Source: Betaproteobacteria bacterium (GTDB lineage: Bacteria > Pseudomonadota > Gammaproteobacteria > Burkholderiales > SG8-39). Taken from it: DNA of 52,555 bases. Under the pieces are notes generated by a model. The model had not been told where the DNA came from. It saw only the letters and a program-made list of their open reading frames with translations, and searched no databases. The stretch spans positions 1-52,555 of the forward strand of contig JANXUV010000179.1 of the NCBI GenBank assembly GCA_025356085.1, in the 5' to 3' direction. The translations under genes and the position numbers were made by a program. Positions 1 through 52,555 of this stretch are shown here, one piece after another. How positions within the stretch are numbered: the stretch's first letter is position 1; each line of letters starts with the position of its first letter.

Positions 1-1
1 A

Positions 2-1069
2 TGGGAGGCCGCCGAAATCTTCCCGGCCCATGAGGTGTTCAAGAAACTCGGCAACATGGGCATGCTGGGACTCACCAAGCCAGAGGCCTACGGCGGCGCG
101 GCGCTCGACTACAGCTACTCGATGGTGTTCGCCGAGACGCTCGGCCAGATCCGCTGCGGCGGCGTGCCGATGGCGATCGGCGTGCAGACCGATATGGCGA
201 CGCCGGCGCTGGCGCGTTTCGGCTCAGATGAGTTGCGCAAAGAGTTCCTCGCGCCGGCCATCGCCGGCGACTACGTGGCCTGCATCGGCGTCTCGGAACC
301 GGGCGCGGGCTCGGACGTGGCCTCGATCAAGACCACCGCGAAGAAAGACGGCGGCGACTACGTCATCAACGGCGCGAAGATGTGGATCACCAACAGCCTG
401 CAGGCCGACTTCATGTGCCTGCTGGCGAACACGTCGGAGGGCTCGGCGCACAAGAACAAGACCCTGATCATCGTGCCGATGAAAACCAAGGGCGTCAGCG
501 TCGCCAAGAAAATCCGCAAGATCGGCATGATGTCCTCCGATACCGGGCTGATCCACTTCGACGACGTGCGCGTGCCGCAGCGCTACCGCATCGGCGAAGA
601 AGGCGCGGGCTTCACCTACCAGATGCAGCAGTTCCAGGAAGAGCGCCTGTGGGCGGCGGCGAGCTCGGTGCAGGGGCTGATCCGCACCCTTAACGACACC
701 ATCGAGTACATCCGCGAGCGCAAGATGTTCGGCCAGACGGTGCTCGATTTCCAGTATGTGCATTACCGCCTCGCCGAGCTGAAGACCGAGATCGAGGCGC
801 TGCGCGCCCTCACCTACCGCGCCTGCGAGATGTACGTCGCCGGCGAAGACGTCACCGAACTCGCCTCCATGGCCAAGCTCAAGTGCGGCCGCCTGAGGCG
901 CGAAGTTTCCGATTCCTGCCTGCAGTACTGGGGCGGCATGGGCTACACCTGGGATAACCCGGTGTCGCGCGCCTACCGCGACGGGCGCCTCGGGTCGATT
1001 GGCGGCGGCGCCGACGAGGTGATGCTCGGCATCATCTGCAAGTACATGCACATCCTGCCGAAAAAGTAG
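2..1069 (+). CDS. acyl-CoA dehydrogenase (5' end truncated by window edge)
   Basis: Frame stays open to the window start (WEAAEIFPAHEVFKKLGNMGMLGL...); ACAD motifs CIGVSEPGAGSDVASIKTTAKKDGGDYVINGAKMWITN and QYWGGMGYTWDNPVSRAYRDGRL. Confidence 0.93.
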   Translation, partial: WEAAEIFPAHEVFKKLGNMGMLGLTKPEAYGGAALDYSYSMVFAETLGQIRCGGVPMAIGVQTDMATPALARFGSDELRKEFLAPAIAGDYVACIGVSEPGAGSDVASIKTTAKKDGGDYVINGAKMWITNSLQADFMCLLANTSEGSAHKNKTLIIVPMKTKGVSVAKKIRKIGMMSSDTGLIHFDDVRVPQRYRIGEEGAGFTYQMQQFQEERLWAAASSVQGLIRTLNDTIEYIRERKMFGQTVLDFQYVHYRLAELKTEIEALRALTYRACEMYVAGEDVTELASMAKLKCGRLRREVSDSCLQYWGGMGYTWDNPVSRAYRDGRLGSIGGGADEVMLGIICKYMHILPKK

Positions 1070-1093
1070 GAACCCGCTCGTAGAAACCCTCAC

Positions 1094-2713
1094 GTGAAAT
1101 TCCGATCGCTGCTGGTTGCCAACCGGGGAGAAATCGCTCTTCGGGTCATGCGCACGGCAAAGCGCATGGGGCTGCGCACGGTCGCCGTGTATTCGGACGC
1201 CGACCGCGATGCGCCGCACGTGCGCGCCGCGGACTCGGCGGTGCACATTGGCGGTTCGTCGCCGAAAGAGTCCTATCTGAATATCAAGGCCATTCTCCAG
1301 GCGGAAGGAGACGCCATTCATCCTGGCTATGGCTTTCTTTCCGAGAATGCGGAATTCGCGGAAGCAGTGCTGAAATCGGGGCGCGCCTGGATCGGCCCTC
1401 CGCCCGCGGCGATCAAGGCGATGGGCGACAAGGCGAATGCCAAAGCCATTGCGGCGAAGGCCGGCGTGCCGGTGCTGCCCACTTACGACAAGAATCCTGA
1501 GTTCCCGGTGATGATCAAGGCGCTGGCGGGCGGAGGCGGCCGCGGGATTCGCATTGTTTTTTCACAAAATGAATTTCCGGACGCACTGAAAACGGCACAG
1601 TCGGAAGCCCAGCATTCTTTCGGGGACTCAAGAGTCCTGCTGGAGAAGGCGCTCCTCAATCCGCATCACGTCGAAATTCAGATCTTCGCCGACAGCAAGG
1701 GCAATTTCGTGCACCTCGGCGAGCGCGACTGCTCGGTACAACGCCGCCACCAGAAGCTGGTCGAGGAATCCCCCTCTCCCGCGGTGAACGCAAAGCTGCG
1801 GGCCGAGATGGGTGCCGCAGCCATCGCTGCGGCGCGCGCCGTGGGCTACGTGGGCGCCGGCACGGTGGAGTTCCTGCTCGAGGACGGCAAGTTCTGGTTC
1901 ATGGAAATGAACGCGCGCCTGCAGGTCGAGCACCCGGTCACCGAGGCGCTCAGCGGATTCGACCTCGTCGAGTGGCAACTGCGTGTCGCCGCCGGCGAGC
2001 CGCTGCCGGCAAAGCAGGCGGATGTCCGCCTGTCGGGCCACGCAATCGAAGTGCGGCTTTGCGCTGAAGACCCGGAGCAGAACTTCCTGCCGCAGGCGGG
2101 AACGCTCGTGCAATGGCAGCCCTCCGCGGCGGTACGCGTGGACCACGCGCTCGAGACCGGCATCGCCATCCCGCCCTTCTACGATTCGATGATCGCCAAG
2201 CTGATCGCCCACGCGCCCACGCGGGACGAGGCGCGAGTGAAGCTGGCGGCGGCGCTGGATGAAACTGTGGCGCTCGGCATACCGACCAACAAGGCGTTTC
2301 TGGCTGCCGTTTTGCGCGACAGAAGCTTCGCGAACGGAGAGGCGACGACGGGTTTTCTTTCGCATTTCACGTTCCCGACCGGCGATTTCGGCGAATGGAG
2401 CGGCTGGAGCAACAACCCGGCGCACCGCTCGCGCGGCAGCGAGCGCTTCTTCCAGCGCAACGCTCGCGATCCGATGCGGCAAAAGGAAACCAGCGACGGC
2501 AGGCTGCTGGCGCCGATGAACGGCCGCGTGGTCGCGGTAAACGCCAAAGTCGGAGAGACGCTTGCGGCAGGCAAGGCACTCGTGGTACTGGAAGCGATGA
2601 AAATGGAGCATGGATTGGATTTTCCGTTTCCATTGAAGGTAAAAGCCATTCACGTAAAGGCCGGCGCGCAGGTTGCGCCAGGAAATCTGCTCGTGGAATT
2701 CGATCCCGCGTGA
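1094..2713 (+). CDS. biotin carboxylase / biotin carboxyl carrier alpha subunit of an acyl-CoA carboxylase (compact, 539 aa)
   Basis: N-terminal LLVANRGEIALRVMRTAKRMG; ATP-grasp GGGGRGIRIV; HHVEIQIFADSKGNFVHLGERDCSVQRRHQKLVEE; FMEMNARLQVEHPVTE; C-terminal biotin motif EAMKMEH. Confidence 0.95.
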   Translation: MKFRSLLVANRGEIALRVMRTAKRMGLRTVAVYSDADRDAPHVRAADSAVHIGGSSPKESYLNIKAILQAEGDAIHPGYGFLSENAEFAEAVLKSGRAWIGPPPAAIKAMGDKANAKAIAAKAGVPVLPTYDKNPEFPVMIKALAGGGGRGIRIVFSQNEFPDALKTAQSEAQHSFGDSRVLLEKALLNPHHVEIQIFADSKGNFVHLGERDCSVQRRHQKLVEESPSPAVNAKLRAEMGAAAIAAARAVGYVGAGTVEFLLEDGKFWFMEMNARLQVEHPVTEALSGFDLVEWQLRVAAGEPLPAKQADVRLSGHAIEVRLCAEDPEQNFLPQAGTLVQWQPSAAVRVDHALETGIAIPPFYDSMIAKLIAHAPTRDEARVKLAAALDETVALGIPTNKAFLAAVLRDRSFANGEATTGFLSHFTFPTGDFGEWSGWSNNPAHRSRGSERFFQRNARDPMRQKETSDGRLLAPMNGRVVAVNAKVGETLAAGKALVVLEAMKMEHGLDFPFPLKVKAIHVKAGAQVAPGNLLVEFDPA

Positions 2714-3885
2714 AAGCGCATCCGGCGATCACGGAGGAACACGAGGCCTACCGCGACACGGTGCGCCGTTTCGTCGAGCGGGAAATCTTCCCGCACGCCA
2801 CTGCCTGGGATGAAGCGGGCGAGTTTCCGCGCGAGCTCTACAAGAAGGCTGCATCGGCCGGCCTGCTGGGCCTGGGTTTCCCCGAGGAATACGGCGGCAC
2901 CGAAAGGACCAGCGAAACGCCGGTGGCGGATTACTTCTTCCACATCGTCAGCGCCGAGGAATTCGCCCGCGCCGGTACCGGCGGCCTGTCGGCCAGCCTG
3001 TTTTCCCACACCATCGGCGCGCCGCCGATCGCCGCGGTCGGCAGCGAGGAACTGAAGCGCCGCGTGCTGCCGGCGATCCTCGCGGGCGAGAAGATCTCCG
3101 CGCTCGCGATCACGGAACCGAGCGGCGGGTCGGACGTGGCCAGCCTGAGAACTTCCGCGAAAAAAGACAAAGGCGAATACATCGTCAACGGCGAGAAAAC
3201 CTTCATCACGTCGGGCATGCGAGCCGACTATTACACCGTCGCCGTGCGCACGGGAGGACCGGGCGCGGCGGGCGTATTGCTGCTGCTGATCGAGCGCGAC
3301 CGGCCCGGCTTCACGCGCGCGGAGCTGAAAAAGATGGGCTGGTGGTGCTCCGACACCGCGAGCCTGCATTTCGACAACGTGCGCGTGCCCGCCGCCAACC
3401 TGATCGGCGAGGAGAACGCGGGCTTCCGCGCCATCATGCGCAACTTCAATTCCGAGCGCCTCGGCATGGCCGCCGGCGCGGTCGGTTATGCGCAGACCTG
3501 CCTCGATGACGCGCTCGACTGGGCGCGGAGCCGCACAACCTTCGGCCAGGCGCTGATCGGCCACCAGGCGATCCGCCACAAGCTGGTGGACATGCAGGCG
3601 CGGGTGCACGCGGCGCGCGCGCTGCTCTATGACACCGCATGGAAACTCACGCAGGCGCCGCGCGAGGCGGCGCACATCGCGCAGCTGGCGATCCTGAAGA
3701 ACGTCGCCACCGACGCGATGCAGTTCTGCGCGGATGCCGCGGTGCAGACGCTCGGCGGCGCCGGCTTCGTGCGCGGCACGCGCGCCGAGCGCATCTACCG
3801 CGAGGCGAAGGTGATGCAGATCGGCGGCGGCAGCACCGAAATCATGAAAGACCTGGCCGCGCGCCAGCTCGGATGGGAGCCATGA
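2710..3885 (+). CDS. acyl-CoA dehydrogenase
   Basis: GTG start overlapping the previous TGA (GTGA); ITEEHEAYRDTVRRFVEREIFPHATAWDEAGEFPRELYKK; ALAITEPSGGSDVASLRTSAKKDKGEYIVNGEKTFITSG. Confidence 0.94.
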   Translation: MKAHPAITEEHEAYRDTVRRFVEREIFPHATAWDEAGEFPRELYKKAASAGLLGLGFPEEYGGTERTSETPVADYFFHIVSAEEFARAGTGGLSASLFSHTIGAPPIAAVGSEELKRRVLPAILAGEKISALAITEPSGGSDVASLRTSAKKDKGEYIVNGEKTFITSGMRADYYTVAVRTGGPGAAGVLLLLIERDRPGFTRAELKKMGWWCSDTASLHFDNVRVPAANLIGEENAGFRAIMRNFNSERLGMAAGAVGYAQTCLDDALDWARSRTTFGQALIGHQAIRHKLVDMQARVHAARALLYDTAWKLTQAPREAAHIAQLAILKNVATDAMQFCADAAVQTLGGAGFVRGTRAERIYREAKVMQIGGGSTEIMKDLAARQLGWEP

Positions 3886-4328
3886 ACCTGAAAGCGAAAG
3901 CCCTGCAGGCGCTGATGCGGAAGGTGATGGAGGAGCACATCGCCTTCAACAAGCTTCTCGGCCTCAAGGTGGAGTCCTTCGACGCGGAGGCGCCCAAGCT
4001 GCGCTTCGAGATGCGGCCCGAGCTGGTCGGCAACCCGGCACGCCAGATCCTGCACGGCGGCGTGATCTCGGCGACTCTGGACGTTGCCGGCGGCTTCGCG
4101 ATCATGCTCTCGCTCGCGGCGGAGATGACCGGCATCCCCACCGCCTTCCCCAACATGGGCACCATCGACCTGCGCGTGGACTACTTGCGCCCGGGCCGCG
4201 GCAAATATTTCATTGCCACGGCGCGCATCGTACGCAAGGGCAAGCGCATCGCGGTCACGCACATGGAGTTGCACAACGACGCGGGCGAGCTGATCGCCAC
4301 CGGCGGCGCCGCCTACGTGGTCGGCTGA
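3882..4328 (+). CDS. hotdog-fold thioesterase (PaaI/YiiD-like)
   Basis: ATGA overlap with upstream ACAD; LHGGVISATLDVAGGFAIMLSL plus DLRVDYLRPGRGKYFIATARIVRKGKRIAVTHMELHNDAGELIATGGAAY. Confidence 0.88.
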   Translation: MNLKAKALQALMRKVMEEHIAFNKLLGLKVESFDAEAPKLRFEMRPELVGNPARQILHGGVISATLDVAGGFAIMLSLAAEMTGIPTAFPNMGTIDLRVDYLRPGRGKYFIATARIVRKGKRIAVTHMELHNDAGELIATGGAAYVVG

Positions 4329-4338
4329 AAAAATGCCG

Positions 4339-5280
4339 TCATTTTCCGGTTCTGACAAACTCGAGCAGCGCCTGGCCGAAGGTGGTGTCGTCAGATGAGC
4401 CGAGGTGCGCGATTTCGCTGATGTGGTTGTGCCCGGGCAGGTCGAGCGTGGGCGGTTTGGCGCCGCCATCGCGCTTCGCCAGCCCTTCGCTCAGCAGCGC
4501 GGCCTGGTCGCGGAACGGCGCCGGATCCAGCTCCGCGTAGACAAGGAACACCGGGATCTTCCTGCCATCGAGCTTGGTCAGCAGCGACTTGCCGGCCCAT
4601 TCCGCGCGCGGGCCGAAATAGGCTTCGATGTTCGGCCCCGGCGGCGCGCCCGCGGGATCGAGTACCGGCGACTGCAGGATGGCGCCGGCCACGCCGTCCC
4701 CACCGTCTGCAGGCTGCAGGCGTTCGTCGAACACATAGTGCGCCACGTGAGTGCCGCCCGCCGACTGGCCGAACAGGAAAATGCGCCCCGGATCGCCGCC
4801 GAACTCGGCGATGTGGTTCGTCACCCAGCGCAGCGCCGCGGCCACGTCCTCGCCGCCCGCGGGCCAGGGCGCCTTGGGCGCGAGCCGGTAATTCATCGTC
4901 ACGCCGATCACGCCGTTTTTAGCGAAGAACACGCCGACGTTCTGGTAGAACGGCACGCCCTCGCGGTTTTTGGCGCCGGCGACGTAGCCGCCGCCCGGCA
5001 CGAACAGCACCACCGGCATCGCACGGCCGGGCCGCGCCGCCGGCGCGAACACGTCGAGGCGGTGCCGGTCGTCCGGCCCGTAGGCGATGTCCTCCACCGA
5101 GCTCACGCCCGGCGATGCCTTCGGCACCTTGGGAATGTAGATATCGAAGGTCGCCTGGATCATCGGCGGATTCAGCACCGGGCCGATCGCCTTCAGCTTT
5201 GCCGCGATGTCGGCGGGCATCTGCGCCCAGGCCTGGCCGGCGGCAAGCAGGAGTGCGGCGGCGGCGATTTTCTTTTCCAT
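4339..5280 (-). CDS. alpha/beta hydrolase (carboxylesterase/BD-FAE-like), exported
   Basis: Signal peptide MEKKIAAAALLLAAGQAWAQ; oxyanion-hole-like VLFVPGGGYVAG and nucleophile GQSAGG. The ORF track start at 5298 is six codons upstream of the more likely ATG. Confidence 0.85.
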   Translation of the reverse strand: MEKKIAAAALLLAAGQAWAQMPADIAAKLKAIGPVLNPPMIQATFDIYIPKVPKASPGVSSVEDIAYGPDDRHRLDVFAPAARPGRAMPVVLFVPGGGYVAGAKNREGVPFYQNVGVFFAKNGVIGVTMNYRLAPKAPWPAGGEDVAAALRWVTNHIAEFGGDPGRIFLFGQSAGGTHVAHYVFDERLQPADGGDGVAGAILQSPVLDPAGAPPGPNIEAYFGPRAEWAGKSLLTKLDGRKIPVFLVYAELDPAPFRDQAALLSEGLAKRDGGAKPPTLDLPGHNHISEIAHLGSSDDTTFGQALLEFVRTGK

Positions 5281-5300
5281 GGTTGGCTCCCCGTACATGC

Positions 5301-5331
5301 TGAAAGAAAAACGGCGCCGCGAGGCGCCGTT
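5301..5331 (-). terminator. Rho-independent terminator for the minus-strand substrate-binding protein gene
   Basis: Perfect 9-bp stem AACGGCGCC-(4 nt)-GGCGCCGTT at 5310-5331; on the minus strand it is followed by TTTCTTTCA. It lies 28 nt past the stop of the 5359-6513 gene. Confidence 0.8.
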
Positions 5332-5358
5332 GCTGAAATGTTGCCCTGATGCCGTTTA

Positions 5359-6513
5359 TCAGTCCGTGATGAAGTCGCTGACCGAGGTCCATTTGCCGTT
5401 GACGATCTGCGAAAGACGCGCGCGATTGGAGCCGAGGTGCTTGGTCGGCGTGAAGCTGAACGCGTCGGCGCCGAACATGTCGCGCGGCGCGGTGAACTTG
5501 TCCAGCGTCTTGATGAAGTTGTCGGTGGTCAGGTTCGGACCGGTCTTGGTCGCGATCTGGATGAACAGCTCGATCACTTCATAGCCGTACACCGAGAACA
5601 CGCCCGGATCTTCCTTGGTCTTCTCCTTGTAGCGGTTGGCCCACTCGCGCACATTCTTCGAGGCGTCGTCCAGGTACGGCATGTTCACAGTGTTGGTCGA
5701 GTAGTAGCCGTTCGCCAGCGGGCCGCCGAGCTTGTGGATCAGTTCGGTGTAGGACGCCGAGGTGCCCATGAATTCGACGTTCCAGCCGAGCTTGCGCGCG
5801 GTGCCGATGGTGCCCAGCGTCTCGCGGATGATGGTGCCCATCACGACGAAGTCGCAGCCGGCATCCTTCATCCTCGCCACCTGGGAAGAGAAATCGGTCG
5901 CGCCGCGCTTGTACGTGGTCTTCTCGGCGAGCACCTGATTGATCTCCTTCAGGCCGGCCTCCGCGCCGCGCATCACTTCGACGCCGAAGTCATCGTCCTG
6001 GTACAGCGTGCAGACTTTCTTGTAGCCCTTCTGCTTGACGATGTACTTCACGCCGGCGCGCGCCTGGTCGTAGTAGGTGGCGGCAAAGGAGTACTTGAGC
6101 TTGTGCAGCGGCTCGTACATTTCGCGCGCCGCTGCGAGCGGGAACAGGTGCGGCACGTTCTTGTCGAACAGGATCGGCATCGAGGCCATCGAGGTGGCCG
6201 AGCCGATGGTGCCGACCATCGCGAAGATCTTGTCCTTCTGCACCAGCTTCTGCGTCGCCAGCACGGCTTTTTTCGGATCGTAGCCGTGGTCCTCGACGAT
6301 GAGCTTGATCTTGCGGCCGTCGATGCCGCCCTGCGCGTTGATCTCATCGACGCGCATGTTCATGCCGTGCACGAGTTGCTTGGAGAACGCGACGATCGGG
6401 CCGGACAGATCCTGCATGCTGCCGATGACGATCTCGTTCTTCGATACGCCCTGCGTCTGCGCGAGCGCAGACCCGGCAAACAACATTGCAAACAAACCCA
6501 GTTTGAGCTTCAT
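5359..6513 (-). CDS. ABC transporter substrate-binding protein, branched-chain amino acid/aromatic type (LivJ/LivK-like)
   Basis: Signal peptide MKLKLGLFAMLFAGSALAQ; GVSKNEIVIGSMQDLSGPIVAFSKQLVHGMN...INAQGGIDGRKIKLIVEDHGYDPKKA. Strong SD AAGGAGGAGG (6518-6527). Confidence 0.93.
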   Translation of the reverse strand: MKLKLGLFAMLFAGSALAQTQGVSKNEIVIGSMQDLSGPIVAFSKQLVHGMNMRVDEINAQGGIDGRKIKLIVEDHGYDPKKAVLATQKLVQKDKIFAMVGTIGSATSMASMPILFDKNVPHLFPLAAAREMYEPLHKLKYSFAATYYDQARAGVKYIVKQKGYKKVCTLYQDDDFGVEVMRGAEAGLKEINQVLAEKTTYKRGATDFSSQVARMKDAGCDFVVMGTIIRETLGTIGTARKLGWNVEFMGTSASYTELIHKLGGPLANGYYSTNTVNMPYLDDASKNVREWANRYKEKTKEDPGVFSVYGYEVIELFIQIATKTGPNLTTDNFIKTLDKFTAPRDMFGADAFSFTPTKHLGSNRARLSQIVNGKWTSVSDFITD

Positions 6514-6555
6514 TTTTCCTCCTCCTTGTTTATTACTGTATCACTCCGGCAATGG

Positions 6556-8385
6556 CTAGGCCGCTTCCTTGACGTACATGGAATCGATGAGCGCCTTGTA
6601 CTTCTCGTTCACCAGCTTGCGCTTGAGCTTCATGGTCGGCGTGAGCTCTTCATCCTCCGCGCCGAGCTTTTGCTCGATCAGGCGGAATTTCTTCACCTGC
6701 TCGACGCGCGCGAAGGCTTTGTTTACGCGGTCGATCTCGGACTGGATCAGCTCCTGCACCTCCGGGCGCCGGCACAGGCTCATGTAGTTGGAGAACGGAA
6801 TGGCGTTGTCCTGCGCGAATTTCTCCACGTTCTCGTGGTCGATCATGATCAGCGAAGTCAGGTAGGGCCGCTTCTCGCCGATCAATACCGCGTCGGTGAT
6901 GTAGGGCGAGAACTTGAGCTGGTTCTCGAACTCCGAGGGCGTGATGTTCTTGCCGCCCGCGGTGATGATGATGTCCTTCATGCGGTCGGTGATGTAGAAG
7001 TAGCCCTCGGCGTCCACCTTGCCGACGTCGCCGGTATGCAGCCAGCCGTCCTTCAGCGTCTCCGCGGTCTTCTCGGGCTGGTTCAGGTAGCCCATGAACA
7101 CCGTCCCGCCGCGCACCAGCAACTCGCCCTCGGGCGATATCTTCACCTCGGCATGCGACATCTTCGGCCCGATCGAGCCCGGCTTCACCGCGCCGCCGAG
7201 GTTCGAGGTCACCGCGCCGCAGGATTCGGTCTGGCCCCAGACTTCGACCATCTCCAGGCCGAGCGCCATGTACCAGCGCACCAGGTCCGGCGAAATCGGC
7301 GCGGCGCCGGTGACCAGGAATTTCGCCCGATGCACGCCGATCAGCTTGCGCACGTTGTTCAGGACCAGCAGCCGCGCCAACCAGAACGCGGCCTGCAGCC
7401 CCGGCGAAACCGGCTTGCGCTCCTCGCGCAACAGCGCCTGCCGGTAGCCGATGCCGATCGCCGCCTTGTAGGCCCATTGCTGCAGCGGGCCGGCTTCCTT
7501 CAGGCCGATCAGCACGCCGGAGTAGAACTTCTCCCAGACGCGCGGCACCGCGGTGAATACGGTGGGCGAGATTTCGCGCACGTTCTCCGGCACCGTGTCC
7601 GGGTTTTCCACGAAATTCAGCACCGCGCCTGAATAGAGCGCGTGATATTCGCCGCCGACGCGCTCGGCGATGTGGCAGAGCGGCAGGAACGCCATCCGCT
7701 CGTCGTTCTCATCCTGTGGGAAGCCGGCCTGGTAGCCCTCGCAAGTCAGCACGATGTTGGCGTGCGAAATCATCGCGCCCTTGGGCTTGCCCGTGGTGCC
7801 CGAGGTATAGACCAGGATCGCCAGGTCTTCCGCCTTGCGCAGGCCGATGCGGCGCTCCCATTCGCCCGGGTGCGCCGCATCGTACTCGCGCCCCAGCGCG
7901 CGCAGGGACTCGAGGCTCAGCACCTGCGGGTCGCTGAGATCGTGCAGGCCTTCCATGTCGAAGACGACGATCTTGCGCAACTTCGGCGCTCGCGCGCGGA
8001 CTTCGAGCAGCTTGTCGAGTTGCTCGTCGTCTTCGACGAAGGCGTACACCGAGGCGGAGTCGGTGAGCAGATACTCGACCTGCGAAGCCGCATCGGTCGG
8101 ATAGATGCCGTTCACCACGCCGGCGGCGCCAAGCGCGCCAAGGTCGACGCACATCCATTCCTTGTTGGTGTTGGAGAGGATCGACACCACTTCGCCGGGT
8201 TCGTAGCCCAGCGAGACGAGTCCCATGCCGATCTCGCGCGCGATGCGGCCGAGTTCGGTCCAGGTCACCGCCTGCCAGATACCGAGGTTCTTCTGGCGGA
8301 AGATGGTCTTCGGCCCGCGCGTCTTCACGCCGTTCCAGAACATTTTTGGAACTGTATCTATCGCCACTGTTTTTTCTTTTTCCAT
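6556..8385 (-). CDS. long-chain acyl-CoA synthetase / AMP-binding ligase (FadD15-like)
   Basis: AMP-binding motif YTSGTTGKPKGAMISH; GWLHTGDVGKVDAEGYFYITDRMKDIIITAGGKNITPSEFEN; 609 aa; 28-nt overlap with upstream LivF gene. Confidence 0.93.
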   Translation of the reverse strand: MEKEKTVAIDTVPKMFWNGVKTRGPKTIFRQKNLGIWQAVTWTELGRIAREIGMGLVSLGYEPGEVVSILSNTNKEWMCVDLGALGAAGVVNGIYPTDAASQVEYLLTDSASVYAFVEDDEQLDKLLEVRARAPKLRKIVVFDMEGLHDLSDPQVLSLESLRALGREYDAAHPGEWERRIGLRKAEDLAILVYTSGTTGKPKGAMISHANIVLTCEGYQAGFPQDENDERMAFLPLCHIAERVGGEYHALYSGAVLNFVENPDTVPENVREISPTVFTAVPRVWEKFYSGVLIGLKEAGPLQQWAYKAAIGIGYRQALLREERKPVSPGLQAAFWLARLLVLNNVRKLIGVHRAKFLVTGAAPISPDLVRWYMALGLEMVEVWGQTESCGAVTSNLGGAVKPGSIGPKMSHAEVKISPEGELLVRGGTVFMGYLNQPEKTAETLKDGWLHTGDVGKVDAEGYFYITDRMKDIIITAGGKNITPSEFENQLKFSPYITDAVLIGEKRPYLTSLIMIDHENVEKFAQDNAIPFSNYMSLCRRPEVQELIQSEIDRVNKAFARVEQVKKFRLIEQKLGAEDEELTPTMKLKRKLVNEKYKALIDSMYVKEAA

Positions 8386-9125
8386 CGACGCTGCCCTCTC
8401 ACACCCTGCGCCTTCATGCCCAGGTAGAACTCCTGCACGTCCTCCTTCTCCAGGAGGCGCTTGCAGGTATCTTCCATCACGATGCGGCCGACTTCAAGCA
8501 CGTAGCCGTAGTCGGCCACTTCCAGCGCCATGTTGGCGTTCTGTTCCACCAGCAGGATCGTCATCCCTTGCTGCCGGTTGATCAGGCCGATGATGCGGAA
8601 TATCTCCCGCGTCAGCAGCGGCGACAGGCCCAGGCTCGGCTCATCCATCAACATCAGTTTCGGGCGCGACAGCAGCGCGCGGCTGATCGCCAGCATCTGC
8701 TGCTGCCCGCCTGAGAGCAAGCCGGCCTCCTGCCGGAAGCGTTCTTTCAGGATCGGGAAATAGGCGTAGACCATCTCCAGGTCCTGCGCGATGCCGGCGG
8801 CGTCGCCGCGCGTATAGGCGCCCATGCGCAGATTCTCGTCCACCGTCAGCAGCGGGAAGACTTCCCGCCCTTCGGGCACGTGGCCGATGCCGCGGCGCAC
8901 GATCCAGGCCGGATCGCGCCGCTGGATTTCCTCGCCGGCAAAGCGGATCTGGCCCTTGTTCGGGTCGATGATCCCCGAGATGGTTTTGAGGATGGTGGAC
9001 TTGCCCGCGCCGTTGGCGCCCAGCACCGTTACGATCTTCCCTTTGGGAACAGCAAGCGTCACGCCTCGCAAGGCCCGCACGGGACCATAGCTCGCTTCCA
9101 CATTGGCTAGCTCGAGAATATTCAT
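8358..9125 (-). CDS. livF: ABC transporter ATP-binding protein, LivF type
   Basis: Walker A GANGAGKSTIL; signature LLSGGQQQMLAISRAL; Walker B LMLMDEPSLGLSP. Confidence 0.94.
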   Translation of the reverse strand: MNILELANVEASYGPVRALRGVTLAVPKGKIVTVLGANGAGKSTILKTISGIIDPNKGQIRFAGEEIQRRDPAWIVRRGIGHVPEGREVFPLLTVDENLRMGAYTRGDAAGIAQDLEMVYAYFPILKERFRQEAGLLSGGQQQMLAISRALLSRPKLMLMDEPSLGLSPLLTREIFRIIGLINRQQGMTILLVEQNANMALEVADYGYVLEVGRIVMEDTCKRLLEKEDVQEFYLGMKAQGVRGQRRWKKKKQWR

Positions 9126-9886
9126 GCGGCCTTACCCAGATAGGCCTCGATCACCGCAGGATTCGCCTGTACCTCGGCGGGCGTGCCCTCGGCGATCACC
9201 GTTCCCATGTTGAGCGCCAGCACCCGGTCGGAAACCCGCGACACCAGGTTCATGTCGTGCTCGACCATCAGCACCGTCACTCCGAGCTGGCGCTTGATGT
9301 CCTCGATCCAGAAGGCCATGTCGTCGGTCTCCTCCGGGTTGAGGCCGGAGGACGGCTCGTCGAGCAACAGCAGCCTGGGCTCGGTGGCGAGCGCGCGCCC
9401 GAGTTCCACCACCTTGCGCACGCCGTACGGCAGGCCGGCAACCAGGCTGTCGCGGTATTTGGCGAGATCGAGGAAATCGATCACTTTCTCCACCGCCTCG
9501 CGCTGCGCGAGTTCGGCGCGCCGTACCGCGGGCGTGAACAGCAGCTCCTGCCACAGCGCCGTGCGGCGATGGCGGTGGCGGCCGATGAGCAGGTTCTGCA
9601 GCACGGTGGCGTGCTCGAACAGCTCGATGTTCTGAAAGGTGCGTGCGATGCCGAGGTCCGCCACCTGGTGCGGCGACAGGCCGGTCAGCTCTTTGTCCTG
9701 GAAGAAAATCTTCCCCGATGTCGCCGGATAGAGCAGTCCGATCAGGTTGAAGATGGTGGTCTTGCCGGCGCCATTGGGCCCGATGATGGTGTAGCACTCG
9801 CCGCGCTTCACCTCGAAGCTCACCCTGTCCACGGCCACCACGCCGCCGAAGCGGATGCCCAGATCTTTTACCTGGAAGAAACTCAT
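9122..9886 (-). CDS. livG: ABC transporter ATP-binding protein, LivG type
   Basis: Walker A GPNGAGKTTIFN; GIARTFQNIELF; LLLLDEPSSGLNPEE; ATGA overlap with livF. Confidence 0.94.
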   Translation of the reverse strand: MSFFQVKDLGIRFGGVVAVDRVSFEVKRGECYTIIGPNGAGKTTIFNLIGLLYPATSGKIFFQDKELTGLSPHQVADLGIARTFQNIELFEHATVLQNLLIGRHRHRRTALWQELLFTPAVRRAELAQREAVEKVIDFLDLAKYRDSLVAGLPYGVRKVVELGRALATEPRLLLLDEPSSGLNPEETDDMAFWIEDIKRQLGVTVLMVEHDMNLVSRVSDRVLALNMGTVIAEGTPAEVQANPAVIEAYLGKAA

Positions 9887-10956
9887 CTGAGCCTCTCCGA
9901 TTTCATGTAGCTCTTCTGGCGGCGGAACATGCCGCGTCGGTAGAACGGGAACAGTTCGAACCAGGTGCGCAGCTTGAGCCAGCGGCCGTACAGGCCGAGC
10001 GGCTCGAAGATGATGATCACGATCAGCACCAGGCCGAACACCACCGACTGCAGGCCGGTGCCGGCGACGTCGGCGGGCAGGTAGTCCTTGGCGAGAGAGA
10101 TCAGCTGCGGCAGCACGATCAGGAACGCGGCGCCCAGCACCGCGCCATGCACGAAGCCGACGCCGCCCAGGATCACGATCGTCACCAGCTCGATCGACTG
10201 GAGAAGCGTGAACTGCTCGGGCGAGATGAAGGTGACCTTGTGCGCGTAGAGCGCACCGGCGATGCCGGCCAGCGCCGCCGACAGCGCGAAGGACATGGTC
10301 TTGTAGTTGGCAAGGTTGACGCCCATGCAGGAGGCCGATATTTCGGAATCGCGGATCGCCACGAACGCGCGCCCGGTCGGCGAGCGCAGCAGGTTCAGCA
10401 CCGCCAGGATCGACAGCATCGCGAGGCCGAGGCAGAGGTAGTAGAAGCCCGCGTCGCCGTCCAGCTTCATTCCGAACAGTTCGATCGGCTTCAGGTTGAG
10501 ACCCGAGTTGCCGTTGGTCAGGCTTTCCCAGCGCGCCAGTATCTCTTCGACGATCACGTTGAAGGCGAGCGTGGCGATGGCCAGGTAGATGCCCTTCAGG
10601 CGCAGCGCCGGCAGGCCAAGCACCCAGCCCATCGCCGCCGACAGCAGCGCCGCGCAGGGCAGCGAGACGAAGAACGGCACGCCACGCGCCTGCATGAGCG
10701 CCTCGGTATAGGCGCCGATGGCGAGGAACGCGGCGTGGCCCAGCGAGATCTGCCCGGTGAAGCCCACCAGCAGCATCAGCCCCAGGCCGACGATGGAATA
10801 GATGCAGATGAACTGAAGTTGGGAAGTCAGGTACTCGCCGATCGCGTAAGGCGCGGCCAGCAAAAGCACCATCAGCAGCCCGTACCAGAACACCTGGCCA
10901 CCGTGCTTGAAGAGGCGCAGGTCCTGCGCGTAGCCGGTTTTGAAAAGGAATCTCAA
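9883..10956 (-). CDS. livM: branched-chain amino acid ABC transporter permease, LivM type
   Basis: Multi-TM permease with GLGLMLLVGFTGQISLGHAAFLAIGAY and GRAFVAIRDSEISASCMGVNLANYKTMSFALSAALAGIAGALYAH; TTG start. Confidence 0.93.
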   Translation of the reverse strand: MRFLFKTGYAQDLRLFKHGGQVFWYGLLMVLLLAAPYAIGEYLTSQLQFICIYSIVGLGLMLLVGFTGQISLGHAAFLAIGAYTEALMQARGVPFFVSLPCAALLSAAMGWVLGLPALRLKGIYLAIATLAFNVIVEEILARWESLTNGNSGLNLKPIELFGMKLDGDAGFYYLCLGLAMLSILAVLNLLRSPTGRAFVAIRDSEISASCMGVNLANYKTMSFALSAALAGIAGALYAHKVTFISPEQFTLLQSIELVTIVILGGVGFVHGAVLGAAFLIVLPQLISLAKDYLPADVAGTGLQSVVFGLVLIVIIIFEPLGLYGRWLKLRTWFELFPFYRRGMFRRQKSYMKSERLR

Positions 10957-10957
10957 T

Positions 10958-11827
10958 TCAAACCTTTTTCCTGGCCGTCTCGCCGAAGATGCCTGAAGGC
11001 TTGATCATCAGCACCGCCAGCACCACCACGTAGGCGGCGATGTCCTTGAAGCCTTCGGGCATGTAGCGGCCGGCGAAGGCCTCCACCAGGCCGATGATCA
11101 GGCCGCCGACGATCGCGCCCGGCACGCTGCCGAAGCCGCCGACCACCGCGGCCGGAAACGCCTTCAGGCCGATGAAACCCATGTTGGAATGCACGAAGGT
11201 CGCCGGCGCCAGCAGGATGCCGGCAAACGCGGCGACGCCGGCGGACAGGCCCCAGATCATCATGTTCACGCGCCGTACCGGGATGCCCATATAGGCGGCG
11301 GCGAGCTGGTTCTGCGAGGTCGCCTGCATCGCCACGCCGAGCTTGGAGTAGCGGAAGAACACATACAGCACCGCCACCAGCGCAGCGGTCATGACGATCA
11401 CCGCCACCTGCTGCTCGGCGAAGATCACCTCGCCGAACTTGAAGGTGCCGTCGGCGAACGGCGTCGGGAAAGTATAGGTGTCGGTGCCCCAGCCGGGAAT
11501 CATGGTCACCACCCCGCGCAGCACGTAGCCAACGCCGATGGTGATCATCACCACCGTGAAGGCCGGCTGGCCGAGCACCGGGCGGAGCACCACGCGCTCG
11601 ATCAGCATCCCGACCGCGGCCATCGCCGCCACCGCGAACAGGATCGTCGCCCAGTAGGGCCAGCCCAGCATCACGCTGGCGGTCAGCGCGAAGAAGCCGC
11701 CCAGCATCATCAGGTCGCCCTGGGCGAAGTTCACCGTCTCGGTCGCCTTGTAAATCAGCACGAAGCCGAGCGCGACCAGCGCGTAGACGCAGCCCTGCGC
11801 CACGCCGGCGAGCAGCAGTTGCAACAC
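10958..11827 (-). CDS. livH: branched-chain amino acid ABC transporter permease, LivH type
   Basis: LLLAGVAQGCVYALVALGFVLIYKATETVNFAQGDLMMLGGF; VVGGFGSVPGAIVGGLIIGLVE. Confidence 0.94.
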   Translation of the reverse strand: MLQLLLAGVAQGCVYALVALGFVLIYKATETVNFAQGDLMMLGGFFALTASVMLGWPYWATILFAVAAMAAVGMLIERVVLRPVLGQPAFTVVMITIGVGYVLRGVVTMIPGWGTDTYTFPTPFADGTFKFGEVIFAEQQVAVIVMTAALVAVLYVFFRYSKLGVAMQATSQNQLAAAYMGIPVRRVNMMIWGLSAGVAAFAGILLAPATFVHSNMGFIGLKAFPAAVVGGFGSVPGAIVGGLIIGLVEAFAGRYMPEGFKDIAAYVVVLAVLMIKPSGIFGETARKKV

Positions 11828-11874
11828 CTGATTCAGCGGAACTCCTCCTGGAAAGAATTGTAGACTAGCCCGCG

Positions 11875-13245
11875 ATGAAAACCATTCGCGTCGGCGCCGG
11901 TCTGGGTTTCTACGGCGATTCGTGGCAACCGGTGCGCGCCTCGATCGAGCGCGGCGGCGTGCAGTACATCGCCTCCGACCATCTTTCCGAACTCACGCTG
12001 GCGATCCTGCAAAAGGATCGGCAGAAAGATCCTTCCGCAGGTTATGCCCGCGACGGCGTGCCAATGCTCGCCGAGCTCTGGCCGCTGGCGGCAAAGCACG
12101 GGGTCAAGTTCGTGCTGAACGCGGGCGGCCTGAACCCGCACGGGGCGCGCGAAGCGATTGCCAGGACATTTCGCGCCAAGGGCTTCAAGGCGAAGATCGC
12201 CACCGTGACTGGCGATTCGTTGCTGGAGCGCATCGATGAGCTGCGCGGTGCGGGCGAAGCGCTGGCGCATATGGACACCGGCGCCGACATCGGCGGCGTG
12301 CGCGAGCGGATGCTGTTCGCCAACGCCTACCTGGGCGCGCAGCCGATCGCCGAGGCGCTCGCGCAGGGTGCCGACATCGTGCTGACCGGGCGCGTCGCTG
12401 ACGCGGCACTCACGCTGGGACCGCTCGCCCACGAGTTCGGCTGGAAATGGGACGATTGGGATCGCATGGCGGCCGGCCTCACGCTCGGCCACCTGCTGGA
12501 ATGCTCGGGCCAGGGCTCGGGCGGCAATTTCGGCTCCTCGGGCGAATGGGCCAAGGTGCCGGACTACGCGCACCTCGGCTACCCGATCGCGGAAGTATCG
12601 GAGGATGGCAGCGCGATGTTTACCAAGCCCCCCGGCACGGGCGGGCTGGTCTCGTTCGACACCATCCGCCAGCAGCTGCTGTACGAAGTACACAACCCTC
12701 ACGCCTACTACTCCCCCGATGTGGTGCTCGACATGGGCACGCTCAAGTTCGAGGACCAGGGCAACGACCGGGTGCGCATCACCGGCGCCTCGGGTGCGGC
12801 GCGGCCGAAGACGCTGAAAGTGGTTGCCGGCTACCAGGACGGCTGGATGGGCACCGGCATGATCGGTTTCGCCTGGCCTGAGGCCTATGCCAAGTGCGAG
12901 AAGAGCGCGCAGATCATCGCTACGCTGGTGAAAGAGCGCGGCTGGGCGGTGGAAGACAGCAATGTCGAATACATCGGCTACAACTCGCTGCTGGGCGCCA
13001 ACGCCGACCCGGCCTACCGCGACCAGCTGAACGAATGTTTCCTGCGCATGACAATCCGCACACGGGACCGGAAAGTGGCCGATGCCTTCGGGCGACTGTT
13101 CCCGTGGCTGGGGCTCTCCGGTCCGCCGTATGTTGGCAGCATGAAGGGCATACAACCGGCAAAGGAACTATTGGGAATTTGGCCGACTTTGGTTTCCAGG
13201 GAACTTGTGGAAAAAAACATAAAAATTGAAGTCGAAAATATCTGA
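11875..13245 (+). CDS. DUF1446 / AtuA family protein (acyclic terpene utilization AtuA-like)
   Basis: TIRVGAGLGFYGDSWQPVRASIERGGVQYIASDHLSELTLAIL; VLNAGGLNPHGAREAI; DIVLTGRVADAALTLGPLAHEFGW. Confidence 0.9.
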   Translation: MKTIRVGAGLGFYGDSWQPVRASIERGGVQYIASDHLSELTLAILQKDRQKDPSAGYARDGVPMLAELWPLAAKHGVKFVLNAGGLNPHGAREAIARTFRAKGFKAKIATVTGDSLLERIDELRGAGEALAHMDTGADIGGVRERMLFANAYLGAQPIAEALAQGADIVLTGRVADAALTLGPLAHEFGWKWDDWDRMAAGLTLGHLLECSGQGSGGNFGSSGEWAKVPDYAHLGYPIAEVSEDGSAMFTKPPGTGGLVSFDTIRQQLLYEVHNPHAYYSPDVVLDMGTLKFEDQGNDRVRITGASGAARPKTLKVVAGYQDGWMGTGMIGFAWPEAYAKCEKSAQIIATLVKERGWAVEDSNVEYIGYNSLLGANADPAYRDQLNECFLRMTIRTRDRKVADAFGRLFPWLGLSGPPYVGSMKGIQPAKELLGIWPTLVSRELVEKNIKIEVENI

Positions 13246-13587
13246 ATGAAAACCGCCCTTTGGAAAATTGCTCATGCACGTTCCGGAGACAAGGCCGATC
13301 GGGCAGATATCGGGCTTTTCGCCTTCGATGCTCCCACCTACCAGGTGCTCAAGCGCGAAGTAACGAAGGAGCGGTTGGCGGCGCATTTCGCCGGCTTTAA
13401 CACCGGCCCGGTGGAGCTTTGGCCGCTGGACAACATCCTCGCGCTGAAAATTGTGCTGAACGGCGCGTTGCAGGGCGGCGCCGCGCGCAGCTTGCGCATG
13501 GATAATCTCGGTAAGAATGTCGCCGCGCAGTTGCTGCGGATGGAAATCGAAACGCCGGAAGACCTTCCCCGGCTCAAAGGAAAATAA
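13246..13587 (+). CDS. AtuA-associated small domain protein (AtuA-like ferredoxin-fold)
   Basis: KIAHARSGDKADRADIGLFAF... motif typical of the domain that accompanies DUF1446; directly abuts the upstream stop (TGAATG). Confidence 0.82.
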   Translation: MKTALWKIAHARSGDKADRADIGLFAFDAPTYQVLKREVTKERLAAHFAGFNTGPVELWPLDNILALKIVLNGALQGGAARSLRMDNLGKNVAAQLLRMEIETPEDLPRLKGK

Positions 13588-13596
13588 GGAACATTC

Positions 13597-14076
13597 ATGA
13601 ATCGCCTGCTGTATGCCGCACCGGCGCTTGCCTGCGCCGGCCTGCTCGCCTTCGGCTACTACCTGCAGTATTTCGACCACCAGGATCCCTGTCCGCTGTG
13701 CCTCGTGCAGCGCGGCTTCTACTACGGGATTCTTGTGGTTTTCGCCGTTGCTGCGCTGCATTTTCCCGGCCGGACCGGAAAATTTATTTACTGCACCGCC
13801 GCAACCGGCTTCGCACTCGGCGGCTTCGGCGTCGCGGCGCGGCAGGTGTGGCTGCAGCATCTTCCGGCAGATCAGGTACCTGCCTGCGGTCCGGACCTGT
13901 TTTTCATGATGGAGAACTTCCCGCTGTCGCGCACGCTCCAGAAGCTGTTCATGGGCTCGGGACAGTGCGCGGAGGTAAACTGGAAGTTCCTCGGGCTTTC
14001 CATTGCCGAGTGGTCGCTTGCCTGGTTCGCGGCCATTGCGCTGTACGCGCTCTGGCTCGCCTTCCGGCGGCGTTAG
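13597..14076 (+). CDS. dsbB: disulfide bond formation protein DsbB
   Basis: QYFDHQDPCPLCLVQRGFYYGI (CxxC quinone-site motif) and second Cys pair in the ACGPDLFFM...GSGQCAEVNWKFLGLSIAEWSLAWF region; 4 TM. Confidence 0.92.
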   Translation: MNRLLYAAPALACAGLLAFGYYLQYFDHQDPCPLCLVQRGFYYGILVVFAVAALHFPGRTGKFIYCTAATGFALGGFGVAARQVWLQHLPADQVPACGPDLFFMMENFPLSRTLQKLFMGSGQCAEVNWKFLGLSIAEWSLAWFAAIALYALWLAFRRR

Positions 14077-14103
14077 CGGTTCGACGTTTCCTGGGAGGGA
14101 ACC

Positions 14104-15558
14104 ATGGAATTTTCCGCACTCGTAACCTCGATGCAGACCACACTTGGCGAACGGCTGCCGGCGATTTTCTTCGCGCTGGCGATCATCACCGTCGGCTGGC
14201 TGGTGGCGGTGATGCTGCGCGCCGCCACGCGGCGACTGCTTGGCATGCTGAAGGTCGATGCGCGCATCGAAGAGAGCACCGGCCAGAAAGTCAGCGTCGA
14301 ATCCGGAATCGCGCTCGGTGTGTTCTGGCTGATCATCCTGGTGACGGTGGTGGCGGTCTTCAATTCGCTGCACCTCGACCGGATTTCCGATCCGTTCGCG
14401 CAGCTGGTGGCGCAGATCATCGGCTACGCGCCGCGGCTGATCGCGGGGACGCTGCTGCTGCTGGTAGCGTGGGTGATCGCGTCGGTGATCCAGGCAGTGG
14501 TGAGCCGGGCGCTGGTGGCGAGCAAGCTGGGCGCCACGCTGTCCAGGGAAGCCGGCATGGAGCCGATGGGCAAGACGGTCGCCAACGTGCTCTTCTGGCT
14601 GGTGATCCTGCTGTTCGTGCCGAGCATCCTCGGCGCGCTCGACCTGCGCGGGCTGCTCGAGCCGGTACAGGGCATGATGAGCAAGCTGCTCGACATGGTG
14701 CCGAACGTGTTCGGCGCGGCGGTGATTGGCTTCGTCGGCTGGCTGGTGGCGAAGGTGCTGCGCGGGCTGGTGACCAACCTGCTGGCGGCCGCCGGAGCCG
14801 ACAAGATGGGCAGCCAGATCGGCCTCGCCGACGCGGTGAAGCTGTCGCGCCTGGCCGGCACCATCGTCTTCATCCTGGTGTTCGTGCCGACGCTGATCGC
14901 GGCGCTGGATGCGCTCAGGATCGATGCCATATCGCGGCCCGCCACCGAAATGTTGGAGCGGCTGCTCGCGGCGGTGCCTAACCTCGTTGCTGCGGCGCTG
15001 ATCCTGGTAGTCACCTGGTACGTGGCCAAGTTCGCCGCCGACCTGCTGTCGCGGCTGCTGTCGGGCATGGGCTTCGACACCCTGCCGGAAAAGCTCGGCA
15101 TCACCGGCGCATTTTCTGGCACCCTCAAGCCCTCCGGCCTGGTGCGGGGCCTCGCCCTCTTCTTCGCAATGCTGTTCGCGACGGTAGAAGCGTCGCACCG
15201 GCTCGACTTCACCCAGGTGCGCGACCTGGTCTCGATGTTCATCAAGTTCGGCGGCGAGGTGCTGCTGGGCGGCTCGATCCTGGTGATCGGCTTCTGGCTC
15301 GCCAACCTGGCCTTCAACGCCATCGGCCGCGCCAGCGAGCGCAGCGGCCTGGCGCGCCTCGCGCGCGTGGCGATCCTCGGCCTGGTGATCGCGATGGGCC
15401 TGCGCGCGATGGGCATCGCCGACGACATCGTCAATCTCGCCTTCGGCCTCACGCTGGGCGCGGTAGCGGTGGCCTTCGCGCTCGCCTTCGGCCTCGGCGG
15501 CCGCGAAGCCGCGGGACGCCAGATGGAACACTGGCTGGCTCAGTTGCGCAAGGATTAG
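14104..15558 (+). CDS. mechanosensitive-channel-like membrane protein with repeated conserved TM helices (CmpX-like)
   Basis: Repeated TM-helix units: RLPAIFFALAIITVGWLVAVML, APRLIAGTLLLLVAWVIASVI, VPNVFGAAVIGFVGWLVAKVL, VPNLVAAALILVVTWYVAKFA, GGEVLLGGSILVIGFWLANLA. Confidence 0.85.
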   Translation: MEFSALVTSMQTTLGERLPAIFFALAIITVGWLVAVMLRAATRRLLGMLKVDARIEESTGQKVSVESGIALGVFWLIILVTVVAVFNSLHLDRISDPFAQLVAQIIGYAPRLIAGTLLLLVAWVIASVIQAVVSRALVASKLGATLSREAGMEPMGKTVANVLFWLVILLFVPSILGALDLRGLLEPVQGMMSKLLDMVPNVFGAAVIGFVGWLVAKVLRGLVTNLLAAAGADKMGSQIGLADAVKLSRLAGTIVFILVFVPTLIAALDALRIDAISRPATEMLERLLAAVPNLVAAALILVVTWYVAKFAADLLSRLLSGMGFDTLPEKLGITGAFSGTLKPSGLVRGLALFFAMLFATVEASHRLDFTQVRDLVSMFIKFGGEVLLGGSILVIGFWLANLAFNAIGRASERSGLARLARVAILGLVIAMGLRAMGIADDIVNLAFGLTLGAVAVAFALAFGLGGREAAGRQMEHWLAQLRKD

Positions 15559-15583
15559 CGCCTCACGTCAAGCCCACAGGGAG

Positions 15584-16450
15584 ATGGCAACCGGCAAATT
15601 CATATCGCTCAAACCGCGCACCAGCACCGCCGTCGACCCGCAACGGATGGAGATTTCCCACGGCGCCATGCGCGTGCAATATGACCTGGACCTGAACGCA
15701 CCGTCCCAGCGCTTCATTTACGATTGCTGCCAGGGCGGCGGCGTGTACGAAGCGGTCACCACGAATCTCCTCACCCGTGTCCTCAAGCCCGGGGATGCTT
15801 TCATCGACGTCGGCGCGCACGTGGGGTTCTTCTCGATGATCGCCGCCGCGCTGGTCGGACCGGCCGGCCGCGTCGTTGCATTTGAGCCGAACGCCGAGAA
15901 CTATGCGTCGCTGCGGAACAATGTGTCGCTCAACGGATATGCACACGTCGTTTGCGTGAATTCGGCGGCCGGGGATCGCGACGGCGAGGTGAAATTTTTC
16001 GAGAACCTCGATAACGACGGCGGCCACGCGCTTTGGGATCCGGGCCTGCATTCGTTCAACGAGAAAAGCAAAGCGCGGCAGACAACGCGCCAGCTGCCGA
16101 TCGCCACGCTCGACACCGCCCTCTCCGGCCTGGGCGTGCAATCGATCAAGGCGGTCAAGATCGACACGGAGGGCGCCGAAGTGCAGGTGCTCAGGGGAGG
16201 AGCACGCTGCCTGGCCGCGCCGGGAATCGAACTGCTGGTCTGCGAGGACAACGAGTTCGGGCTGGCCAGCCTCGGCACTTCCGGCACCGAGCTCAGGCGG
16301 GCGCTTGAGAAGCTCGGCTTTGTGATCTGCGTGCAGGACGCGCAAGGCGGATTGCAGGAAATCGATGCGAATACGCCGCTCGAGAGCGCCTCGGTGGATA
16401 ACTTCTATTGCTTGAGGCGGAACAGTCCGTATCAGTTCAACGCGCTATAG
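15584..16450 (+). CDS. FkbM family methyltransferase
   Basis: SAM motif FIDVGAHVGFFSMIAA; VVAFEPNAENYASLRNNVSLNG; AVKIDTEGAEVQVLRGG. Confidence 0.9.
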   Translation: MATGKFISLKPRTSTAVDPQRMEISHGAMRVQYDLDLNAPSQRFIYDCCQGGGVYEAVTTNLLTRVLKPGDAFIDVGAHVGFFSMIAAALVGPAGRVVAFEPNAENYASLRNNVSLNGYAHVVCVNSAAGDRDGEVKFFENLDNDGGHALWDPGLHSFNEKSKARQTTRQLPIATLDTALSGLGVQSIKAVKIDTEGAEVQVLRGGARCLAAPGIELLVCEDNEFGLASLGTSGTELRRALEKLGFVICVQDAQGGLQEIDANTPLESASVDNFYCLRRNSPYQFNAL

Positions 16451-16799
16451 CTCGCGCTATCGCGGCGATCACCTCCGGTTGCTCGCCGATAGGCGGCTCG
16501 ACGGTGATGTCGAGATCCGGAAAACGCCCCCGGATCTCCGCCGCTAGTCTTGGCAGGTCATCCTTGACATGTCCGCCCGTGCCGAGAAATACCGGCACTA
16601 CCCGCAGGCCGCGCACGCCCTCGCCATGCAGCGACGCGATGCACTCCGGCAGCGACGGCTGCATCAATTCCAGGAAGGCGAGCACAATGCGCTCGCCGGG
16701 CAGGCGCTCGCCGAGCTCTGCTACGAGCTGCTGGAACGGGCGCGCCCAGTCCGCGTTGCGCGCGCCGTGGGCGAAGAGGATGACTGCTCGTTGGGCCAC
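16437..16799 (-). CDS. short sirohydrochlorin chelatase (CbiX/SirB-like)
   Basis: GTG start at 16799 giving VAQRAVILFAHGARNADWARPFQQL...VRGLRVVPVFLGTGGHVKDDLP; about 120 aa single-domain form. The extra 22 N-terminal residues of the track ORF look non-homologous. Confidence 0.85.
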   Translation of the reverse strand: MAQRAVILFAHGARNADWARPFQQLVAELGERLPGERIVLAFLELMQPSLPECIASLHGEGVRGLRVVPVFLGTGGHVKDDLPRLAAEIRGRFPDLDITVEPPIGEQPEVIAAIARAIAR

Positions 16800-17521
16800 G
16801 CGGCGATTATCGCCGAATCGCGCGCCACCTCGCCCAGCAGGATGGCCACGGGCCCGCCGCCGCAACGGGCGGCAAGCGTTGGCAACTGCGCCAGCGTTCC
16901 GGCAAACGCGCGCACGGTCGGCAGCGACGCATTCTCCACCAGCGCAACCGGCGTGGCCGACGGCTTCCCCGCCGCGATCAGGGCCTGTGCGATCGCATCT
17001 GCCTCCCCCGCGCCCATGTAGATGACGGCCGTGTCAGCGGCCAATGCCGCCTTGATCCATTCGTTCGGACGCTCGCCCGGCGCAGTCCTGGTCGTCAGAA
17101 ATGCAACCGAGCGGGCGGAACCCCGTCGGGTCAGCGACACGCCCAGATCCGCGCTGGCGGCGAGCGCGGCGGTGATCCCGGGAACGACCTCGAAACGAAC
17201 GCGTTTTTTCCTCAGGTAGGAAATTTCTTCATGCGCCCGGTCGAACAGCATCGGGTCGCCACCCTTCAGACGCACAACCACCTTGTGCTTGCGAACGGCG
17301 TCCGCGAGCTGCTTGTTGATGAAGTTCTGCGCGGTCGAGTACTGGCCGGAGCGCTTGCCGACTTCGACTTTCTTTGCCTTTGAAGCCAGCAGCAGTATTT
17401 CCTGCGGCACCAGCGCGTCGTGGAACACGATGTCGGCGCACTCAAGAAATTTCGCCGCGCGCAGCGTAAGCAGATCGACTGCGCCGGGGCCCGCGCCTAC
17501 CAGATAGACGGTGCCCGTCAC
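16721..17521 (-). CDS. cobA: uroporphyrinogen-III C-methyltransferase (SUMT; CobA/CysG-A-like)
   Basis: VYLVGAGPGAVDLLTLRAAKFLECADIVFHDALV; VVRLKGGDPMLFDRAHEEI; FEVVPGITAALAASADLGVSLTRRGSARSVAFLT. Confidence 0.94.
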   Translation of the reverse strand: MTGTVYLVGAGPGAVDLLTLRAAKFLECADIVFHDALVPQEILLLASKAKKVEVGKRSGQYSTAQNFINKQLADAVRKHKVVVRLKGGDPMLFDRAHEEISYLRKKRVRFEVVPGITAALAASADLGVSLTRRGSARSVAFLTTRTAPGERPNEWIKAALAADTAVIYMGAGEADAIAQALIAAGKPSATPVALVENASLPTVRAFAGTLAQLPTLAARCGGGPVAILLGEVARDSAIIAAWPNEQSSSSPTARATRTGRARSSSS

Positions 17522-18801
17522 TCGATCATTCCCGCGGCCACAGTCTGGTTGGTCGCCTCGTCGATGAGGATGAAGGCGCCAGTGGCGCGATCCATCGCAT
17601 AGGGATCCACGAATACCGGCTGCTGCACGGCAAGCGCCGCGTGAACGATGTCGTTCATGCGCACTTCGCCCTCCAGCGGCCTTTGTTCCAGCGTCTGCAC
17701 GTCGATACGATAGTTGATCGCGGCGAACCTAGCTTTCACCGTGCGCGTGGTGTGCCGGAGCAGGTAGCGGCCCCGCGGCGCCAGCGGCTCACTGGCCAGC
17801 CAGCACAACTTCGCCGTGAAAGCCTTCACGGGACGCGGCAGGCGGTGCGCGTCGACGATCATGTCGCCGCGCGACACGTCCACCTCGTCCTCCAGCTGCA
17901 GTGCGACCGAGTCGCCCGCCAGCGCGGAGCCGAGCGAGTCGCCCAGAACGGAAATGCCTTTCACCCTGGTACGCCGTCCGGAGGGAAGCACGATGACTTC
18001 GGCCCCCGTCTGCACCGTGCCCGCCGCAACGCGTCCCATGTAGCTTCGAACCTGTCCACGCGCCACGTACTGCACCGGGAAGCGGAACGGCAGCGAGCTG
18101 TCCGTGGATTCGACATCGATCGCCTCGAGTGCTTCCAGCAGCGTCGGCCCCTGATACCAGCCGAGGTTCGCGCCGCGCTCGACCACCATGTCGCCGCGCA
18201 GCGCCGACATTGGAATGAATAGCAGGTTTGGAATCTCCAGCGGCGCGGCGAAGTTTTCGAAGGACGCCCGCAATGCGGCGTAAACCTCACGCCCGTAGCC
18301 GGCCAGATCCAGCTTGTTCACCGCCACGATGACGTTGCGGATGCCGAGCAGATGCGCGATCAGCAGGTGGCGACGCGACTGCGGCAGCAAACCTTTGGTC
18401 GCATCCAGCAGGACCACCGCCGCATCCGCGGTGGAGGCGCCGGTCACCATGTTGCGGGTGTACTGCTCGTGGCCCGGGGTGTCGGCGATGATGAACTTGC
18501 GCCGGCCGGTGGCGAAATAGCGGTAGGCGACGTCGATGGTGATGCCCTGCTCGCGCTCCGCTTCCAGGCCGTCGGTCAGCAGCGAAAGGTCGAGTTCCCC
18601 CGAGCCGCGCTTCGAGGAAGCGCGCGTCACCGCGGCCAGCTGGTCCTGCAGGATCGTCCTGGAGTCGTGCAGCAGCCGCCCGATCAGCGTGCTCTTGCCG
18701 TCATCCACGCTGCCGCAGGTGATGAAGCGCAACACGCCTCGCGTGTTCCTTCCATCGCCCAGGTCGGCGTGGTTGCGTTCTATTTCGCCCAGCAGGCTCA
18801 T
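17518..18801 (-). CDS. cysN: sulfate adenylyltransferase subunit 1
   Basis: GTPase motifs GSVDDGKSTLIGRLLHDS, DTPGHEQYTRNMVTGAS, VNKLDLAGY; GTGA overlap with cobA-like gene. Confidence 0.95.
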   Translation of the reverse strand: MSLLGEIERNHADLGDGRNTRGVLRFITCGSVDDGKSTLIGRLLHDSRTILQDQLAAVTRASSKRGSGELDLSLLTDGLEAEREQGITIDVAYRYFATGRRKFIIADTPGHEQYTRNMVTGASTADAAVVLLDATKGLLPQSRRHLLIAHLLGIRNVIVAVNKLDLAGYGREVYAALRASFENFAAPLEIPNLLFIPMSALRGDMVVERGANLGWYQGPTLLEALEAIDVESTDSSLPFRFPVQYVARGQVRSYMGRVAAGTVQTGAEVIVLPSGRRTRVKGISVLGDSLGSALAGDSVALQLEDEVDVSRGDMIVDAHRLPRPVKAFTAKLCWLASEPLAPRGRYLLRHTTRTVKARFAAINYRIDVQTLEQRPLEGEVRMNDIVHAALAVQQPVFVDPYAMDRATGAFILIDEATNQTVAAGMIE

Positions 18802-19685
18802 CAGAAATACCCTTCCTTCTTGCGCCGCTCCATCGAGGCATCCGAGGTCTGATCGTCCATGCGCGTCGCGCCGCGTTCCGTGAGCGTCGACGAGACGGTC
18901 TCGGCAATGATGGCCTGCACGTCCCCCGCGTCGGATTCCACCGGGCAGGTGCAGCTGATATCGCCGACGGTACGGAAGCGGACCGACAGCTCCTCGCCTT
19001 GCTCACCCGGTTTCGGCGCGAACAGATAGCCATTCCTTCGCATCACCTGGCGCCGGTGCGCATAGTAGATCGAAGGCACTTCGAGCTTCTCGCGCCCGAT
19101 GTACTGCCAGATGTCAAGCTCCGTCCAGTTCGAGATCGGGAACACCCGCACATGCTCGCCCTTGTGCACGCGCGCGTTGTAGAGGTCCCAGAGTTCGGGG
19201 CGCTGGTTCTTCGGATCCCACTGTCCGAATTCGTCGCGGAAGGAGAACACCCGCTCCTTGGCGCGCGCTTTCTCCTCATCGCGCCGCGCGCCGCCGATCG
19301 CCGCGTCGAAGCCGAATTCGGCGATCGCCTCCAGCAGCGTCACCGATTGCGCCGCATTTCGGCTTTCGTCCGCCGAACGCAGCCGTACCGTGCCGCGCGC
19401 GATCGAATCCTCCACCGTTCGAACGATCAGGCGTTCGCCCAGTTCCGCGGCGCGCGCGTCGCGGAAGCCGATCACCTCGTCGAAGTTGTGCCCGGTGTCG
19501 ATGTGCATCAGCGGGAACGGGAAGCGCCCCGGCCGGAACGCCTTCTCCGCCAGGCGCAGCAGCACAATGGAGTCCTTGCCGCCCGAGAAGAACAGCACCG
19601 GATTGGCCGCCTCGCCCGCGACTTCGCGCAGGATGTAGATGGCCTCCGATTCGAGCCAGTCCAGGTGGCTGCGATCGGATTTCAC
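18801..19685 (-). CDS. cysD: sulfate adenylyltransferase subunit 2
   Basis: LDWLESEAIYILREVAGEAANPVLFFSGGKDSIVLLRLAEKAF; HIDTGHNFDEVIGFRD; GTG start at 19685 overlaps the cysH TGA. Confidence 0.95.
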   Translation of the reverse strand: MKSDRSHLDWLESEAIYILREVAGEAANPVLFFSGGKDSIVLLRLAEKAFRPGRFPFPLMHIDTGHNFDEVIGFRDARAAELGERLIVRTVEDSIARGTVRLRSADESRNAAQSVTLLEAIAEFGFDAAIGGARRDEEKARAKERVFSFRDEFGQWDPKNQRPELWDLYNARVHKGEHVRVFPISNWTELDIWQYIGREKLEVPSIYYAHRRQVMRRNGYLFAPKPGEQGEELSVRFRTVGDISCTCPVESDAGDVQAIIAETVSSTLTERGATRMDDQTSDASMERRKKEGYF

Positions 19686-20383
19686 AGTACTTTCTCCCGG
19701 ATCAATTTTCCATCGGGCGAAAAATGAATTCCGCATTCACTCGCGCCCTGCTCCTCCCACCACCAGCGCCCGGCGCGCGCATCCTCGCCGGCGACCACCG
19801 GCCGCGTGCAGGGCGCGCAGCCGATCGAGCGGTAGCCCTGGTCGTAGAGCGGGTTGTAGGGCACTTCGTAGCCTCCGATGTAGTCCCAGACTTCGGTCTC
19901 GCTCCAATCCGCAAGCGGATTGAGTTTCATCAACTCATGGGTCTGATCGAATTCCTCGATGGCAATGTCACCGCGCAACGCCGATTGCTCGCGCCGCATG
20001 CCCGTAATCCACGCCCGCTTGCCGGTCAAAGCGCGCTTGAGCGGCTCGACCTTGCGGATGCCGCAGCATTCCTTGCGCAGGTCGACGCTCTCGTAAAACG
20101 CGTCGCGCCCGAAGCGCACGATGTACTCGTTCACCGCCTGCGGCCGCGGCCGGTACATGCGCACGGCGATGCCGTAACGCTGCTCGATGCGGCCGACGAG
20201 GTCGAGCGTATCGCCATGCAGTCGCCCGGTGTCCAGCATGAAAATTTCGATCGGCAGGCGCTCGCGGCCGATCAGGTCGGCGAGCACCATGTCTTCGGCG
20301 GAGAGGCTCGAAGCGAGCACGGCGGGACCGTGGTCCCGCGCGACCCTCGCCAGCAGGTCGCGTGCGTCGCTTTCCCTGCTCAT
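19682..20383 (-). CDS. cysH: assimilatory adenylyl-sulfate (APS) reductase, [4Fe-4S] type
   Basis: LASSLSAEDMVLADLI; IFMLDTGRLHGDT; two Cys motifs KECCGIRKVEPL and SIGCAPCTRPV. Confidence 0.94.
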   Translation of the reverse strand: MSRESDARDLLARVARDHGPAVLASSLSAEDMVLADLIGRERLPIEIFMLDTGRLHGDTLDLVGRIEQRYGIAVRMYRPRPQAVNEYIVRFGRDAFYESVDLRKECCGIRKVEPLKRALTGKRAWITGMRREQSALRGDIAIEEFDQTHELMKLNPLADWSETEVWDYIGGYEVPYNPLYDQGYRSIGCAPCTRPVVAGEDARAGRWWWEEQGASECGIHFSPDGKLIREKVL

Positions 20384-20775
20384 CGCCCGGCGCGCCTGCG
20401 GAACAGCGGCACCGGCTGCGCGGCGTTGGCCTGGTAGGACTCGCTGAAGTCGCCAAACGCGCGAAGCGCGTCCTGCACGTCCTCGCCTTCGCGCAGCTGG
20501 AAAGAATCGAAGCCGCACTGCGCCATCAACTGCAGGTGATCGCGCGCCACCACGCCGATCGCGCGCAGTTCGCCCTTGTAGCCGTAGCGCTCGCGCAGCA
20601 GTCGGGCGATGGAGTAGCCCCGGCCGTCGCTGTACTTCGGGAAGTTGACCGCGATGAGCTTCAGCCCGGGCAGGCGCTCTGCGAGCGCCCGCGGGTCGTC
20701 CGTCGGCTCCAGCACCACCAAGTCAGGCGGCGAGGGCTCGTCGACGATCTGCTGGTTTCTGATCAAGGTTGGCAT
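20380..20775 (-). CDS. DUF934 family protein
   Basis: ATG at 20775 (MPTLIRNQQIVDE...); VNFPKYSDGRGYSIARLLRERYGYKGELRAIGVVARDHLQLMAQCGFDSFQL; located between cysI and cysH. Confidence 0.88.
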   Translation of the reverse strand: MPTLIRNQQIVDEPSPPDLVVLEPTDDPRALAERLPGLKLIAVNFPKYSDGRGYSIARLLRERYGYKGELRAIGVVARDHLQLMAQCGFDSFQLREGEDVQDALRAFGDFSESYQANAAQPVPLFRRRAGR

Positions 20776-22402
20776 AGACGTTCTTCTTGAATGGATCCAC
20801 TCCGACGCGGTGCACCACGTCGACAAAGCGTTCGTTCTCGCTGTCACGCAGCTCGAGGTAGGTTTCGATCAATCGCTCGATGACGTTCGTTACATCGGCC
20901 CGCGCAAAGGAGGGGCCGATGACTTTGCCGAGCGAGGCAGGCCACTGGTTGCCGCCAATTTCCACCTGGTACCACTCCTCGCCGTTCTTATCGACGCCGA
21001 GAATGCCGATGTGGCCGACATGGTGGTGGCCGCAGGCGTTCATGCAGCCCGAGATGTTCAGATCCAATTCGCCGATGTCGTGCAGGTAATCGAGATCGTC
21101 GAACCTGCGCTGGATCGCCTCGGCGACCGGAATCGATTTGGCGTTGGCGAGCGAGCAGAAATCGCCGCCCGGGCAGGAAATGATGTTGGTCAGCAGGCCG
21201 ATGTTCGGCGTGGCGAGGCCGAGTGCGCGCAGTTCCTGCCACAGCCCGGACAGCTCCGCCTGGCGAACGTCCGCGAAGACGAGGTTCTGCTCGTGCGTGA
21301 CGCGCAGCTCGCCGAAGGAATAGTGGTCGGCCAGGTCGGCGATGCGCTCCATCTGGTCGGAGGTCACGTCGCCCGGCGGCACGCCCGTTTTTTTCAACGA
21401 AAGGCTGACCGCCGCGTAACCGGGCAGCTTGTGCGGATGCACGTTGCGCTTCAGCCAGGCGTTGAACGGCGTCTTCGAGCCGGTGTAGTCCACGTCGGCC
21501 AGCTTTTCATGGGCTGGCCGCGTGAAGCGGCCTTCGATGCGGCGAATCTCCGCCCAGGTCACCGTTGCCGGTCCGTCTCTCATGGGAGCCCACTCGGCAT
21601 CGACTTCCTCGCGGAATTTGTCGATGCCGCGCTCCTTTACCAGGATCTTGATGCGCGCCTTGTGGATGTTGTCGCGCCGGCCGTGCCGGTTGTAGACGCG
21701 CAGGATCGCATCGAGATAGGTCAGCAGGTGCCGCCACGGCAGGAATTCGTTGATGACGTGGCCGACAATGGGCGTGCGCCCGAGGCCGCCGCCGACGATC
21801 ACCCTGAAGCCGACTTCCTTTTCGGCATTTTGGATCGCATGCAGGCCGATGTCATGCACGAAGGTCGCCGCGCGGTCGGCGACCGCGCCGTTGACCGCGA
21901 TCTTGAACTTGCGCGGCAGGTAGTTGAATTCCGGGTGGAACGTCGACCACTGGCGGATCAGCTCGCACCAGACGAAGGAGTCGACAATCTCGTCCTTCGC
22001 CACGCCGGCGAACTGGTCGGCAGTGATGTTGCGCACGCAGTTGCCCGAAGTCTGGATGGCATGCATCTGCACGGTCGCCAGCTCGGCCAGCAGCTCCGGC
22101 ACCTCGGCCAGCTTCGGCCAGTTCAGTTGCAGGTTCTGCCGCGTGGAAAAGTGGCCGTAGCCGCGGTCGTACTTGCGGGCAATGTCAGCCAATTTTCTTA
22201 ATTGTCTTGAACTTAAAAGACCATAAGGAATTGCAATGCGCAGCATGGGCGCGAAGCGCTGCACGTACAGGCCGTTACGCAGGCGCAGCGCGCGGAAATC
22301 GTCTTCGTCGAGCTTGCCATCGAGAAAGCGGCGCGTCTGGTCACGAAATTGCGCCACGCGCTCGTCCACCAGCCGCTGATCGATGTCGTCGTAGATATAC
22401 AT
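20723..22402 (-). CDS. cysI: sulfite reductase, siroheme/[4Fe-4S] single-chain hemoprotein
   Basis: MYIYDDIDQRLVDERVAQFRDQTRRFLDGKLDEDDFRALRLRNGLYVQRFAPMLRIAIPYG; cluster motifs SCPGGDFCSLANAKS and NISGCMNACGHHHVGHIGILG. Track start 23071 runs far upstream through tauE and is not used. Confidence 0.95.
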   Translation of the reverse strand: MYIYDDIDQRLVDERVAQFRDQTRRFLDGKLDEDDFRALRLRNGLYVQRFAPMLRIAIPYGLLSSRQLRKLADIARKYDRGYGHFSTRQNLQLNWPKLAEVPELLAELATVQMHAIQTSGNCVRNITADQFAGVAKDEIVDSFVWCELIRQWSTFHPEFNYLPRKFKIAVNGAVADRAATFVHDIGLHAIQNAEKEVGFRVIVGGGLGRTPIVGHVINEFLPWRHLLTYLDAILRVYNRHGRRDNIHKARIKILVKERGIDKFREEVDAEWAPMRDGPATVTWAEIRRIEGRFTRPAHEKLADVDYTGSKTPFNAWLKRNVHPHKLPGYAAVSLSLKKTGVPPGDVTSDQMERIADLADHYSFGELRVTHEQNLVFADVRQAELSGLWQELRALGLATPNIGLLTNIISCPGGDFCSLANAKSIPVAEAIQRRFDDLDYLHDIGELDLNISGCMNACGHHHVGHIGILGVDKNGEEWYQVEIGGNQWPASLGKVIGPSFARADVTNVIERLIETYLELRDSENERFVDVVHRVGVDPFKKNVYANLDQKPADRRRALAA

Positions 22403-22407
22403 GGCGA

Positions 22408-23277
22408 TCAGCCGAGCCGATGAGCGAGAAGCGACGCCGCGTTCCGGTTCCGCGACTTGAAATAGGCGACCAGCAGCCAGGCATCGATCAGGCCCGCCAG
22501 CAGCATCGGCCCGAAGGCGAGGGCCCCTTGCGCCAGCGTGAGGTCGGACAGCACGCGCGACAGGCCGAAACCCACCACCCAGACGTCGAAGCTCATGCAG
22601 ACGCGGCGGAAGGTCTCGGCGTCGAGGCGCCGGATGGCGAAGGCGCCAAGCGGAATGCCAAGCAGCACGCCCGGGACAATCAGCCAGACCAAATCGAAAC
22701 TCTGTGTTACGAACAGTCCGAGCTGCCAATAGGCGAACGCCGTCAGCAGCGATTCCGCGACGCGGATCAGCGCGAGGCCTGCGCGGAAGTCCTGCTTCAC
22801 CAGGCCCTGGTTGTTGAACAGCACCGCCAGCGGCGGCCCGGAGATGGTCGTCACCGAATAGAGGAAGCCGAGCCCGGCGCCGAAAGGGACGCCAATCAGC
22901 TTTTCCGCGCGAATCGGCCGGCGCACGCCGGCCGCCTGCACGAGGATGAGCGGCAGCAGCAGCGCGTAAGTGGCGAACTTCAGCCAGCCCGGATGGATCG
23001 AGGCCAGCACGCAGCTGCCGAGCGCCACGCCCGGCAGCAGGCCGATCAGGATGGGATACACCCGTTGCCACACCGCGCGCACGCTGCCGCGATTGATGAA
23101 CAGCACGTACAGGTTTATGAACACTTCGATCAGCACCAGCGCCGGATTCAGGATCCGGCTGGCGTGGAACAGCAGCGCCACCGGCACCGTGAGCGACGAA
23201 AAGCCGTAGCCGAGCGCGCCGTTGACGAAGGCGGCGAAGAACGTGATGCCAAGCAGGGCCCAGGCGGCGTGATCCAT
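22408..23277 (-). CDS. TauE/SafE family sulfite exporter-like membrane protein
   Basis: FFAAFVNGALGYGFSSLTVPVALLF; multiple hydrophobic segments; first gene of the cys operon. Confidence 0.85.
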   Translation of the reverse strand: MDHAAWALLGITFFAAFVNGALGYGFSSLTVPVALLFHASRILNPALVLIEVFINLYVLFINRGSVRAVWQRVYPILIGLLPGVALGSCVLASIHPGWLKFATYALLLPLILVQAAGVRRPIRAEKLIGVPFGAGLGFLYSVTTISGPPLAVLFNNQGLVKQDFRAGLALIRVAESLLTAFAYWQLGLFVTQSFDLVWLIVPGVLLGIPLGAFAIRRLDAETFRRVCMSFDVWVVGFGLSRVLSDLTLAQGALAFGPMLLAGLIDAWLLVAYFKSRNRNAASLLAHRLG

Positions 23278-23361
23278 GGCGGGCGATGCTACGGACTTGC
23301 CTTATTCTTTTGAAATACTATTGTGTTAGTATCTTATAACCACTTTGTATACTGTAAGCCC
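23278..23361. promoter_or_regulatory. AT-rich divergent promoter/operator region between the cys operon and the CysB-type regulator
   Basis: Intergenic between divergent genes, markedly AT-rich; contains the perfect inverted repeat ATACTA-TTGTGT-TAGTAT (23315-23332) and GTATAC (23347-23352). Confidence 0.65.
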
Positions 23362-24306
23362 ATGAAACTTCAGCAATTACGCTATGCCTGCGAGATCGCG
23401 CGCCGCGGATTGAATGTATCGGCCGCCGCCGAAGCGCTGCACACTTCGCAGCCCGGCATCTCCAAGCAGATCAAGAGCCTCGAGGACGAACTGGGCGTGG
23501 AGATTTTCGTGCGCCACGGCAAGCGCATCGCCGCGGTGACCGAGCCGGGCAAGGCGGTACTGGCGATCGCCGAGCGCATTCTTTCCGAAGCCGCGAACCT
23601 GAAGCGCGCCGGCGAAGAGTTCGCCAACGAAAAACTCGGCACGCTCACCGTCGCCACCACCCATACCCAGGCGCGCTACGCGCTGCCCAAGGCGGTGGCG
23701 GCGTTCAAGAAGAAATATCCGAAAGTGCGCCTCGTGCTGCACCAGGGCAACCCGACGCAGATCTGCGAGATGGTGGTGGCCGGCGAAGCCGACCTCGCCA
23801 TCGCCACCGAATCCATCGCGGAGTATCCCGAGCTGGTGTCCCTGCCCTGCTACCAGTGGAACCGCTGCGTGGTGGTGCCGCCCGGGCACCCCTTGCTGAA
23901 GGCGCATCCGCTCACCCTGGAATCGATCGCGCAGTACCCGGTGGTGACCTACGACTTCGCCTTCGCCGGCCGCTCGCAGATCAACAAGGCCTTCGAGAAG
24001 CGCGGCCTGACGCCGAACATCGTGCTCACCGCGCTCGATTCGGACGTAATCAAGACCTACGTCGAACTGGGCCTGGGGATCGGCATCATGGCCCAGATGG
24101 GCTTCGATCCGAAGCGCGACAAGGGGCTGCACGCGCTCGATGCGAGCCACCTGTTCGAATCGAGCACCACCCGCCTTGGCGTGAAGCGCGGCGCCTGGCT
24201 GCGCGGCTACGCCTACGACTTCATCGAGTTTTTCGCGCCGCGGCTGTCGCGTGGGCTGGTGGAAAAAACCGTGATGGAGAAAGCAGGAAGCGCTTACGAA
24301 CTCTAG
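23362..24306 (+). CDS. cysB: LysR-family regulator, CysB type
   Basis: MKLQQLRYACEIARRGLNVSAAAEALHTSQPGISKQIKSLEDELGVEIFVRHGKR; TTHTQARYALPKAVAAFKKKYPKVRLVLHQGNPTQI. Confidence 0.92.
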   Translation: MKLQQLRYACEIARRGLNVSAAAEALHTSQPGISKQIKSLEDELGVEIFVRHGKRIAAVTEPGKAVLAIAERILSEAANLKRAGEEFANEKLGTLTVATTHTQARYALPKAVAAFKKKYPKVRLVLHQGNPTQICEMVVAGEADLAIATESIAEYPELVSLPCYQWNRCVVVPPGHPLLKAHPLTLESIAQYPVVTYDFAFAGRSQINKAFEKRGLTPNIVLTALDSDVIKTYVELGLGIGIMAQMGFDPKRDKGLHALDASHLFESSTTRLGVKRGAWLRGYAYDFIEFFAPRLSRGLVEKTVMEKAGSAYEL

Positions 24307-25538
24307 GCGTGTTTCCTGATGAAGTCTTTTACCTTGGGATAGATCGTCTCGCGCCAGCGGCGCCCTGCGAAGATGCCGTAGTGGCCCGCGCCCGGGGCGA
24401 CGAAATGCTCGCGCTTCTCGCGCGGAATGCTGAGGCATAGCAGGTGCGCCGCCTCGGTCTGGCCGTTGCCCGAGATATCGTCGAGTTCTCCCTCGATCGT
24501 CAATAGCGCGGTGTCGTGGATCGCCTGCGGCCGCACCAGCTGGTCGCGCACGAACAAGCGGCCCTTGGGCAGCGCGAAGTCCTGGAACACCGACTTGATG
24601 GTGTCGAGGTAATACTCGGCGGGCAGGTCGAGCACCGCGTTGTATTCATCGTAGAAATCGCGGTGCTTCTCGGCCGAATCGCCCTCGCCGTGCAGCAGGT
24701 GATTGAAATAATCCCAGTGCGCGTTCATGTGCCGGTCCGGGTTCATCGCCACGAAGCCCAGGTGCTGGAGGAAGCCCGGGTAGACGCGCCGCATGTAGCC
24801 CGGATACTTGTCGGGCACGCGCTGGATCACGTTCTGCTCGAACCAGGAATACGGTTTCTGCGTCGCCAGATTGTTGACCGCGGTCGGGCTCTTCCTCGCG
24901 TCGATCGGCCCGCCCATCATCACCATTGTCCTGGGGGGATTCGGAATTTTTTCTTGCGCCATCTGCGCGATCGCGCACAGCACCGGCACCGTCGGCTGGC
25001 ATACCGAGATCACGTTCAGGTTTGAATTGCGCGGTTCGGTGAGCAGCGTGATGAATTCGCGCACGTAGTCGACATAGTCGGCGAGGTGGTACGGGCCAGC
25101 GGACAGCGGCACCATGCGCGCATCCACCCAGTCGGTGACCCAGACATCGTGGTCGGGCAGCAGCGCGCGCACCGTGTCGCGCAGCAGCGTCGCGTGGTGG
25201 CCCGACAGCGGCGCCACCAGCAACACGCGCGGGTCATTTCGCTTGGCGCTGACTGAACGGCGGAAATGCACCAGCTTGCAAAAAGGCTTGTCGAGCGCGG
25301 TGACCTCTTCGACCGCCACCGGCCTGCCGTCGATGGTGGTGCTGTCGATATTCCAGGCCGGCTTTTCATAGCGCTGGGTGATGCGCAGGAAAAGGTCCGA
25401 GGAGGCGGTGATCCGGCGCGCGATCGGCGAATAACTCAACGGGCTGAAGGGATGCCCGAACCAGCCACGGGCGGCCTCCGCGGCGATGCGCCATGGGCCA
25501 AGCAACTGGTGCTGCGCCTCGTACATGTCGTAGAGCAT
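24303..25538 (-). CDS. phaZ: intracellular poly(3-hydroxybutyrate) depolymerase
   Basis: MLYDMYEAQHQLLGPWRIAAEAARGWFGHPFSPLSY; VISVCQPTVPVLCA (Cys-nucleophile box); DVWVTDWVDARMVPLSAGPYHLADYVDYVREF. Confidence 0.92.
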   Translation of the reverse strand: MLYDMYEAQHQLLGPWRIAAEAARGWFGHPFSPLSYSPIARRITASSDLFLRITQRYEKPAWNIDSTTIDGRPVAVEEVTALDKPFCKLVHFRRSVSAKRNDPRVLLVAPLSGHHATLLRDTVRALLPDHDVWVTDWVDARMVPLSAGPYHLADYVDYVREFITLLTEPRNSNLNVISVCQPTVPVLCAIAQMAQEKIPNPPRTMVMMGGPIDARKSPTAVNNLATQKPYSWFEQNVIQRVPDKYPGYMRRVYPGFLQHLGFVAMNPDRHMNAHWDYFNHLLHGEGDSAEKHRDFYDEYNAVLDLPAEYYLDTIKSVFQDFALPKGRLFVRDQLVRPQAIHDTALLTIEGELDDISGNGQTEAAHLLCLSIPREKREHFVAPGAGHYGIFAGRRWRETIYPKVKDFIRKHA

Positions 25539-25622
25539 TGACCCCACCATAGCAGATTTGCGGCGGTGCGGCATTCAGGCCCGCGAGGCCAACCCGGTGG
25601 ATTCGCAGGTATTCTTCCCCGA

Positions 25623-28016
25623 ATGCGCAGATTCTTACGTTTCACAGCCTGGCTGGCGGCGCTCCTGGCGACCCTGCTGGCGGGCGCCTACCTGTATTTG
25701 CGGCAGTCCCTGCCGGTCACCGAGGGTGAAATCCGCCTCGCCGGATCGGCTGGACTCGGCGCGCCGGTCGAAATCCTGCGCGACCGCTACGGCATTCCGC
25801 ACATCTTCGCCGCCAGCCTGGACGACGCGAGCTTCGCGCTGGGCTACGTGCATGCGCAGGACCGCCTCTGGCAGATGGAGATGAGCCGGCGCATCGCCGC
25901 CGGGCGCGTCTCCGAGATCGTCGGTGCGGCCGGCCTGGAGACCGACCGCTTCCTGCGCACGCTGGGCGTGCGGCGCTCCGCCGAAGCCAACTTGCGCACC
26001 ATCGATGCCGAGACGCGCCAGCAGTTCGAGGCCTATGCCGCCGGGGTCAACGCTTTCCTCGCTTCCAACCCGGTGCTGCCGCCGGAGTTCTGGCTGACCG
26101 GCGCGCGACCCGAACCCTGGACGCCGGCCGATTCGGCGGGCTGGGTGAAGATGATGGCCTGGGACCTGGGCGGCAACTGGCGCAGCGAACTGCTGCGCAT
26201 GCGCCTGGCGAAAATGCTGCCGCTGGCGCGCATCCACGAATTCCTGCCGCCCTATCCCGGCGAAGCGACGCCGGCGATCGCGGACCTGAAAGAACTGTAC
26301 GGCGCGATGGAGCGCGACGCGATCCGCCTGGCGCAGTTCGCGCCGGACAATGACGGCATCGGCTCCAATAACTGGGTGGTGTCTGGCGCGCGCAGCGAGA
26401 GCGGCAAGCCGCTGCTGGCCAACGATCCGCACCTCGGCCTCTCCGCGCCGCCGGTGTGGTACTTCGCGCAGATTTCCGTGCCCGGCCTCAACGTCATCGG
26501 CTCCACCCTGCCCGGCGTGCCGGGCGTAGTCCTCGGGCGCAACGAGCGCATCGCCTGGGGATTCACCAACACCGGCCCGGACGTGCAGGACTTGTACATC
26601 GAGAAGCTCGATGCCTCGGGCGGCTATCTCGCCCCCGGCGGGCCGCGCCCATTCCAGGTGATCGAGGAGACCATCAAGGTGAAGGGCGGCGAAACCGAGA
26701 AGCTGCGCGTGCGCATCTCGCGCCACGGCCCGGTGATCTCCGATGTCTCGAAAACGGCGCAGGACGAAGCGCCACGCGGCCACGTCATCGCCTTCGCCTG
26801 GACCGCGCTCGCCGAGGACGACCGCAGCATGCAGGCCACCCTCAAGTTCGCGCGCGCGCGCGAATGGGATGGCTTCCTCGCCGCGGCGCGCGACTTCCAG
26901 TCGCCGCAGCAGAACATCGTCTACGCCGACGTCGAGGGCAACATCGGCTTCATCGCCGCCGGCCGTGTGCCGCAGCGCCTGGCCGCCAACGACCTGAAGG
27001 GCATGGCGCCGGCGCCCGGCTGGCAGGAGAAATACGACTGGGCTGGCAGCATCCCCTTCGAGCAGCTGCCGCGCAGCTACAACCCGGCCAGCGGCGCCAT
27101 CGTCACCGCCAACCACCGCATCACGCCGCCCGGCTACCCGTACTTCATCAGCTCCGAGTGGCAGCCGCCCTACCGCGCCGACCGCATCCAGCAGTTGCTG
27201 GACGCAACGCCGAAGCACACCACGCAGACCTTCGCGCGCATCCAGGCCGACGTGACCTCGCTCGCGATGCGCGAGCTGCTGCCGAAACTGCTCGCCACCC
27301 GCCCGCGCAGCGAGGAAGCGCGCCAGGCGCTCGCGCTGCTCGCCAAGTGGGACGGCGCGATGACCATCGATCGCGCCGAACCGCTGATCGCCTCGGCGTG
27401 GTGGCGCGAACTCGCGCGCGCGATCTACGCCGACGAACTGGGCGACGCCTTCCGCCAGAACTGGCTGATGCGCGTGCAGTTCACCAACAACGTCCTTTCG
27501 GGAGACCCGGTCCTCGCGCGCTGGTGCGACGACGTGCGCACGCCGGCAGTCGAAACCTGCGATGAGGTTCTCGCGCTGTCGCTGGATGCGGCGCTCGCCG
27601 ACCTCGCCAAGCGCTATGGCTCAGATCAGACCAAATGGCGCTGGGGCGAAGCGCACCTCGCGCGCCACGAACACCGGCCCTTCGGCCGCCAGCCGCTGCT
27701 GGCAAGAATTTTCGACATCACCGTGCCCTCGCCCGGCGACGCCTTCACCGTCAACGTCGGACGCAGCAACCTGAACGACGAAGCCCAGCCCTTCGCCAAC
27801 CGCCATGCCGCCAGCCTGCGCGCCATCTACGACCTGTCCGACCTGGAGAAGTCGCTCTACATCCACTCCGGCGGCCAGTCCGGCAACGTCCTGTCAGAGC
27901 ATTACAAGGCGTTCACCGAAGCCTGGGCGAAGAACGAATACATCCCGATGCACGCCAAGCGCGAAACGCTGGAGAAGGAACCGCACCAGTTGCTTCGCTT
28001 GCTGCCGGTCAAGTAA
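25623..28016 (+). CDS. penicillin acylase family protein (Ntn-hydrolase)
   Basis: N-terminal TM/signal MRRFLRFTAWLAALLATLLAGAYLYL; VEILRDRYGIPHIFAASLDDASFALGYVHAQDRLWQMEMSRR; catalytic Ser region GIGSNNWVVSGARSESGKPLLANDPHLGLSAPP. Confidence 0.93.
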   Translation: MRRFLRFTAWLAALLATLLAGAYLYLRQSLPVTEGEIRLAGSAGLGAPVEILRDRYGIPHIFAASLDDASFALGYVHAQDRLWQMEMSRRIAAGRVSEIVGAAGLETDRFLRTLGVRRSAEANLRTIDAETRQQFEAYAAGVNAFLASNPVLPPEFWLTGARPEPWTPADSAGWVKMMAWDLGGNWRSELLRMRLAKMLPLARIHEFLPPYPGEATPAIADLKELYGAMERDAIRLAQFAPDNDGIGSNNWVVSGARSESGKPLLANDPHLGLSAPPVWYFAQISVPGLNVIGSTLPGVPGVVLGRNERIAWGFTNTGPDVQDLYIEKLDASGGYLAPGGPRPFQVIEETIKVKGGETEKLRVRISRHGPVISDVSKTAQDEAPRGHVIAFAWTALAEDDRSMQATLKFARAREWDGFLAAARDFQSPQQNIVYADVEGNIGFIAAGRVPQRLAANDLKGMAPAPGWQEKYDWAGSIPFEQLPRSYNPASGAIVTANHRITPPGYPYFISSEWQPPYRADRIQQLLDATPKHTTQTFARIQADVTSLAMRELLPKLLATRPRSEEARQALALLAKWDGAMTIDRAEPLIASAWWRELARAIYADELGDAFRQNWLMRVQFTNNVLSGDPVLARWCDDVRTPAVETCDEVLALSLDAALADLAKRYGSDQTKWRWGEAHLARHEHRPFGRQPLLARIFDITVPSPGDAFTVNVGRSNLNDEAQPFANRHAASLRAIYDLSDLEKSLYIHSGGQSGNVLSEHYKAFTEAWAKNEYIPMHAKRETLEKEPHQLLRLLPVK

Positions 28017-28018
28017 AG

Positions 28019-28198
28019 GTGTCGATCGCCAGCTTGGTCCTTTCGACAATCGTCTATTTCGTCGCCAGCTTCTTCATCAAGCGCTATCTAGAAGAAGTGG
28101 GCATCCCGAAAGGCATGACGCGAAGCATTTCGATTTTCGCGCTGGCGCTGGTTCCAGCCTACTGCGTGGCGTTCCTGATGGACCGAATGCTGTCCTAG
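28019..28198 (+). CDS. small membrane protein (59 aa), unknown function
   Basis: GTG start two nt after the acylase stop; MSIASLVLSTIVYFVASFFIKRYLEEVGIPKGMTRSISIFALALVPAYCVAFLMDRMLS, two hydrophobic helices; ends in a palindromic stop overlap with the cupin gene. Confidence 0.7.
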   Translation: MSIASLVLSTIVYFVASFFIKRYLEEVGIPKGMTRSISIFALALVPAYCVAFLMDRMLS

Positions 28199-28740
28199 CG
28201 CGTTCCGTCCAGCAACACGAAGGCAATGCGCGCGGTTTTCTGAGACCGGTTGGCCCATGCATGGTTGGTGCCGCGCTGGATTAGAACGTCGCCAGCGCGC
28301 ATGAGGGTTTCATTGTCGTCCATCACGGCCCAGATCTCCCCCTCTAACAGGAGTGCGTAGTCCACGGTGTCGGTGCGGTGCATGCCGGGATGGGCGCCTT
28401 CGCGCTTGTCGTGCTGGGCATCCTTGAACATTCCCGTAAACGTCGCCTCGATGCGGCGCTTGCGCTCGGCGGGATCGGCGGGCTCGGGCGGGAAGTCGAT
28501 GATGCGCAGGATCGAGCCGCCATTCTTCGGCGGCAGGATTCCTTTGTGCGCCGCGATGCTGTCGGGTGCCGCTACAGGCGCGGGCGCGGCTTCGGTGCGC
28601 CAGACGTTCACCGAGCGGTAGCCGGGACGTCCTTCTACGGTGCGGACCGCGGCGGCCGGCGCGTCTTCGGCGATGCACGAGCGGCCTTGCGCGTCGTCGG
28701 CGGTGACGATGCGGCGGATAGGGGGAAGCGTTTCACTCAT
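28195..28740 (-). CDS. cupin domain-containing protein
   Basis: GAHPGMHRTDTVDYALLLEGEIWAVMDDNETLMRAGDVLIQRGTNHAWANRSQKTARIAFVLLDG. Confidence 0.85.
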   Translation of the reverse strand: MSETLPPIRRIVTADDAQGRSCIAEDAPAAAVRTVEGRPGYRSVNVWRTEAAPAPVAAPDSIAAHKGILPPKNGGSILRIIDFPPEPADPAERKRRIEATFTGMFKDAQHDKREGAHPGMHRTDTVDYALLLEGEIWAVMDDNETLMRAGDVLIQRGTNHAWANRSQKTARIAFVLLDGTR

Positions 28741-28774
28741 GGAGCCCTCTGGATTTAGCGAACGCAGCGATCTT

Positions 28775-29986
28775 ATGCCAGACTGCGCCGAAGGACTTCT
28801 CTTGAAATCCACCGACGAAGATTGGATCGCACGCGCCCGCGCTCTGACGCCGGTGCTGGACAAGGCCGCGCCGCGCATCGAGGCGGCCAAGGCCCTGCCG
28901 CCTGACGTGGTCGACGCGCTGCACGCGGCGAAGCTGTTCCGCATGATGCTGCCGCGCGCGCTCGACGGTGCGGAATTGGAACTGGCCACGTTCTTCGAAG
29001 TGGTGTGCGCCATCGCCGAGGGCGACGCCAGCACCGCCTGGAGCGTGTCGCAGAGTTCCGGCTGCGCGATGGCGGCCGCGTACCTCGAGCCTTCCACGGC
29101 GAAGGAGATCTTCGGCGATGCGCGCGCAGTGCTGGCCTGGGGATTTCCGTCGGCGCCCTGCCGCGCCGTCCCGGCGGACGGCGGGTGGAAAGTGAACGGC
29201 ACCTGGGGTTTCGGCAGCGGCAACCGGCATTCGACCTGGCTGGGCGGCCACTGCCAGCTGCCGGATGGCAGCGAGCGCACCATGCTGTTTCCGCGCGCCA
29301 AGGTAAGCATCAAGCCGGATTCCTGGAACGTGGTCGGATTGCGCGGCACGGGCAGCGACTCTTATTCGGTGACGGATCTCTTCGTGCCGGCCGCGCACGC
29401 CATCGTCGCGCGCGCGAGCGGGCGCGACTTGCCGCCGGCAGCAGATATCGAGCCCGATGAAGAGCCCGAGCGGCGCGAAAAAGGCACGCTGTACCGTTTC
29501 TCTCCCACCAGCGTCTACCAGTGCGGCTTCGCGGCCGTATCACTCGGTATCGCGCGCGCGACGCAGAACGCTTTCGTCGCGCTAGCGAGCCAGAAGACGC
29601 CCTCGGGCGGCAGCACCATGCTGCGTGACAACCCGGTGGTGCAGCTGCGCGTCGCGCAGTCCGAAGCGCGCCTGGAATCGGCGCGCGCCTGGGTGCTGCA
29701 GATCCTGCGCGAGATGTGGGCCGAATGCGCGGCGACCGGCAAAGTGAATTTCGAGCACCGCATCCAGCTGCGCCTCGCGGCCACTTACGCGATTCAGGAA
29801 GCGCGTGAAGTCGTGGAAACCGCGTACATCGATGCGGGCGCGACCGCGATTTTCGAGGTCAACCCCTTCGAGCGGCGCCTGCGCGACATGCACGCCGCTT
29901 CGCAGCAGATCCAGTCGAGCCCGATGCACTTCCAGAGCGCGGGGCAGCACTACCTGGGGCTCAAGCCCAACGCGCGCTTTATCTAG
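28775..29986 (+). CDS. acyl-CoA dehydrogenase-fold protein, flavin-dependent monooxygenase/hydroxylase-like
   Basis: ALTPVLDKAAPRIEAAKALPPDVVDALHAAKLFRMMLPRALDGAE; GDASTAWSVSQSSG; WKVNGTWGFGSGNRHSTWLGGHC; start uncertain (28739, 28775 or 28802). Confidence 0.85.
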   Translation: MPDCAEGLLLKSTDEDWIARARALTPVLDKAAPRIEAAKALPPDVVDALHAAKLFRMMLPRALDGAELELATFFEVVCAIAEGDASTAWSVSQSSGCAMAAAYLEPSTAKEIFGDARAVLAWGFPSAPCRAVPADGGWKVNGTWGFGSGNRHSTWLGGHCQLPDGSERTMLFPRAKVSIKPDSWNVVGLRGTGSDSYSVTDLFVPAAHAIVARASGRDLPPAADIEPDEEPERREKGTLYRFSPTSVYQCGFAAVSLGIARATQNAFVALASQKTPSGGSTMLRDNPVVQLRVAQSEARLESARAWVLQILREMWAECAATGKVNFEHRIQLRLAATYAIQEAREVVETAYIDAGATAIFEVNPFERRLRDMHAASQQIQSSPMHFQSAGQHYLGLKPNARFI

Positions 29987-29987
29987 G

Positions 29988-30947
29988 CTATTCGGCCTTG
30001 ATGTTGCCGGCGCGAACGACCTTGCCCCACTTCACGATCTCCGCCTTCACGTAATCCGCGAACTGCTGCGGCGTGCCGCCGACCGGCTCGAAGGCGAGCG
30101 CGGAGAGTTTTTCCCGCATATCCGCGTTCTGCAGCGCCTGGTTCACCGCCGCGTTCAATTTCTGCACGATCGCCGGCGGCGTGCCGGCGGGCAGAAAGAT
30201 GCCGATCCAGGTGTCGTCTTCCACCCCGGGAATGCCGGATTCGGCGAAGGTCGGCACATCGGGCAGCGCGGCGACGCGCTTGGCGCTGGAAACAGCGATC
30301 GCGCGCAGCTTGCCCGCTTTGACAAACGGCAACGGCGTGGCGACCGCGCCGGCGCCGACCGTCGGCTCGCCCGCGACCACGGCAGCAGCCGAAGGGCCCG
30401 CGCCGCGGAAGTGGATCGCCGGCATGTCCAGCTTCGACATCACGTTGAACAGATTCTCCGCGGTCAGGTGCGGCGTGGTGCCGCTGCCGGGAGAAGCGAA
30501 GGCGAGCTTGCCCGTTTTCGCCACCGCCAGCAGCTCGGCCAGGTTCTTTGCCTGCACGCTCGGATGCACGAAGATCAGGTTCGCCTGCTTGGCCACCACC
30601 GCCACCGGGATGAAATCGCGCTCGGCGTCGTAGCCGGAATTCGGCGACAGGCTCACGTTGACCGCGAACGCAGAAGTCGTCACCAGCGCGGTGTAGCCGT
30701 CCGGCGCGGATTTCGCCACCGCCGCCGCGCCGATGTTGCCGCCCGCCCCGGCGCGGCTCTCGACCACCATCGGCTGGCCGAGGATCTCGGTCAGCTGCTG
30801 CCCGGTGAGCCGCGCGATGATGTCCGCCGGGCCGCCCGGCGCGAACGGGATCACGAAGCGCACCGGTTTGGATGGATACGTCTGCGCGTGCGCCGACGTG
30901 ACTGCCGCCAGCGCGAGCGCGATGATGCAGCGCAACCAGGAATCCAC
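29988..30947 (-). CDS. Bug/TctC-family tripartite tricarboxylate transporter substrate-binding protein
   Basis: Signal MDSWLRCIIALALAAVTSAHAQTYPSKPVRFVIPFAPGGPADIIARLTGQQLTEILGQPMVVESRAGAGGNIGAAAVAKSAPDGYT. Confidence 0.94.
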   Translation of the reverse strand: MDSWLRCIIALALAAVTSAHAQTYPSKPVRFVIPFAPGGPADIIARLTGQQLTEILGQPMVVESRAGAGGNIGAAAVAKSAPDGYTALVTTSAFAVNVSLSPNSGYDAERDFIPVAVVAKQANLIFVHPSVQAKNLAELLAVAKTGKLAFASPGSGTTPHLTAENLFNVMSKLDMPAIHFRGAGPSAAAVVAGEPTVGAGAVATPLPFVKAGKLRAIAVSSAKRVAALPDVPTFAESGIPGVEDDTWIGIFLPAGTPPAIVQKLNAAVNQALQNADMREKLSALAFEPVGGTPQQFADYVKAEIVKWGKVVRAGNIKAE

Positions 30948-30997
30948 GGTGTTTTCCCTCTGGCGAAAAGCTTATATTACGCACAGGAGAGGACACC

Positions 30998-32083
30998 ATG
31001 ACCACCAGACGCGACTTTCTTGCTTCCACGGCCGGCATCGCCTTCGTCGGCTGCAGCATGCTTTCGGCACGCCCCACGGCAGCCCAGGCCAGGCGCCAGA
31101 CCATCGTCGCGGGCAGGCGCGCAAAAGTGATCGATGTGCACGCGCACTGCGCGGTGCCCGAAGCGCTGGCGCTGATGGGCCTGAAGATCGGCGGGCCGCA
31201 ACTGCGGCCGGACCTGGTCATGGCGACTACCGCCGCCGAACGCATCGCCATCATGGACGCGCAGGGCATCGACATGCAGGTGCTCAGCATCAATCCGAAT
31301 TGGTACAAACTCGAGCGCGATCTCGCCGAGAAAGTCATCCAGGTGCAGAACGAGAAGCTCGCCGAGGCCTGCGCCGCGCACGCGGACCGCTTCGTCGCCT
31401 TCGCCTCGGTGGCGCTGCAGCATCCCGACCTCGCGGCCCGGCAGCTGGAGGAAGGCGTGAAGAAATACGGCCTGCGCGGCGCGGCCATCGGCGGCAGCGT
31501 GAACGACCTGGAGATCAGCGATCCGAAGTTCCACCCGTTCTGGGCCAAGGCCGAGCAGCTGGGCGTGCTGATCTTCATCCACCCGCAGGGCACCGGCGCC
31601 ACCGAGCAGATGGCGCATCGCTTCAAGGGCAACGGCTATCTCGGCAACGTGATCGGCAATCCGCTCGAGACGACGATCGCGCTCTCGCACCTGATTTTCG
31701 AGGGCACGCTCGACAAATTCCCCGGCCTGAAGATCTGCGGCGCGCACGGCGGCGGCTACCTGCCCTCCTACGCCGGCCGCAACGACTGGGGCTGCCCCAC
31801 CCGGCCCGACCTCTGCCCGGGCGGCACGCATGGCCCGCTGAAGAAAAAGCCGACTGAGTACCTCACGCAGATGTACTACGACACCATGGTGTTCTCGCCC
31901 GAAGGCATCCGCCATCTCGCCGCCGAAGTCGGCGCCGGCCGGCTGATGGTCGGCACGGACTATCCCTACCCGTGGACCAAAACCATGGTGGACGAAGTGA
32001 TGGCCACGCCGGGCCTGAGCGAATCCGACCGCATCGCCATTCTCGGCGGCACCGCGGCGAAATTGCTCGGCATCAAGCTCTAG
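30998..32083 (+). CDS. amidohydrolase-2 family protein (ACMSD-like metal-dependent hydrolase/decarboxylase) with Tat signal
   Basis: Twin-arginine N-terminus MTTRRDFLASTAGIAFVGCSML; metal motif VIDVHAHCAVPEA; IFIHPQGTG; GAHGGGYLPSY; VGTDYPYPW. Confidence 0.9.
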   Translation: MTTRRDFLASTAGIAFVGCSMLSARPTAAQARRQTIVAGRRAKVIDVHAHCAVPEALALMGLKIGGPQLRPDLVMATTAAERIAIMDAQGIDMQVLSINPNWYKLERDLAEKVIQVQNEKLAEACAAHADRFVAFASVALQHPDLAARQLEEGVKKYGLRGAAIGGSVNDLEISDPKFHPFWAKAEQLGVLIFIHPQGTGATEQMAHRFKGNGYLGNVIGNPLETTIALSHLIFEGTLDKFPGLKICGAHGGGYLPSYAGRNDWGCPTRPDLCPGGTHGPLKKKPTEYLTQMYYDTMVFSPEGIRHLAAEVGAGRLMVGTDYPYPWTKTMVDEVMATPGLSESDRIAILGGTAAKLLGIKL

Positions 32084-32990
32084 CGTTCCCGCGCCGCAAG
32101 AAGAGATTATTCGCGGCGAGCGCGACGATGACGACGGCCGCGCCGCCGATCTCGATGGCCGAGAAGTTGCGCCCCAGCCAGGCTTCGATGCCGAACACGA
32201 TGATTGGTATGAGAGTCAGCATCAGCATCGCGTTCAGCGCGCCGAGATATTTCACGCCGTTGTTGAAGCCGAGCACGCCGAGCACGACGGTGAACACCAC
32301 GAAGTAACCGAGCTGCCACTTCACCGACCAGACCTGCTCCAGTGTCGGCAGCATCGAGTAGCCCATGCTAATGGTGAAGGCGTTGATGGCGATGAGGCCG
32401 ATGGTGCCGGGGATGCAGGTCAGCACCGTCATGCGCAGCGGCGACCATCCCGCGAAGTGGCCGCCCGCCATGGTGTAGGTCACCCAGCTCACCGCGCCGA
32501 GAAAAACGAGCAGATCGCCGACGAGCGAGCCGCCTTCGAAGGCATGCGCGAGATCGCCCTTGGTGACGACCAGCAGCACGCCGGCGATCGCCACCGCGAT
32601 GCAGCCCACGGTGAACGGCGCCGGCCGCAGGCCGCGGGTCAGCCAGACCGCCAGCGCGATCATCGGCGGCTGCAGCGCCATGATGATCGACGCGTGCTCG
32701 GGGCGCGTGTAGGCAAGCCCGCACCAGACGAAGGAGTTGAAGGCCGTGAAACCGAACAGGCCGTACACCATTGCCGGCAGGAAGCGTCCGTTGTAACGCA
32801 ACGCCTGCCGGCCTTCGGCGATCCACAGGATGGCGATGAACAGCAGCACGCCGATGGAATAGCGTATCGAACCGAGGAAGAACGGGTCGAGCACCGGCAG
32901 CGTGCGCTTGGCGATGGAAAACAGCGCGCCCCAGGAGGCGATCGCGATGCCGAGCCAGACCAGGCCCCTGATTAAATGGGCCTGGTTTAT
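32073..32990 (-). CDS. EamA/DMT-family transporter; start codon non-canonical (best candidate ATA at 32990-32988)
   Basis: The track ORF begins at an internal GTG (32894). The homologous-looking N-terminus INQAHLIRGLVWLGIAIASWGALFSIAKRTLPVLDPFFL reads in frame back to the fadD TAA with no ATG/GTG/TTG. Confidence 0.75.
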   Translation of the reverse strand: MNQAHLIRGLVWLGIAIASWGALFSIAKRTLPVLDPFFLGSIRYSIGVLLFIAILWIAEGRQALRYNGRFLPAMVYGLFGFTAFNSFVWCGLAYTRPEHASIIMALQPPMIALAVWLTRGLRPAPFTVGCIAVAIAGVLLVVTKGDLAHAFEGGSLVGDLLVFLGAVSWVTYTMAGGHFAGWSPLRMTVLTCIPGTIGLIAINAFTISMGYSMLPTLEQVWSVKWQLGYFVVFTVVLGVLGFNNGVKYLGALNAMLMLTLIPIIVFGIEAWLGRNFSAIEIGGAAVVIVALAANNLFLRRGNARA

Positions 32991-32995
32991 TTTTT
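32959..32995 (+). terminator. terminator-like stem-loop with T-tract on the plus strand, overlapping the 5' end of the EamA gene
   Basis: ACCAGGCCC-(CTGATTAAAT)-GGGCCTGGT perfect 9-bp stem, then TTATTTTTT; faces convergently arriving plus-strand transcription. Confidence 0.5.
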
Positions 32996-34664
32996 AAGCT
33001 GCCTTCTTTTCGTCGCGCAACGCCCGGCGCAGGATCTTGCCGACGTTGGTCTTCGGCAGCTCGGCGCGGAATTCGATATGCTTCGGCATCTTGTAGCCGG
33101 TCAGGTTCTTGCGGCAGTGATCGAGCACCGCCTGCTCGGTGAGCGCCGGATCTTTCTTCACCACGAACACCTTGGGCACTTCGCCGGATTTCTCGTCCGG
33201 CACGCCGATGGCGCAGCATTCGAGCACGCCGGGGCAGGCGGCCACCACGTCCTCCAGCTCGTTCGGGTACACGTTGAAACCCGACACCAGGATCATGTCC
33301 TTCTTTCGATCCACGATCTTCACGTAGCCGCGCTCGTCCATGACGCCGATGTCGCCGGTCTTGAAGGCGCCGTCCTTCGCCATCACCTTGGCGGTTTCCT
33401 CCGGGCGCTGCCAGTAGCCCTGCATCACCTGCGGGCCGGCGATGCAGATCTCGCCCACCTGACCCACCGCGAGGATGTTCTCGTCGTCGTCGCGGATGGT
33501 GATGATGGTGCTCGGCACCGGCAGGCCGATGGTGCCGCTGAACTCCGTGATATCCACCGGGTTGGTGGTCGCCACGGGCGAGGTTTCGGTGAGGCCGTAG
33601 CCCTCGAGGATCGGCACCCCGGTCGCCTGCTTCCAGCGCTCAGCCACCGCCTTCTGCATCGCCATGCCGCCGGCCGAGGCAAGCCGCAAACGCGAGAAGT
33701 CGATGCCGGAGAATCCCGGGTGGTTCAGCAGCGCGTTGTAGAGCGTGTTCAGGCCGCTGATGGCGGTGAAGCGGTTGTTGGTGAGCTCCTTGATGAAGCC
33801 CGGGATGTCGCGCGGGTTCGGGATCAGCAGGCAGCAGCCGCCGTCGCGCAGCATGAACAGGCAATTGCAGGTCAGCGCGTAGATGTGGTAGAGCGGCAGC
33901 GGCGCGACCATGACGAGCGGGTCGTCTTCCTTGCGCGTCGGCGAGAACCAGGCCGAGACCTGCTCCATGTTGGCGATGATGTTCCGGTGCAGGAGCACCG
34001 CGCCTTTCGACACGCCGGTGGTGCCGCCGGTGTACTGCAGGAAGGCGATGTCCTCCGGCCCGACGTCGACCTTCTTCATCTGCATGCCCGCGCCCTGGCG
34101 GATGGCGTCGTTGAAGCGGACCGCGCCAGGCAGGTTGAACGCCGGCACCAGCTTCTTGACGTTGCGCACCACGAAATTGACCAGCAGTCCCTTCACGCCG
34201 AGCAGGTCGCCCAGGCTGGCGACGACGATGTGCTTGACCGGCGTCTTCGGCAGCACCTGTTCGAGCGTGGTGGCGAAGTTCTCGAGAATCACGATCGCCT
34301 CGGCGCCGGAATCCTTGAGTTGGTGCTCGAGTTCGCGCGGCGTGTAGAGCGGATTGACGTTCACCACCGTGTAGCCGGCGCGCAGGATGCCGAACACCGC
34401 CGCCGGGTACTGCAGCACGTTCGGCATCATCACCGCCACGCGCGCGCCCTTGGCGAGCCCCTTGGACTGCAGCCAGGCGCCGAAATTGGTCGACAGCCGG
34501 TCGACGTCGCCGAAGTTGATGGTCTTGCCCATGCAGATGTAGGCGGGCCGGTCGCGGTACTTGCCGATGTTCTCGTCGATCAGGTGCGGGATCGAGCGGT
34601 AGGCGTTGACGTTGATCTCCGCGGGCACGCCCTTGGGATAGCTCTTCAGCCAGATTTTTTCCAT
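32994..34664 (-). CDS. fadD: long-chain-fatty-acid--CoA ligase
   Basis: MEKIWLKSYPKGVPAEINVNAYRSIPHLIDENIGKYRDRPAYICMGKTINFGDVDRLS; LQYTGGTTGVSKGAVLLHRN; GFNVYPNELEDVVAACPGVLECCAIGVPD. Confidence 0.94.
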   Translation of the reverse strand: MEKIWLKSYPKGVPAEINVNAYRSIPHLIDENIGKYRDRPAYICMGKTINFGDVDRLSTNFGAWLQSKGLAKGARVAVMMPNVLQYPAAVFGILRAGYTVVNVNPLYTPRELEHQLKDSGAEAIVILENFATTLEQVLPKTPVKHIVVASLGDLLGVKGLLVNFVVRNVKKLVPAFNLPGAVRFNDAIRQGAGMQMKKVDVGPEDIAFLQYTGGTTGVSKGAVLLHRNIIANMEQVSAWFSPTRKEDDPLVMVAPLPLYHIYALTCNCLFMLRDGGCCLLIPNPRDIPGFIKELTNNRFTAISGLNTLYNALLNHPGFSGIDFSRLRLASAGGMAMQKAVAERWKQATGVPILEGYGLTETSPVATTNPVDITEFSGTIGLPVPSTIITIRDDDENILAVGQVGEICIAGPQVMQGYWQRPEETAKVMAKDGAFKTGDIGVMDERGYVKIVDRKKDMILVSGFNVYPNELEDVVAACPGVLECCAIGVPDEKSGEVPKVFVVKKDPALTEQAVLDHCRKNLTGYKMPKHIEFRAELPKTNVGKILRRALRDEKKAA

Positions 34665-34693
34665 CGGGGACTCCTCCTGCGGAAGATTCTAGC

Positions 34694-35905
34694 CTAGCGA
34701 GCTCCCGCAAAGACACGCACCACTATCGGCGCGGCAAGGCAGCCTGCGCCAATGGCGACATAGGCCCAGATCCAGGCCGCGGCGCTCGCCTCGCCGCCAC
34801 CCAGATCGAGCGCCAGGCCGAACAGCGACGGCCCGAGCATGCCGCCGGCGAATCCCGCCAGCGAATACAGGCCGAGCGCCGCCCCGCGCAACTCGGGCGG
34901 CACGGCGCCGACCAGGCCCGCGGTCAGGGTGCCCGAATCCGCCATTACGAACAGCGCGTGCAGCATCAGCAGCGCCAGCACCACCGGCCAGTACGCCGGC
35001 GCGGCAACCGCCAGCACGATGCCGGCGGCGCCGGAGGCGACCATGGCGATCTGGATCCAGCGCCCCCGGCCCATGCGCATCGCCACTTCATTGCCGAGGA
35101 TGGAAGACGGCACCGCGCCGAGGTTCACCGCCGCCGCGATGGCGGCGAGGTTCCACGGAAATTCCCCGCCCGGCGCCTGCAGGCTGGCCGAATAGGCGAG
35201 AAAAGCCACCATCCAGCCGCGCGAGCCGAACAGTTCAATGCAGTGCGCCGCGTAGCCGAGCGTAAAGCCCGCGGCCGCGCGGTTCGACAGGACCTTGCGC
35301 CACGCGGCAACGGGGAACAGGGTGGCCAGCGAGAAATTGATTTGTTTGCTTTCCTGAACTTCCGCTTTTTTGACAAAAACGAAAACAATTACCCCCGCAA
35401 GCAACGGCCCCAACGCAGACACCACGAACGCCCAGCGCCAGCCCTGCGTCGCCGCCAGGATGCCGGCCAGCGCCAGCGACAGCGCGGTGCCGACGCCGAA
35501 GAACGAGGTATAGAAGGAAATGTAGCGGCTCTGCAGCGGGCCGCTGACGCGGTCCGAGAGCAGGCGCAGACCCGGCATGTAGCTCGCGGCCACGCCCGCG
35601 CCGAGCAGCGCCTGGAACAAAGCGGCGCTCGCCAGCCCCTGCGCCGCGAAGCCGAACCCCGCCTCGCCGACGACCGCGAGCAGGCTGCCCGCGAGGTAGA
35701 CCTTGCGCCCGTCCACGCGATCGGTAAGCGCGGTCCAGTAAGAGACGGTCGCGATGTAGCCGAGAAAGAATGCGCTGCCGATCAGGCCGGCCTCGGTGTT
35801 GCTCAACCGCCAGAGATCGCGCAGCTCCGGCAGCAGCGCCGCATAGGTCGCGAATCCCAGCATCGACAGGATGTGAGACCCGATGAGAACGTAGGCAGGG
35901 TTAAT
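34694..35905 (-). CDS. MFS transporter; start codon non-canonical (best candidate ATT at 35905-35903)
   Basis: Track start ATG 35863 lies inside TM1. In-frame upstream residues INPAYVLIGSHILSMLGFATYAALLPELRDLW complete TM1, but no ATG/GTG/TTG occurs before the ECH stop TAA. Confidence 0.75.
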   Translation of the reverse strand: MNPAYVLIGSHILSMLGFATYAALLPELRDLWRLSNTEAGLIGSAFFLGYIATVSYWTALTDRVDGRKVYLAGSLLAVVGEAGFGFAAQGLASAALFQALLGAGVAASYMPGLRLLSDRVSGPLQSRYISFYTSFFGVGTALSLALAGILAATQGWRWAFVVSALGPLLAGVIVFVFVKKAEVQESKQINFSLATLFPVAAWRKVLSNRAAAGFTLGYAAHCIELFGSRGWMVAFLAYSASLQAPGGEFPWNLAAIAAAVNLGAVPSSILGNEVAMRMGRGRWIQIAMVASGAAGIVLAVAAPAYWPVVLALLMLHALFVMADSGTLTAGLVGAVPPELRGAALGLYSLAGFAGGMLGPSLFGLALDLGGGEASAAAWIWAYVAIGAGCLAAPIVVRVFAGAR

Positions 35906-35923
35906 AAGGAACGCGCTCGCGCG

Positions 35924-36700
35924 TTAGCGGTTCTTAAACTTCGGTTTTCTTTTTTCAACGAACGCGGCCATGCCCTCTTTCTGATCTTCAAGCGCAAACG
36001 CAGCATGGAACAGCCGCCGCTCGAACAGCACGCCTTCCGACAACGTGCTTTCATAGGCGCGGTTGATGGATTCCTTGATCATCATCGTCGCGGGTAGCGA
36101 ACATGAGGCGATTTTCTCCGCCACCGCCATCGCCTCCTCCATCAGCTTGTCGTTGGGCACCACGCGCGACACCAGGCCGGCGCGCTCGGCTTCCGCCGCA
36201 TCCATCATGCGCGCGGTGAGGCACAGGTCCATCGCCTTGGCCTTGCCGACCGCGCGCGGCAGCCGCTGGGTGCCGCCCGAGCCGGGCAGCACGCCGAGGT
36301 TGATCTCGGGCTGGCCGAACTTCGCGCTCTCGGCGGCGATGATGATGTCGCACATCATGGCCACCTCGCAGCCGCCCCCCAGCGCGTAACCCGCCACCGC
36401 GGCGATCACCGGCTTGCGCACGTTGCGGATATGTTCCCAGTCGCGCGTGATGTAGTTGGACATGAACGCGTGCTGGAAGTCGAAATCCTTCATCGCGCCG
36501 ATGTCGGCGCCGGCGGCGAAAGCCTTGTCGTTGCCCGCGATCAGGATCGCGCCGATGTTGTCGTCGGCATCGAAGGCGTAGAGCGCGGCGCCCAGCTCCT
36601 GCATGAGCTTCGGCGCCAGCGCGTTCAGCTGCTTCGGCCGGTTGAGCGTGACCAGCCCGACGCGCCCTTTCACTTCGGTCAGGATGAATTCGTAGCCCAT
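35924..36700 (-). CDS. enoyl-CoA hydratase (PaaF/Crt-like)
   Basis: [96 protein letters not shown]. Confidence 0.93.
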
Positions 36701-36727
36701 GGGAAAGATTTTAGCTAAGCTTTGCCC

Positions 36728-37507
36728 ATGGAACCCCTACTCGTTTCGATGGACGCCGGCGTGCTGACGCTCACGCTCAACCGCCCGGACACCCTGAACG
36801 CATTCACCACCGCCATGCACGCGGGGCTCGCCGCGGCCATGACGCGGGCCGAAACGGAAGCCGCGGTGCGCTGCGTGCTGATCACCGGCGCCGGGCGCGG
36901 CTTCTGCGCCGGACAGGACCTGTCGGAGCGCGACATGAACGCCGTTGATATCGACATGGGCGCCGGACTGGATGCGCGCTACAACCCGCTCGTCAGGCGC
37001 ATGCACGCGCTGCGCAAGCCCATCGTCTGCGCGGTGAACGGCGTGGCCGCCGGCGCCGGCGCCAATTTCGCGCTCGCCTGCGATATCGTGATCGCGGCGC
37101 GCTCGGCCTCCTTCATCCAGGCCTTCGTGAAAATCGGCCTGGTGCCGGACTGCGGCGGCAGCTACTTCCTGCCCCGCCTCGCCGGCACCCAGCGCGCGAT
37201 GGCGCTCGCCATGACCGGCGACCGGCTCTCGGCTGCGGACGCGGAGCGCTGGGGCCTGATCTGGAAATGCGTGGACGATGCGCAGCTGAAAGAGGAATCT
37301 GGAAAGCTCGCGCGCAGCCTGGCGAGCGGCCCGACCAGGTCGCTTGGCCTCATCAAGAAAGCCATCTACGACTCCGCCCACAACGACCTGGCGGCGCAGC
37401 TCGACCTCGAACGCGACCTGCAGCACGAAGCCGGCAAGGGCAAGGACTTCCGCGAAGGCGTAAAGGCGTTCCTCGAGAAGCGCAAGCCTTCTTTCACGGG
37501 TCAATGA
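36728..37507 (+). CDS. paaG: 2-(1,2-epoxy-1,2-dihydrophenyl)acetyl-CoA isomerase / enoyl-CoA hydratase PaaG-like
   Basis: [90 protein letters not shown] at 36722 also possible. Confidence 0.88.
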
Positions 37508-38769
37508 AGAGATTTCCGCTAGAAGCAATCGAGAAGGCCTCGCGCAAGAAGCTGCGCGACCTGCAGCTCGCGCGGCTGAAGTGGTCGCTGAAGCGCGCCT
37601 ATGAGCGCGTGCCGCACTACAAGAAGAAGTTCGACGCCGCGGGCGTGAAGCCCAGGGACCTGAAGACGCTGGCGGATCTCTCTAAATTCCCGTTCACCGC
37701 CAAGGCCGACCTGCGCGACACCTACCCCTTCGGCATGTTCGCGGTGCCGATGGATAAAGTCGTACGCATCCACGCTTCCTCGGGCACCACCGGCAAGCCG
37801 ACGGTGGTCGGCTACACGAAGAAGGACATCGACACCTGGAGCCACCTGATGGCGCGCTCGATGCGCGCCGCAGGCGCGCGGCCGGGCGACAAGGTGCATA
37901 ACGCCTATGGCTATGGGTTGTTCACCGGCGGCCTGGGCGCGCATTACGGCGCCGAGCGCCTGGGCCTGGCGACGATCCCGGTGTCGGGCGGCATGACCGA
38001 GCGCCAGGTGCAGCTGATCCGCGATTTCAAGCCCGAGATCATCATGGTGACGCCCTCCTACATGCTGGCGATAGCCGACGAGATGGAGCGCCAGGGCTTT
38101 GACCCGAAAAAATCCAGCCTGCGCATCGGCATCTTTGGCGCCGAGCCCTGGACGGATGAATTGAGAAAGCAGATCGAAAAAAGAATCTCCCTGCAGGCCA
38201 TCGATCTTTATGGCCTGTCGGAAGTGATGGGCCCCGGCGTGGCGGCCGAATGCATCGAGACCAAGGACGGCCCGACCATCTGGGAAGACCATTTCTATCC
38301 CGAGATCGTCGATCCGGTGACGGGCGAAGTCCTGCCCGACGGAGAGCAGGGCGAACTCGTCTTCACCTCGCTCACCAAGGAAGCGCTGCCGGTGATCCGC
38401 TACCGCACGCGCGACCTCACGCGCCTGCTGCCCGGCACCGCGCGCACCATGCGCCGCATGGCGCGCATCACCGGCCGCTCGGACGACATGCTGATCATCC
38501 GCGGCGTCAACCTGTTCCCCTCGCAGATCGAGGAACTGATTCTCAAACAGGGCCTCAGCCCGCACTACGTGCTGGAACTTTCCAAGCAGGGGCCGCTGGA
38601 TCACCTGACGGTGCTGGTGGAGACGGAAGACCGGACCGCCGCGGGAAAATTGCAGCACGACATCAAGTCCACCATCGGCGTCAGCGCGGAGGTGAAAGCC
38701 GTTGCCGCGGGCACCATCGAGCGCTCCATCGGCAAAGCCAAGCGCGTCATCGACAAGAGACCCACATGA
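37504..38769 (+). CDS. paaK: phenylacetate-CoA ligase-like adenylate-forming enzyme
   Basis: ATGA overlap with paaG; HASSGTTGKPTVVGYTKKDIDTWSHLMARSMRAAGARPGDKVHNAYGYGLFTGGLGAHYGAERLG; DLYGLSEVMGPGVAAECIETKDGPTIWEDHFYPEIVDP. Confidence 0.93.
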   Translation: MKRFPLEAIEKASRKKLRDLQLARLKWSLKRAYERVPHYKKKFDAAGVKPRDLKTLADLSKFPFTAKADLRDTYPFGMFAVPMDKVVRIHASSGTTGKPTVVGYTKKDIDTWSHLMARSMRAAGARPGDKVHNAYGYGLFTGGLGAHYGAERLGLATIPVSGGMTERQVQLIRDFKPEIIMVTPSYMLAIADEMERQGFDPKKSSLRIGIFGAEPWTDELRKQIEKRISLQAIDLYGLSEVMGPGVAAECIETKDGPTIWEDHFYPEIVDPVTGEVLPDGEQGELVFTSLTKEALPVIRYRTRDLTRLLPGTARTMRRMARITGRSDDMLIIRGVNLFPSQIEELILKQGLSPHYVLELSKQGPLDHLTVLVETEDRTAAGKLQHDIKSTIGVSAEVKAVAAGTIERSIGKAKRVIDKRPT

Positions 38770-39779
38770 GATTTCCGGCCGCCCTGCTTTTCTTCATGGC
38801 ACTGGCGGCGCAGGCAGCCGTCGGCGTTGCGGAACTCCCGGGTCTCGCCGGCGACGGCCCGGTCACCGTGTTTTATCCAACCAGCGGCACCGTGCAAGCG
38901 TTGAAGCGCGGACCGTTCACGATCCAGGCCGCGGAGAACGCGGCGCCCGTCGCCGGCAACGGCAGGCTGGTCGTGGTGTCGCACGGTTCGGGCGGATCGG
39001 CGTGGACCTACAGCGACCTCGCGCGCGCGCTGGTCGAGGCGGGCTTCGTGGTGGCGATGCCGCTGCATCGCGGCGACAACTACGCGGACATGAGCGAAGT
39101 CGGGCCGCCCAGCTGGCGGCGCCGTCCCGCCGAAGTTTCGCGTGCCATCGACGCGATGGCGCGCGACGCTCGCTTCGCGACGCTGCTGCGGCTGGACAAG
39201 GTGGGCATGTACGGCATGTCCGCGGGCGGCCACACGGCACTCACGCTCGCCGGTGGGCGCTGGTCGCCGGCCGTGCTCGCGCGGCACTGCGAAGCGCACA
39301 TCTCGGACGATTTCGCCACTTGCGTCGGCCTGAGCACCAGCCTCAAAGGCGATATGTTCGACGGCACGCGCAAGACCATCTCGCTATGGGTCATCTCCTG
39401 GCGGCTGAGCGACGCGACGTGGCAGACCTACAGCGACCCGCGCGTGAAAGCCGTGGTGGCGGGCGTGCCCTTCGCGGCCGATTTCGACTTTGCCTCGCTC
39501 GCGACCCCGCGCGTACCGCTCGGGCTCGTCATCGCGGGCAAGGACATCTGGCTGACGCCGCGCTTCCACGTCGGCGCGGTGCGCGCGGCGTGCAAGGCCT
39601 GCGAGCTGGTGGCAGATATCCCCAACGGCGGGCACGGCGCCCTCCTCTCGCCGATGCCGCCCGGCCTGACCGGACGCCTCGCCGAACTGATCAACGACCC
39701 GCCTGGTTTCGACCGCGGCGTGCTGCCGGAGGTCGACCGCAAGATCGCCGCATTCTTCAGCAGGCATCTGCTCCCTTAG
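38766..39779 (+). CDS. exported alpha/beta hydrolase (dienelactone-hydrolase/PAF-acetylhydrolase-like)
   Basis: ATGA overlap with paaK; signal MRFPAALLFFMALAAQAA; LVVVSHGSGGSAWTYSDLA; GMYGMSAGGHTALTLAGG. Confidence 0.82.
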   Translation: MRFPAALLFFMALAAQAAVGVAELPGLAGDGPVTVFYPTSGTVQALKRGPFTIQAAENAAPVAGNGRLVVVSHGSGGSAWTYSDLARALVEAGFVVAMPLHRGDNYADMSEVGPPSWRRRPAEVSRAIDAMARDARFATLLRLDKVGMYGMSAGGHTALTLAGGRWSPAVLARHCEAHISDDFATCVGLSTSLKGDMFDGTRKTISLWVISWRLSDATWQTYSDPRVKAVVAGVPFAADFDFASLATPRVPLGLVIAGKDIWLTPRFHVGAVRAACKACELVADIPNGGHGALLSPMPPGLTGRLAELINDPPGFDRGVLPEVDRKIAAFFSRHLLP

Positions 39780-39782
39780 TCA

Positions 39783-40739
39783 ATGGCGTTTGATCTCAGT
39801 CGCAAAGTGCTGGAGCGGGCGGCGCGACTCGTTCACGCCGCCATGCCGCCCACGCCGCAGCTGTCCTGGCCGCTGCTCAGCCAGCGCGCGGGCTGCGAGG
39901 TCTGGGTAAAGCACGAGAACCACACCGCCACCGGAGCGTTCAAGATCCGCGGCGGCATCGTGATGATCGACGCGCTCAAGCGCGCCGAGCCGAAGCTCGC
40001 CGGCGTGGTCAGCGCGACGCGCGGCAACCACGGCCAGAGCCTCGCCTGGTCGGGCCGCCGCCACGGCGTGCGCACGGTGATCGTGGTGCCGCAGGGCAAC
40101 AGCCGCGACAAGAATGCCGCGATGCGCGCCTGGGGCGCGGAGCTGGTCGAGCATGGCCGCGACTTCGACGAGGCGAAGGATCACGCCGCGAAGCTGGCGC
40201 GGGAACAGGGTTTGCAGTCCATCGGCCCATTCCACCCGGAACTGGTCGCCGGCGTCGGCAGCTATGCCTTTGAGCTGTTCTCGGCGGTCGCTGACCTGGA
40301 CGCGGTCTACGTGCCGATCGGCTGCGGCTCGGGCATCAGCGGCCTGATCGCCTGGCGCGATGCGCTCGGGCTGAAGACAAAAATCGTCGGCGTGGTGTCG
40401 GAGAATGCCGACTGTTATGCCTTGTCTTTCGAATCAAATGCTCTTATTGAAACCCCATCGGCGCTCACTTTCGCCGACGGTATGGCGGTGCGGGTGCCGG
40501 TGCCCGCGGCTCTCGACATCATCCGCGCCGGCGCTGAGCGCATCGTGCGCGTTTCCGACGACGAAGTGAAAGCCGCTGTGCGCTACTACTACAGCGACAC
40601 CCACAACCTCATCGAAGGCGCGGGCGCCGCGCCGCTGGCCGCGCTGCTGAAGGAAAAACCGAAATCCGGCCGCTTTGCCGTGATTGCGTCGGGCGGCAAC
40701 ATCGACCGCGAGGCCTACCTCGCCGTGTTGAGCGGTTAA
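39783..40739 (+). CDS. threonine/serine dehydratase-like PLP-dependent enzyme
   Basis: VWVKHENHTATGAFKIRGG (PLP-lysine motif), SATRGNHGQSLAWSGRRHG, VPIGCGSGISGLIAWRDALG. Confidence 0.9.
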   Translation: MAFDLSRKVLERAARLVHAAMPPTPQLSWPLLSQRAGCEVWVKHENHTATGAFKIRGGIVMIDALKRAEPKLAGVVSATRGNHGQSLAWSGRRHGVRTVIVVPQGNSRDKNAAMRAWGAELVEHGRDFDEAKDHAAKLAREQGLQSIGPFHPELVAGVGSYAFELFSAVADLDAVYVPIGCGSGISGLIAWRDALGLKTKIVGVVSENADCYALSFESNALIETPSALTFADGMAVRVPVPAALDIIRAGAERIVRVSDDEVKAAVRYYYSDTHNLIEGAGAAPLAALLKEKPKSGRFAVIASGGNIDREAYLAVLSG

Positions 40740-42235
40740 TCCGCCCAGCGCACGTTGCGCGCTGCCTGGGTGATGGCCTCGGCGTCCTCGGGCAACAGCA
40801 GACGGCGTTCCACGAGTTTCGCGGCGGCGGCGCTCACATTCGCCACATAGGTTTCGGGCGAGCCGTAGCGCGCCTTCACTACCGTAATCGGATAGGCCTC
40901 GTAGCCGGCGCTGAGACGGCAGGGATCCTTGTCGACTGTGTTCTGCAGGCCATGCGCACCCAGGGGCGCTTCCACGTCGGGCAGGCGCACGCCGCCGAGA
41001 ACGTTGCCGTCGCCGCCGCGCGCGGGCGCGAGCACCACGGCCTTCGCGAGGTGCGCAGGCGCGCGCAGCACGCTGGCGTCCACGGATTTCTCGCCGAGCG
41101 GCATCAGGGCGCTCGGCGGCGGCTCGGTGCCGCGCGCCACCCAGGCGTCCAGGTTCGCCATGGAGCTGCGCATGATCGGCCGGTAATCGAGGCGCGCGAG
41201 CGGCAGCGCGCAGTTGGCGTGCTTCTCGGTCGTGTTGAGCGAGTGCGAGGCGCCCGCGACGTCGTACATGCGCACGTTGGCGGGCAGCGGCACGTCGGCT
41301 GTGCCTTCGGCGCCGGTGCGCGCGAGCGAGGCGCGCAGACTGAGGTAGTCCGTGGTCATGTTGGTGACCACGATTTTCGGCAGCGGCTCCTTGCGCGCGC
41401 TCATCGCCGCGACGATGTCGGCATAGGTGAACGGCGCTTCCTGCACGCCGCGCATGTCCGGCCGCCCGAAATTCGGCGTCGGGCTGGCGTTGGCGGAAGC
41501 CGCGCCCTTGCCCGCTTCCAGTATGGGCATCTGCCCCGAGGCGCCGGCATGCAGGTGCAAGCCCGCGAACACCATGCGGCCGTTCACTGTGTTGTAGCCC
41601 TGCGAGAGGTAGGTGCGCAGGAAGCGCGCGGTCTGCGAGAAGCCCGTCGCGTAAGCGCGGTCCACCAGGCCCGCGACCGGATTCGGCCGACCCGCATCGT
41701 CGGCGCGCGCATCGCGCAGGAAGATGGCCACGTCGCGGATTGCGCCGAACGCGGCCGCCTCGATGTTGCGCTCCTCGCCGCTAGCGTCGCGGAACTTCGG
41801 TGGCATGAAGCCCTCACCGTATTCCCAGGTAACGCTGACGAGCGCGAAGCCATTGCGCTGCAGAAAGCCGGTGCCCGGCTCGGTGGCGCCGACGCCGGTC
41901 GCCGGCTCGCGCAGGCCGTTGTAAAGGGCGTGCGAGATGACGCGGCCGCGGTTGGGAACATCCAGCAGGAGCGCGCCGTTCGCCCGGGTTACGGGCACGA
42001 TCAGCAGCACGCGCGTCTCGTACGCGGCGCGCCCGCCCGGCGCCTTCTCGACGTCCGGAATACGGTCTTCGCGAACAAGCTCGCCCCGCACCTTCGCTTC
42101 GATGCGCTGGTAGTCGATGCCATTGAAGCGGCCATACGGTGACTGCTTCTCGATCTCGAAAAAGACCAGCCGCGCCTGCAGCGGCGCGGTGCAAAGAAAA
42201 AGGGCGGCCACACAAATGAGGCGGGCGATCGTCAT
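40736..42235 (-). CDS. exported alpha/beta hydrolase domain-containing protein
   Basis: ATG 42235 with signal MTIARLICVAALFLCTAPLQA; ATGFSQTARFLRTYLSQGYN (nucleophile elbow); GASHSLN. Track start 42457 runs into the ogt gene and is not used. Confidence 0.8.
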   Translation of the reverse strand: MTIARLICVAALFLCTAPLQARLVFFEIEKQSPYGRFNGIDYQRIEAKVRGELVREDRIPDVEKAPGGRAAYETRVLLIVPVTRANGALLLDVPNRGRVISHALYNGLREPATGVGATEPGTGFLQRNGFALVSVTWEYGEGFMPPKFRDASGEERNIEAAAFGAIRDVAIFLRDARADDAGRPNPVAGLVDRAYATGFSQTARFLRTYLSQGYNTVNGRMVFAGLHLHAGASGQMPILEAGKGAASANASPTPNFGRPDMRGVQEAPFTYADIVAAMSARKEPLPKIVVTNMTTDYLSLRASLARTGAEGTADVPLPANVRMYDVAGASHSLNTTEKHANCALPLARLDYRPIMRSSMANLDAWVARGTEPPPSALMPLGEKSVDASVLRAPAHLAKAVVLAPARGGDGNVLGGVRLPDVEAPLGAHGLQNTVDKDPCRLSAGYEAYPITVVKARYGSPETYVANVSAAAAKLVERRLLLPEDAEAITQAARNVRWAD

Positions 42236-42711
42236 GATTCGAGCTCCAGCAGCGCGCGCTTGCGCGCGAGGCCGCCAGCATAGCCCGTCAGGCTGCCGTC
42301 TGCACCCATGATGCGGTGGCAGGGCACGATGATGCTGAGCGGATTGCGGCCGGTGGCCCCGCCAGCGGCGCGCGCGCTGCCGGCATGCCCCGCGCGGCGC
42401 GCGAGCTCGCCGTAGGTGGCGGACTTGCCGTAGGCCACCTTCGAAATCTGCTTCCACACCGAATGCTGGAACGGCGTGCCATCCGGATCCAGCGCGACTT
42501 CGAAGCGCTTGCGCCTGCCGGCGAAGTATTGCGCCAGCTCGCGCTTCGCCTGCCTGAGAGGCGCGTGATTCGGAGTGCGCTGCCAGGCCTTGTCTTTCTT
42601 CGGAAAGTATTTCTGCCCTTTGAAATAGAGGCCGGCGAGACCGCCTTCCGTCGCAACCAGCAGTATCTCCCCTTGGGGACTTTTGAAAGTGTCGTAATAG
42701 CGCATGGTCAT
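42232..42711 (-). CDS. ogt: methylated-DNA--[protein]-cysteine S-methyltransferase
   Basis: Active-site NPLSIIVPCHRIMGADGSLTGYAGGLARKRALLELE; ATGA overlaps with both neighbours. Confidence 0.94.
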   Translation of the reverse strand: MTMRYYDTFKSPQGEILLVATEGGLAGLYFKGQKYFPKKDKAWQRTPNHAPLRQAKRELAQYFAGRRKRFEVALDPDGTPFQHSVWKQISKVAYGKSATYGELARRAGHAGSARAAGGATGRNPLSIIVPCHRIMGADGSLTGYAGGLARKRALLELES

Positions 42712-44147
42712 TCCTTTATGAGTGACTGCCAGAGATGCATCACGGCGTAAGCGCGCCAGGGACGCCAGGCCTCGCCCGCTGCCAGAACCTTGCGTGCGTC
42801 GCTTTCGCCCAGCGCCTTCTTCACGCCGTAGTCGCCGTGCGGGAAGGCGTCGGGCCAGGCGAGCGCGCGCATGGCGATGTACTGCGCGGTCCATTCGCCG
42901 ATGCCGGGCAGCGCGCGCAACTTGTCGAGCGTGGCTTCGATGTCCGCGTTAGGCCGCAAGTCGAGATCGCCGCTGGCCACCGCGCGCGCGACGGCCAGCA
43001 CGGTACGCGCACGCGCGCCGGGCATGCCGAGGCGCGCAATGCGCCCATAGGGCAGGTCTGCGATGCGCTTTGCCTCTGGAAAGGCGGTGGTGAGAGAAAC
43101 AAACGGCGTTTCGATCGGATTGCCGAACGCCGCAGCAAACCGGCCTGCGACCGTGCGCGCAGCGGCGACGGTGACCTGCTGGCCGAGGATCGCGCGCACC
43201 GCCACTTCGAATCCGTCGAAGGCGCCCGGCACGCGCAGGCCGGGATGCGCCTTCGCCAGCGGACCGAGCGCCGCGGCGATTTCCGCCGGATTACAGGAAA
43301 GGTCCATCAGCGACTTGACGCGCGAGAGCACCGGCGGTAGCGCCTTGGCGAGCGAAGTCGAAACGGCGACGCGCAGCGCCGGTTTTTTCGGCGACAGCGA
43401 GATTTCGATCCAGCCGAGGTGATTCCTGCCGTCCACCGCGACGCGCACCGTGCGGCGGTAGCAGCCATCCTCGAGCACCTCGACGCCGGCAATCGCGCGC
43501 GCACCAAGAAAAGCGCTGACAGCGGGCCAGTCATAGGGTGGGCGGAAACTCAGTTCGAATTTGAGGACATCGGCCGCCGCGGATGCGGGTGCGTGACGCC
43601 GCAATTGCCCCGGCTGCAGGCGATAGCGCTGCTTGAACAGCGCATTGAAGCGCCGCACGCTACCGAAACCGCTCGCGAACGCGACTTCCGTGACCGGCAG
43701 CGTGGTATCGGTGAGCAGGCGCTTGGCGAGCAGCAGGCGCTGCGTCTGCGCGTATTCCACCGGCGAGACGCCGAACTCGGCGCCGAAGGCGCGCCGCAGG
43801 TGCCGGTCGGTGATGCCGAGGCGCGCGGCGACGCTGTCCAGCCCCTCTTCCTCCAATGTGCGGTCTTCCATCATGCTGGCGGCGGCCTGCGCCAGGCGCG
43901 AGGTGGCGTCGATGCTGGCGTTGCCGGGCGCGAGCTCCGGCCGGCAGCGCAGGCAGGGCCGGTAGCCGCCCGATTCGGCGGCCGCCGCGCTCGGGTAATA
44001 GCGGCAGTTCTCCCGCCGCGGCGGCTTCACGGTGCACACCGGGCGGCAATAGATGCGCGTCGAAGACACCGCGACGAAGAAACGGCCGTCAAAGCGCGCG
44101 TCGCGAGCCTTGAGCGCCCGGTAGCAGGTATGGGGATCCAATGTCAT
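42708..44147 (-). CDS. Ada-type regulator (Cys-metal + AraC HTH) fused to AlkA-type DNA-3-methyladenine glycosylase
   Basis: Ada N-terminus DARFDGRFFVAVSSTRIYCRPVCTVKPPRRENCRYYPSAAAAESGGYRPCLRCRPE; AraC HTH; AlkA HhH LRALPGIGEWTAQYIAMRALAWPDAFPHGD. Confidence 0.94.
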   Translation of the reverse strand: MTLDPHTCYRALKARDARFDGRFFVAVSSTRIYCRPVCTVKPPRRENCRYYPSAAAAESGGYRPCLRCRPELAPGNASIDATSRLAQAAASMMEDRTLEEEGLDSVAARLGITDRHLRRAFGAEFGVSPVEYAQTQRLLLAKRLLTDTTLPVTEVAFASGFGSVRRFNALFKQRYRLQPGQLRRHAPASAAADVLKFELSFRPPYDWPAVSAFLGARAIAGVEVLEDGCYRRTVRVAVDGRNHLGWIEISLSPKKPALRVAVSTSLAKALPPVLSRVKSLMDLSCNPAEIAAALGPLAKAHPGLRVPGAFDGFEVAVRAILGQQVTVAAARTVAGRFAAAFGNPIETPFVSLTTAFPEAKRIADLPYGRIARLGMPGARARTVLAVARAVASGDLDLRPNADIEATLDKLRALPGIGEWTAQYIAMRALAWPDAFPHGDYGVKKALGESDARKVLAAGEAWRPWRAYAVMHLWQSLIKE

Positions 44148-44174
44148 GCGCCATTATCTGCGCGGCAACCCGAG

Positions 44175-44227
44175 CTGTCTGGCCGTTTTCGGCCCAGGCG
44201 CCACAAGGTCCGAAAACGGCGAGACAG
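44175..44227. repeat. 18-bp inverted repeat (one mismatch, 17-nt spacer) in the divergent ada/alkA-fadH intergenic region
   Basis: Left arm CTGTCTGGCCGTTTTCGG (44175-44192); right arm CCGAAAACGGCGAGACAG (44210-44227), reverse complementary except one position. Confidence 0.85.
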
Positions 44228-44270
44228 GAATTCGGCACCGTCTAGATGCGGCGGCTAGAATTGAAGGCAT

Positions 44271-46268
44271 ATGCCTGCCTATCCCCTGCTTTTCCGCACG
44301 CTCGACCTGCCGGGCGTGCAGCTTCCAAATCGCATTCTCATGGGCTCGATGCATACGGGCCTGGAAGCGCGGCCCGACGGCATGGCGCGGCTGGCGGCGT
44401 TCTATGCCGAACGCGCGCGCGGCGGCGCGGCGCTGATCGCCACCGGCGGGTTCTCGCCCAACGATGCGGGCGAGCTGAGTTCGCACCGCGCGCAGATGAG
44501 CACGCAGGAGGACGCCGAGCGGCACCAGCCGGTGCCGCGGGCGGTGCACGACGCCGGCGGCCGCATCGTGCTGCAACTCCTGCACTCCGGCCGCTACGGC
44601 TTCCACCAGAACATCGTCGCGCCCTCGCCGGTCAAATCGGGCATCAATCCGGGCACGCCGCGCGAGCTGGGCGCGGCCGAGATCGAGCAGACCATCGGCG
44701 ATTTCGTGCGCGCGGCGGTCCTTGCGCAGGCCGCGGGCTACGACGGCGTGGAGGTGATGGGCTCGGAGGGCTACCTGATCAGCCAGTTCCTCGCGCCGCG
44801 CACCAACCAGCGCCTGGACGACTGGGGCGGCGCGCTTGCGAACCGCATGCGCTTCGCCTGCGAAATCGTCAAGCAAACGCGCGCCGCGACCGGCCCGGAT
44901 TTCATCATCATGTACCGCATCTCGGCGCTGGAGCTGGTCGAAGGCGGCTTGAGCGGCGATGAAACGGTGCAGCTCGCCCGCGCGATCGAGAAGGCGGGCG
45001 CGACGCTCCTCAATACCGGCATCGGCTGGCATGAAGCGCGCATCCCGACCATCGCGCAGGCGGTGCCGCGCGCCGGTTTCGCCTGGGCGGCGCGGCGCAT
45101 CAGGGAAGCGGTGGGCATTCCGGTGATCGCCTCCAACCGAATCAACGCACCCGAGATCGCCGAGGAGATTCTCGCCCGCGGCGACGCGGACATGGTGTCG
45201 CTCGCGCGCGCGATGCTGTCGGATGCGGAGTTTGCCAACAAGGCCAAAGCCGGCGACCGCGCCGGTATCAATATCTGCATCGCCTGCAACCAGGCCTGCC
45301 TGGACCACTACTTCATCGGCCAGCCGGCCAGCTGCGTCGTCAATCCGCGCGCAGGCCGTGAGAGCAAATTGATTTATGCAAAAACGAATTCAAAGAAAAA
45401 AATTGCCGTTATCGGCGGCGGCCCTGCGGGCCTTTCCTGCGCCGCGGTCGCGGCCGAGCGCGGGCACGAAGTGACGCTGTTCGAAAAAGCCGGCGAGCTC
45501 GGCGGCCAGTTCAACCTGGCGAAGAAAATTCCCGGCAAGCGGGAGTTCGCCGAGTCGATTGCCTACTACGCCGAGCGCCTGCGGCGCGCCGGCGTGAACA
45601 TCCGGCTCAATCACGCGGCAACCCAGGCGGACCTGGCCGGTTACGACGAGGTGATTCTCGCCAGCGGCGTCGATCCGCGCCGGCTCTCCTTCCCGGGCAT
45701 CGATCATAAGAGCGTCGTCGGCTACGTCGACCTGCTCGCGGGCCGCGCGCAGGCAGGCAGGAACGTCGTGATCATCGGCGCCGGCGGCATCGGCTTCGAC
45801 GTGGCGCTCTATCTGCTCGAGCGGTCCAGCCGCTCTGCTCTGGAATTCAAGGAGTTCAACAAGCATTGGGGCATTTCCGAGGATTCTTCCATTTCAGGCG
45901 GCCTTGCCCCTGAAGGAGTGGAAAAGCCCGAGGAAAAACTCAAAATCACCATGCTGAAGCGCTCCACGACACCTTTCGGCAGCACGCTTGGGCGTACCAC
46001 CGGCTGGGTGCACCGCGCGGAACTGCTGCGCAACGGCGTAAAAATGATCAAGGGCGTCGAGTACCGGAAAATCGATGATGCGGGCGTGCATATCGCGGTG
46101 GACGGGAAGGAAGCAGTGATACCCGCCGAGACAGTCGTACTTTGCGCCGGACAAGATCCCAAAAGAGAATTGCAAGCGGCCCACCTGATCGGCGGGGCCA
46201 GGGAAGCCGGTGAATTGGACGCCAAGCGCGCCATGCTCGAAGGCGCCGAACTCGCGGCAAGGCTGTGA
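44271..46268 (+). CDS. fadH: NADPH-dependent 2,4-dienoyl-CoA reductase-like / NADH:flavin oxidoreductase
   Basis: OYE domain LPNRILMGSMHTGLEA...LQLLHSGRYG...; Fe-S motif CIACNQACLDHYFIGQPASCVVNPRAGRE; Rossmann IAVIGGGPAGLSCAAVAAERGHEVTLFEKAGELGGQFNLA. Confidence 0.93.
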   Translation: MPAYPLLFRTLDLPGVQLPNRILMGSMHTGLEARPDGMARLAAFYAERARGGAALIATGGFSPNDAGELSSHRAQMSTQEDAERHQPVPRAVHDAGGRIVLQLLHSGRYGFHQNIVAPSPVKSGINPGTPRELGAAEIEQTIGDFVRAAVLAQAAGYDGVEVMGSEGYLISQFLAPRTNQRLDDWGGALANRMRFACEIVKQTRAATGPDFIIMYRISALELVEGGLSGDETVQLARAIEKAGATLLNTGIGWHEARIPTIAQAVPRAGFAWAARRIREAVGIPVIASNRINAPEIAEEILARGDADMVSLARAMLSDAEFANKAKAGDRAGINICIACNQACLDHYFIGQPASCVVNPRAGRESKLIYAKTNSKKKIAVIGGGPAGLSCAAVAAERGHEVTLFEKAGELGGQFNLAKKIPGKREFAESIAYYAERLRRAGVNIRLNHAATQADLAGYDEVILASGVDPRRLSFPGIDHKSVVGYVDLLAGRAQAGRNVVIIGAGGIGFDVALYLLERSSRSALEFKEFNKHWGISEDSSISGGLAPEGVEKPEEKLKITMLKRSTTPFGSTLGRTTGWVHRAELLRNGVKMIKGVEYRKIDDAGVHIAVDGKEAVIPAETVVLCAGQDPKRELQAAHLIGGAREAGELDAKRAMLEGAELAARL

Positions 46269-47299
46269 AGCGCCGGGTACTTTTCGTCTTGCGCGGCAAA
46301 TTGGGCGACACCATCTCGGCCTACGCCACGGTGCGCGCCTACGCCCGGGCGCATCCGGAGGACGAGCTGACGCTGCTGGTGCGCGCCAATTACGCGCCGC
46401 TGTTCGCGCGCGAGCGCGGCCTGCGCCTGATCGGCTTCTCCAGCCGCCTCGCGATGTTCGCCAGGCTGCTTTGGATGCGCTGGAGCGAGCCGCCGTTCGA
46501 TGCGCTGCTGGTGCTGCTCGGCTTTGGGCCGCCGATCCGGCGCCTGGGCCGCATGGTGCGCGCGGCGCGCAAGATCTACCTGGACGAGCGCTTCCGCGAC
46601 GTCTACCCGGAATGGCCCGTACTGCCGCCCGGCTACCTGCAATCGGAACCGGCCTGGCGCATCGCCCGCCTGTACGACCCGGGGCTCGCGCAACCGAAAC
46701 AGTCGCGCATCGAAAGCCTCGCCGTGCTGCGCCGCCCCGCCGGTGTCATCGGCATCGCCCCCGTCTCGGATGAGCCGCGCCGGAGCATGGGCGTGCAGAT
46801 CCTGAATTCGTTCGTGGCTTCGCTCATGCGGCGCAATCCAGGCAGGCCGATCCACGTGCTGATCAATCCCTCGGACCAGGACGCGAAACCGCTGCTGGCC
46901 GCGGGCCTGCCGGCGGGCGCGACGTTCCGCAGCTTCCCGACGCTGGACAAGCTGTTCGACGAGCTCGGCATGCTCGAGCACCTGCACTCGACCGACACCG
47001 GCCTCTACCATCTGGCCGCCGCCATGGGCGTTCCGCTCACCACCTACTTCGGCCCGACCCAGCCCGGGCGCAACGGCTTTCCCGCCCAGCCCGCGCTTGC
47101 GCGCGTGCGCATCGCCGCGCTGGGCGGCGACCATTGCGAGGAAAAAGGCTGCCTGCGCCCGGTATGCCTGGAAATCCCGGTCGCGCGCCACAACAGGTTC
47201 GAGCCTCCCGCGTTCGACGTGGGCGAGCGGCCGCCGGGCTGCCTGCTGCGGCAGCACCCGCGCGCGGCGCTGGAGAAAATCAGGGTGGACGCCAGCTAG
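46265..47299 (+). CDS. glycosyltransferase family 9 (heptosyltransferase-like)
   Basis: GTG start in a GTGA overlap; RRVLFVLRGKLGDTISAYATVRAYARAHPEDELTLLVRANYA; HLHSTDTGLYHLAAAMGVPLTTYFGPTQPGRNG. Confidence 0.88.
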   Translation: MKRRVLFVLRGKLGDTISAYATVRAYARAHPEDELTLLVRANYAPLFARERGLRLIGFSSRLAMFARLLWMRWSEPPFDALLVLLGFGPPIRRLGRMVRAARKIYLDERFRDVYPEWPVLPPGYLQSEPAWRIARLYDPGLAQPKQSRIESLAVLRRPAGVIGIAPVSDEPRRSMGVQILNSFVASLMRRNPGRPIHVLINPSDQDAKPLLAAGLPAGATFRSFPTLDKLFDELGMLEHLHSTDTGLYHLAAAMGVPLTTYFGPTQPGRNGFPAQPALARVRIAALGGDHCEEKGCLRPVCLEIPVARHNRFEPPAFDVGERPPGCLLRQHPRAALEKIRVDAS

Positions 47300-47331
47300 C
47301 GGCAACGCGCAGGCGTCGTACACTAAAGGCC

Positions 47332-48294
47332 ATGGGAACAGTCGTGGCACTGACCGGGCAGGTGGGCGGCGCGAAGCTGGTGGACGGGTTTTATCACCTG
47401 CGCGGCAAGGATCTGGTGGCGATCGTCAACACCGGCGACGACTACGAGCACCTCACGCTGCGTTTCTCGCCCGACATCGACACGGTGCTGTACATGCTCT
47501 CGGGCCTGGGCAGCGACAAAGCGCCTTGGGAACCCGCCAACGAAAGCCATGCGCTGTACGGCACGCTCAAGCAGTTCGGCGGCCCGGACCGGATGTCGCT
47601 CGGCGACCGTTCGCTTGCCGCGCCGCTGCTGCGCACCGCCTGGCTGGCCGAAGACCGGCGCCTGACCGCGATCACCCTGGATTTCTGCAAGCAGCTTGGC
47701 ATTGGCGCGCGCGTGCTGCCGATGAGCGACGACCCGGTGCGCACCTACGTGCTCACCGCGGACGGCGAGGTGTCGTTCCAGGAATATTTCACCACGCTGG
47801 GCTGCGAGCCGGCAGTCAGCGGCTTCAAGTACGCCGGCGCCGAGGATGCGATGCTGACGCAGGAAGTCTCCGACGCGCTCGATTCGGAAGACCTGGAAGC
47901 GGTGGTGATCTGCCCGGCCAACCCCTACCACACCATCCGCCCGATCCTCGAAGTGCCGAACATGCGCGAACTGATGCGCAAGCGCCGCGCCCCGGTGATC
48001 GCGGTGACGCCGATCGTCGGCGGCAAGGCGCTCAAGGGCTCGGCCGGCAAGATCATGGCCGAACTCGGCCACGAAGCCTCCGCCCGCCGCGTCGCGCTCG
48101 AATACCGGACGCTGATCGACGGCTTCGTCATCGACAGCGAAGACGCGGACAGCGCCGAATACGTGCGCGCGAGCGGCATCGAAGTGCTGGTCGCCAACAC
48201 CGTGATGCGCACGCCGGAAGACCGCACCGCGCTCGCGCGCACGGTGCTCGCCTTCGCGCAGACCATCCGCGAGCGGCGCCTGCAGGAGGTCTGA
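47332..48294 (+). CDS. cofD: CofD/FbiA-like 2-phospho-L-lactate (or related) transferase of coenzyme F420 biosynthesis
   Basis: VVALTGQVGGAKLVDGFYHL; AIVNTGDDYEHLTLRFSPDIDTVLYMLSGLG; VRTYVLTADGEVSFQEYFTTLGCEPAVSGFKYAGAEDA; VVICPANPYHTIRPILEVPNMRELMRKRRAPVIAVTPIVGGKALKGSAGKIM. Confidence 0.9.
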   Translation: MGTVVALTGQVGGAKLVDGFYHLRGKDLVAIVNTGDDYEHLTLRFSPDIDTVLYMLSGLGSDKAPWEPANESHALYGTLKQFGGPDRMSLGDRSLAAPLLRTAWLAEDRRLTAITLDFCKQLGIGARVLPMSDDPVRTYVLTADGEVSFQEYFTTLGCEPAVSGFKYAGAEDAMLTQEVSDALDSEDLEAVVICPANPYHTIRPILEVPNMRELMRKRRAPVIAVTPIVGGKALKGSAGKIMAELGHEASARRVALEYRTLIDGFVIDSEDADSAEYVRASGIEVLVANTVMRTPEDRTALARTVLAFAQTIRERRLQEV

Positions 48295-48299
48295 CCCGG

Positions 48300-49265
48300 A
48301 TGAACGCGGCATCCCAGCCCGTGATGTCTGCGCGCGAGGCCAGCGAACTGTTCGGCCGCATTGCCGGCAACATCGAGCAGGTGATGCGCGGCAGCCACGC
48401 GGGCGTGCGCAAGCTGCTGGCGGCGTTCGCCTCCGGCGGCCATGTACTGATCGAGGACTATCCCGGCACCGGAAAAACCACCCTTGCCAAGAGCCTGGCC
48501 GCCTCCATCGGCGCCAAATTCACCCGCGTGCAGTTCACGCCCGATCTGCTGCCCTCCGACATCCTTGGCGTGTCGGTGTTCAACCAGAAGGAGCAAACCT
48601 TCGAGTTCCGCGAGGGGCCGGTGTTCACCTCGATCCTGCTGGCGGACGAAATAAACCGCGCTTCGCCGCGCACCCAGTCGGCGCTGCTGGAAGTGATGGC
48701 CGAGGGCCAGGTCTCGGTCGAGGGCCGCACCCATGCCATCGACGAGATGTTCTTCGTGGTGGCGACGCAGAACCCGGTCGAATTCCGCGGCACCTATCCG
48801 CTGCCCGAGGCGCAGATGGACCGTTTCGCGATGCGCATCGCGCTCGGCTACGTGGATGCGGAGGTGGAAGCCGAAGTGCTGGCCGCGCAGGATCTCGGCC
48901 ATCCGCTCGCCGCGCTGCGCGCGGTGGCCTCGCGCGACGAAGTGCTGGCGCTGAAGGAGCGCGTGCGCCACGTGCGCCTCGCCGCGGAGCTGCGCCGCTA
49001 CGTGGTCGAGGTGGTGCAGCGCACGCGCGCCGCGCCGCAGGTGCAGCTGGGCTGCGGCCCGCGCGCCTCGATCGCGCTGGCCGGCGCCGCCAAGGCGCTG
49101 GCGTTGATCGACGGCGAGGAATTCGTGCGCCCGGAACACCTGCACGAGCTCGCCGTGCCGGTGCTGGCGCACCGCATGGTGCTCGATCCGCAGGCGAAAT
49201 TCGGCGGCGCCACCGCCGCGGCCCTGGTCGCCGACATCCTGCGCGAGGTGCCGGTGCCCGCGTGA
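48300..49265 (+). CDS. MoxR family AAA ATPase
   Basis: Walker A IEDYPGTGKTTLAKSLA; RVQFTPDLLPSDILGVSVFNQKEQTFEFREGPVF; LADEINRASPRTQSALLEVMAEGQVSVEG. Confidence 0.95.
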   Translation: MNAASQPVMSAREASELFGRIAGNIEQVMRGSHAGVRKLLAAFASGGHVLIEDYPGTGKTTLAKSLAASIGAKFTRVQFTPDLLPSDILGVSVFNQKEQTFEFREGPVFTSILLADEINRASPRTQSALLEVMAEGQVSVEGRTHAIDEMFFVVATQNPVEFRGTYPLPEAQMDRFAMRIALGYVDAEVEAEVLAAQDLGHPLAALRAVASRDEVLALKERVRHVRLAAELRRYVVEVVQRTRAAPQVQLGCGPRASIALAGAAKALALIDGEEFVRPEHLHELAVPVLAHRMVLDPQAKFGGATAAALVADILREVPVPA

Positions 49266-50593
49266 AGCGGTTTATTTACCGCGCGCTGCGCATCGCCAGC
49301 ACGCTCGACCACTGGCTGCGCGAGCGGCTCACCCCCGCGGGCTGGCTGGCGCTCGGCATGGCCGCCGCCTCTGCCGCCGCGGGCCTGGATACCAATCAGA
49401 CCGTCACTTACCGAGCTTTCACCTTCCTCGCGGCGCTGCTGCTGCTGTCCTGGATCGCCAGCCTGTTCTTCAGGGCGCGCCTTGTGGCGAGCCGCGACCT
49501 GCCGCGCTACGCCACCGCCGGCGAGCGCTGTGTCTACCGCGTGGTCGTCACCAATCGCGGCCAGCGCACCCTCGCGGGCGCCAGCCTGCTCGAGCGCTTC
49601 CGCGATCCGCGGCCGGCCTACGAAGAGTGGAAACGCTCGCGCGAGCCGGGCGAGGAGCGCCGCAACTGGTGGGATCGTAGCGTCGGCTATTTCCGCTGGC
49701 GCTGGCTGATCGAACGCCGCCTGCCGCGCGACGCGGAGCCGGGCGAAATCGCGCTGCTCGCGCCCGGCGAGCGGCAGGAGCTGCGGCTCGCGTTCACGCC
49801 GCGCCGGCGCGGCCGCATCGAAATGGCGGGCTTGACGGTCGGCCGCAGCGACGCGCTTGGCCTGGTGCGGGGCCTGGCGCGCGTGCCGCTGGCCGCGCGC
49901 CTGATCGCGCTGCCGCGCCGCTACCGCCTGCCGGAGATGGTGCTGCCGGGCAGGCGCAAATTCCAGCCGGGCGGCGTGTCGCTGGCGGCATCGGTAGGCG
50001 ATTCGGAAGAATTCCTCGCGCTGCGCGACTACCGTCCGGGCGATCCGCTGCAGCGCGTGCACTGGAAGAGCTACGCGCGCACCGGCAAGCCGGTGGTGAA
50101 GGAATACCAGGACGAATTCTTCGAGCGCCACGCGCTGGTGCTGGATACCGGAAGCCTGCGCGGCGAAGATGCCGCCTTCGAGGATGCGGTAGCGCTGGCC
50201 GCTTCATTCGTCTACACCATCGACACGCATGAGTGCCTGCTCGATTTGCTGTTCGTGGATGCCGGAGTCCGCGCGTATACCGCCGGCCGCGGCCAGATAC
50301 AGTCCGCGCAGATGCTCGAAGTTCTCGCGGCCGTGGCGCCAAGCGCGCCCGCCGCATTCGCCGAGCTTGCGCGCGCGGTGGCGGGACGGCGCGACAGCCT
50401 CTCCAGCGTGATCCTGATCCTGCTCGGCTGGGACGAGGAACGCCGCAAGCTCGCCGCCGCGCTGCAGGCCTCGGGCGCGGAGGTGCATGCGCTGCTGGTG
50501 TGCGCCAAGGGCGCGCGACCAGTGGACGCCCCGGCCTGGGTGACAACGCTGCACCCGGGCGATATCGAGCAAGGCCTGGCCAGGCTGCAATGA
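49262..50593 (+). CDS. DUF58 domain-containing protein
   Basis: GTGA overlap; EEFLALRDYRPGDPLQRVHWKSYARTGKPVVKEYQDEFFE motif; two N-terminal TM helices. Confidence 0.92.
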   Translation: MKRFIYRALRIASTLDHWLRERLTPAGWLALGMAAASAAAGLDTNQTVTYRAFTFLAALLLLSWIASLFFRARLVASRDLPRYATAGERCVYRVVVTNRGQRTLAGASLLERFRDPRPAYEEWKRSREPGEERRNWWDRSVGYFRWRWLIERRLPRDAEPGEIALLAPGERQELRLAFTPRRRGRIEMAGLTVGRSDALGLVRGLARVPLAARLIALPRRYRLPEMVLPGRRKFQPGGVSLAASVGDSEEFLALRDYRPGDPLQRVHWKSYARTGKPVVKEYQDEFFERHALVLDTGSLRGEDAAFEDAVALAASFVYTIDTHECLLDLLFVDAGVRAYTAGRGQIQSAQMLEVLAAVAPSAPAAFAELARAVAGRRDSLSSVILILLGWDEERRKLAAALQASGAEVHALLVCAKGARPVDAPAWVTTLHPGDIEQGLARLQ

Positions 50594-52554
50594 ACACGCC
50601 TCCCCTGCTGATCGGCGCGATGCTCGCCTTCTGGGGCTGGCAGAGCGGCAATCCGCTGGTCGGCGCGCTGCTCGGCGTCGCGCTGGAGGTGCTGCGCGCG
50701 ATGCGGCTGCGCATCGACCTCGGCGTGAAAGAGCATTCCACCATCGCCGACCTGTCCACCGTCGGCTTCGTGCTGCTGGTGGTGCTGCTCGCGGCCAACC
50801 GCGGCATTGGCGGCGGCATTCTCGAGGCCTTCGTCTGGCAACCGGTGGCGCTGTCGCCGATCATGGCAGCGCAGTTGGTCACCGCGGAACGCCGCCTCCC
50901 GCTGTCGGCCCTGTTCCGCTACATGCGCAAGCTCACGCGCGCCAATCCGGACATCAAGGATCCCCCGGTCGACGTCAGCGCGGTCTACGCCGCATTCACT
51001 CTGCTGTCGGCAGGCGTCGCCAACCAGCGCGGCCCGGAGTACTACCTCGGCGTGGTGGCCGGCACCGCCTGCCTTCTGTATGCGGCGCGGCCGCGCGGTG
51101 CAAATGTCGCAGCGGGCGCGGCGATGATCGCCGCCGCCGCGGCGATCGGCTACGCCGGCCATATCGGCCTGCGGCACGCGCAGACGGCGCTGTTCGACTG
51201 GGTGCTCGAACTCAACATGCGCACGCTGGACACGGATCCCTACCGCGTACGCACCGAGATCGGCTCGCTCGGCCGCCTGAAGCAGTACGACGCCATCGTG
51301 GTGCGCGTCTATGCGGAAGAGAAAAACGCGGCGCAGGCGCGGCTTCTGCATCGCAGCAGCTACAACACCTATCTCGCGGGCACCTGGGTGGCGCGCGGCG
51401 CGCAGATGCAGAATCTCGAATCGCTGTCTGACAACGAAACCTGGCCGCTGGACAAAGCGTCGCCGCCGGATACCGCCCCGCCTTTAACGCTCACGCACGT
51501 GCGCATGGCCAGCCGCTTCGACGCCGGCCGCGCGACGCTGCCGCTGCCGCCCGGCACGGTACGGCTAGCCGCGTTCCCGGCTGTGCGCGTCGAACGCAAC
51601 GCGCTTGGCACGGTGCATGCGCAGCTGGGCGTCGACTGGGCGAACTACGAGGCGCAGGCCATTCCCGGGATCGCGCTCTATGCGCCGCCGGCCGCCGAGG
51701 ACTCGGCGATCCCCGCCGAGGAGCGGGAAGTGCTGCAGCGGACTGCCGAGTCGCTCGGCCTGGCGGGGCTTGCGCCGGCGGAGCGGCTGCGGCGCATCGA
51801 AAGCCATCTCGCCGGCTTCCGCTATTCCACCTATCGCGAGCGCCCGGTGCCGAAAGGCGAAACCGCGCTGGGCGATTTCCTCACGCGCACGCGTACCGGC
51901 CACTGCGAATATTTCGCCACCGCGGCGACGCTTCTCGCGCGCGCCGCGGGCGTGCCGGCGCGCTATGCCATCGGCTTCGCGGCGATCGAATACAGCTCGC
52001 TGGAAGGCGCCTGGGTGATCCGCACGCGCCATGCGCACGCCTGGTCGCGCGCCTGGGTGGACGGCCGCTGGATGGACCTGGACACCACGCCGCCGAGCTG
52101 GGGCGAGGAAGAAGCGAGCGATGCGCCCTACTGGCAGGGCCTCGCCGACCTGTTCCGCTACGCCGGCTTCCGCTGGTCGCAGCGCGGCGAATTCAAGGCC
52201 AGCGACAGCTGGTATGCGGCGCTGGCCCTGCTCGCGCTGTATCTCGGCTGGAGCGTGCTGCGCGGCCGGCGCATCGTGCGCGAGGAAAAAACCGCGGCCG
52301 TCGCGCGCCGGCGCAATCCGGGCGAAGACTCCGAGTTCTATGGCGTGGAGAAATCCCTGCCGCCGCGCGAGGCGAGCGAGACGCAGTCCGCCTGGCTGCA
52401 GCGGATCGACACGAAGATTTCGCAAAAAAAGCTGGGCCCGGTGCGGGAAGCGCTGCGGCTGCACCAGCGCTACCGTTTCGATCCGGCCGGTCTCTCCCGC
52501 AACGAACGCAACCGCCTGCGGGAACTCTGCCGCGACCTCGCTGCCCCAGCCTGA
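50590..52554 (+). CDS. TgpA-like membrane transglutaminase-family protein
   Basis: ATGA overlap; N-terminal TM cluster; transglutaminase core TRTGHCEYFATAATLLARAAGVPARYAIGF...TRHAHAWSRAWVDGRWMDLDTTPPSW; C-terminal TM plus cytosolic domain. Confidence 0.93.
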   Translation: MNTPPLLIGAMLAFWGWQSGNPLVGALLGVALEVLRAMRLRIDLGVKEHSTIADLSTVGFVLLVVLLAANRGIGGGILEAFVWQPVALSPIMAAQLVTAERRLPLSALFRYMRKLTRANPDIKDPPVDVSAVYAAFTLLSAGVANQRGPEYYLGVVAGTACLLYAARPRGANVAAGAAMIAAAAAIGYAGHIGLRHAQTALFDWVLELNMRTLDTDPYRVRTEIGSLGRLKQYDAIVVRVYAEEKNAAQARLLHRSSYNTYLAGTWVARGAQMQNLESLSDNETWPLDKASPPDTAPPLTLTHVRMASRFDAGRATLPLPPGTVRLAAFPAVRVERNALGTVHAQLGVDWANYEAQAIPGIALYAPPAAEDSAIPAEEREVLQRTAESLGLAGLAPAERLRRIESHLAGFRYSTYRERPVPKGETALGDFLTRTRTGHCEYFATAATLLARAAGVPARYAIGFAAIEYSSLEGAWVIRTRHAHAWSRAWVDGRWMDLDTTPPSWGEEEASDAPYWQGLADLFRYAGFRWSQRGEFKASDSWYAALALLALYLGWSVLRGRRIVREEKTAAVARRRNPGEDSEFYGVEKSLPPREASETQSAWLQRIDTKISQKKLGPVREALRLHQRYRFDPAGLSRNERNRLRELCRDLAAPA

Positions 52555-52555
52555 G

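Follow-up and report, generated by a model that had tools for sequence, protein, structure and literature searches.

The window analyzed here is the whole 52,555-nucleotide stretch of contig JANXUV010000179.1 from an incomplete MAG of a Betaproteobacteria bacterium (GCA_025356085.1), and the minus-strand cluster considered within it comprises four genes in the order enoyl-CoA hydratase, MFS transporter, fadD and EamA transporter. The enoyl-CoA hydratase gene (35924-36700; NF004517, E 5.9e-139), the first of the cluster, and fadD (32994-34664; NF005463, E 3.8e-291), encoding a long-chain fatty acid-CoA ligase, both start with ATG. The MFS transporter gene lies in an open frame of 35923-34694 and, when counted from a candidate ATT codon, has a coding sequence of 34694-35905 (PF07690, E 9.7e-38). 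The EamA/DMT transporter frame extends over 306 codons from stop to stop (32993-32073) and, when counted from an ATA codon near its beginning, gives a coding sequence of 32073-32990, the end of which is overlapped by 11 nt by the end of a convergent plus-strand amidohydrolase gene (30998-32083). At the junction of fadD and EamA the minus strand reads GCA GCT TAA AAA ATA AAC CAG GCC CAT TTA ATC AGG GGC CTG, with the fadD stop TAA (32994-32996) located 3 nt upstream of the ATA (32988-32990).

The original prediction held that EamA lacks a canonical start codon ahead of a GTG at 32894, that use of this GTG would cost the first transmembrane helix (TM1), that the ATA sits where a family methionine would be expected, and that AAGG lies about 11 nt upstream of it. 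Each of these statements is borne out. No ATG, GTG or TTG occurs in the EamA frame of the window sequence between the fadD TAA and the GTG at 32894-32892, exactly as stated. This GTG, the first canonical in-frame start codon, is positioned past TM1 both in the sequence and in the structure model, and its use would remove that helix. In orthologues that have a canonical start, the methionine falls in the alignment one residue ahead of the ATA, and AAGG, a weak Shine-Dalgarno-like match within fadD, is found at 33005-33002, 11 nt before the ATA. The proposed identity of the protein as an EamA transporter is likewise confirmed by a PF00892 match (E 1.4e-27; 97 bits versus a curated cut-off of 28.2) that has its best stretch from residue 9 and comprises two stretches corresponding to the two EamA repeats. 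The AlphaFold2 model (pLDDT 89) has confident first helices at residues 3-20 and 23-30, with the TM1 helix beginning directly after the ATA codon, and matches full-length DMT transporters in the PDB over about 300 columns (5i20, LicB 7paf and the triose-phosphate translocator 5y78). A search by profile gave no match to a solved structure at E 0.001. As modeled, the EamA protein has the DMT fold including TM1.

EamA orthologues are present in 49 of 98 family genomes at E 1e-40, and ten genomes from two genera, that of the window included, form a close-coupled set in which EamA follows fadD at a distance of 0-5 nt (3 nt in the window, with gaps of 3, 0, 5, 1 and 2 nt occurring overall). An alignment of homologous fadD-EamA loci, which had been proposed with the original prediction as a means of inspecting the start codon, shows a noncanonical codon in all ten. 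The aligned start column reads ATA, ATT, ATC, CTG, ATC, ATA, ATT, ATT, ATC and ATC, with ATA in the window and G002, ATT in G009, G032 and G052, ATC in G003, G004, G078 and G073, and CTG in G012. The column thus holds AUH or CUG in 10/10 orthologues and ATG, GTG or TTG in 0/10, and no ATG, GTG or TTG is found in the close-coupled relatives between the upstream in-frame stop and TM1. As every other column from -4 to +6 holds AUH or CUG in at most one of the ten orthologues, the missing canonical start is more than chance. The third base of the nine AUN starts is A, C or T and never G. In genus g1 the pN/pS is 0.42 for EamA codons 3-10 and 0.45 for codons 3-33, and in g21 the values are 0.18 and 0.19, respectively; the purifying selection on codons 3-10 indicates that they are translated. 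Distant EamA orthologues, most of them farther from fadD, carry ATG, GTG or TTG in the place of the ATA or no more than about one residue from it. Conservation of the column, together with its alignment beside the orthologue methionine, strongly indicates that the ATA is the EamA initiation site, and coupling of EamA to fadD termination is likely. The AUC and CUG codons that had been considered as alternative starts in the window, ATC at codon 8 and CTG at codon 11, were rejected, as neither is conserved as a near-cognate in all relatives.

Several loci show variations of their own. In the EamA copy of G002 (L013, G002:C27), codon 9 is an in-frame TAG and about 35 codons are deleted, and the copy looks decayed; the fadD and MFS frames of this genome are nevertheless open, and EamA is, to judge from its sequence, dispensable there. 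The EamA orthologues L022 (in G075) and L010 (in G007) are located away from fadD and have no clear canonical start, with CTG codons as candidates. Near the junctions in L008, L009, L025, L124, L125, L131 and L133 lie copies of a short dispersed element, GGTCTGNCCCC, and of its reverse. These junctions have wide gaps and mostly ATG or GTG starts, and near-cognate starts may have been displaced there by insertions of the element.

The MFS gene of the cluster appears to start in the same manner. Its first ATG (35863) falls within TM1 and homology extends farther upstream, with a pN/pS of 0.50 across nine genomes for the 12 codons that precede this ATG. In the window, the hydratase stop TAA is followed after 18 nt by an ATT (35903-35905), the putative MFS initiation codon, and CTG, TTG or ATA is present at or beside this codon in relatives. 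The hydratase gene ends in CTGA in six of them (G002, G003, G004, G054, G065 and G013), an arrangement in which CTG would be the MFS start and would overlap the hydratase TGA by 4 nt, and G005 has TTGA at the same junction; in G008 a CTG is found 12 nt after the hydratase stop, and in G075 an ATA is found far from it. These junctions point to a near-cognate MFS start comparable to that of EamA, presumably ATT in the window and CTG in relatives.

The specificity of the trait was examined in a screen of about 1.4 Mb of contigs from ten genomes of the genus, whose genomes are draft assemblies; 117 orthologue families showed substitutions of the coding type and had an N-terminus that could be tested. 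The raw flags included many shadow frames, which were removed by their codon-position pattern, and the remaining small flags were judged by eye. A conserved N-terminus extending past every canonical start was found only in EamA, MFS, infC and prfB. The infC gene is the textbook case of an AUH start, and the flag on prfB, a gene identified here from its protein sequence, presumably reflects its known programmed frameshift. As the screen recovers only these known exceptions besides EamA and MFS, the trait is gene-specific and the lineage is not generally lax, and lineage-wide relaxed initiation was rejected as an explanation. In nearly all relatives examined infC (L086 in the window genome, G000) starts with ATC or ATA, indicating that AUH starts work in this lineage, and the control genes fadD (13/13 relatives), hydratase (12/12) and LysR (9/9) start with ATG. 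Exact matches to the initiator-tRNA anticodon arm are present in G004, G007 and G010, with none in G000, whose MAG is incomplete.

A comparison of gap length and start type covered 32 entries for which both are known. At gaps of up to 14 nt, 11 of 13 starts are near-cognate and two are canonical, versus two near-cognate and 17 canonical among the 19 with gaps above 14 nt. The near-cognate trait occurs mainly in two clades with at least four changes on the tree, and the link between gap and start is not significant after phylogeny is taken into account because only three independent contrasts fall on well-supported branches. Closely coupled genes need not have a near-cognate codon, as L101 (GTG, gap 6) and L034 (TTG, gap 4) show, and a canonical start is missing in L022 (gap 54), and perhaps in L010, even though neither is closely coupled.

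An AAG or AAGG is found 0-15 nt from the start in relatives (11 nt in the window) with poorly conserved spacing and length, and a strong Shine-Dalgarno sequence at 5-9 nt, typical but not strictly defining of infC-class starts, is absent in the window and relatives. Just 3′ of the EamA ATA lies a 9-bp hairpin, ACCAGGCCC/GGGCCTGGT (32959-32986, minus strand; z -1.95 for 121 nt). A like stem is limited to the window, G009 and G003 and is absent in the other coupled relatives, and a conserved hairpin was therefore rejected as the device. When read on the plus strand, positions 32959-32996 comprise a hairpin followed by TTTATTTTTT and resemble an intrinsic terminator, and such an element would halt antisense transcription that enters EamA from the convergent amidohydrolase gene; a terminator scan with a loop limit of 8 did not report it.

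The explanation judged probable for these data is that EamA starts at the AUA 3 nt past the fadD stop through coupled near-cognate initiation, held weak by selection, on the part of ribosomes fresh from termination. Among the three options put forward in the original prediction, it is AUA initiation coupled to fadD termination that is supported. Upon terminating on fadD, the ribosome (30S or 70S) would be placed by the stop codon over the EamA start region, where AUA would be accepted inefficiently with fMet-tRNA, such that the first EamA residue would be fMet. Selection would keep AUH or CUG, and never AUG, to hold the transporter far below the level of the coupled enzyme, and AUG may be avoided since more transporter would be harmful or wasteful. 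As IF3 rejects near-cognate codons, transporter output should drop at high IF3, which would place the EamA start under IF3 control. The MFS gene, arranged likewise behind enoyl-CoA hydratase, would receive its ribosomes from the hydratase gene at low efficiency. Reinitiation, low output, IF3 sensitivity and a benefit of the arrangement are what we infer for EamA. Efficient reinitiation is confined to distances of a few nucleotides, with a steep loss by 14-38 nt (PMC10666635); EamA, with gaps of 0-5 nt, and the MFS CTGA overlaps fit this. IF3 destabilizes non-canonical codons, and its excess lowers reinitiation even at AUG (PMC2268962). According to figures cited in PMC11497404, CUG starts yield 0.86% of AUG and account for 0.024% of bacterial starts, while in S. 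aureus the output of AUA and AUU starts is about 10% of that of AUG (PMC13009471), and the GTC start of sigR, which IF3 represses, determines how much of its protein is made relative to the partner (PMC5472188). Several observations stand against the explanation: the Shine-Dalgarno matches are short, the window MFS ATT lies 18 nt from the upstream stop, a distance at which reinitiation should be weak, the gap-start link loses significance after phylogeny, L101, L034, L022 and perhaps L010 depart from the pattern, and the G002 copy is decayed.

It is also conceivable, although rather unlikely, that the trait reflects tolerated drift, in which a weakly needed and closely coupled transporter lost the pressure for AUG and no selection acted for weak initiation. 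The decay of the G002 copy and the concentration of the trait in two clades would fit such a history, but the EamA protein is under purifying selection, G is never the third base in the nine AUN starts, and a second transporter of the operon, MFS, shows the same trait. More doubtful is de novo initiation at AUA (or AUC, AUU or CUG) with fadD translation merely keeping the mRNA open. This form of coupling by RNA unfolding would have ribosomes finishing fadD open the 9-bp hairpin after the ATA, and the similar stems in G009 and G003 speak for it; however, the other coupled relatives have no such hairpin, the Shine-Dalgarno sequences are short, and recently found de novo near-cognate starts carry extended ones (PMC13009471).

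Internal initiation at the GTG at 32894, or at an ATG at codon 24 in other relatives, would yield a short EamA and is very improbable. The GTG is present at codon 34 in most genus members, but its use would delete TM1, a conserved helix that belongs to the fold and is subject to purifying selection, and orthologues with ATG, GTG or TTG initiate before TM1; the internal GTG was rejected on the basis of selection on codons 3-33 and the structure model. Hardly any weight can be given to stop readthrough or frameshifting into a FadD-EamA fusion, although the two genes share a frame and are one stop apart in the window and four relatives. All three relative frames occur, the stop is TAA, TAG or TGA depending on the relative, and many EamA orthologues are separate genes, and this variation in frame and stop rules out the readthrough fusion originally proposed. 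Equally remote is an assembly or sequencing error hiding an ATG, a possibility for which the single MAG and the A-rich run at this position speak. Nine other genomes, including the separately deposited MAGs MEQQ01 (ATC in MEQQ01000014), SBAS01 (CTG in SBAS01000117) and JALHLN01, also have no canonical codon there, and the A-run is spanned by a codon-for-codon alignment; an error was rejected on these grounds.

Near-cognate initiation at the AUA after fadD termination shares features with several known systems. EamA resembles the infC class in having no canonical start compatible with its conserved N-terminus and a noncanonical codon in 10/10 close-coupled orthologues, and the fadD-EamA pair has the stop-start spacing expected of a termination-reinitiation pair (same strand, gap of 3 nt, 0-5 nt in nine relatives). 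Like EamA, infC (AUU, AUC or AUA) has a conserved AUH start, which is ATC or ATA in the same lineage and never AUG in E. coli-type cases. In contrast, infC is autoregulated by its own product, whereas EamA and MFS encode transporters directly behind a stop for which no feedback role is known to us. In Streptomyces sigR (PMC5472188) a non-canonical start, GTC, likewise sets a protein ratio within an operon whose genes are coupled, but sigR lies upstream and its RBS is extensive, while here the downstream gene has the weak start and probably needs upstream termination. The S. aureus genes cvfC1 (AUU), ccpN (AUA) and citZ (AUA) likewise have AUH starts, conserved in cvfC1 and ccpN, with an output of about 10% of AUG, but these rely on extended Shine-Dalgarno sequences (PMC13009471), whereas EamA has a weak one and begins 0-5 nt after a stop. 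The ATGA and TGATG termination-reinitiation pairs (PMC6728339, PMC10666635) have a similarly short stop-start distance, and the CTGA of MFS in relatives is the same -4 overlap as in ATGA pairs; they differ in that the start codon here is AUH or CUG. ATT is mentioned in PMC10666635 only for -5 overlaps, where it might account for odd annotations.

While infC-type starts and termination-reinitiation are both known, conserved gene-specific near-cognate starts close behind stops in two transporter genes, in most relatives on the stop itself or only a few nt from it, appear to be new, and conserved non-canonical starts have been characterized in only a small number of bacterial genes. Annotation will probably have shortened the EamA and MFS proteins by one transmembrane helix. 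The stringency of start-codon selection during reinitiation (30S or 70S, IF3) becomes testable with these native junctions, varied by evolution in codon (AUA, AUU, AUC, CUG, TTG) and gap (-4 to +18). A more general proposal, advanced tentatively, is that near-cognate starts on or just after stops form a conserved ratio-setting device, in which enzymes have AUG and coupled transporters AUH or CUG, and in which output tracks upstream termination and IF3. If this were true, gene finders accepting only ATG, GTG and TTG would systematically miss such starts. The presence of the trait in two transporter genes of one operon suggests that reinitiating ribosomes and weak codons can together set enzyme-to-transporter ratios.
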